Shown: positions 1-35,337 of the stretch, piece by piece
Numbering within the stretch: position 1 is the first letter of the stretch
How the letters are laid out: each line of letters begins with the position of its first letter
Assembly (NCBI GenBank): GCA_025935815.1
Contig: JAICUO010000007.1
Span: 1 to 35,337 of the forward strand
Length of the DNA: 35,337 bases
Direction of reading: 5' to 3'
Source: Streptosporangiaceae bacterium
Lineage (GTDB): Bacteria; Actinomycetota; Actinomycetes; Streptosporangiales; Streptosporangiaceae
The notes under the pieces: generated by a model
The model's input: only the letters and a program-made list of their open reading frames with translations
The model's database searches: none
Told to the model about the DNA's origin: nothing
Translations under genes and position numbers: made by a program

Positions 1-142
1 TCAGTCGCGCCGTCCACCCCGTCTCGCCGTGCGCCCGGACCAGGGCGTAACCATGCTCGTACGACACCACCGCAGCGACCACGGCGACGCAGATTACGGC
101 CCCCGCGGTTGACCACCTGATCGCCTTGTGGGTACTGGTCAA
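1..142 (-). CDS. DUF2637-family protein, N-terminal part (runs off the window)
   Basis: Only about the first 47 residues are present; the gene continues beyond base 1. The minus-strand frame starts at a TTG (142-140) and holds a hydrophobic stretch (STAGAVICVAVVAAVVSY) followed by the polar motif EHGYALVRAHGETGW. This pattern of a transmembrane helix followed by Y/H...LVRAHGE.GW is how I recognise DUF2637, a membrane protein family common in actinomycete integrative and conjugative elements and plasmids, where it sits among transfer and replication genes. No strong ribosome site precedes the TTG, and the next upstream in-frame stop lies just before it, so the start is the only plausible one. 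The adjoining integrase remnant fits a mobile-element origin. Family assignment rests on a short segment. Confidence 0.55.
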   Translation of the reverse strand, partial: MTSTHKAIRWSTAGAVICVAVVAAVVSYEHGYALVRAHGETGWTARL

Positions 143-233
143 CGTGCACCGCCAACGGCGTCAAGCACGAACTCGGTGGTCAGCGCGGTGCGGAACACAT
201 GCCCGAATGGTTCGACTTGGTCCTCGGACACAT

Positions 234-333
234 CGTGATCAGCGTCTGACCTGCGGATATGCCCATGGGACTCGACTTCGCTGGAGTCAAATTCAGACTA
301 TTTCCGCAGGTCAGGGCCATGTGGGTTCAAGTC
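234..333 (+). repeat. Structured ~100-bp repeat, copy 1
   Basis: This segment is clearly related to 27122-27222. Both begin CGTGATCA.CG.CTGACCTGC, have a central ACTTCGC loop and end in CAGGTCAGGGCC...GGTTCAAG. In this copy the outer arms CTGACCTGCGGA and TCCGCAGGTCAG are perfectly complementary over 12 bases, and an inner GACTC/GAGTC stem closes the ACTTCGCTG loop. The GGTTCAAG end resembles a tRNA T-loop, but no T-stem partner or complete tRNA is present. It could be a dispersed structured repeat or the scar of an attachment site, since an integrase remnant lies about 370 bases away. Confidence 0.6.
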
Positions 334-334
334 A

Positions 335-702
335 GGTCAAGATTGCGGAATGGTAACAATCACCGCGGACCAGACCTGAACTCGCGTGATTTTTGCGCGG
401 GACTCCGGCAATGTCATTGCAGGAGCACAGATCAACTGTTCGTCGCGCGAGAGTCCACTCACGTGGCGCTTCACTGCGTTTGGCTGACCTGGGGTTTTGC
501 TGTCTGTTCCGCGACTGCGGTGGGCTCAGGGGAGCACCCCGCGGGTGCGGGCCTTCGGCGCGCGGCGCCGACGTCCGGGCGGCGGCTCAACCTTCGAGAT
601 CATGCCAGCTAACCAAAGCCTAGCCAGCCACCTCAGTTCGCCAGAAGCGGCGCCGCGGTCACATGAGTCACGTGACCGCGCCGCACGTTGTATCCAGTCG
701 CG
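335..702. other. Gene-free stretch between repeat copy 1 and the integrase remnant
   Basis: The open frames here are short, lack ribosome sites and show no recognisable motifs. I see no gene, RNA or strong hairpin. Confidence 0.4.
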
Positions 703-885
703 TCAGTGCAAGTCGCCCACACGGCGCTTGGCTTCGATGGCGCGCTGCTGGGCCATGTCGGCGCCGTAGCGGTCGACCATCGACCTGGTCTTCCAGCCGG
801 ACTGCCGCATCAGGTCGCCTTCGGCGCCGGCCGTTGGACAGCCAGTCGTTGGCGAAGGCGAAACATATGCGGGTGGACCTTCCGT
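703..885 (-). pseudogene. Tyrosine recombinase (phage-type integrase), C-terminal remnant with two frameshifts
   Basis: The minus strand encodes the catalytic end of a tyrosine integrase spread over two frames. The box-II HxxR motif is visible as VHPHMFR (near 880-862), followed in another frame by FANDWLSNG. After one extra C near 830, the first frame resumes with AEGDLMRQSGWKTRSMVDRYG and runs to a stop at 703. The tyrosine in DRYG is the expected nucleophile. Removing the extra C restores NGGAEGDLM, the usual wording in actinomycete integrases. Nothing of the N-terminal arm-binding or core-binding domains is present upstream, so this is a dead fragment of about 60 residues. It lies between structured repeat copy 1 and a sigma-factor fragment. 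Confidence 0.75.
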
Positions 886-939
886 TACGGCGTGGCTCAC
901 CACCGTCGCCGACACGCCTGCCGAGCACGCAAAATGCCT

Positions 940-970
940 TTCTGCCAAAGGATCCGGGGGTCTGGCAGAA
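940..970. terminator. Inverted repeat with 8-bp perfect arms
   Basis: TTCTGCCA (940-947) pairs perfectly with TGGCAGAA (963-970) across a 15-base loop, and the stem can extend with one wobble pair into CC/GG. It lies downstream of the sulfotransferase unit on the minus strand (stop at 1201) but 230 bases away, with no T-run. It may be a terminator or a leftover of the mobile element. Confidence 0.35.
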
Positions 971-983
971 GGGCGCTCAGTCG

Positions 984-1103
984 CTGGTGGACACCGACGG
1001 CGTCGTCCGCGACACGTTCGTCGCCCTGCTGTCCGCCTCCGGCCAGCCGGTCCGCAACCCCGGCGCGTGGCTGTTCACCGTCGCCCGCAACCAGGTCAGC
1101 AAG
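984..1103 (+). pseudogene. ECF sigma factor, region 2 fragment
   Basis: The plus strand encodes VVRDTFVALL followed by PVRNPGAWLFTVARNQ. This matches the end of sigma-70 region 2 in ECF sigma factors, where the usual wording is LVQDTFVRLL...NPGAWLYTVARN. Only about 40 residues are recognisable. No start codon with a ribosome site, no region 4 and no continuation follow, as the stop of the minus-strand sulfotransferase-like gene lies at 1201. This is one of two ECF remnants in the window; the other is at 14221. I infer a truncated relic, not a working gene. Confidence 0.55.
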
Positions 1104-1200
1104 GTGCCCGAACGGTATCCTGGCCCCAGCTCCGTGCCTCCGTCATCGCAACCGCCTCCCGCCGCCAGGTCCTGCGGCGCCCTCGCGGCTTGCCCTCGGC

Positions 1201-2037
1201 TTATGGCGTCTGGCCTGCTGCCATGATCGGATAGTCCAGTTGCCGGAGCAGTTCATTGGCCTGTGCCCGCAACGCGGGCGGCATCAGGTGCTCCGGGGGC
1301 GCTGGCTCGGGCTCATTGTGCCCTGCGGGGATTGCCCGGCCGTGCGTGCCGGCGAGGCCGAGGAAGGATGTTATCCGTTCCCCGGCCCGCGGGTCCTGGG
1401 TGAGGTCCTCGAACCGGATCCTTAGGCAGGACTGCGGGTGCTCGCATTCGAAGGCGAGCAGGGCGCTGGTGTGCATGACCCAGTAGGCGGTGAGGCTGGC
1501 GACCGTGCTAGCGGGGTACCTGCTGGTGAACGGCGCGAGTACTGGGTCGGGTATGCCCCAGGGGCTGGCGTCCAGGGCGGCGCGGATGACGCCAGGGCAG
1601 GCGCGGTACAGGCACAGGAACCGGGTTCCGGGGTACAGGCGCAGGAATGCCTCGGCTGCCTCCGGGCTCGCGGCGGCCACCTCGCACCAGCGTCGCTTTC
1701 CTTCCCTGGCCAGGATCGAGGTAATGAGGCTGGTTGCTAGCGCCCGGGTGGTGGTGAAGGCCAGTGCGGACGGCGGGCCGGACGGTCGGCGATCGGCGTT
1801 GCGCCAGGTCGCCATGGCCTGCTCGCATAGCGGGAGCAGGCCGGTGCCCGACGTGCAGGCCAGGTCGGGGTGGCCTTCCAGCAGCGAGCGGAGCGTGCTG
1901 GCCCCGCAGTACGCCGGGGCCAGCACGATCACCGGAGCATGGGAGGCGTGATCGGCGGGGGCGGCAGGCCCTGCCGGGCGGTCACGAGGCTGGGGCGAGC
2001 CGGCCGGGGTGAGGCCGGCGGTGCGGGCCGCGGGCAT
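1201..2037 (-). CDS. Sulfotransferase-like protein with a degenerate PAPS-binding loop
   Basis: A 278-residue protein of the sulfotransferase fold, which normally transfers sulfate from PAPS to hydroxyl or amine groups in the cytoplasm. It resembles its upstream neighbour along its length: VIVLAPAYCGASTLRSLLEGHPDLAC aligns with the neighbour's P-loop segment, and FLCLYRACPGVIRAALDASPWG with its 3'-phosphate-binding segment. However, the loop reads AYCGAST instead of GRSGST, and the serine of the YR...S motif is alanine, so PAPS binding may be weakened or lost. The start is the ATG at 2037, which overlaps the neighbour's TGA by one base (TGATG) and indicates translational coupling. A longer upstream reading exists but only antisense-like composition supports it. 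It could be a partner subunit or a pseudoenzyme. Confidence 0.75.
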   Translation of the reverse strand: MPAARTAGLTPAGSPQPRDRPAGPAAPADHASHAPVIVLAPAYCGASTLRSLLEGHPDLACTSGTGLLPLCEQAMATWRNADRRPSGPPSALAFTTTRALATSLITSILAREGKRRWCEVAAASPEAAEAFLRLYPGTRFLCLYRACPGVIRAALDASPWGIPDPVLAPFTSRYPASTVASLTAYWVMHTSALLAFECEHPQSCLRIRFEDLTQDPRAGERITSFLGLAGTHGRAIPAGHNEPEPAPPEHLMPPALRAQANELLRQLDYPIMAAGQTP

Positions 2038-3470
2038 CACGTGGCCGTCACGGTGCCTTGCAGCGGAACGCCGTGGCGGGCGGCGTCCGCGGGCGCCCAT
2101 GCGCTCAGGCCGAGCAGTCCGGCGAGCATCGCGATCCGGGCCTGGCTGACCAGCGGGCTTTCGCTGTCGGTGCCTGCCGGGCAGTAGCGCAGGTCGTTGT
2201 GGCGCAGTGCGGCGTGCAGGTTGACCTGGCCGTTCAGTACCGCCTGCCATGCCTGCGGAGAGCCGAGAACGCTCCACGTGACGTCGTCCTGCTCCGCCTC
2301 GTCCTCGTCCGCCTGGCTTTCGGCGGTGATCGTCCGGGCGGCGGCGTCGACGAGCCACTGCGTCTCGCCGCCGCCGGTCGCAGCGCGGGACACGATCAGG
2401 AACTTCTCGGCCGCGCACGGCTCCCGCTCGCTGGCGAGCTGCCCGCCGGCGCCCGCTATCCGGGACCGCAGGCATTCCTCCAGCGACCCGGACCCGGGTG
2501 CGGGTCCGCCGGCGGACGGCGCTGCCCGGCCGCGGATAGTGCCGGGAACGCGCGGGTCGGCGGGCCGGCCCGGAGTCCCCCAGCCGTCGTCGACGGGCAG
2601 GTAGCCCAGTTCAGCGGCCAGCTCGTTGATCGCCTCGGTGACCGGCGGCGCTATCAGCCCGGCGGGGACCGATTCCCCCCTGCCTACCGAGTCGCCGCTG
2701 ACCTGCGACGTCGCCCAGATCTTGTGATCGCCCGGGCCGAAGCGCTCCCGCTCCTCGCTGAAACACGCCCGCGCGACCCCCGGCGCCGGCTGGACGCCGA
2801 CGAACGTATAGACCTGCCGCATGACCTCTTCAGGGTCCTCGACCAGGTCCTCGTAGCGGATCCGGTGGCAGCGTTCCGGCTGCTCTTGTTCCACCTCGCG
2901 GATCAGCGCGGCGTTGTCGAGCCAGTACCGGGCCAGCGCCAGGACCGCGTTGCCGGGCGACCCGACGATGTACTGGTCGAACCCGTACCCGTTCAGCCCC
3001 CACGGGCAGGCGTCCAGGCCGGATGCGATCACGTCCATGGGATGCCGGTACAGGCACAGGAACCGCGCGCCCGGGTAGATCTGCGTCAGCAGGTCGGCGA
3101 ACCGCGCCGAGCCCAGGCTCTTGTCGCACAACAGCCGCTTGCCCCGCCGCGCCAGGTAGGACCCGCTCATCTCATCCAGCATGCGCCGGATCCCGGCCAC
3201 CGCCGCGTCCGGCACCCGCGGCGGCGCGGTATCCCGCTCGGCCGCCAGCGGCGCGCCCTCGATGAGTGACCACACCACCGCGAGCTGCCCGCACAAGGCG
3301 GGCATGCTCGTCTCCGGCGGGCAGGCCAGCTCCGGGTGCGCGTCCAGCAGGAACCGCAGCAGCGTCGACCCCGACCGGCCCATGCACAGCACGAACACCG
3401 GGTCAGGACGCGGTCCCGGTGCCTCGCCTGGAGCCCTGCCAGACGACCCGTTGCTCCCGATTGTATCCAT
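2037..3470 (-). CDS. Sulfotransferase with C-terminal SCP2-like domain
   Basis: A 477-residue protein. Residues 24-300 form a sulfotransferase domain: the PAPS 5'-phosphosulfate loop GRSGST is at 31-36 and the 3'-phosphate motif CLYRHPMDVIASGL near residue 140. After a proline- and glycine-rich linker (about 285-330), the last ~130 residues resemble SCP2-like lipid-binding domains (WSVLGSPQAWQAVLNGQVNLHAALR...ARIAMLAGLLGL). The start lies four bases after the stop of the secreted-protein gene, with no Shine-Dalgarno sequence, so translation probably depends on coupling. The next gene overlaps its stop. The acceptor is unknown; the position suggests the secreted protein or a small molecule made nearby. 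I am confident of the sulfotransferase domain and less so of the SCP2 part. Confidence 0.85.
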   Translation of the reverse strand: MDTIGSNGSSGRAPGEAPGPRPDPVFVLCMGRSGSTLLRFLLDAHPELACPPETSMPALCGQLAVVWSLIEGAPLAAERDTAPPRVPDAAVAGIRRMLDEMSGSYLARRGKRLLCDKSLGSARFADLLTQIYPGARFLCLYRHPMDVIASGLDACPWGLNGYGFDQYIVGSPGNAVLALARYWLDNAALIREVEQEQPERCHRIRYEDLVEDPEEVMRQVYTFVGVQPAPGVARACFSEERERFGPGDHKIWATSQVSGDSVGRGESVPAGLIAPPVTEAINELAAELGYLPVDDGWGTPGRPADPRVPGTIRGRAAPSAGGPAPGSGSLEECLRSRIAGAGGQLASEREPCAAEKFLIVSRAATGGGETQWLVDAAARTITAESQADEDEAEQDDVTWSVLGSPQAWQAVLNGQVNLHAALRHNDLRYCPAGTDSESPLVSQARIAMLAGLLGLSAWAPADAARHGVPLQGTVTAT

Positions 3471-3474
3471 TTCG

Positions 3475-3885
3475 CTACGTAGCCGGGCAGTTCACGGCCC
3501 CGGCAGTACTAATTCTTGAGACAAAGACTTCGCTGATGACGACATTGAACAAGTTGTGCTTCTTGTTGCCGCGCGTAAAGTGCCCCCACCTGCTGCCGTT
3601 GATGAGGAATGAGCCAGAGGCTGCACCCCCGCAGTAAGACTGGAACCTTATTGGCGGATTGAGAGATTGCACTGATCCCGCAGGTGCCAAGACGCATGCA
3701 GGGGTTGGATGATGGTGGGATGCCGGGTAGTAGAGATGAACCGCCGACGGGCTCACGCCCGTGCAGTTGTGCGCGAGGTCGGGGATGTTTGTGCCCACGG
3801 GAGCTGCCACCGCCGTCGGGGTTAGACCGAAGGCACAGGCGGCGGCTCCGGTGAATACGGTGGCCACCTTAAAGGATCTCTTCAC
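3475..3885 (-). CDS. Small secreted protein of unknown function
   Basis: A protein of about 136 residues. I place the start at the GTG at 3885 because AAAGGACG lies seven bases before it; an ATG at 3903 has no ribosome site and would put that sequence inside the gene. The N-terminus KRSFK plus a hydrophobic core and TAVA|APVG is a clear Sec signal peptide, so the mature part is about 105 residues. It contains four cysteines, a YY and HHH cluster (HLYYPASHHHPTP) and a C-terminal part (GSRWGHFTRGNKKHNLFNVVISEVFVS) that vaguely recalls beta/gamma-crystallin-like secreted inhibitors; I would not assign it on that. It is the first gene of a unit with two sulfotransferase-like proteins. Confidence 0.7.
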   Translation of the reverse strand: MKRSFKVATVFTGAAACAFGLTPTAVAAPVGTNIPDLAHNCTGVSPSAVHLYYPASHHHPTPACVLAPAGSVQSLNPPIRFQSYCGGAASGSFLINGSRWGHFTRGNKKHNLFNVVISEVFVSRISTAGAVNCPAT

Positions 3886-4219
3886 TGCGGTTCGTCCTTT
3901 CATTTCCGGTCCAGTTTCCCGCTGGGCGCAACTGGTTTGAGATCACCCAGCACCCTTGTCGACGGCGAAGACGGCGGCTCCCCTGATCACGGGCCTGCCC
4001 GGAAGGACCCTCTTCATGCATTCCGTCTTTCGTGGGGAGAACCTCGGAACCGTCTGTCCGTTGTTCCATGACCATGATGGCCGCGGGGCGTGGCATTGAT
4101 GCTGCATCCCAGTGGCAGATATGCGGCATTTGCGGGGCACGTGGCCTAATGTTGGGGTGAGTGGGTTTACGTCTGGCTGTGCGCTGGCCGGCGGCAGGCT
4201 GCACGCGGGGAGGGCCGGG
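3886..4219. promoter_or_regulatory. Divergent intergenic region between the secreted-protein gene and the SARP relic
   Basis: This 330-base gap separates genes pointing away from each other, so it should hold the promoter of the secreted-protein/sulfotransferase unit (minus) and that of the broken SARP regulator (plus). On the plus strand TAATGT near 4147 could be a -10 box. I could not identify direct repeats of the SARP-operator type. Open frames on the minus strand here lack coding character. Confidence 0.3.
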
Positions 4220-4330
4220 ATGCGATTCGCGCTGCTGGGGCCGCTCGTGGTGGCGGACGACACGGGTAACCAGGCGGCGCTAGCCGGGCCGCGGCTGCGG
4301 CTCGCCGCCGGGCACTGCGCCGCGCAGGCC
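4220..4330 (+). pseudogene. SARP/AfsR-family regulator, N-terminal stump
   Basis: The ATG at 4220 follows GGGGAGGGCCGGG, a good ribosome site. The first residues RFALLGPLVVADD...ALAGPRLR are the characteristic opening of actinobacterial SARP (BTAD-type) transcription regulators, which normally continue through a winged helix and a BTAD domain for 250 to 1000 residues. Here similarity ends after about 30-35 residues, and the frame runs into the end of the jet operon on the other strand. It is therefore a truncated gene whose rest was replaced, plausibly when the Wadjet operon arrived. Its position, divergent from the sulfotransferase unit, suggests it once regulated that unit. Confidence 0.65.
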
Positions 4331-4406
4331 GCCTGCTTCGCGGCCCTTCCAGCATTGTGCATCACATGTCACCGCAGGATGCAGGATGGCGTTCTTCGCT
4401 GGCAGG

Positions 4407-5456
4407 CTAAAGGCTATCCAGCCAGTCGTGATGCCGAAGCAGGTAGGACAGGCCGACCGCCTCCTGAGCCAGCCGTTCTCCAGCCGATAGCAGCTTGACT
4501 GCGGTTTCGCGATGCGCCGGTTCAAGCCAGGTACTCAAATCCGCTGCCGCCTCGATAGGCACTTTCCGCTGCCCGGCCTGCCGATGCGCAAGCCTGAGCA
4601 TCGCGGCATAGAGCCCGGTCGCCGGACTCACTGCCGGCAGCCCGGCTCCCTGGGCGAGGATGGTGGCGCTGGCAGGGATTCGCAGCCCGTTCTCATCCAG
4701 GTCACCGAAGTACCGCACTTCAGCGATTGGACGCTCCAGGCCAGCGATTGACAGCACGGATGCCTCGAACCCAGTTCCCGCGCCCCATCCCACCAGGCCA
4801 ACTCGATGACCGCCCCGGTCGCGGAGCACGGTTAGGAGGGAGTCGAAGGTGTCGCTGTTTTCCACGACGAGGAGCAGGTCACCATCCCCGGCCGGCTCGC
4901 AGTGCAGGCGAGGTGAGACCCGGCGGCAGCGCAGGAGTTCCATGGTGAGCCGACCTGGGCCGAAGAGGGCGCTCCCGGCCAGGCGGTCCAGCATCTTCTC
5001 GTCACCGAATACCTGAAGCGAACGCTCGCGGCCGGGTACCACGAGGGGATCCCGGCTATCGTGCAGCCAGTCGTTCACCCGTCGCATAGTGGCGGCCTGC
5101 GGGCGGGTCAGGCCTGCCGACGGGACCCAGGCCAGGGCGGGGTGCCAGACGATCGGCCGTTCCGCCGCGCTCGCCTTTACGGCTCGCCGGACCGTGAGGA
5201 ATCCCGGCAGGGCAGGCAGTTCCGAGTAGTCGTACGACCTAGCCGCGGGCAAGGCGACGACCTGCGCCGCGACGAGCTCGGTGATCAGCCCGGCCAGGGT
5301 ACGCCGACGCCGGGTATCGGTCCGCGTCGTGGGGTCGGCTTGGTCGAGGATACGCCATAGCTCGTCGAGTTGGACGCGCTGACGTGGCCAGCCTGACAGC
5401 GTGTCCGCCAGGCGCCGTGCACGCCTGGATAGCGCCACATTGTTCTCCGGGGTCAT
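4407..5456 (-). CDS. jetD: JetD, TOPRIM-domain nuclease of a Wadjet system
   Basis: A 349-residue protein, last gene of the operon. The N-terminal 170 residues are probably a winged-helix/arm region. Then come ERSLQVFGDEKMLD and a TOPRIM fold with the acidic LLVVENSDTFDSLL (conserved Glu, near 200) and YFGDLDENG (Asp-x-Asp, near 250). In Wadjet systems JetD is the metal-dependent endonuclease that cuts plasmid DNA once the JetABC SMC motor has extruded and recognised a small circle. The acidic residues expected for catalysis are present and the length is normal for the family. The ATG overlaps the jetC stop by one base (TGATG), so expression is coupled. Downstream lies the SARP stump; I see no obvious terminator. 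Confidence 0.88.
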   Translation of the reverse strand: MTPENNVALSRRARRLADTLSGWPRQRVQLDELWRILDQADPTTRTDTRRRRTLAGLITELVAAQVVALPAARSYDYSELPALPGFLTVRRAVKASAAERPIVWHPALAWVPSAGLTRPQAATMRRVNDWLHDSRDPLVVPGRERSLQVFGDEKMLDRLAGSALFGPGRLTMELLRCRRVSPRLHCEPAGDGDLLLVVENSDTFDSLLTVLRDRGGHRVGLVGWGAGTGFEASVLSIAGLERPIAEVRYFGDLDENGLRIPASATILAQGAGLPAVSPATGLYAAMLRLAHRQAGQRKVPIEAAADLSTWLEPAHRETAVKLLSAGERLAQEAVGLSYLLRHHDWLDSL

Positions 5457-6930
5457 CAGGCGGGACCATCGGCCCGGACGAACACACGGCTCGCGGTCAC
5501 GATGCCCGTGTCATCCTCGGCCGTGTCCGGTAGGCGCCGCCGGATCTCCTCATCGACCCGGAGGTACTTCATCCCGGCCCGCAGGTCGGCGTCGTTGCGG
5601 AGCCGGACGATCAGCGGGAAGACGCTGAGCGCGTTCATGTCAAACAGGCCGGTCGTGTAGACGAGCTGCACTCCCAGCTTCTTCGCGACCGTGAGCTGCA
5701 GCTCCAGCAGGTAGCCGGCTGAGGCCCGGCCGATCGGATTGTCGAGGAAGAGCACGCCGACGTGCGGGCGCTGGGCCTGGCCTCGCTCGCTGGACCGGAG
5801 CCACGCCATCGTGCAGTAAAGGACGATCGCCGCCGTGAGGAGCTGGCCGCCGGAGAACACGTCGGCTATCTCGGAGACCTGTACCCGCTCGTCGCGCAGC
5901 ACCGAGTCCGGCTTGAGCATGGAGACCTGGACGCCCTTGGGCCGCAGGCCTGCCCGCACGCCGTTTAGCAGGATGCTCAGGCCATCGCGCTTGACCGATT
6001 CCTTGTCCTTGCCCTTCGCTGCCGCCTCATCGATGACCTCGCCGAGGCGCTCGGCCAGGGTCGCGTCATCCGGCGGGGTGAAGGAGATGCGCAGGAACTC
6101 CAGCCCCGACCAGTCACCCAGCTCGGCCGGCAGCCTCGATGCTCGCTGTGCAGCCCGCAGCCGGGTATAGGCGTGCTTGACCATCCCCTGCAGGCGCACA
6201 ATCATCGCGCTGCGATGGCGTCCGATTTGTTCTAGCTCATCGGTGAGCACCCGCAGCCGCGGCCTGAGGGCCGATTCCCACTCGGCGGCGAACTCTGACA
6301 ACTGCTCGCGCTCGACGGAGATTATCTGCTGCCGGACAGGAAAGTCCGCCTTCCCGTACTTCTGGTCCGCGGCATGCCGCGCCAGCAGGTCCGCAAGGCC
6401 ACGGACCTGCCGTGTGGCGTTCTCCAGCATCATTGACGCGGCGTTCCAGGACTCGCGAACGGCGTCTCGGCGCCCTCTAGCGGCCTCAGCGTCTCCTCGG
6501 AACGGCCCGGCCTCACGACCGGGAACTCCTGGCACGATGACAGACAGCGATTCTCGGACCGCTCCGAAGTCGCCAATCAGGCGTTCAAGGGCATTCACGT
6601 GACCAGAAAGTCTCCCTAGGCGCTTCTTGACCTCCTCCCACTCCTCCCAGGTCGTCTGGCGATCCGCGATGGCCGCCTCAACCAGCTGCTTACCGTGCTG
6701 GATGTCAATTGGCTTCCCATAAGGCTCGACTGAATGCGGCTGAGACTGGTACCGCTGATATACCGATTCGCAGCGGCCAACATCTTCCACCGCGATGGTC
6801 ACCTGACGCTGCAGCTCCTCGGCCTGGCGCTGTACCTCGGCTGTCGCCTCCGAGCGGGCCGGGCCATCGCCGCCTTGCGACGTGAGGAGGAGGTCCGTTG
6901 CCTGCTCACGAACCTCGTTGCCAAATTCTC
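5456..6930 (-). CDS. jetC: JetC, C-terminal half (SMC-type ATPase; separated by a frameshift)
   Basis: About 490 residues in a frame shifted +1 relative to the upstream part. It begins where the upstream frame fails, near 6926-6932, reading EFGNEVREQATDLL and then coiled-coil sequence. The first in-frame start (GTG, 6802) has no ribosome site and lies inside the coiled coil. The second half holds the ABC signature as FSGGQLL and Walker B as VGVLFLDNPIG, followed by a D-loop-like segment, so it is the ATPase lobe that must complete the N-terminal Walker A lobe. Without ribosomal frameshifting or a sequencing error, this half would not be made as part of JetC. It could act as a separate chain only if translated from an internal start, for which I see no signal. 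Confidence 0.85.
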
Positions 6931-9836
6931 TGGAGCGCGACCCGCGCCTCAGACTCTGCGTTGCTTCGTCGAGCTTCCTCGGCTCGCAGGTCGGCTCCGA
7001 TCTCAGCTTTCGCGTATGCCTCCACCGCTGCCCGGTAGGCGGCCCGAAGGGATTCGAGGGATTCCTGCGGTACCGCCCTAGCCTCGCTGACCGAGCCGCC
7101 CCCTTCGACGTCGGCCATCTGGGCGTGATAGCTCTGGGCGTTCCGCCGACTGCTGTCGGCGGCCCGTAGCACCTCGGATTGCCGAGTTCTCAGATTCTCG
7201 GCTAGGTCGCCCTGGGCGGATGCTTCTTGCTCCGCGTCGTCGGCGATCACCTTGGCCTGTACGCGCTCGTCCTCCCAGCCCGCGATCTTGCCATGCTCGT
7301 CGGCCAATGCCCGCAGGCTGCTCGCCTTGCCTTTTGCCGCTGCCGCGTGCGAGCGAAGGCCAGGAATCTGACTGCGCAGGCCCGTTGCCTCGCTGTCCAG
7401 AGTGTTAAGCGTGGTGCGCAATTCCCGCTCGCGTCCAGCCGTCGTCTCTTGGTCCCTCACCGCCTGCTGGCAGTCAGCATCCAGCTGGCTGAGTGCACCC
7501 GCGGGGAAGTCCCGCTGCCAATCGGTGAGCTTCGATCGCAGCGTCCGGTCTGCCTCGATCGCAGTCTCCAGTTCCATAATGCGGCTGTGGCGATCTTCCT
7601 GGCGGGACTCGATCTCTTGCCGTTCACGCTCGGCGCTTTCTTCGTCGTACATGGCGGGATTGGGCGGGATGATGAACCCGATGCCCGCAGGCGCCTCCGT
7701 GCCGAGGTCAGCGATGGTCGCGGTCGTCCCGACGGCAATGATGGCTCGCGGGAGTAGACGGGCCTCGCTCAGGAAGGACCGCGCGCGGTCGAGGTCGTCT
7801 CCATAGTTGATCACAATGCCGTCAATTAGGTGGGGATGGCGCGCGATCGCCTGTTCACGCTCATCGGCCGGCATCTGAGACAGGTACGCCCAGCCCGACC
7901 AGCCGACGATCCGCTCGCCCTTCAGGATGTCCAAGGCACTAGATACATCTTCACCTGGTGGCAGCAGGCCTCCGCTGCCAAGTGCGTCCAGCGCGCCTTG
8001 ATCCTTGGCCGCCGCTACCCCGAGGGCATCTCGCTCTGCCGTCGTAGCGCCGATTGCCTCGGAAAGGAACGCGAGGAGAGTGCACGCATCTTGGTCGAGG
8101 ATGACCTCGTCGCTTCCGAGCAGGTCCACAAGCCGTTTTGTCCCGGTCAGGTCGGCGCTCCGGCTAAGCGCGGCCGTTAGTTGCTCGTTGAGCTTCTCTG
8201 CGGCACGCGCCCTGCTATCCAGATCGGCACGCGCTACGCCATGCTCACCCTCGACCTGCCCACGCGTCACCGCAAGCTCTGAGATCGCGTCTATCGTATT
8301 GGTAAGCTGCTGATCCGCTTCCTCTGCGGCTTCCTCGGCCATGGTGGCTGCGTCCGCAACATCCTCACCATCGGCGAGGAGCCCCATGGAAACCGCGTTG
8401 CGAATGGCGGAATCGACGGCGCTGATGTTCTTGTCCAGCTGCTCGATCGTCGTCTTCGCTCCAGCGGCCCTCCTGACCGCGGCGTCCCGCTCACTGCTGG
8501 CTATCCGAATCGGCGCGGCCAAGTCTTGTGCCTGCGCTTCATAGCTGTCCGCGTCTTGATTTGCCTTACTCGCCATTGCGAGCAGGAGTCGGGCGAATCG
8601 CTGGGCTGACTCGTCACGGGCATGAAGAAGTGGCCTGGCTTCGTCTTCCAGCTGACCTATGAACGCGCGAACCGTCTCCGCTGCCTCATGCGTGGCCTGG
8701 TATTTGACCACGATTCCGGTGGCCTGCCAGGCGGCCAGCACGCGCTTGGCTGCATCATGCTTGTCCTCGAGATCTCGCCGCTTGGCCTTCGCCTCATCCC
8801 AGCGCAGCTTGGCGACGAGGCGCTCCAGCTCCCCGATGACAGAGGTGACCCGTTTGTAGTCCCCCTCAAGCTTGCGCTCGCGGTCAGTGACGATGCCGAG
8901 CAGCTCCGCCTGGATCCGGTGCTGCTCGGTCTCCTCGTTCTCCCGGGCCGACAGCGCGACAATAAGCCGCTCGGCATCCGCCACCGCCTCGCGGTGCAAG
9001 TCATCCGCTGCAGCTTTCTCGCCGGCCGCTTCAACCAGCGGCCCGAGGCGCTCCAGCGTCCCTGCGACGAAATCCCGCTCAGTCGCGAGGTCTCCCCGTT
9101 CGGCCAGCGACTTGGCGTACGCGGTCACCGTGTCGCCAAAGTCCTGCAGGTCCTCGTCCGGGAGGATGGCGGTGAGCAGCCAGTCCACGAATGCCTCATT
9201 GGTCTTGAACCGGAAGGCGTCAGCGGCCTCGCCCTCGCCCGCGTTCATCTTGCGCTGATAGGTGAACAGCTCCGGGTCCAGGCGCAGGCTGTCGAGGTGC
9301 TCGGTCCAGTCGGCCTGGACCCTTTCGACGACGACCTGCAGCGCCGGATCGGCCTCGTGGGCCTCATACAGGCGGTCGCGGAACCCGGCCAGGCTGACGA
9401 ACCGGCCGTCCTGGGTGAACGGCAGCGTAGCCAGGTCAAGCCGAGAAGTGGGCCGGAACGTGTACCACCGCTCGGTCAGCTTGGCTGAGTCAGCGGACAC
9501 CACGTGTCCCTGCCACTCCGACACCTTGCCCGTCACCAGTAGCTGGCCGGTCTTGACGTCCCGCCACTCCAGCGCCACGTGCGCGACGTCGCCCCCGAGG
9601 ACGAACTTTTCCAGGACCTTGCTGCTCGTGGTGCCCACCACCTGCCGTTTGCCCGGCAGGATGACTGAGAAGATCAGCCGGACGAGGACCGTCTTGCCAC
9701 CGCCGTTCTCCAGGAACAAGACCGTGGCGGGAGACGTCTGGCCGTCCTCGCCGCACCGCATATCCAAGGTGACGTCCTGGTAGCGGGCGCCCTTCGGCCC
9801 GATGCCATGCAGCCGCACGCGCGACAGCTCATACAT
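6906..9836 (-). CDS. jetC: JetC, N-terminal half (SMC-type ATPase, Walker A and coiled coil)
   Basis: About 976 residues. I choose the ATG at 9836 (MYELSRVRLHG) because GGGAGGAG lies just before it; this overlaps the jetB stop by eight bases. Walker A is ENGGGKT at residues 43-49. Most of the rest is heptad-rich, alanine- and glutamate-rich coiled coil, with a less helical middle (GIVINYGDDLDRARSFLSEARLL...IIPPNPAMYDEESAE) that probably is the hinge. The frame ends at a TGA (6906) directly after ...ARVALQRIWQRGS, while the +1 frame carries on with sense coiled coil. The joined product would be about 1455 residues. JetC is the DNA-translocating motor of Wadjet; as read, the signature and Walker B are cut off, so the chain would be inactive unless the shift is bypassed. 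Confidence 0.9.
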   Translation of the reverse strand: MYELSRVRLHGIGPKGARYQDVTLDMRCGEDGQTSPATVLFLENGGGKTVLVRLIFSVILPGKRQVVGTTSSKVLEKFVLGGDVAHVALEWRDVKTGQLLVTGKVSEWQGHVVSADSAKLTERWYTFRPTSRLDLATLPFTQDGRFVSLAGFRDRLYEAHEADPALQVVVERVQADWTEHLDSLRLDPELFTYQRKMNAGEGEAADAFRFKTNEAFVDWLLTAILPDEDLQDFGDTVTAYAKSLAERGDLATERDFVAGTLERLGPLVEAAGEKAAADDLHREAVADAERLIVALSARENEETEQHRIQAELLGIVTDRERKLEGDYKRVTSVIGELERLVAKLRWDEAKAKRRDLEDKHDAAKRVLAAWQATGIVVKYQATHEAAETVRAFIGQLEDEARPLLHARDESAQRFARLLLAMASKANQDADSYEAQAQDLAAPIRIASSERDAAVRRAAGAKTTIEQLDKNISAVDSAIRNAVSMGLLADGEDVADAATMAEEAAEEADQQLTNTIDAISELAVTRGQVEGEHGVARADLDSRARAAEKLNEQLTAALSRSADLTGTKRLVDLLGSDEVILDQDACTLLAFLSEAIGATTAERDALGVAAAKDQGALDALGSGGLLPPGEDVSSALDILKGERIVGWSGWAYLSQMPADEREQAIARHPHLIDGIVINYGDDLDRARSFLSEARLLPRAIIAVGTTATIADLGTEAPAGIGFIIPPNPAMYDEESAERERQEIESRQEDRHSRIMELETAIEADRTLRSKLTDWQRDFPAGALSQLDADCQQAVRDQETTAGRERELRTTLNTLDSEATGLRSQIPGLRSHAAAAKGKASSLRALADEHGKIAGWEDERVQAKVIADDAEQEASAQGDLAENLRTRQSEVLRAADSSRRNAQSYHAQMADVEGGGSVSEARAVPQESLESLRAAYRAAVEAYAKAEIGADLRAEEARRSNAESEARVALQRIWQRGS

Positions 9837-10644
9837 CGCCGCTCCTCCCGTCGCCCGCCGGGACAATATGCAAGCTGCCGGACGGGTCGGTCACCGTAAC
9901 CACCTGGAGCGCGAGCAACTCGGCGAAGGCCCGGCCGGCGGCCAGCTCGCGCACCTGCACCTGGTAGCGCGGCGTGGTCCGGTAAGTGCCGCCGTCCGCG
10001 TCGCTCATCCTGGCCAGGAACCCCTGCTCGGCCAGGAACTTCAAGGCCTTGCTGATGATGCCACGAGTCGTGGACGGGGAGAGCCGACCGTCCTTGGTGC
10101 GCATGGCCTCGGGTCGCCGCGAGTACACCCGCCACACCCGCTCCAGCTCAGGGGCGTCGTCCAGCGGGTCGCCCGCCTCCTCAGCCTCCGCCGCCCGCGT
10201 GGCCAGCATCAGGCATGCCTCGCGGACCACGGTGTCGACCTGCTCAACTGACACCCGGCCAACGTAAGTCTCGCTGGCCAGGTCATCAGGACGCGGGAAG
10301 GCGAGCGCCGCGACGGCGATATGCGCGACGCCGTGCAGCACCCGCTCCAGGTCCCGGCGTTCACCCGTCATCGCCCGCCGCGCGTAGTCGTCAAACCTTT
10401 GCTCGAAGACCGACTCCTCGGCAGGACCGAGGACCATGCCCGTGCGGGCTGAGACGGCCAGCACCGTCAGTCCAAGTCCCTCCGCGATCGCGTCCGTCAG
10501 CTCCCGGAAGGCGTCGTCCTCGACGGCCCGCTTCACCAGGCCTGCATAGTCCAGGTCCCGTGACGGGACCTGCTTCGGACGCAGCCCGAAGGCCAGCAAC
10601 CGGGCGCCCGCGACAATGTCCTCGATTGAGATCGACTCGCTCAT
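9829..10644 (-). CDS. jetB: JetB, kite-type winged-helix subunit of Wadjet
   Basis: A 271-residue protein between jetA and jetC. Its place, length and predicted winged-helix C-terminus (STTRGIISKALKFLAEQGFLARM...YRTTPRYQVQVREL) fit JetB, the kite subunit that in SMC complexes of the MukBEF/MksBEF kind bridges kleisin and the SMC neck. The ATG overlaps the jetA stop (ATGA), with GGGGAGAAG upstream as ribosome site. I see no broken motif. Identification rests mainly on gene order and fold pattern, since JetB sequences are poorly conserved. Confidence 0.8.
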   Translation of the reverse strand: MSESISIEDIVAGARLLAFGLRPKQVPSRDLDYAGLVKRAVEDDAFRELTDAIAEGLGLTVLAVSARTGMVLGPAEESVFEQRFDDYARRAMTGERRDLERVLHGVAHIAVAALAFPRPDDLASETYVGRVSVEQVDTVVREACLMLATRAAEAEEAGDPLDDAPELERVWRVYSRRPEAMRTKDGRLSPSTTRGIISKALKFLAEQGFLARMSDADGGTYRTTPRYQVQVRELAAGRAFAELLALQVVTVTDPSGSLHIVPAGDGRSGDV

Positions 10645-12149
10645 GCCACCGCTTCTCCCCTCAGTGCGTCATCAGCGGCAAGACCGCCAGGCTCGGCCGC
10701 ACCGAGTCGCGCCACCCCCACCAGCAGGTCGGAACCGCCGAACTCCGGATCGTGCAGCGGCGTCCCGTCATCGACCGCCAGCAGTACCTGGTCGTTGCCG
10801 TGGCGCAGGGTGACGCCGATCTCCGGAGAGACCGCGTGCAGGGCCAGCAGCGCGACCAGCCAGGGCAGGTCCGGGTCAAGCAGGCGGGCGTCGGCTAGAA
10901 GCCCGGAGAGCCGCCGCGGCACCTCGTGCAGCTCAAGAAGCTCTGTCGCCCGATGCCATTGCTCGTCGGTGAAGACCTCGGGATCCGGCAGCGGCGCCAG
11001 CTCTGGCTCCGGGACTTCGCCCAGCAAGTGGTTCTTGTCCTGGGGCGACTTGAGGAGCTGCTCGATCAAGTGCGTAAGACGGGGCAGCCGCGGCGGCGTC
11101 AGCCCGGCCGCGCCGCCGAAGAAGGCCGCAACCGGCCTAGCCGCCTGAGCCACCGTTAGGTCAAGAGTGGGGGCGAGCAGGTGCCCGAACAGGTCCACGA
11201 CCGCGCGCCGCGCGTGACCTGAGAACTGCTGCCGGTCCTGCTCGAACCGGAAGGTACTGCCCGCTTGCTGCAGGCGTGCTTGCAGCTGGGTGTGCCGCCG
11301 GATGCAGTCCGCCACAATCTCGACCAGCTCAGCTGCCTTGAGCTTGCGGGCTGGATCTTCAGCCTCGTCCCTCGTCTGGGTGATGTTGGTCAAGATGGCG
11401 TTCTCGTACCGGTACCGGTCCTCGATATGCACCAGCGCGTCGTTGATCAGGTCCGGAACCTCTTCCTCCCAGTCCACAGAGCGGACATCTCGCCTGGTCG
11501 CCTCCAGCTTGCGGCGCAAGGTTTCGGCGTACTGCACGGTGCGGTAGCGAGCCTGCTGGGCGGCGACCTGCGCATCGGAAAGCCGCCCGCGCTTGATTAG
11601 GTTCTCAAGCTTCACCTCGGCGGCGATCTGCGCCGATTCCACGTCCGTGTCGAGCGCTCCCACTAGGACGTTGATCGCCTCGTCAGAAGCACGCAGGTAG
11701 ATTTCGCCGTCGGCCGAGACCAGTTCCACCAGCAGCCGGAAGTCCCAGACCCTGCGCTCGTACTCGCCTGTCCTCCCGAACGTGCCGTACAGCACGCGGA
11801 ACCCCCGGTCGGTGCTGCCCACGTTGATGAGGTTGTCGAGCACCCACTGCGCGACCTGCGCGTGCTCTCCACCCTCGCGGTCAGGCGCCTGGGCCGCGAC
11901 GAATGGCAGAAGGCGTTTTACGACATCATCGTGACCAGCCCCGCGATCGAAGTCCATGGCAATCGTCACCTGGTCGATAGCCTGAAGGGCGATCTCGGCC
12001 ATCTGGTAGGCGCCTCCGTTGCACCATTCAAGGCGAACTTTGCGGGCGTCAAGATCATGAAGAGGCGCGGTACAAGCGAGGGCCTTGAGCCGCCGGGCCA
12101 GCCCCTCGTCATGGAGTGTGATCACTCCACTGCCATCCGCAGATGTCAT
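10641..12149 (-). CDS. jetA: JetA, kleisin subunit of Wadjet
   Basis: First gene of the operon, 502 residues from the ATG at 12149. The N-terminal half (to ~170) reads as a helical/winged-helix region (YQMAEIALQAIDQVTIAMDF); the middle is helical (SAQIAAEVKLENLIKRGRLSDAQVAAQQARYRTVQYAETLRRKLEATRRDV) and the C-terminus is a small domain. This agrees with JetA, the kleisin that closes the SMC ring. An alternative ATG at 12215 lacks a ribosome site; the 12149 start has a -10-like TACCTT six bases upstream, which points to a leaderless transcript. It overlaps jetB by four bases. The Wadjet subtype cannot be settled by eye. Confidence 0.82.
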   Translation of the reverse strand: MTSADGSGVITLHDEGLARRLKALACTAPLHDLDARKVRLEWCNGGAYQMAEIALQAIDQVTIAMDFDRGAGHDDVVKRLLPFVAAQAPDREGGEHAQVAQWVLDNLINVGSTDRGFRVLYGTFGRTGEYERRVWDFRLLVELVSADGEIYLRASDEAINVLVGALDTDVESAQIAAEVKLENLIKRGRLSDAQVAAQQARYRTVQYAETLRRKLEATRRDVRSVDWEEEVPDLINDALVHIEDRYRYENAILTNITQTRDEAEDPARKLKAAELVEIVADCIRRHTQLQARLQQAGSTFRFEQDRQQFSGHARRAVVDLFGHLLAPTLDLTVAQAARPVAAFFGGAAGLTPPRLPRLTHLIEQLLKSPQDKNHLLGEVPEPELAPLPDPEVFTDEQWHRATELLELHEVPRRLSGLLADARLLDPDLPWLVALLALHAVSPEIGVTLRHGNDQVLLAVDDGTPLHDPEFGGSDLLVGVARLGAAEPGGLAADDALRGEAVA

Positions 12150-12161
12150 GTCTCGAAGGTA
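12150..12161 (-). promoter_or_regulatory. Likely leaderless promoter of the jet operon (-10 TACCTT)
   Basis: On the minus strand TACCTT is followed by CGAGAC and then the jetA ATG, so transcription would begin at or next to the start codon. No Shine-Dalgarno sequence is present, in line with a leaderless mRNA, which is common in actinomycetes. No convincing -35 box is visible 17-18 bases upstream. Confidence 0.4.
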
Positions 12162-12215
12162 ACCGGCACCACCGACATTCGAGCTAAAAATCGCGCCTAT
12201 CACGATGTGCAACAT

Positions 12216-12654
12216 TTCGCAACCTCAGGCGTCGAAGGCCCGGGGCCTCCGGCGGCTACGGCGGCTGAAATTCGAGAACGAGTCAGGTCTGGCCGGGAAT
12301 CCGGCGGGGGTCCGGATCGCTGGATGCCGCTGGAACGCCCTGACGGTCGTCGCCGAAGACGGCCTCGGAGGCTTGTACCTGGGCAATTTCGGCGGCAGCC
12401 ACAGCCGCCCAGGACACCAAGAGGTCAAACTCCCGATGCGACCTCCCCCGGCCCCAGGGCCAGGCTCCTGACGCTCACCGGCGCAGGACAGACCAGCAAG
12501 TTACCCGCCGAGATGCCCCGCGGCTTGAGTTACGCCTGCAGGCTCGGCTAGCTTCAGCTTTCCGACGACATGTCGCGACGATCGCCGCCAGGCCGGGGGA
12601 CGCGTAATGAGTAGACTTGGCGATGAACAGCCATCATGGCGGTAAGGAGTTCCC
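12216..12654. promoter_or_regulatory. Divergent region between the jet operon and the toxin-antitoxin pair
   Basis: About 440 bases between divergent units. On the plus side, TAGACT (12612-12617) may be the -10 box of the antitoxin gene, and the perfect palindrome CGACATGTCG (12566-12575) lies upstream of it as a candidate antitoxin operator. A minus-strand open stretch near 12280-12440 (FDLLVSWAAVAAAEIAQVQA) looks faintly coding but has no start codon or recognisable family. I see nothing else. Confidence 0.3.
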
Positions 12655-12843
12655 ATGACCGCGCATGCCGAAGACATGGTCCTGGTCCCGCGAGCAGAGC
12701 TGGACGCGCTGCGGGCTGAGAACCGGCGCCTGAGGCGTGAGGCCGGGGATCGTGAAGCCCTCAGGCGCATCCGGTCCGACTCTGGGGAAGGCCGCACCTT
12801 CACCCGCGAGGAACTGGCCGAAGCGTGGGGAATCAGTGAGTGA
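12655..12843 (+). CDS. Antitoxin of a RelE/ParE-like toxin-antitoxin pair
   Basis: A 62-residue protein starting at an ATG preceded by AAGGAG at a six-base spacing. The sequence VLVPRAELDALRAENRRLRREAGD is a charged helix of the kind that opens RelB/Phd-like antitoxins, and GRTFTREELAEAWGISE is a C-terminal toxin-binding tail of the common type. Such antitoxins bind and neutralise the toxin and repress their own promoter. The next gene starts eight bases before this one's stop, so the two are made in coupled fashion. The family name is inferred from pattern and gene order. Confidence 0.7.
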   Translation: MTAHAEDMVLVPRAELDALRAENRRLRREAGDREALRRIRSDSGEGRTFTREELAEAWGISE

Positions 12844-13108
12844 CCGGGTCCTCCGCTTCCCCGACAAGACCTGGGACGAGCTCGAGGGATTGCCGCAACC
12901 GCTCCGGAACGCCGCCCACAAGGCCATCTTCCACCTGTTCGAAGAACCAGTCCCGGCACTTGCCGACCCATTTCCCGAAGCAGACCCGCTACCAGGCGCT
13001 TACCGCCTCTACCTTCCCTCGGACGGCCTGACCATCTGGTACACCGTCACGGAGACCCCTGACGGCCAGGTCGTCATCGTCGTGCAGTTCGTCAAGGCCG
13101 ACACCTAG
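12836..13108 (+). CDS. RelE/ParE-superfamily toxin
   Basis: A 90-residue protein starting at a GTG (12836) that overlaps the antitoxin gene; the frame is open further upstream, but earlier starts lie within the antitoxin and lack ribosome sites. The layout is that of a RelE/ParE fold: helix WDELEGLPQPLRNAAHKAIFHL, then strands with YRLYLPSDGLTIWYTV and a final VVIVVQFVKAD. The YRLY...WYTV segment corresponds to the Y.R..g.yRi.y.v core of RelE toxins. Members cleave ribosome-bound mRNA or poison gyrase; which one applies here cannot be told. The pair lies next to the Wadjet operon, as often seen in defence regions. Confidence 0.7.
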   Translation: MSDRVLRFPDKTWDELEGLPQPLRNAAHKAIFHLFEEPVPALADPFPEADPLPGAYRLYLPSDGLTIWYTVTETPDGQVVIVVQFVKADT

Positions 13109-13147
13109 TCACCGCCGCGGGGACCTTACAGGATCTGCCCGGTCGCC

Positions 13148-13165
13148 TGCCGGCATCGGCCGGCA
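13148..13165 (+). terminator. Hairpin downstream of the toxin gene
   Basis: TGCCGGC and GCCGGCA are perfect 7-base arms around the loop ATCG, 40 bases after the toxin stop. The stem may be continued by CGCC/GGCG with small bulges. There is no T-run, which is common for actinomycete terminators. Confidence 0.5.
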
Positions 13166-13220
13166 CGGCGCGGTCGCCCGGGCGGCCTGAGCCGAACCAC
13201 CTTGCGCTTCGTACGGACGC

Positions 13221-13660
13221 TCACTGGCCCACGACCTGAGCGGTCCCGGTGGCGAATTGCGCCGCGGCCCGCGTGGAGTCCTCCGACTCCGTGGCGAAGT
13301 CCGGTTGACCGCTGCCAAGGGGCACGGCAATCTCCAGCAGCAGGTCGCGCACTCGCATCGCCGTTATCGTCAGGTCACCACCGTCGCCGGGTGGGGCCGT
13401 GGCCAGCCCCGTGGACAGCCAGTCGAGGGCTGGAACGCGGTCCCCGCCGGTCACCCTGCGCAGGTCGAACAGGGCCTGCACGACGGAGTCGACATCTCGG
13501 GGCGCGACTCCCTCGCCTTGGCCTGCCCCGGCCCTGGGATGCTCCCGGCACCGGTCGGCAGCAACCGGAAGGCCTCGGCGACGACGTCCCGCAGCTGTAC
13601 GTCCTGGCTCGCGGCCCGCTCCTCCTCCGGGCTCAGCGGAGTTCCGCCGGACGATGTCAC
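13221..13660 (-). pseudogene. Small gene broken by a frameshift, function unknown
   Basis: Two minus-strand frames together look like one protein of about 145 residues. The first starts at a GTG (13660) and reads SGGTPLSPEEERAASQDVQLRDVVAEAFRLLPTGAG, turning low-quality near 13530. The second takes over at about that point with RDVDSVVQALFDLRRVTGGDRVPALDWLSTGL and ends VRDLLLEIAVPLGSGQPDF...GQ at 13221. Both parts are soluble, helical and typical of coding sequence, while each frame loses coding character where the other gains it. I do not recognise the family. Confidence 0.4.
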
Positions 13661-13923
13661 GCCGTGCCCGGCACGGAATCAAGGGCGGCCGGCGCCGGCG
13701 GCACCGAATCCGGCCAGGTTGTCGTAGCCCGGCATGGTCTTGTGACAGCACCTGCCAGGCACGCGAGCGCGGCCCATCCGCGAGCCGGCCGTTGCAGGGG
13801 CCGCCGGGTGTGCGGTACGGCGCGGCACCGGTTACGACCAGCCTTGTTTATGAGATTGCGGCCGACAGGCCGACGCCTCCGGTCTCAGTGTGCGCGTAAC
13901 CGGCAGGCCACTCCCGTCGGCGA

Positions 13924-14052
13924 TCAGGATCGCGCGGGCTTGACGCGGCGTCCGCTGTCGGCGATAGCCGGGCTTGCCGGTTCACCGTCCAACGCCCGTT
14001 TGAAGTGCGGGCACTCGACGAGCGGGGTATGCCGGCAGGTGGATGCGGTCAC
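13924..14052 (-). CDS. Possible small protein or gene remnant
   Basis: A 42-residue minus-strand frame from a GTG (14052) reading TASTCRHTPLVECPHFKRALDGEPASPAIADSGRRVKPARS. The C-x-H...E-C-x-H spacing is suggestive but I know no matching family. GCTAGGTG just upstream is a poor ribosome site. The surrounding region (13661-14220) shows nothing else convincing. It may equally be chance or the tail of a lost gene. Confidence 0.2.
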   Translation of the reverse strand: MTASTCRHTPLVECPHFKRALDGEPASPAIADSGRRVKPARS

Positions 14053-14220
14053 CACCTAGCGAGGGCTTGGCCGCGGTCGCTATTCATGCCGTCATTTCTC
14101 CTCCGTGGATGGCGGGTCCCCAGCGGCGACCGGGTAGGTCGGCACTACGACGGGGCAGCCAGGCGGAAGGTAACGGACCGGGCATGTTACGTCCGAGGCG
14201 GCTCGCTCGTCGTAGAGGCG

Positions 14221-14456
14221 ATGACTGTGACCACGAGCGCTGGGGAGCCCGTGAGCGACGAAGAACTGGCGTGCACCTTCGCGGAGCACCGCCCCTACCT
14301 GCACGCGATGGCCTACCGGATGCTCGGCTCGCACGCTGATGCTGACGACGTCGTCCAGGAGGCCTGGATACGGCTCGCCCGAGTCGGCGGTGACATCGCT
14401 GAGCTGCGCCGATGGTTGACTATCGTGACCTCGCGAATCTGCCTGGACCTGCTGCC
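14221..14456 (+). pseudogene. ECF sigma factor, truncated after region 2
   Basis: From the ATG at 14221, or more likely the GTG at 14251 behind GGGGAG, the frame encodes FAEHRPYLHAMAYRMLGSHADADDVVQEAWIRL and then ELRRWLTIVTSRICLDLL. This is region 2 of an ECF sigma factor of the SigJ/ECF41-like type, where the DDVVQEAW motif contacts the -10 element and core RNA polymerase. Such proteins normally continue with region 4 and a SnoaL-like domain to about 290 residues. Here sense ends at LDLL; the following bases encode, in another frame, the tail of Lsr2. It is therefore a truncated sigma gene joined to unrelated sequence. It lies antisense to the C-terminal tail of the HAD/acyltransferase gene. 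Confidence 0.7.
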
Positions 14457-16109
14457 GTCCGTGCCTGGGCGCGGGAGAACGGCATTGACATCAAGGAGCG
14501 CGGGCGCGTTCCGGCCAGCGTCGTCGCCAAGTACCGCGAAGCCCCAGGCGGCTAACGGTTCAATAGGCGGCCCGGCCTGGGCACACCGGACCGCCGACGG
14601 ACTCGGCCGGTCGACTTCTGTAGCGGACTGACCCGCAGGATCCGGCTTCCCGGCCGGCCATTCGGCCAGGGTCTCCAGATATGCCGTCCGGATCTGTTTG
14701 ACCCGGTCCCGCATGTTCCGCAGTGTCCAGTCATTGACGCTGACGGCCGGCAGCACGGCGATGTCGACGGTACCCGGATTGAGCCTTCGCGTGTTAGTGC
14801 CCGCCACCGACTCGGAGTTCCTGATCACGATCGGAACGATCGGCAGTCCGGTCGCCATGGCGATCAGGAATGGCGTCCGCTTGAACGGGCCCACCGACTG
14901 TGTATCCGGCCGAGTCCTCTCGGGGGCGATCAGGATCGACAGCCCGTTGCGCGCGGCCGCCTCCAGAGGCTTGAGTGCGGCGGCTCCTGGGTGCTCGCGG
15001 TCGACGAACGCGACGTCGAGCAGTTTACCTAGCTGACCGAACACGCGGCCATCCTGGATTTCCTTCGTGGCGACGCTGGTCCAGTTGTCCTTGACCAGTG
15101 CGGCAACCAGGAACACGTCGACGTTGCTGCGGGAATTAAACAAGAAGACTGCGGGCCGCCGCTCGGTCAGGTGCTCCGCGCCGGTCACGTTCAGCTTGAC
15201 GCCGCTCAGCGCGAGGACTGTGCCGGGCCAGAACCGGGTCAGGACGTTGATCCCGGCGCGCTTGTTGCGGCGCACCAGCCCGACGCCCACCGCAACGGCA
15301 GCCAGTAGGCCGACCGAACTGGCGCTGGCCAGGCGGCGGCCCACCCCGAGCGGGCCACCGCCGCCTCGGCTGCTGAACCGCAGGATGGGCCAACCACGGC
15401 TGACGGCGACCTTGGTCAGCGCGGGTTCCGGGTTGGTCGGCCGCGGATGGCCGACCAGGTACATCAGGCTGAGGTCTTCGTCGCCGTCCGCGTAGAAATA
15501 GCTCGACCCCAGGTCAACGTGATGATCCGCGGCGAACTGCTGCACGCGGCTGGCCTTTGTGGGGCCCCAGATCACGGGCTGCTCGAGATCGCCGGTCAGT
15601 ACTTCCTGCCCATCAGCCACGAGCCGGTTGCACACGATGTGCTCGATGCCGAGATAACGCGCAACTGGCGCCACCTGATTAGTCAGCGCGGACGAGCTCA
15701 GCACCACGGTATGGCCGCGACGCTGGTGGGCCCGGACCATCTCGCGCATCTCCGGGTAAATCAGATCCGCCACGGACTGCCTGAAGATGCGCTCCCCCAT
15801 CTCGTCGACCACCTGCGCCTGCCGCCCCTTGACCGTGAGTGCACTGCCTTCGATCAGGGTCTCGAATGCGCGCCTGCCGAGCCGGAACTGCACCGCCAGC
15901 TCCACGATCGTCAGGAACTCAACGACCCGGAGATCCCGGCGGCGCAGCCGGTCTCTCATCTGGGCAGCGGCGGTGTATCCGGCGACGAGCGTCCCGTCTA
16001 GGTCGAAGAACGCGCCGACATCGGGGCCCTCCGGACCGGAGTCAATTTCCGCCGTCGGCCCGAGGAGCTGCGTCGGCTGGCCAGCGCCGTCCGGATGCGG
16101 GGTTGTCAT
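14313..16109 (-). CDS. HAD phosphatase / PlsC-type acyltransferase fusion with degenerate acyltransferase
   Basis: About 598 residues from the ATG at 16109 (MTTPHPDGAG). Residues 30-240 form a HAD hydrolase of the SerB/HAD-IB kind: FFDLDGT (Asp36, Asp38), SSSAL, K near 200 and YADGDEDLS. Residues 290-510 form a PlsC-like 1-acyl-glycerol-3-phosphate acyltransferase domain, a combination known from actinobacterial phospholipid genes. In this copy the catalytic NHxxxxD motif reads NSRSNVD, with Ser326 in place of His, and the PEGTRS block reads PERTRP, so acyl transfer is probably lost. The last ~100 residues run antisense through the sigma/Lsr2 relics and look non-native, so the original end was probably lost in a rearrangement. 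The DAG-kinase-like gene lies 107 bases upstream. Confidence 0.8.
   Translation of the reverse strand: MTTPHPDGAGQPTQLLGPTAEIDSGPEGPDVGAFFDLDGTLVAGYTAAAQMRDRLRRRDLRVVEFLTIVELAVQFRLGRRAFETLIEGSALTVKGRQAQVVDEMGERIFRQSVADLIYPEMREMVRAHQRRGHTVVLSSSALTNQVAPVARYLGIEHIVCNRLVADGQEVLTGDLEQPVIWGPTKASRVQQFAADHHVDLGSSYFYADGDEDLSLMYLVGHPRPTNPEPALTKVAVSRGWPILRFSSRGGGGPLGVGRRLASASSVGLLAAVAVGVGLVRRNKRAGINVLTRFWPGTVLALSGVKLNVTGAEHLTERRPAVFLFNSRSNVDVFLVAALVKDNWTSVATKEIQDGRVFGQLGKLLDVAFVDREHPGAAALKPLEAAARNGLSILIAPERTRPDTQSVGPFKRTPFLIAMATGLPIVPIVIRNSESVAGTNTRRLNPGTVDIAVLPAVSVNDWTLRNMRDRVKQIRTAYLETLAEWPAGKPDPAGQSATEVDRPSPSAVRCAQAGPPIEPLAAWGFAVLGDDAGRNAPALLDVNAVLPRPGTDGSRSRQIREVTIVNHRRSSAMSPPTRASRIQASWTTSSASACEPSIR
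14412..14555 (+). pseudogene. Lsr2 C-terminal DNA-binding domain fragment
   Basis: In the frame running from 14412 to the TAA at 14553-14555, the second part reads AVRAWARENGIDIKERGRVP followed by ASVVAKYREA. That is the C-terminal AT-hook-like domain of Lsr2, the actinobacterial nucleoid protein that silences horizontally acquired AT-rich DNA; the usual wording is IREWARANG.EVSDRGRIPA.V...Y. The RGR core that enters the minor groove is intact. The N-terminal oligomerisation domain is missing, and the first 14 residues of the frame are the out-of-frame sigma sequence. It has the correct natural stop, so the 3' end of an lsr2-like gene was joined to the 5' part of a sigma gene. Confidence 0.7.
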
Positions 16110-16215
16110 GAGCTGTGGTGACCGTCCAGGATCGTCTCGCGCTGTTGATGTGCCACCATCGGGGCCGTCTGTACAGGGGCCGCCGCCCCGAGGGGCCCTG
16201 GCGCCGTGCACGGCG

Positions 16216-17103
16216 TTAAGCCGACTCTGGCGGCATCCGCAGCAGCAGGGCTCCTGGCTGGGCCACGATGGTGAGCCGACGGGTCGAACCCATGATCTCG
16301 CCATCCACCTCCCACGGATGCGCCTTGTCCAGCGTCACCTGCAGCTCGGTGAACTGAACGCGGTGGATTCCATCCTGAGCCGGGCGCCGCAGCGCGATGC
16401 CCGCAGCTACTGCCAGCCACCTGGTCAGTCCGCCGGCGATCAGCACTACGGCGTCAAGCAGGCCGTCGTCAGGCCGGGCATCCGGCAGGAGCGGCAGCCC
16501 GCCGCGCAGCCAGCCCACGTTGCCGACGATCAAGGTGCTTGCCCGCATCCGCCGGAGACGCCCGCCATCGGCGCTGACGGTCACTCGCAGCGGCCGGTCA
16601 CCCAGGTGACGAAGCACCGTGATCGCGTAGGCGAACCAGCCGAGCCGCTTCTTGAGCGGCTCGCTGGTCCCGCTCAGCATCTTGGCATCCAGGCCAAGGC
16701 CCGCCATCACGACGAACAGCGTCCCGTTCGCCCGGCCCGCGTCAATCCGCTGCTGGACGCCGCCGAGGGCGACTACGAGCGCCTCGTCCAGGCCAGTTGG
16801 CAGGCCGAGATTGCGAGCGAGCAGGTTGCCGGTCCCCAGCGGGATGATCCCCAGCGGTACCCCGGTCTCAGCGACGCCCTCCGCGCACGCGGTGACCGTC
16901 CCGTCACCGCCGCAAGCGAGCACCAGATCAGCCCCGGCGGACACAGCCGACTGAGCCTGGCCCCGGCCGGGATCTTCCGGCGTCGTCTCCAGCCAGAGCG
17001 GCTCATCCCAGCCGTGGTCATCCATCACCCGTCGGACAGACTTGCGGAACGCCTCGTCATCATCCAGTTTGGTCGGGTTCACCACGACTGCGGCCTGACT
17101 CAT
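16216..17103 (-). CDS. Diacylglycerol kinase-family lipid kinase
   Basis: A 295-residue protein of the DAGK catalytic family (YegS/DgkB/LCB5-like), which phosphorylates diacylglycerol or related lipids at the membrane using ATP. The signature motifs are intact: VVVNPTK at the start, LACGGDGTVTACAEGV (ATP-binding GGDGT near residue 65) and LGIIPLGTGNLLARNLGLP. The C-terminal beta-sandwich lobe (VDGEIMG) is complete and the length is normal. No Shine-Dalgarno sequence is obvious. It precedes the HAD/acyltransferase gene on the same strand, and a phosphatidate-level link between the two is plausible. GC content and codon use match the surroundings. Confidence 0.88.
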   Translation of the reverse strand: MSQAAVVVNPTKLDDDEAFRKSVRRVMDDHGWDEPLWLETTPEDPGRGQAQSAVSAGADLVLACGGDGTVTACAEGVAETGVPLGIIPLGTGNLLARNLGLPTGLDEALVVALGGVQQRIDAGRANGTLFVVMAGLGLDAKMLSGTSEPLKKRLGWFAYAITVLRHLGDRPLRVTVSADGGRLRRMRASTLIVGNVGWLRGGLPLLPDARPDDGLLDAVVLIAGGLTRWLAVAAGIALRRPAQDGIHRVQFTELQVTLDKAHPWEVDGEIMGSTRRLTIVAQPGALLLRMPPESA

Positions 17104-17500
17104 CGGCGTATCGTCCTCAGGGGAGTTGGCGGACTGTCAGCTGCCAAACGCTAGCAGCGGCACGATAGCTACCCACCGCTGCCGCATCAAACGGGCCGGG
17201 GTCGCCGAACGCCTCATGAACGGGGTGGGGGAACTGGCGCTTCATATCTCCCTATCCGTGTACTAGCCACGCGTTAGGTCGCAACTCTCGGCCGATAACG
17301 GCTGCAGCGGTCCACCATCTAATGACCTTGTCCGTCCGGTCATCGCGTGTCGCCAACTGCTAGCATGAACTCCGTGGTCAGGGCGACCGGGGTCATGTAA
17401 TTCTGCTTACTTCGAGTCCGATCCCGGACCGGTCATCGGTGTCGTCCGAGCATTGGTGCTGGCGGCCCAGGACGTCGAGCTGACCTGAGAGCTGTCACGC
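17104..17500. other. Divergent intergenic region
   Basis: About 400 bases between the DAG-kinase gene (minus) and the next gene (plus). It should contain both promoters. TAGCAT near 17362 could be a -10 box for the plus strand, but I cannot pair it with a -35. A short plus-strand frame ending near 17487 (VVRALVLAAQDVELT) may be a trace of a lost gene. No hairpin or repeat stands out. Confidence 0.3.
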
Positions 17501-18148
17501 ATGCCACTACAGAACCGGGTCCTGCCCACGGGGGAGATCGTCGCGCACCCTGCGCGCGGCATGCTGATGGGTAACCGTGGTTGCATTCACCGACCCGACC
17601 GCACGCTTGGCGTGACCAGGTGGCGCACCAAGATGTGGATCTCCTGCGTACTCGAATGGCGCGGCTGGCACCGGGACGTCATGCCACCGGGCCGGTGGAC
17701 GGCACTGTTCTTCCTCGATGAGGTAACCGCGCTGGCGGCCGGCCACCGTCCGTGCGGCTACTGCCGCCGTGCGGATCATCTGTGGTTCGCGGAAAGCTGG
17801 CGAGCCGGCCGCGGCCTTTCATCTCGGCCGAGCGCGGCCGAGATGGACATCGAACTGCACGCCGAACGAGTGGAATCGCGGACCCGGCGCAAGGTGACGC
17901 GCATCGCCGTTGCGGGCGACCTGCCGGACGGGGTGATCATCTCCCACGCGGGCGCGCTGGGGCTGTTGTGCGACGGCTCGATGCTGCCGTGGTCGCTGGA
18001 GGGCTACGGGGCACCGGTCCTGGTTGGCACGCGGTCAGTGGTCACGCTGCTAACGCCACCGTCGATCGTCGCGGCGCTCAGGGCTGATTACCGGCCGATG
18101 GTGCACCCCAGCGCCGGCGTCACCTCGCTGCGGCCCTTCCCGGCCTGA
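17501..18148 (+). CDS. Conserved uncharacterised protein with a Cys-rich motif
   Basis: A 215-residue soluble protein that I recognise as a conserved hypothetical family found widely in bacteria, without a known role. Typical features are the opening PLQNRVLPTGEIVAHPARGMLMGNRG, the segment RTLG..RW..K.WI.CVLEW.G..R.VM.PG, and GHRPCGYCRRADHLWF, a Cys-x-x-Cys pair that could bind a metal. The C-terminal half (LPDGVIISHAGALGLLCDGSMLPWSLEGYGAP) is also conserved in the family. The ATG at 17501 has GAGAGC upstream as a weak ribosome site. The length looks complete. It is transcribed alone and ends at a strong inverted repeat facing the FG-GAP gene. Confidence 0.7.
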   Translation: MPLQNRVLPTGEIVAHPARGMLMGNRGCIHRPDRTLGVTRWRTKMWISCVLEWRGWHRDVMPPGRWTALFFLDEVTALAAGHRPCGYCRRADHLWFAESWRAGRGLSSRPSAAEMDIELHAERVESRTRRKVTRIAVAGDLPDGVIISHAGALGLLCDGSMLPWSLEGYGAPVLVGTRSVVTLLTPPSIVAALRADYRPMVHPSAGVTSLRPFPA

Positions 18149-18435
18149 CCACCGCCACAGTGGACACAGCACGCCACCCTGAGAAAGACCCCCCGTCACC
18201 GCCTGTGTGAAAGTGGCACGGCTGCTGCCCGGCAGCCGCATGGCCTCCAGCGACAGCTGAGCATTTCCAGCACCCGCGAGGTCTCAAGCGGTCGACCCGG
18301 CGGCCGCTGGTCTTTGATGCTACGCACCTTGGATGCCGGCGATGATGTCGGAGTGGAGGGTGAAGTCTCCCCGGACGCGTGCGCGTGGCTGACCGAAGTC
18401 TACGGGCCGGACGCCGGGACGATCGCGACCGCTCA

Positions 18436-18477
18436 CGCCGTCTGGCGGGCGGTCGGTCACGCGCCTGCCAGACGGCG
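18436..18477. terminator. Inverted repeat with 11-bp perfect arms
   Basis: CGCCGTCTGGC (18436-18446) pairs perfectly with GCCAGACGGCG (18467-18477) across a 20-base loop. It lies between two convergent genes and may act as a terminator in both directions. There is no T-run. The long arms could alternatively be a regulatory or mobile-element inverted repeat. Confidence 0.5.
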
Positions 18478-18566
18478 TACAGCGACGCCGACGGCGTCCA
18501 TTTCCCGCCCGCTTTAACGTTCGCCGCCGGCACACAGATGGCTAGCACTTGGGTAGCGGTTCGCTG

Positions 18567-18585
18567 CCGCCGGAGTAACCGGCGG
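18567..18585 (-). terminator. Hairpin downstream of the FG-GAP protein gene
   Basis: CCGCCGG and CCGGCGG form a perfect 7-bp GC stem around a five-base loop, 57 bases past the stop of the FG-GAP gene on the minus strand. It is the likely terminator of that gene. Confidence 0.55.
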
Positions 18586-18641
18586 AGCAGTCGTATGCCC
18601 GGCGGAGCCCCGAAGGCGTTCGGCGGAAGGCGGAAGAGGGG

Positions 18642-20531
18642 CTAGCTTGTTCGCACGGGGGCGGCGAAGCCGGTGAACTGGCCGTAGGCGACGTAGACGG
18701 TGTTGCCCTCGCCGGGGCGGGCGGAGTTGGTGTGGTCGAGAATGTCGGGGAAGGCGTCGCCGTTGGCGTCGACCAGGGTGCAGGTCTCGCCGTGGAACGG
18801 GCACAGGTTCTGGCCCCACAGGTTTAGCGAGCCGAACCTCAGGGCGCCCGGGTTGGACAGCGCCACGTACACGTTCCCGGTCACGCCGTTGGGGGGAGTG
18901 TCGTTCTCGAACTGGACCACGTCTCCGATGGCATCGGCGCCGCCGACGTGCACGACCTGGCACGTCTCGCCGGGGTTGAGGCAGAACCCGTTGCCCCAGG
19001 GCCGCCAGCCCTGCCCGGAGTCGACCAGGACCGCGCCGCCCATCCCGACCATCGGGGTGTTGGCCGGGACGAACCCGATCCGGTCGGCCCGGCCGTCGCC
19101 GGTGACGTCCACGGTCTGGCACTGCTGGAGGTTGGCGCACGTGACGAGGTCGAAGTCGCCGGAGTAGCCGGGAAGCCCGTCCAGGTATTGAACAAGACCC
19201 GGGACCGCGTCGTTAGTGACACTGAACGTGCCGTCCCCGGCGGAGAACGCCACCGGGATGCCCTGCCACGAGGCGAAGGCCAGCGCGAAGTCGGTTTTGT
19301 GGTCCCCGTTGAAGTCACCGGCCACTATCACCACACCGGGCGCGGAGCCCGCCCAGGAGCCGAAGGCAGACTCCTGGTTCACCACCGTGAACGTGCCATT
19401 ACCGCTGGACAGTGCGACCGGCACGCTCCCCCACCCGGGTGCGGTCAGCGCGATGTCGGTCTTGCCGTCGCCGTTGAAGTCTCCGGTCAGCACGTGCACG
19501 CCCGCGGTGGCGTCCCACGCCGCGAACAAGGTGTCCGATAGCCCGTCCGTCTTGATGGCGAAGCTGCCGTCGCCGTTGGAGGAGGCCACCGGGATACTGG
19601 TCCAGCCCTGCCCGCCCACCAGCGCGATGTCGGTCTTGCCGTCGCCGTTGAAGTCACCGGTGAGCGGCTGCACCCCGGGCTCGGTTGCCCAGTCCCCGGA
19701 GAAGTCACCCACGGTGCTCTCCGTCACGGTGAACGCGCCGGTCCCGGCGGAGAACGCCACCGGGATCGTGGCGAAGTCCCACGGCCTCCCCGGCAGCACC
19801 GCGATGTCGGTCTTGTGGTCGCCGTTGAAGTCACCGGCCAGCATCAGCGCCCCCGGAGCGGACGCCCGCGCGCCGAAGCTGGTGTTCGACAACGTCCCGG
19901 TCGCGACGGCGAAGGTGCCGTCGCCGTTGGAGTAGGCGACAGGGATGCTCGTCCACCCTTGCCCGCCCACCAGCGCGATGTCGGTCTTGCCGTCGCCGTT
20001 GAAGTCACCGGTAACCGGCTGCACCCCCGGCGTTGCCGCATTTTGCGAGATGAACGGGTGGGCGGCATTGCCCACCTGCTGATCGGTGGTGGTGAACGAG
20101 CCGGCCCCGGTGGAGAACGCGACTGGGATCGTGGACCATGCGCCCGGCAGGCCGACCGGGGTCAGCAGCGCGATGTCGGTCCGGCCGTCGCCGTTGAAGT
20201 CGCCGGTGATCTCCCGCGCGCCCGGCGTCGACGCCCGGTGCGGGAAGGTCCCCAGCCCGGTGGCGTTCGTTGTGCTAAACGACCCGTCACCGGCCGACGC
20301 CGCCATCGGCAGCGACTGGAAATACTGTGACCCCGTCACCGCGATATCAGCCTTGCCGTCGCCGGTGAAGTCCCCGCCCAGGACGGCGATGCTCGCGCCA
20401 CTCGCCGTGGGCACCGCCGTCGTCACATCCGCGTGCGCCGGCCTGCCCGCCGACATGAACGTCACGCCCGCCGCGGCCAGCGCCACCGCCAGCGCCGGCC
20501 TTCCCAGGCGCCGCAGCCTCGCAGTCAACAC
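18642..20531 (-). CDS. Secreted FG-GAP/VCBS repeat protein
   Basis: About 629 residues from the GTG at 20531, chosen because GAGAGGGG lies six bases before it and a signal peptide follows at once (RLRRLGRPALAVALAAAGVTFMSAGRPAHA). Longer upstream frames have no ribosome site. The mature protein is built from seven FG-GAP repeats, each with a calcium-loop core such as GDFNGDGKTDIALVG at intervals of about 60 residues, followed by two degenerate ones. Such repeats fold as blades of a beta-propeller, as in integrin alpha chains and fungal lectins. The last 150 residues hold Cys pairs (GFCLNPGETC, LCPFHGETC) and a final DANGDAFPDILDH calcium loop. No enzyme domain is fused, so a binding or adhesive role outside the cell is likely. 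Confidence 0.88.
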   Translation of the reverse strand: MLTARLRRLGRPALAVALAAAGVTFMSAGRPAHADVTTAVPTASGASIAVLGGDFTGDGKADIAVTGSQYFQSLPMAASAGDGSFSTTNATGLGTFPHRASTPGAREITGDFNGDGRTDIALLTPVGLPGAWSTIPVAFSTGAGSFTTTDQQVGNAAHPFISQNAATPGVQPVTGDFNGDGKTDIALVGGQGWTSIPVAYSNGDGTFAVATGTLSNTSFGARASAPGALMLAGDFNGDHKTDIAVLPGRPWDFATIPVAFSAGTGAFTVTESTVGDFSGDWATEPGVQPLTGDFNGDGKTDIALVGGQGWTSIPVASSNGDGSFAIKTDGLSDTLFAAWDATAGVHVLTGDFNGDGKTDIALTAPGWGSVPVALSSGNGTFTVVNQESAFGSWAGSAPGVVIVAGDFNGDHKTDFALAFASWQGIPVAFSAGDGTFSVTNDAVPGLVQYLDGLPGYSGDFDLVTCANLQQCQTVDVTGDGRADRIGFVPANTPMVGMGGAVLVDSGQGWRPWGNGFCLNPGETCQVVHVGGADAIGDVVQFENDTPPNGVTGNVYVALSNPGALRFGSLNLWGQNLCPFHGETCTLVDANGDAFPDILDHTNSARPGEGNTVYVAYGQFTGFAAPVRTS

Positions 20532-20677
20532 GCCCACCCCTCTCGTCCCTGTTACGCCACACCTGCGTACGGGATCACAACATCCGGCGCTGAAACCGGG
20601 CTGAAGCGGGCCTGGAACGAGAGCAGCCAAGGGCCAGCTAGGCGCGATGCCGGGTAGTCCGGGGTTCGCGGCTGGCG

Positions 20678-21106
20678 TCAAGCGGTTTGGCTGGGTGCTG
20701 TGTGCGGGCATGGCAACGGAGGTCCGGCAAGACCCGCGCGGCAACCCAGAAAACTGCCTCTGGCGCGTTTGACCAGGGCAAGCCGAGCAAGTACGCCGGT
20801 GGCCTCAACACCGACGTTATCGGCGAAGGAGCCGGGGTCAATCGCAGCTAGCTGGACCATGGCGGCATCCATCACAGCGCCGCCCATCAGTCCCATAGTC
20901 CCAAGTATGTCCATATCCTGATAGAAGGACTTCCATCCGTTCGCGTGGCGAAGAAATTGGCGATAGCCCTGGTCTAGCCGATACCCTAGCTTTAGTTCCG
21001 TCGCCGCAATTTCGTCTTCACTAGCAGTCATCTCGGGAAGTGGATATTTCCAAATTCCCTGAGTGTCCAGCTCAGCAAGCCGCTGGCGGATGAGCACATC
21101 CTTCAC
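20678..21106 (-). pseudogene. SMI1/KNR4 (SUKH)-like protein with altered C-terminus
   Basis: From a GTG at 21106, 142 residues. The first ~75 have the SUKH pattern: TASEDEIAATELKLGYRLDQGYRQFLRHANGWKSFYQD, corresponding to the usual ...E..LG..LP..Y..FL...NGW. SUKH proteins often act as immunity proteins against polymorphic toxins. The family normally runs on to a strand ending in a .P.a.......d...d motif; here the second half (GFADN-like stretch, then LARLALVKRARGSFLGCRAG) does not, and the end is basic and proline-rich, so I suspect a frameshift or truncation near residue 100. No toxin gene is adjacent. It could be a still-expressed variant. Confidence 0.5.
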
Positions 21107-21459
21107 GATTTCCGCACGCCACTCCCTCGGCTAAGGCGCCTCCCCAAACTCGCCGGCCCTCCCGCCACAGTCCCCGTCCTCGCCGAGCCCACCAGCCCAC
21201 AACGCCACGCGCCCGCCGACCGCGAGGGGCGTTCCGCGGACCCGGCCAGGCCTCCGCCTGGGCCTCCGCCGGCCATCCGGGCCATACCGGCCGCAACAGT
21301 CCTCCGTAAGCTGAGATTTCCTAAAGAATCTGCTCTGATTCACGACTCGTTCCTAATCACCTGGAATACCCTACGTAGGCCCAAGGGCGCTCCGCGGGAC
21401 GTCGTAGGCTTCGTGACGGCGGTAGTGGTCCTGTCGTGCAGACTTTAGGAGTAACGCGG
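21107..21459. promoter_or_regulatory. Divergent region upstream of the DTR-GGH repeat protein
   Basis: About 350 bases between the SUKH-like gene (minus) and the large secreted protein (plus). The first half is proline-codon rich and shows no gene; the second half is less GC-rich and contains the 10-base palindrome CCTACGTAGG (near 21370), a possible operator. I could not identify a -35/-10 pair. AGGAG at 21447-21451 is the ribosome site of the downstream gene. Confidence 0.3.
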
Positions 21460-24123
21460 GTGCTCGGGATCTCGCCGTTTCGCGACGGCATGGCGTTGCA
21501 CAGGCTGGGCGGCAGGCGAGGGCTGGCCGCGGTACTGGCCCTGATGGTCGGCGCGGGCGTGGTCGCCGTGGCTAGCACCCGGGCGCCCGCGCTGGCCGGG
21601 CCGAAAGTGGTCGCGGCGGCGGGGACGCAGGCCAGCGGGATGCTGAACGCGGTGCTGCCGTGGCGGATCCTCGACACCCGCACGACTACCGGCGGCCACA
21701 AGGCGAAGCTCGGGTCGGGCTCGACCATGAAGCTGGCGGTACTGGGCGGGGGCGGCGTGCCCGGCGCCGGCGTTTCCGCGGTGCTGCTCAACGTGACCGC
21801 CGTGGACGTGACCGCGCGCACCGGCTACCTCACGCTCTTCCCGACGGGGGTCAGCCGGCCGGTGGCGTCGACCCTGAACTACCGGGGCGGGACGGCGGTC
21901 GCCAACCAGGCCCTGGTGCAGGTCGGCGCGGACGGCACGGTCAGCATCTTCAACTCCACCGGGCAGGCCGACGTGATCGTCGACGTCGAGGGCTGGGTCG
22001 GGGCCGACACGGCCGCGGCCAACGGCCAGGTCACCACGACGACGCCGACCCGGATCCTGGACACCCGGACCGCCACCGGCGGGCACCAGGCGCCGCTCGG
22101 GAACGGACAGTCCCTGACGCTGCAGGTCACGGGGTCGGGTGGTATCCCCGCGGGCGTGTCGGCGGTGTACGCCGACCTCGTCGCCGTTCCGGTCGGAAAC
22201 GCCGCCGGATACCTGACGGCCTACCCGGCGGGCACGGCGCAGCCGCTGTCTTCCACCGTCAACTTCCTGGGCGGCATAGCGACCGCGAACCTCACGCTAC
22301 TGCGGGTCAGCGCGGCCGGCACCATAACCGTCGCCAATCATTCATCCGGCGCCAACGTCCTGGTGGACGTGGCCGGGTGGGTCTCCGGCGGGGATGTGAC
22401 GTCCGACGCTGGGGCGCACCCGAGTCCGGTCACCCGGGTCCTGGACACCCGCACCACGCTGGGCGGCCACCGGGCACCGCTGGGCGGCCACGGAACGGCC
22501 AGCGTGCGCGTGCTCGGCGTCGGCGGCGTGCCATCCACTGGTGTCGGGGCCGTGGTCATCCACGTGACCGGGGTCGCGCCGACCGCGAACACCTACCTCA
22601 CGGCCTACGCGACGGGGTACCCGAAGCCGGCGAGCTCGGTGGTGAACCTGGCGAAGGGCACCACCGTCTCCAATACCGCCATCGTGCCGGTGGGGCCGGC
22701 GGGCGCCGTCACCGTCTACAACGACAGCGGCAGCCAGAACGTGGTGCTCGACGTGCAGGGCTGGATCGCCGCGCCGGTGCTGGCACCCGCCCCGCCGCTG
22801 GCCTCCGCGCTCAGCGCCGGCTCGCTGACAACCCCCGACGGCCAGCGCGCGGCCGCCATCTTGACCAACGCCAACCGTTACGCCATGACCACCTGGTGGA
22901 ACACCATCTACCCGAGCCTGATCGGCGCCCCGATGAAGAGCGAGGCGATGCTCGGCGACCAGGTCGCACCGCTGATGTTCAGCGCGGCCACCGTCTCCAC
23001 GACCGACTCGGTGCGCCGGCTGTGCATGGAGGCCTTCAGCCTGGCGACCTCCCTCGCGACCGGTGCCTACAACCCCGCGGCGGCCCCGGCCGGCACCGGC
23101 ATCCCGACCGCGACGGCGACCAGCCGCACGATCGAGCTCATCAGCAAGGTCGTCGCCGGCCACCTCGTCAACAAGTCCGGCGGCTGGGGCGCGACCACAG
23201 AAAGCGAGCTGGACACCGCCTACCTCGGCGGGGCAGCCTGGATGCTGTGGTCGCGGCTGACCCCGCAAGTCCAGTCCCAGGTCGCCAAGATGGTCTACTT
23301 CGAAGCCGAGTGGGGCATGGACCAGCCGCTGCCGATGTACGCCAGCCAGGCCGGAACCATCCTTCACCCCGGCGACACCGGGGCTGACGGGGACAGCTGG
23401 ACCCCGCTGCCCGATCAGCTCGCCGCGCTGATGATGCCCGGCGACGCGCACGTCCCGCTCTGGCAGAACACCGTGGTCAGGGACGCCCTCGTGGCATGGT
23501 CGCGGCCGGCCGACGACACGAACCCCACCGTCGTCAACGGCGCGTCGGTCGCATCGTGGATCAACGGTGCCGGATCGAACGTGCTGAGCACCGGCGACCT
23601 GTACAACCACAACCGCTACGCGCCGGACTACCAGACGCTCATCTACCAGAACATGCAGGACATCCTGATGTCCGCCCTGGCCGGCCAGCCCGCGCCGCAG
23701 GCGGTCACCACGCTGGTCGCACCGGTCTACGCGGCCTACACCACGGTCAACTACGCCGCGCCCCCTAACCTCACCCCCGGCGGCACGGTCTACACGCCCA
23801 ACTCCGCCAAGATCTACTACCCGCAAGGCTGCGACTGGGGCACCGGCCAGCAGCTCCCGTACGCGCTGGCCGACGCCCAGACCGCCGCCTTCGGGGCCGG
23901 CACCGCCACCAGCGCCTCCTACGCGGACCTGCACGCCAACGCGCAGCTGGCCATGCAGCACCTGCACGCCGACGGGCACACCTACGACACCAACGCCCAG
24001 TACGTGTACGTCGGCCGCGAAGAGCACACGGCCCAGCTGGCCGCCCAGCTGTACCTCACGCTCTACGTCCGCGACCATAGCCTGTTCAGCCTCAGCGACT
24101 CCTCATACTGGCTGGCCCCGTAA
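21460..24123 (+). CDS. Large secreted protein with three DTR-GGH repeat domains and a C-terminal helical domain
   Basis: About 887 residues. I place the start at the GTG 21460, eight bases after AGGAG; an upstream GTG (21436) would put that sequence inside the gene. A signal sequence follows (GGRRGLAAVLALMVGAGVVAVAS). Residues 60-440 are three ~120-residue repeats, each opening (R)(I/V)LDTRT..GGH.A.LG, with an inner LNVTAV-type strand and ending V.VDV.GWV; this actinobacterial surface module is typically attached to extracellular enzymes. The last ~430 residues (YAMTTWWNTIYPSLIG...WGATTESELDTAYLGGAAWMLWSRL...YVGREEHTAQLAAQLYLTLYVRDH) form a mostly helical domain that I do not recognise; an alpha/alpha-barrel carbohydrate-active enzyme is one possibility. 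It is transcribed alone. Confidence 0.85.
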   Translation: MLGISPFRDGMALHRLGGRRGLAAVLALMVGAGVVAVASTRAPALAGPKVVAAAGTQASGMLNAVLPWRILDTRTTTGGHKAKLGSGSTMKLAVLGGGGVPGAGVSAVLLNVTAVDVTARTGYLTLFPTGVSRPVASTLNYRGGTAVANQALVQVGADGTVSIFNSTGQADVIVDVEGWVGADTAAANGQVTTTTPTRILDTRTATGGHQAPLGNGQSLTLQVTGSGGIPAGVSAVYADLVAVPVGNAAGYLTAYPAGTAQPLSSTVNFLGGIATANLTLLRVSAAGTITVANHSSGANVLVDVAGWVSGGDVTSDAGAHPSPVTRVLDTRTTLGGHRAPLGGHGTASVRVLGVGGVPSTGVGAVVIHVTGVAPTANTYLTAYATGYPKPASSVVNLAKGTTVSNTAIVPVGPAGAVTVYNDSGSQNVVLDVQGWIAAPVLAPAPPLASALSAGSLTTPDGQRAAAILTNANRYAMTTWWNTIYPSLIGAPMKSEAMLGDQVAPLMFSAATVSTTDSVRRLCMEAFSLATSLATGAYNPAAAPAGTGIPTATATSRTIELISKVVAGHLVNKSGGWGATTESELDTAYLGGAAWMLWSRLTPQVQSQVAKMVYFEAEWGMDQPLPMYASQAGTILHPGDTGADGDSWTPLPDQLAALMMPGDAHVPLWQNTVVRDALVAWSRPADDTNPTVVNGASVASWINGAGSNVLSTGDLYNHNRYAPDYQTLIYQNMQDILMSALAGQPAPQAVTTLVAPVYAAYTTVNYAAPPNLTPGGTVYTPNSAKIYYPQGCDWGTGQQLPYALADAQTAAFGAGTATSASYADLHANAQLAMQHLHADGHTYDTNAQYVYVGREEHTAQLAAQLYLTLYVRDHSLFSLSDSSYWLAP

Positions 24124-24262
24124 CCAGAGGACGCCGCTGGCGACGAGCCACTCGCATTCGCCGTCCGGACTGATCGCGCCCGTCTTCGCCTGCGCGGCCG
24201 GCGCGACGATCACGGTCGGGATCCCGGGCAGCGGGAAGCACCACGCGGGGACGCTGACATCG

Positions 24263-24390
24263 CTACTTCGTGATCTTGAGGGTCACGTGCGGTGAGGTGG
24301 CCACGAGGAAGTTCCCGCTGCCGCCGTAGCTGGCCACGAGCGAGTGCAGGCCGGACGGGTACAGCCGGAGGCCAATCTTCCCATAAGCGG
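24263..24390 (-). pseudogene. Bacterial Ig-like (Big_3-type) domain, C-terminal remnant
   Basis: The minus frame ending at TAG (24265-24263) reads YGKIGLRLYPSGLHSLVASYGGSGNFLVATSPHVTLKITK. The wording L..G.HSLVA.Y.GS.NF..STS....L.I.K is that of the last strands of Ig-like repeats found in secreted actinobacterial proteins, and the natural stop is kept. Upstream the frame meets no start codon and soon loses sense. It is the 3' end of a lost secreted-protein gene. The rest of the 24124-24609 gap shows nothing else apart from the hairpin at 24561. Confidence 0.5.
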
Positions 24391-24560
24391 CTTAGGTCGC
24401 AATCCCCAATCATGATCGCGAAACGGCATCAGCCAGCACACAGGCGGACCGAAAGGTCCTGGAGTGCGCCGCCGTCGATCACAACGGCAGGCGGGCGGCG
24501 CAGCCCCCAACGAAGGACAGGCACCACGGGGCAGCGCGTTTTTAAAGTGCCATGCTCGCC

Positions 24561-24591
24561 AGCGCCGGTGACCGTGGTGGCCACCGGCGCT
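24561..24591 (-). terminator. Hairpin downstream of the S53 peptidase gene
   Basis: AGCGCCGGTG (24561-24570) pairs perfectly with CACCGGCGCT (24582-24591). It lies about 20 bases past the peptidase stop on the minus strand, so it is the probable terminator; a T-poor actinomycete type. Confidence 0.65.
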
Positions 24592-24609
24592 GCGCGTGTT
24601 GCAGGCGGT

Positions 24610-26166
24610 TTACGGGAGGGCAGCCAGGGCGTCGACGAAGCCCATGCCCTTCGGCGAGCCCCAACCCGTGGTCAGGTCGTATCCGACCGTGGTCGCGTGG
24701 CCGGTCACCGAGTTCAGCGTGAGCGGCGCGCCGGGCGTTATGTCCCAGACCTGATTCGACTGCAGGTGCGCTGACGGCACCGAGCCGTCACCGTAGGTCT
24801 GCGTCACGATGTCGTTGAACGCGGCACTCTTATTGAAGCCTTGCGAGTAAATGGCCTGGTTCAGATCGCCGATCGGCGCCTTGTGCGCGGCGGCCCGTGC
24901 CTGGTTCGCTAGCGCGACGACCCCCGCCACCTGCGGCGAGGACGCGGACGTGCCGCCCACCAAGAACCAACCGGGCGGGCCGTCTATCGCCGGGAAATAC
25001 GAGTGGTACACCAGCGAACCGCCGTTGATGGCCATGTTCCACGACAGGTCCGGAACCCCGCGGTGGTTCCCGACCACGGAGGCCACACCGTCCTGGTAGC
25101 CCGGCCGCGAGTAGACGCTCGACGTGCCGCCACCGGTCACCAGAGCGAACCCGGGCTCGTTGCCGACAGCCTCAGAGTTGCCGCCCTGATCCCATGCCCA
25201 CCATGCCGGCGTGCGAGAGCCGTCCGCCGCGATCGGCACGTCGGGACCGGTCGGGTGCCACGTCCAGTTGTACTGGCGCTGAGTTCCGCCGACCGAGGTG
25301 ACGTACGGCGAGACGTTGGGGTAGCTCACCTGCGGCACGTCGGAAGTCGCCGACGCCCGGTGCGCGCGGATCACTCCCACCGAGCCGTTGTCGCCGGACG
25401 ACGACAGGAACGTGTCGCCCTTGGCCAGGCCCTTTTTGAATGTCTGATCGAACTTGGCGAACTGCTGTGCCGCGGCGCCGGCGAACGCCGACTCATCCGT
25501 GCCGAACGACATCGAGAAGACGGTGCCGGCCGGGTATGTGTCGATCGCCGAGTCGATGGCCTGCATCGCTGCGGGCAAGCCCGGCACGCCCTGCGTTTCG
25601 GCGGTGTTCGTGGCGAGCAGGACGATGTGCGCCCTGGGGGCCATGGCATATGCCCACTGCACGTCGAGGTTCGCCTCGGTCGCCCAGCCCTCAGCCGAAC
25701 TGGGCCCGTTCTGGCCCGATCCCTGGCCGGTGGCCTTGCCCTGGCCGTCGAGATACCCGGGCTTGCCACCGACGAACACCTGCTCGAAGTCCGGCTTCGG
25801 CATGCCGAAGGTCTGCGCAAAGAAATTCAGGTCCTCGGCGGCGGTGGGGCTGCCGAACGAGTCGACGAGCACGATGGTCTGGCCCGCACCCTGGTACTGA
25901 TCGGTGATGCCATAGGCGGCGCGCATCTGCGCCGGGGTCATGCAGTGCAGCTGGGTCGACACCCGGTTGTCGGGCGCCGGGCGCTGGCACGCGATCGGCG
26001 CGTCTGCCTGGTCGGCGGGGACGAACGAGTCGTCCGGAGCCAGGTGGACCCAGTGGTTGAGTGTCTGCGCCTGGGCCGCCGAAGATGGCGAGCCAGAGGT
26101 GATCGCGAGCGCCACGGCGCCGACAGTAACGGCGGCGATGGCCGTCGCAAGGCGGGATCTCCGCAT
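24610..26166 (-). CDS. Secreted sedolisin-family (S53) serine-carboxyl peptidase without a prodomain
   Basis: About 518 residues from the ATG at 26166, with AGGAG eleven bases upstream; a signal peptide (RRSRLATAIAAVTVGAVALAITSG) follows directly, so the longer frame upstream is unlikely. The catalytic residues of S53 are all visible: Glu and Asp in WATEANLDVQWAYAMAP, the oxyanion Asp in SSSGDNGS, and the nucleophile Ser in GGTSASSP. The C-terminus contains DLTTGWGSPKG, the calcium-binding end of sedolisins. Most members have a ~180-residue activation domain before the catalytic part; here only ~45 residues separate the signal peptide from the catalytic start (TPAQMRAAYGI). The protein should work outside the cell, usually at acidic pH. 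Confidence 0.9.
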   Translation of the reverse strand: MRRSRLATAIAAVTVGAVALAITSGSPSSAAQAQTLNHWVHLAPDDSFVPADQADAPIACQRPAPDNRVSTQLHCMTPAQMRAAYGITDQYQGAGQTIVLVDSFGSPTAAEDLNFFAQTFGMPKPDFEQVFVGGKPGYLDGQGKATGQGSGQNGPSSAEGWATEANLDVQWAYAMAPRAHIVLLATNTAETQGVPGLPAAMQAIDSAIDTYPAGTVFSMSFGTDESAFAGAAAQQFAKFDQTFKKGLAKGDTFLSSSGDNGSVGVIRAHRASATSDVPQVSYPNVSPYVTSVGGTQRQYNWTWHPTGPDVPIAADGSRTPAWWAWDQGGNSEAVGNEPGFALVTGGGTSSVYSRPGYQDGVASVVGNHRGVPDLSWNMAINGGSLVYHSYFPAIDGPPGWFLVGGTSASSPQVAGVVALANQARAAAHKAPIGDLNQAIYSQGFNKSAAFNDIVTQTYGDGSVPSAHLQSNQVWDITPGAPLTLNSVTGHATTVGYDLTTGWGSPKGMGFVDALAALP

Positions 26167-27121
26167 GTCGATTAATGCTCCTTTCGCTGCCATCGCGGCA
26201 GCCGGAACGAGCCGCGCTGACCGGTTGGACAGCGTGAGGCTGCCACCTCCGTTCGTCCGAGGTGAAGCTGTGGACATTTTCTAGTGCGCCTTACTGAACT
26301 GGCAAGATCCATAAGGTAGTTTCCTGACCGCGTTGCGTTATGAGCGTTACGGGGTGTTGCTTTGCGCCGTCTTCGGGCACCGGAACGTGAGTGATTCCGG
26401 CTAGTTCAGATAGCTAGCGTGATGTTCTCGAAGGCGGCCGCGAAGCCAGCAAACAATCGCCTCCGGAAGCAACCCCTGCGGTCGACCGGATGTAACATCT
26501 TTTTCGGCGGAGATCGCGAGTTGTTACCACACGATCACCGTCAGGATCACCTGCCGCGAGGGAAGGACGAGGTCAGCCAGTACCTGGATGTCCCGCGGGC
26601 CTCCAAGCCGCATCCGCGCCACCACAAGCCGATCGTAATTGCTAACGTGCTCGCCACCAGAAAATCGCCGGTTCGCGGTTCTCGCCATTGGAACTACAAC
26701 GGGTCAATCCTCTAATTCGCTCCGGCTCAACTCGTGATGGCCTTCTCTGGTTGCGAAGCCAAGCACCATAGCCCAGAGTTTGCGGCTTGCTCGCGAAAGC
26801 CGGTGAGTCCGCGGCTTCCCGACGATGGGTGGCTCATGAACTCACGGAGATAGCTCACGCATCTTTTCAGATCTAGTCTATTCGCCTGCGGTAAATGTAT
26901 GTAGCGTGCGAGCACGATAGAGAGGAAAAAGGCGCGGGTCGACGGCACCATCCCCGCTGTTATGTAGCCAGCGAGCTCTTCCGCAGCCCGGGCCTGCAGC
27001 GAGGCCGCCGCCGATTCGGGCGCAACCTTCTACCCTGGGAGTGTCCAGCGTGCTCGTAGGAGACCGCCGCCGTGACCGCGGCCACATTTATGACGGCCGC
27101 AACGGAGTCCCTCCAACACTC
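26167..27121. other. Long gap with no clear gene
   Basis: Almost 1 kb between the S53 gene and the second structured repeat, with lower GC than its neighbours. The first part should hold the S53 promoter. On the minus strand a frame from about 27030 down to 26727 reads APESAAASLQARAAEELAGY, then ITAGMVPSTRAFFLSIVLARYIHLPQ, which looks like helical coding sequence but has no start with a ribosome site and no family I know. No tRNA, IS end or repeat was found. Confidence 0.35.
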
Positions 27122-27222
27122 CGTGATCATCGCCTGACCTGCTGATTTACGGTGGGTAGGACTTCGCGAGACTCAGATGCAGGTTTTTCCACAGGTCAGG
27201 GCCGTGGTGGTTCAAGCGGGTC
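27122..27222 (+). repeat. Structured ~100-bp repeat, copy 2
   Basis: Related to 234-333. Outer arms CTGACCTG and CAGGTCAG are perfectly complementary; the inner part keeps GGACTTCGC and the end CAGGTCAGGGCC.TG.TGGTTCAAGCGGG. The loops differ in sequence from copy 1 while the outer stem, the ACTTCGC loop and the 3' tail are kept. It lies directly before the alpha/beta hydrolase gene. The two copies are in the same orientation, 26.9 kb apart. Confidence 0.6.
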
Positions 27223-27262
27223 GACCGGCTCTCGCAAGCGGCAGTTGCCCGCTGCCCGTACG

Positions 27263-28168
27263 ATGCCAGACGTGGCGGCGGAACATGGCTCGATCATCGG
27301 CAGCAGGGTGGAGATCTGCTACGAGCGGCGGGGCGATCCGGCGGGGTGGCCGGTCGTGCTCCTGCACGGTTTCCCGTATGACCCGCGCTGTTTCGATGAG
27401 GTCGCCGACCTGATCGCGGGCGATGGCGCGCATGTGATCGTGCCGTACCTTCGTGGCTACGGTCCCAGCCGGTACCGGGACGCGACGGTCATGCGCTCTG
27501 GTCAGCAGGCCGCCCTCGCGGGCGATCTGCGCGAGTTGATCGAGGGACTCGGCCTGGCCAGGCCGGTCGTGGCGGGCTTCGACTGGGGTGGGCGGGCCGC
27601 TTGCGTGGCGGCGATGCTCTGGCCGCGGCTCGTCTCGGGGCTCGTCACAGTCGGCGGCTACAACGTGCATGACATCGCCGCGATGGCGACGACTCCGGAG
27701 CCTCCGGCTGAGGAGGCCCGGAACTGGTACCAGTGGTATTTCCACAGCGAGCGCGGACGCGCCGGGCTCGCCCGATATCGGCGCGAGCTAACCCGGCAGC
27801 TGTGGAATGAATGGTCACCGCGGTGGTCGTTCTCCGATGCGACGTTCGAGGCGACGGCCGCCTCATTCGAGGCCTCCGACTTCGTCGACACGGTCATCCA
27901 CTCCTACCGGCACCGGTACGGGCTCGCGGCCGGCGATCCCGCCTACAAGCAGGATGAGCGGCGGATCGCCGCGCAACCGCCGATCATCGTCCCCGCGATC
28001 GTGATCGATGCCACCGAAGACCCGCTCGATGTGCCCCGGCCGCCCGCCGAGCATGCGCGCCACTTTCCGAACCTCGCTGGATACCGGCAGACGGCCACCG
28101 GCCACAACGTGCCCCAGGAAGACCCGGCCGACTTCGCCGACGCCATCCGCGCCCTCCGCCACCTGTGA
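27263..28168 (+). CDS. Alpha/beta hydrolase, epoxide hydrolase/haloalkane dehalogenase type
   Basis: About 301 residues from the ATG at 27263 (MPDVAAEHGS). The fold is clear: oxyanion motif VVLLHGFPYDPRCF, nucleophile Asp in VVAGFDWGGRAA (the Asp nucleophile of epoxide hydrolases and dehalogenases, in place of Ser), acid DATEDPLD and base His in ATGHNVPQEDP. The cap region has YQWYFHSERGRAGL, with tyrosines placed as in epoxide hydrolases. It should be a cytoplasmic enzyme hydrolysing epoxides or halogenated compounds; the substrate is not visible. No good ribosome site is present; a longer frame starting at 27152 would run through the structured repeat and is unlikely. Confidence 0.85.
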   Translation: MPDVAAEHGSIIGSRVEICYERRGDPAGWPVVLLHGFPYDPRCFDEVADLIAGDGAHVIVPYLRGYGPSRYRDATVMRSGQQAALAGDLRELIEGLGLARPVVAGFDWGGRAACVAAMLWPRLVSGLVTVGGYNVHDIAAMATTPEPPAEEARNWYQWYFHSERGRAGLARYRRELTRQLWNEWSPRWSFSDATFEATAASFEASDFVDTVIHSYRHRYGLAAGDPAYKQDERRIAAQPPIIVPAIVIDATEDPLDVPRPPAEHARHFPNLAGYRQTATGHNVPQEDPADFADAIRALRHL

Positions 28169-28376
28169 CGCGCCGGGCTGCGCTCCCGCAACCGAGGCAG
28201 CAGCCGTACGCGATGACGTGATCGTAGGCAGCGATCAGAACAGTAGGGCGACTTCAATGATGGACGGCAGCACTACAGTGTCTCGCAGATTACATGCCGT
28301 GGCCGCTACCAGTGGCGCGGAGTCACGCGATGCGCCCGGTGAGGCCCGGTGGCACGCGCTCGGCTGTTCCAATCCG

Positions 28377-29159
28377 TCAGCAGCCCGGTTCCTGCCAGAA
28401 CTCGTCCGGCTGCCCGGCTACCTCGTTGCCGGACTGTTCGAGGTCCGCTGCCCACGGCAGCATGCGCTGGAAGGTCGGCTCACCGCCGTCGGCGAGCCGG
28501 CGGATCATGGCGACGTTGCGCTCGACACGCCCGATGATCGCGTCTCGGATCGCGGTTCGGTCGCCGGTGTATCCGTACGCGTCTAGGAACAGATGCAATC
28601 GCCGACGCCGGTCGGCTGCGTCACCGAATCCGGCTTGCCCGGCGATCTCCGCCGTCAGCAGCGGCACCCAGGTAAGCGCCGAGAACGCCAGGTCATCCTC
28701 GCGCCGGGACGGGCTGGCGGTGTCCCAGTCGACGAAGCCGACCAGGGTGGCGTCGGCCCATACCGCGTTCCACGGCGACGCATCCAGATGAGCGATCAGG
28801 AGTCCCGGCTGCCACGGCCGGCCGGTGAACCAGGCGGCGTCTGCGGCCGGCCGGAACGTCGCGGTCGCGTCGTGCAGCCTCCGAAGCCACACACCGACCT
28901 GCCGGAGCGCGTCGTCGGAGCGCAGCCAACCCGGCCACGGCCGGGTCTCGCCCAAAGTCTGGCCGGGCAGGAACGTCAGGCGTTCGCGGCCCTGGTCATC
29001 GAAGCCGCGGGCTCGCGGAGCGCCGTCGAAGCCGACGTCTTCCAGATGCCGGAGCACCGAATGCACGGTCACCGTCCAGGGCTGCGCGGGGCGGCGGACT
29101 TCGTCGCCGACGCGCACGGCCCCGAAACTGCGCCCGCCGGGCAGTCGTCGTTCGGTCAC
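28377..29159 (-). CDS. Aminoglycoside phosphotransferase (APH)-family kinase
   Basis: A 260-residue protein, GTG start at 29159. The C-lobe contains the Brenner motif LIAHLDASPWNAVW (HxDxxxxN, catalytic Asp) and the metal-binding DWD in LVGFVDWDTASPSRREDDLAF, both as in APH/choline-kinase-like enzymes. The N-lobe is short but has the hinge-type RLTFLPGQTLG. Family members phosphorylate small hydroxylated molecules, including aminoglycosides, other antibiotics, homoserine or choline; the substrate cannot be read here, so resistance should not be assumed. The gene stands alone, convergent with the hydrolase gene across about 200 bases that hold nothing I can name. Confidence 0.85.
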   Translation of the reverse strand: MTERRLPGGRSFGAVRVGDEVRRPAQPWTVTVHSVLRHLEDVGFDGAPRARGFDDQGRERLTFLPGQTLGETRPWPGWLRSDDALRQVGVWLRRLHDATATFRPAADAAWFTGRPWQPGLLIAHLDASPWNAVWADATLVGFVDWDTASPSRREDDLAFSALTWVPLLTAEIAGQAGFGDAADRRRRLHLFLDAYGYTGDRTAIRDAIIGRVERNVAMIRRLADGGEPTFQRMLPWAADLEQSGNEVAGQPDEFWQEPGC

Positions 29160-29203
29160 CTCATGGTTCTACCGCGACCAGACCGCTACGGCGACCGAAT
29201 AAT

Positions 29204-29373
29204 CGAGCCGTCCAGGACGTGAGCGCGGACCGGCCCTGGTCCTGGCCCTGGGAACCACGCTGTCACCCGTCGAACTCGACGAGTACCAGCCCCTGTTCGA
29301 CAACGCGAAGAAGCTCCGCGCCCTCCTCGCCGAACTCCAGGAGCGGGGAGATAGTGCGGTAAGTCTTCCGTGA
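29204..29373 (+). pseudogene. Possible C-terminal remnant of an unknown gene
   Basis: The plus frame ending at TGA (29371-29373) reads GPALVLALGTTLSPVELDEY followed by QPLFDNAKKLRALLAELQERGD. The second half is a plausible amphipathic helix and coding-like, but no start codon with a ribosome site is present and an in-frame stop lies at the upstream edge. I do not recognise the family. Confidence 0.25.
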
Positions 29374-29394
29374 AATTGCCGGTGATATTTCCTA

Positions 29395-29632
29395 GACTAG
29401 TACGTGCATGCCTGTTTAGCCTACTGGCAGGCAGGTGCAGTATGGCCTCAGCATGCAGGGGCTTACCCGGGGCAGAACCGGGCGCACAGGCTTAAGCCGC
29501 AGTCACAGAAGACCGCCAGCAAACATGATCGAATGACGTAACCCCGACCGTGCGAGCCGGGAAGCTTGGCGGATGCCAGGGACATGAGATAAGCCATGTC
29601 ACGAGAACCAAGCCTAATCCGAAGGAACACCC
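29395..29632 (+). ncRNA. Candidate structured 5' leader
   Basis: The ~240-base leader of the following secreted-protein gene holds several stems: TGCCTG/CAGGCA (29409-29414 with 29428-29433), CCCGG/CCGGG (29466-29470 with 29478-29482), the palindrome GGCTTAAGCC, a long-range pair CCGCCA/TGGCGG (29513-29518 with 29567-29572) enclosing about 48 bases, and GACATG/CATGTC (29581-29586 with 29595-29600). The last stem ends some 20 bases before the ribosome site AAGGAA. TAGACT at about 29393 could be a -10 box. The layout suits a riboswitch-like or attenuating element, but I could not match it to c-di-AMP, c-di-GMP or cobalamin consensus cores. Confidence 0.3.
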
Positions 29633-31264
29633 TTGCAATTCATCCGGAGACTATTCACTGCTACGGCAGGCGCGGCCTGCGCACTTGTCGCGGTGACCAG
29701 CGCGGGGACACTTCTTACCACCGCGTCGCCGGCGCGCGCTGACAGCGGCAAGCTCGCCTTGACCAGTCTGCGCTGGACTCAGAGTCGGGTCGATGCATCA
29801 GGTGGCAATGCCGTCGTCAACCTGGACTGGACCGTCAGGGACTCAAACACTGCAGCCACAGCGATATCGGGCGATGTGAAGGTCAGGCTCGCCGGACCCC
29901 AAGCTGGTACGTTCGTCGGGCAGGTACTGGACATCCCGTTCAGCCTGACGGGCGGCATTACAGGGCTTACCCCGTCGGGCACCGCGCAGAATTCGAGGTA
30001 CTCGTACTCCTTCACGGTTCCGCAGTATTCGTTTTCATCGACGGCTCAGTGGACCGTGATCCAGGTGATCACCAGGGATGACCAGGGCCAGCGGCTGAAT
30101 ATTGCCGGGAACGACTTGAATCGCTATTCTGGTGTGCTGACAGCAACCGAGCTCGTCGACTCGACTGCGCCTACGTATGACTCGCTCGGCTTCTCGCCCG
30201 TGATCGACCCGTCCCGGCCATTTATTTTCGACGGCGGCGGCGGCGGATCCTCTTCGTACTTCTTCAACGCCGACGACGCCCAGTCCGGATTCTGGAAGGG
30301 AGTGATCACGCTAGCCGGGCCGGGCGGCAAGATACTCGCGTCGAGCTTCCAGGAAGTCTTCTCGGTGGCCAACGGCTTCGGCATGTGCGGAGCCGGGATC
30401 GTCTTCGACGACACCAGCGCCGGGTGCCAGCCATCGGTGACCATTCCCGCCGGGATCCCGGCGGGAACCTGGACCGTGTCGAAACTCGCGCTGTGGGACA
30501 ACGCGGGTAACCACGTGACGTACGCCAACCTGCATGTGCTGCCCATTACGGTCACGAGCGACTCCTCGATCCGGGCAAGCGCGTTCTCGGCCAATCCGAC
30601 GCAAGTCGACAACTGGGTCAACGATGCGATCGTACGGGTCTCGATGAACGTGACCGGAGCCGTCGGCGGGGTCTCAGCGATCTACGTTGACTCCGCGGCT
30701 GGCCCGTGCAGGCAGCGCTCCGCGTCTCCGACGCAGAATCCTGATGGTTCCTACTCGGTTGACATTTCCATGTTTTCGTTCGCGGATAGCTGCTCGGTGA
30801 CTGGCATCGCCGTGCTCGACGGGGCGGGCGACGTATCGGTCTACGGGCCTGAGTACGGCCTTCCCGATCTAGGGATAAATCTGACCAGGGTGCCCGACAC
30901 GACTCCGCCCGTGGCTACTGGCGCCCAGGTGTCCCCTGCGTCGCAGCCGACAAACCCGAACTCGACTGGGTTTGAGGACCTGACCGTTGATGTGAACGAC
31001 GCGATCGCACCGGTGAACGACATCAGTACCACCGTCTTCAACAGCTCGGGCCAGATCGTCGGCGGCGGATTCGGTGGCGTGATTGCCACGCTAACCGGGC
31101 CAGTCACCACCTCGATCCCGCTTCCGGTTGGCCTGCCGCCTGGCACCTACACGGTGGCGTTCCAGCTCACCGACGCGGGTGGGCTGACATCGTCCTACGG
31201 TTACCCGAATTCGCCGCCCGTGCCCGGCGGTCCGCTGGTATTCACGGTCACGCCGCAGGGCTAA
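29633..31264 (+). CDS. Secreted protein with Ig-like/beta-sandwich repeats, function unknown
   Basis: 543 residues. The start is a TTG at 29633 with AAGGAA at a suitable distance; no ATG or GTG fits better. QFIRRLFTATAGAACALVAVTSAGTLL...SPARA is a signal peptide. The mature protein is a chain of beta-rich modules: LDWTVRDSN...SGDVKVRLAGP, then a segment with two Cys (FGMCGAGIVFDDTSAGC), then modules ending GTWTVSKLALWDNAGNHVTY and GTYTVAFQLTDAGGLTSSYGY. That last wording, G.yTV...L.DaaGN, is typical of Ig-like surface domains. DTTPPVATGAQVSPA is a linker. No catalytic motif or wall anchor is seen, so it is probably released or loosely bound. The 240-base structured leader upstream and the palindrome downstream are unusual. 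Confidence 0.8.
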   Translation: MQFIRRLFTATAGAACALVAVTSAGTLLTTASPARADSGKLALTSLRWTQSRVDASGGNAVVNLDWTVRDSNTAATAISGDVKVRLAGPQAGTFVGQVLDIPFSLTGGITGLTPSGTAQNSRYSYSFTVPQYSFSSTAQWTVIQVITRDDQGQRLNIAGNDLNRYSGVLTATELVDSTAPTYDSLGFSPVIDPSRPFIFDGGGGGSSSYFFNADDAQSGFWKGVITLAGPGGKILASSFQEVFSVANGFGMCGAGIVFDDTSAGCQPSVTIPAGIPAGTWTVSKLALWDNAGNHVTYANLHVLPITVTSDSSIRASAFSANPTQVDNWVNDAIVRVSMNVTGAVGGVSAIYVDSAAGPCRQRSASPTQNPDGSYSVDISMFSFADSCSVTGIAVLDGAGDVSVYGPEYGLPDLGINLTRVPDTTPPVATGAQVSPASQPTNPNSTGFEDLTVDVNDAIAPVNDISTTVFNSSGQIVGGGFGGVIATLTGPVTTSIPLPVGLPPGTYTVAFQLTDAGGLTSSYGYPNSPPVPGGPLVFTVTPQG

Positions 31265-31342
31265 TACGAGGTAGCAAGTCGGCAGGATATATGTGGACCC
31301 ACAAAAACGGACGTCACCGACAAGCGGCACCGCATTAGGCGG

Positions 31343-31382
31343 AAGGTGCATCTTATGCCGATATCGGCATAAGATGCACCTT
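31343..31382. repeat. Perfect 40-bp palindrome without spacer
   Basis: The left half AAGGTGCATCTTATGCCGAT (31343-31362) is followed at once by its exact reverse complement (31363-31382). Allowing a single bulged A, GCGGA/TCCGC extends the pairing on both sides. It lies 78 bases after the stop of the secreted-protein gene and about 100 bases before the stop of the regulator fragment on the other strand. It may be a bidirectional terminator, two abutting inverted ends of a lost mobile element, or a recombinase site. Its GC content (45 percent) is far below that of the surroundings. Confidence 0.9.
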
Positions 31383-31481
31383 ATCCGCGACACCTTCCAC
31401 CTAGCATCCAAGCCCTTCCTGGACGCGAAGCTCGCAGTGAGCGCCTCAATGGACTGCTCGGAGATGTCGCAATGGAAGGCG

Positions 31482-32905
31482 CTAGCTCATTGCCTCCCCG
31501 CCCTCCCCCGCGAGCGTGCTGAGGAATTCCTCGGCGCGACGGGCGAACAGGTGGACTCCGCGCTCGGCCGAAAGCACGCGCGCTTTTTCGGCTGCGGCCC
31601 GAACGACGGCGACGGGCTCACTGCGGGCGTGGAGCACTCGTGCCCGCAAGAGGAGCACAAGGCCCTCGGCATAGCGCTGGCCGTGGGCGTCGAGCATCCC
31701 GTCAGCCCGGTCGAGGACGACGGCGGCCTGGGCCGGCAAGCCGGCCACGAGAAGCATGTCAGCCACGAGGCCGTAGTGGAAAGCGATACCGAACCGCGGC
31801 GGGTCCAGCAGTTCTGCGCCTATGATCGCCTCCGCCTCGGCCCCGGCGGCCGCCGGGTCGTCGCCGGACAGGGCTCGCGTCCAGCACCGGGTCACGCGCA
31901 GGTACGGATAGACATTCTTGAAAAAATAGCGGGGGTCTGCGGCGATCCATCGATCCGTCGCGCGCCGGCTCCAGGCCGGATCACCCGCCATGGCCGCGGC
32001 CATGGCGCTGAAGTGAGCCCAGACCGCGAGCAAGTACCGGTCATCGCCCGCGTCGGCTTCCATGCGGTCAAACAGGCTGCGAGCGGCGGAGACGTCATCG
32101 TGCATCGTGGTCACCACGCCCTGTATCCCGGCCCAGAGCTGCCGCATGTCCTGGCGGGCCGGATTCTCGTCGTGCCGGGACAGCTCGCCGAGAACGGTCC
32201 AGTTGTCATCCAGATGCCGCAATGCCTCGCCGACGTTGCCGATTTCCCACTGATACTGGCCCCAGGCCTGCCGACCGTAGGCGAGCACGACCGGATCGGA
32301 CGAGAGCTCACCTTGGTCGAGCAGCCGACGTGCCAGGGGACCGCGCTCCGTCAGGACAGAACTCTGAGCGCCGGTGTAGCGCGAGTAGAGAAAGTCAGCC
32401 GCCTCCCTCTCCCGGCCCAGCTCACGCGCGAGGTCTTCGGCCCGCTCGAGCATCTCATAAGCCAAGGTGCGAAGATCCTGCCTGGTGAAGACGGTCGTCA
32501 GCAGTGACACTGCCGACAGTTCCAGCTCGGCCAGGCCGGCCGCCCGGGCGATGTGTATGGCCGACCGCAGCTGTCGCTCAGCCGACTCGAAGGCGGACTT
32601 GGTAGCCGCGCGGCGGCCTGCGCGTATCAGCGCGCCCGCGGTCCGGGCCGGGTCCGCGAGCGGGCCCGACGCCCACAGGTGGTAAGCGAGGCGCTCGGCG
32701 GCGGACTCGTCCGCCATGCCGCTGAGATCGATCGCTTCCGCGATGCGCAAGTGCAGCCGGGTCGCCTGCTGCGGCGGTGTGACGCTGGTGATGGACTCGC
32801 GAACGAGGTCGTGCGCGAAGCGGAATGATGACGGGTCGTCGGCTACAGGTCCGAGCAGGCCGAGCGCATCCAAGGGCTCAAGCCGGTCGAGGCAGGCCTG
32901 GACAC
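31482..32905 (-). pseudogene. SARP/LuxR-type AAA regulator, C-terminal half only
   Basis: About 470 residues. The start of the recognisable part, LDRLEPLDALGLLGPVADDPSSFRFAHDLVRESI followed by LHLRIAEAIDL, is the end of the AAA ATPase domain as found in large SARP- or LAL-type regulators. It is followed by TPR-like helices (ERQLRSAIHIARAAGLAELELSAVSLLTTVF...LLDQGELSSDPVVLAYGRQAWGQYQWEIGN) to a stop at 31482. The DNA-binding BTAD or LuxR part and the Walker A/B portion of the ATPase, some 500 residues, are missing. Upstream of about 32905 the frame to 33068 is low-quality and overlaps no family. It is therefore a 5'-truncated gene, though a shortened protein might still be made. It lies downstream of the phosphoesterase gene. 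Confidence 0.7.
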
Positions 32906-33087
32906 GTGGACGTCCGCCCGCAGGCCCGGGCGTGGGACAAGAACCGGTACCGCCAGTACCAGCCCCCGCTCGGCGGGCACCCGTCGGAGCGTCCATCGGA
33001 GCTGCCGTCGCGTTCTTGTCCCTGCTCCCGGTCATCGGTGACCAGGCCGGGAAGAGCGGCCTGGCCACCTGGCCCCGGGCCGGGCTG

Positions 33088-34203
33088 CTAGCGGGTGAGG
33101 AACTCGTTCATCGTGGTGACCTGGGCGTGGTCGCTGGTGAAGGCGAGCTCGGGCAGGCCCCACGCGTCCTCGATGGTGCGCAGCAGCGAGTAGTGGTTGT
33201 AGGCGGCCGCGCTGGTGAAGTGCCGCGGCCCGCTGGGATCGATCACGACCGCGGGGACTAGCGCCCCGCCGTACAGGCCGCCGGGCCAGCTCGCGCTGAT
33301 GTCGGGGTCGCCGGCGGGCAGGACGGGGGAGTCGCAGCAGCCGGCCGGGGAGTCCCAGCCGCCGTTGACCGCGTTGCCGGTGAAGTCGCCCTCGTCGGCC
33401 ACGATGAAGATCGCGCTGTGCGGCGTCCACGCCCGGCTGGCGGTGATCGTGGTCACCGCGCCGCGGACGAAGGCGTCGGCGTTATTCTTCAGCCGGACGT
33501 CGTTGGGGTCGTCGTTGGCGCTGTTGAACGGGCAGGGGGTCTCCGGGTGCCCGGCGACCGCCGCGCTGACCCCGCCGTGCATGTCGTTGCACTGGTCGGG
33601 GGTGATGAACACGAACCGCGGGGCGTGCCGGCTGTTGAGGTCCGCGGCCAGGCTCGTGTAGGGCTTGATGCCCGCGACCCGGGCCGGGTCGCTGCGGATG
33701 TCGGTGAACAGCGCGAACGGGTTGTGCTTGGAGGCGTACAGCGGCTGGCTGGCCGAGGGCCAGAAGTCGGCCAGCGGGTCACCGGCGGGCAGCGCCTCCA
33801 TGTAGGCGCCCCAGCTGATGCGCGCCGCGTCCAGCTCATCGACGAGGTTGGTGTGGTCGAACCGGTTCGCGGGGTTGTCGTTGTTGGTGAACCAGTTGGA
33901 CCCGCTGATCATCGCGACGTAGTTCGGCTCGCTCGGGTGGGTGACGCCGAAGTAGCTCGTGGCCTGCCCGTACCGCCGGGCCAGCGAGGTGATGTACGGC
34001 GCGTTGGGGTCACCGATCACGCTGTGCTCGGAGTGGTTCTCCAGCACGATGACGAACGCGCGGTCCAGCCGCGCGTGCCCGCCGCCCCCGCCGCCCGCTT
34101 TCGGTGGGCTGGCCGCAGCGGACAGCCCGACTGTCAGTGCCGCGGTCACCGCGGCGGCCGCCGCGATCGCGGCCGCCTTCGCCCGTCTGGTCGTGAGGAA
34201 CAT
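33088..34203 (-). CDS. Secreted phosphoesterase (alkaline phosphatase/phospholipase C-like)
   Basis: About 371 residues from the ATG at 34203, which has GGAGGG just upstream; the longer frame has no such site. A signal peptide (RRAKAAAIAAAAAVTAALTVGLSAAASP) is followed by a Gly-rich linker. The catalytic domain has the features of the PF04185 phosphoesterase family: FVIVLENHSEHS (metal-binding Glu-Asn), FGVTHPSEPNYVAMISGS (nucleophile region), ITPDQCNDMHGG, and AIFIVADEGDF (Asp-Glu). Members hydrolyse phosphate mono- or diesters such as phospholipids outside the cell; acid phosphatase and phospholipase C are known cases. Length and motifs look intact. It reads towards the regulator fragment 183 bases downstream. 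Confidence 0.88.
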   Translation of the reverse strand: MFLTTRRAKAAAIAAAAAVTAALTVGLSAAASPPKAGGGGGGHARLDRAFVIVLENHSEHSVIGDPNAPYITSLARRYGQATSYFGVTHPSEPNYVAMISGSNWFTNNDNPANRFDHTNLVDELDAARISWGAYMEALPAGDPLADFWPSASQPLYASKHNPFALFTDIRSDPARVAGIKPYTSLAADLNSRHAPRFVFITPDQCNDMHGGVSAAVAGHPETPCPFNSANDDPNDVRLKNNADAFVRGAVTTITASRAWTPHSAIFIVADEGDFTGNAVNGGWDSPAGCCDSPVLPAGDPDISASWPGGLYGGALVPAVVIDPSGPRHFTSAAAYNHYSLLRTIEDAWGLPELAFTSDHAQVTTMNEFLTR

Positions 34204-34461
34204 GCCACCCTCCAGCGCGTGAACTCGGCCGGCCAGCCCGGCCACCCCCTTCCTATGCCTTACGCGCCAATCACCGCAATATCTGATTTACTGCCATACC
34301 TCCGTAGTCATCGCAAGTTCACCGTTAAGTCGCCGTGGATCCCCCTCGCACGCGACTGCGCAGTGTGGATTGTCATCCGATGCCTGGCCCCGTCGGCCAT
34401 GTAGGGGGCCGCTGGGGCACGACGGCGCGCGGGTTTGCGCCCGAGCGGCCCCGGTATGGTC

Positions 34462-34479
34462 CATCAAAGTGGTTTGATG
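34462..34479 (+). promoter_or_regulatory. ArsR-type operator
   Basis: CATCAAA and TTTGATG are perfect 7-base arms around GTGG, giving the ATCAA-N6-TTGAT pattern typical of ArsR/SmtB-family repressors. It lies directly before the -10 box of the gene that encodes an ArsR-type HTH domain, so autorepression is likely. Confidence 0.75.
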
Positions 34480-34491
34480 TATTTTGCTGGT
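34480..34491 (+). promoter_or_regulatory. -10 box TATTTT of a leaderless promoter
   Basis: TATTTT (34480-34485) fits TANNNT and is followed by six bases and then the GTG at 34492, so the transcript would begin at the start codon. No Shine-Dalgarno sequence is present. The operator occupies the -10/-35 spacer, where repressor binding would block RNA polymerase. Confidence 0.6.
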
Positions 34492-35265
34492 GTGGAGTCG
34501 TTGGCTGCGTCCGCCCCGCCGTCGTTCGTGCGGCTGGCTGGGCACCCGCTGCGCTGGCGGCTGATGGGCGAGCTGGCGCGCAGTGACCGGCGGGTGCGCG
34601 AGCTGGCGTCGCTGCTGGACCAGCCGCAGAACCTCCTCTCCTACCACCTGCGCAGGCTGAAGACGGCCGGCCTTGTGGGCGCGCGGCGCAGCACGTTCGA
34701 CGCGCGGGACGCCTACTACCACCTGGACCTGGGCAGCTGCGCCGCTGCGCTGGCGGCAGCGGGGCTGGCGCTGCACCCGGGCTTGCGGCTCGCCCTGGCC
34801 CCGCCCGCGCCGCCGGGGCGTCCGTGCCGGGTGCTGTTCCTGTGCACCGGCAACAGCGCCCGCTCGCCGGCCGCCGAGGCACTGGCGCGGCAGCAGGCAC
34901 CCCAGGTCGAGGCGGCCAGCGCGGGCAGCCGCCCCAGGCCGCTGCACGCGAACGCGGTGCGGGTGCTGCGGGAGCACGGGATCGAGCTGGCCGGCCGGCC
35001 GCCACGGCACCTGAGCGCCTTCGAGGGCCACCCCTTCGATTACGTCATCACCTTGTGCGACCGCGTGCGCGAGATATGCCCGCAGTTCCCTGGCCCCGCC
35101 AGGCACGTGCACTGGAGCATTCCCGACCCCGCCGCCGCCGGCCCCGCGCACGACAGCTACCCGGCGTTCCAGCGGATGGCCGCAGAACTGCAAACACGGA
35201 TCGGGTTCCTGCTCGCGGCGATCGGCGCGGCACCCGCCCGCGCAACTACCCAGGAGGAGCGATGA
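34492..35265 (+). CDS. ArsR-family HTH fused to a low-molecular-weight phosphatase/arsenate reductase
   Basis: About 257 residues from the leaderless GTG at 34492. Residues 8-85 form a winged helix of the ArsR type (FVRLAGHPLRWRLMGELARSDRRVRELASLLDQPQNLLSYHLRRLKTAGLVGARR). Residues 110-245 form a low-molecular-weight tyrosine phosphatase fold with the P-loop CTGNSARS (Cys118, CX5R) and the acid IPDPA. The fold is shared by thiol-dependent arsenate reductases, and fusion to an ArsR domain points to a combined sensor, repressor and enzyme for arsenic. The HTH has no Cys pair of the classic ArsR metal site, so sensing is unclear. The VOC gene overlaps its stop (ATGA), so the two are co-expressed. 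Confidence 0.88.
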   Translation: MESLAASAPPSFVRLAGHPLRWRLMGELARSDRRVRELASLLDQPQNLLSYHLRRLKTAGLVGARRSTFDARDAYYHLDLGSCAAALAAAGLALHPGLRLALAPPAPPGRPCRVLFLCTGNSARSPAAEALARQQAPQVEAASAGSRPRPLHANAVRVLREHGIELAGRPPRHLSAFEGHPFDYVITLCDRVREICPQFPGPARHVHWSIPDPAAAGPAHDSYPAFQRMAAELQTRIGFLLAAIGAAPARATTQEER

Positions 35266-35337
35266 GCAGCCCAGAGCAGATGGTCAGTGTCCGCTACATG
35301 GTCGATGACGTCCAGGCGGCCATCGACTTCTACGCCA
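35262..35337 (+). CDS. VOC-family (glyoxalase/dioxygenase-type) protein, N-terminus only
   Basis: The first 25 residues (SSPEQMVSVRYMVDDVQAAIDFYA) are present before the window ends. VRYMVDDV.AAIDFY is the standard first strand and helix of vicinal-oxygen-chelate proteins. The ATG overlaps the TGA of the ArsR/phosphatase gene, with AGGAGCG just upstream. VOC proteins lie next to arsenic genes in several actinomycetes, some acting on organoarsenicals (ArsI-like); whether that holds here cannot be told from this piece. Confidence 0.75.
   Translation, partial: MSSPEQMVSVRYMVDDVQAAIDFYA

What the first reader, a model, noticed from the sequence alone, without database searches (positions are those of the whole stretch)
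4407..12149. Complete Wadjet (jetABCD) operon with a frameshift that splits JetC between Walker A and Walker B
Four tightly coupled genes carry kleisin-, kite-, SMC- and TOPRIM-type proteins in the known jetABCD order. Walker A (ENGGGKT) and the signature (FSGGQLL) plus Walker B (VLFLDNP) lie in different frames, separated near 6926-6932 by a +1 shift. All other motifs, starts and overlaps are intact, which is unusual for an old pseudogene. Either the system was recently switched off, the shift is bypassed during translation, or it is a sequencing error.
Basis: partly seen in the sequence, partly recalled or inferred. Interest (0 to 1): 0.65.

Follow-up and report, generated by a model that had tools for sequence, protein, structure and literature searches.

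The report
Wadjet operon with one broken gene
This is an ordinary anti-plasmid defence operon (Wadjet, type III-like) in an uncultured actinobacterium, whose motor gene jetC is interrupted by a single isolated one-base frame change that is either a very recent mutation or a sequence error, not a special translation trick.

Summary
The operon is real. On the minus strand, 12149-4407, jetA, jetB, jetC and jetD lie in order with overlapping ends. JetA, JetC and JetD match PADLOC type III models (E 5e-196, 4e-278 plus 6e-174, 2e-99). JetB matches no PADLOC model but is 49-66% identical to the gene between jetA and jetC in relatives, and its model's best fold matches are MukE and JetB. The frame break in jetC is also real in the sequence: a net +1 shift at about 6926-6933, in the second coiled-coil arm, separating Walker A and hinge from signature and Walker B. 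It is isolated: in 84 of 84 loci (about 80 distinct) the frame is open across the site. The gene shows no decay: dN/dS is 0.08-0.26 against the nearest relative, and 128 of 130 invariant residues are kept. There is no slippery motif or stimulatory fold. Other contigs show few frame breaks, about as many as a near-complete control genome. The likeliest reading is one recent inactivating indel or one sequence error; without reads I cannot separate them. Frameshifted jetC is already illustrated in the PADLOC paper. By-product: almost every Streptomyces sampled carries a core JetABC without JetD.

The parts
10641..12149 (-). jetA (kleisin subunit), ATG at 12149; an upstream ATG at 12215 is possible
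   Evidence: PADLOC JetA3 PDLC00567 E 5.5e-196; 53-69% identity to jetA of relatives, 85% to L082
9829..10644 (-). jetB (KITE subunit), overlaps jetA by 4 nt
   Evidence: No PADLOC or Pfam hit; 49-66% identity to the gene between jetA and jetC in relatives, 83% to L082; Foldseek top hits MukE 3euh/3rpu and JetB 8as8_C, 8dk1_E
6906..9866 (-). jetC frame 1: Walker A, first coiled-coil arm, hinge, part of second arm; ends at TGA 6908-6906. TTG 9866 or ATG 9836 start
   Evidence: PADLOC JetC3 PDLC00588 model 1-985, E 4.1e-278
5456..6933 (-). jetC frame 2: rest of second arm, signature FSGGQLL, Walker B VLFLDNP; first in-frame start codon only at 6802
   Evidence: PADLOC JetC3 PDLC00588 model 1031-1473, E 6.2e-174; frame open from 7189
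6926..6933 (-). site of the net +1 frame break in jetC; rare AGA codon in frame 1, no homopolymer
   Evidence: frame change in coding model; relatives open across the site
4407..5456 (-). jetD (TOPRIM nuclease subunit), overlaps jetC stop
   Evidence: PADLOC JetD3 PDLC00594 E 2.1e-99; E199, D252 and D254 invariant in 11 aligned JetD

Best explanation
This is a type III-like Wadjet plasmid-restriction operon. In intact form JetA, JetB and JetC form an SMC loop-extruding motor, and JetD is the TOPRIM nuclease that cuts small circular DNA when the motors meet (mechanism inferred from characterised type I systems). In this sequence jetC carries one isolated net +1 indel. Read literally, JetC ends after 986 residues without its signature and Walker B motifs, so no working ATPase head can form and JetD would not be triggered. 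The break is either a very recent real mutation (I give about 50%) or a sequence or assembly error in a working gene (about 40%). Shown: the operon, the break, its absence from relatives, and the lack of decay. Inferred: loss of function, and the split between mutation and error.
For: PADLOC matches for A, C and D. JetB by synteny and fold. Frame open across the site in 84 of 84 related loci (L058 ORF) and in the genomes. dN/dS against L082: JetA 0.105, JetB 0.123, JetC head 0.141, JetC coil 0.262; an intact Nocardiopsis pair gives 0.219 for whole JetC. 38/38 and 90/92 invariant residues kept before and after the break. Few frame breaks elsewhere: 7 loose candidates in 60 other contigs, one of them convincing; a near-complete relative gives 4 in 400 kb. 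All four jet genes are needed for activity (PMC10586767). A frameshifted jetC is an example in the PADLOC paper (PMC9252829). Homology-validated frameshifts found in one genome only are put down to sequencing error or recent indel (PMC3711429).
Against: No close relative covers the break: L082 stops at JetC residue 543. Reads were not available, so error and mutation are not separated, and the two lead to opposite conclusions about activity. The frame-break background is low, which argues mildly against a generally error-prone assembly.
Confidence: 0.9

Rival explanations
1. The ribosome shifts +1 at the site and makes full-length JetC, so the break is a programmed or tolerated recoding event that sets a low JetC dose.
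For: Both sides of the gene are conserved. The frame-1 codon at the break is AGA, one of the rarest in this genome at 0.75 per 1000, and the TGA follows within 30 nt.
Against: No relative has the break. The sequence is not a known +1 site of the prfB (CUU UGA) type. The surrounding RNA folds no better than shuffles, z +0.29. The lack of decay is equally expected from a recent break or an error.
Confidence: 0.04
2. JetC works as two polypeptides, a Walker A half and a signature/Walker B half, that assemble into one head.
For: SMC heads are built from N- and C-terminal lobes, so a split protein is conceivable (established knowledge). The C-terminal half keeps its invariant residues.
Against: The first start in frame 2 is GTG 6802, 104 nt past the TGA, and its nearest Shine-Dalgarno-like GAGGAG is about 12 nt upstream, which is long (sequence). 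Coding signal and similarity run through the gap between 6928 and 6802, which a split gene would not need. No relative is split.
Confidence: 0.03
3. This is an old pseudogene in a decaying operon.
For: One frame-breaking indel.
Against: No second stop or indel in 7.7 kb; purifying selection against the nearest relative; active-site motifs intact in C and D.
Confidence: 0.03

Closest known systems
Wadjet type III (PADLOC JetA3/JetC3/JetD3; JetABCD)
   Same: Gene order A-B-C-D, overlapping starts and stops, profile matches for A, C and D, TOPRIM residues in JetD.
   Different: JetB matches no PADLOC model; JetC is interrupted by a net +1 frame break in this assembly.
jetABCD operons of Actinoallomurus (L103/L051, L052), Nocardiopsis (L126/L054, L133/L053) and a Micromonosporaceae MAG (L093)
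   Same: All four genes, about 51-67% identity for A, B and D and 40-54% for JetC.
   Different: Their jetC is one open frame of about 1500 codons or more.
Core JetABC of Streptomyces and Pseudonocardiaceae
   Same: JetA about 61-69% identity, JetC 46-59% over the C-terminal part, same invariant LFLDNP Walker B.
   Different: No jetD beside it in most cases; probably not a plasmid restriction system on its own.
MukBEF / MksBEF(G), type I Wadjet
   Same: Same SMC-kleisin-KITE plan; MukE and type I JetB are the nearest solved folds to this JetB.
   Different: No sequence-level match of JetA, JetB or JetD profiles to any solved chain.

Membership tests
Wadjet type III (JetABCD) | Four genes jetA-jetB-jetC-jetD in order in one operon | tested here: met
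Wadjet type III (JetABCD) | JetA kleisin-type subunit of the type III family | tested here: met
   PDLC00567 JetA3 E 5.5e-196
Wadjet type III (JetABCD) | JetB KITE-type subunit | tested here: inconclusive
   No profile hit; homologous by position and identity to jetB of relatives; Foldseek ranks 1-9 are MukE/JetB chains but best E is 3.3e-3 and TM is low; the second aligner ranks generic winged helices first
Wadjet type III (JetABCD) | Intact JetC SMC ATPase with Walker A, signature and Walker B in one polypeptide | tested here: not met
   Motifs present but in two frames; so it is a jetC gene, but not an intact one in this sequence
Wadjet type III (JetABCD) | JetD with TOPRIM domain and acidic active-site residues | tested here: met
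   PDLC00594 JetD3 E 2.1e-99; E199, D252, D254 invariant
Wadjet type III (JetABCD) | Restricts small circular plasmids | not testable with these tools
   Needs an experiment
Programmed ribosomal frameshifting | Frame break conserved at the same site in relatives | tested here: not met
   84 of 84 loci open across the site
Programmed ribosomal frameshifting | Stimulatory RNA structure near the shift site | tested here: not met
   z +0.29 over 141 nt

The most novel reading that the evidence does not exclude
The frame break is real and jetC is still expressed in full through a lineage-specific +1 shift at the rare AGA codon, giving a low-dose Wadjet motor.
Probability: 0.04. Interest if true: 0.6.

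Novelty: new member of a known kind. Interest (0 to 1): 0.17.

Why it matters
It adds one divergent actinobacterial type III Wadjet operon and a clean example of a defence system that automatic tools would miss twice, because of a divergent JetB and a frame-broken JetC. If the break is real, it is a freshly switched-off plasmid barrier. The wider comparison gives a more useful lead: a JetABC core without the nuclease is almost universal in Streptomyces and may serve the chromosome rather than defence.

Tried and rejected
The first genome-contig scan with the JetC C-terminal half found nothing; JetA alignment A1 was used instead. Viral-contig scan with A1 found no relative. Plasmid records hold only distant homologues, best 48% over 72% of the query in Rhodococcus. 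The genome of the closest relative, L082, has no JetC C-terminal half, so the break could not be checked in a near relative. Solved-structure sequence searches for JetA, JetB and JetD profiles gave nothing. Old pseudogene rejected. Programmed frameshift disfavoured. Insertion by a mobile element: no tRNA and no integrase or transposase among the neighbouring proteins scanned with Pfam; the one sister region examined shares only the 14.3-17.1 kb gene pair at this locus.

Full report
What was claimed.

Observation. Everything lies on the minus strand: JetA 12149..10641, JetB 10644..9829, JetC 9866/9836..5456 in two frames, JetD 5456..4407. JetA, both JetC pieces and JetD match PADLOC type III profiles at E 5.5e-196, 4.1e-278, 6.2e-174 and 2.1e-99. 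The two JetC pieces match consecutive parts of the same profile (1-985 and 1031-1473). JetB has no PADLOC or Pfam hit, but the gene between jetA and jetC in relatives is its homologue at 49-66% identity. An AlphaFold2 model from 14 sequences (mean pLDDT 78.7) has MukE and JetB chains as its nine best Foldseek matches, although at modest scores (E 3.3e-3), and a second aligner sees mostly generic winged helices. Frame 1 ends at TGA 6908-6906; frame 2 is open from 7189, and skipping one base between about 6933 and 6926 joins the conserved parts. A codon-based coding model places the frame change at the same site.

Is the break shared? No. Loci carrying a homologue of the C-terminal half were collected from whole-genome searches of the class and family and a scan of 84,980 species genomes with the JetA profile. 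In 83 of 84 loci one open frame spans both halves; the other, L058, is a single 1677-codon frame whose N-terminal similarity only fell below my threshold. Four loci are duplicates, so about 80 are distinct. None of the other sampled genomes of the same genus carries jetC. The closest relative is a 3.7 kb contig binned as Acidimicrobiaceae (L082, 80% DNA identity), but it ends at JetC residue 543 and the rest is not found in that genome.

Is the gene decaying? No. Against L082, dN/dS is 0.105 for JetA, 0.123 for JetB, 0.141 for the JetC head and 0.262 for its coil; an intact Nocardiopsis pair gives 0.219 over whole JetC. The L082 test reaches only the first 543 residues. For the C-terminal half, 90 of 92 residues invariant in 79 relatives are kept, and 38 of 38 in the N-terminal half. 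There is no second stop or indel. JetD keeps E199, D252 and D254.

Is the assembly error-prone? The genome is a draft of 1009 contigs, 83% complete. In 467 kb (61 contigs including the window) the coding model flags 8 possible frame breaks. By inspection only the JetC site and one site in a type I restriction subunit (L198 near 837) look like real breaks. A near-complete relative gives 4 flags in 400 kb. So the assembly is not broadly frameshifted. This does not rule out a single error here.

Recoding or a split protein. The site has a rare AGA codon (0.75 per 1000) but no known +1 motif, and the surrounding RNA folds no better than shuffles (z +0.29). The first start in frame 2 is at 6802, 104 nt past the stop. 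Neither idea has positive support.

How it works. By inference from type I systems, JetABC extrudes DNA loops and triggers JetD to cut small circles; all four subunits and a working ATPase are needed (PMC10586767). A JetC that stops before the signature and Walker B motifs should leave the system inactive. I put about 50% on a recent real mutation and 40% on a sequence error.

What is known. The PADLOC paper uses a frameshift within jetC as its example of why a Wadjet operon can be missed (PMC9252829). A survey of 1106 genomes attributes homology-validated frameshifts seen in only one genome mainly to sequencing error or recent indel (PMC3711429), and assembly errors make many apparent pseudogenes (PMC11017572). 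Wadjet is common in Actinobacteria, 42% of genomes (PMC10482375). The finding is therefore an ordinary member with an ordinary kind of lesion.

By-product. In a sample of 101 Streptomyces genomes, 98 carry a JetA 81-98% identical to that of S. flavotricini, but only 9 carry any JetD matching the profile. Each of those 9 has a second, diverged JetA within about 7 kb of the JetD, so the core JetABC itself goes without. On a JetA tree the JetD-less loci form mainly a Streptomyces clade and a Pseudonocardiaceae clade; the window groups with L082, near but not clearly inside the JetD-bearing set. MksBEF of Pseudomonas is thought to have arisen by loss of JetD (PMC10586767), so a chromosome role is a reasonable guess. 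I found no paper in the held library on the Streptomyces complex, but most subscription papers are not held.

Noticed in passing
Streptomyces genomes; L122-L161: A conserved JetABC core is present in 98 of 101 Streptomyces genomes, while JetD is found in only 9 of 101, each time beside a second, diverged JetA. Looks like a nuclease-less chromosomal SMC complex.
   Followed up: partly
L083-L119 (Amycolatopsis, Prauserella): JetABC without adjacent JetD in most Pseudonocardiaceae; A. rifamycinica (L108, 16695-17774) has a JetD beside the same core JetABC.
   Followed up: partly
window 5456-6802, minus strand, and 79 relatives: Walker B reads LFLDNP in all 79 relatives: asparagine sits where SMC ATPases usually have the catalytic glutamate.
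   Followed up: partly
L198:800-900: Another frame break in the same draft genome, in a type I restriction R subunit; the only other convincing break among 60 sampled contigs, also in a defence gene.
   Followed up: partly
L082 (JAODBN010000373.1): 80% DNA identity to window 8239-11900 in a contig binned as Acidimicrobiaceae: a mis-binned contig or horizontal transfer.
   Followed up: partly
window 9829-10644: This JetB matches no PADLOC-DB 2.0.0 model, so such operons may be called incomplete.
   Followed up: no
window 14313-17103: HAD/acyltransferase and diacylglycerol-kinase gene pair conserved at 85% DNA identity in a sister genome (L218), while the jet region is absent there.
   Followed up: partly
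window 1201-3470: Two adjacent sulfotransferase-family genes, with a similar pair in contig C785 of the same genome and in a sister genome.
   Followed up: no
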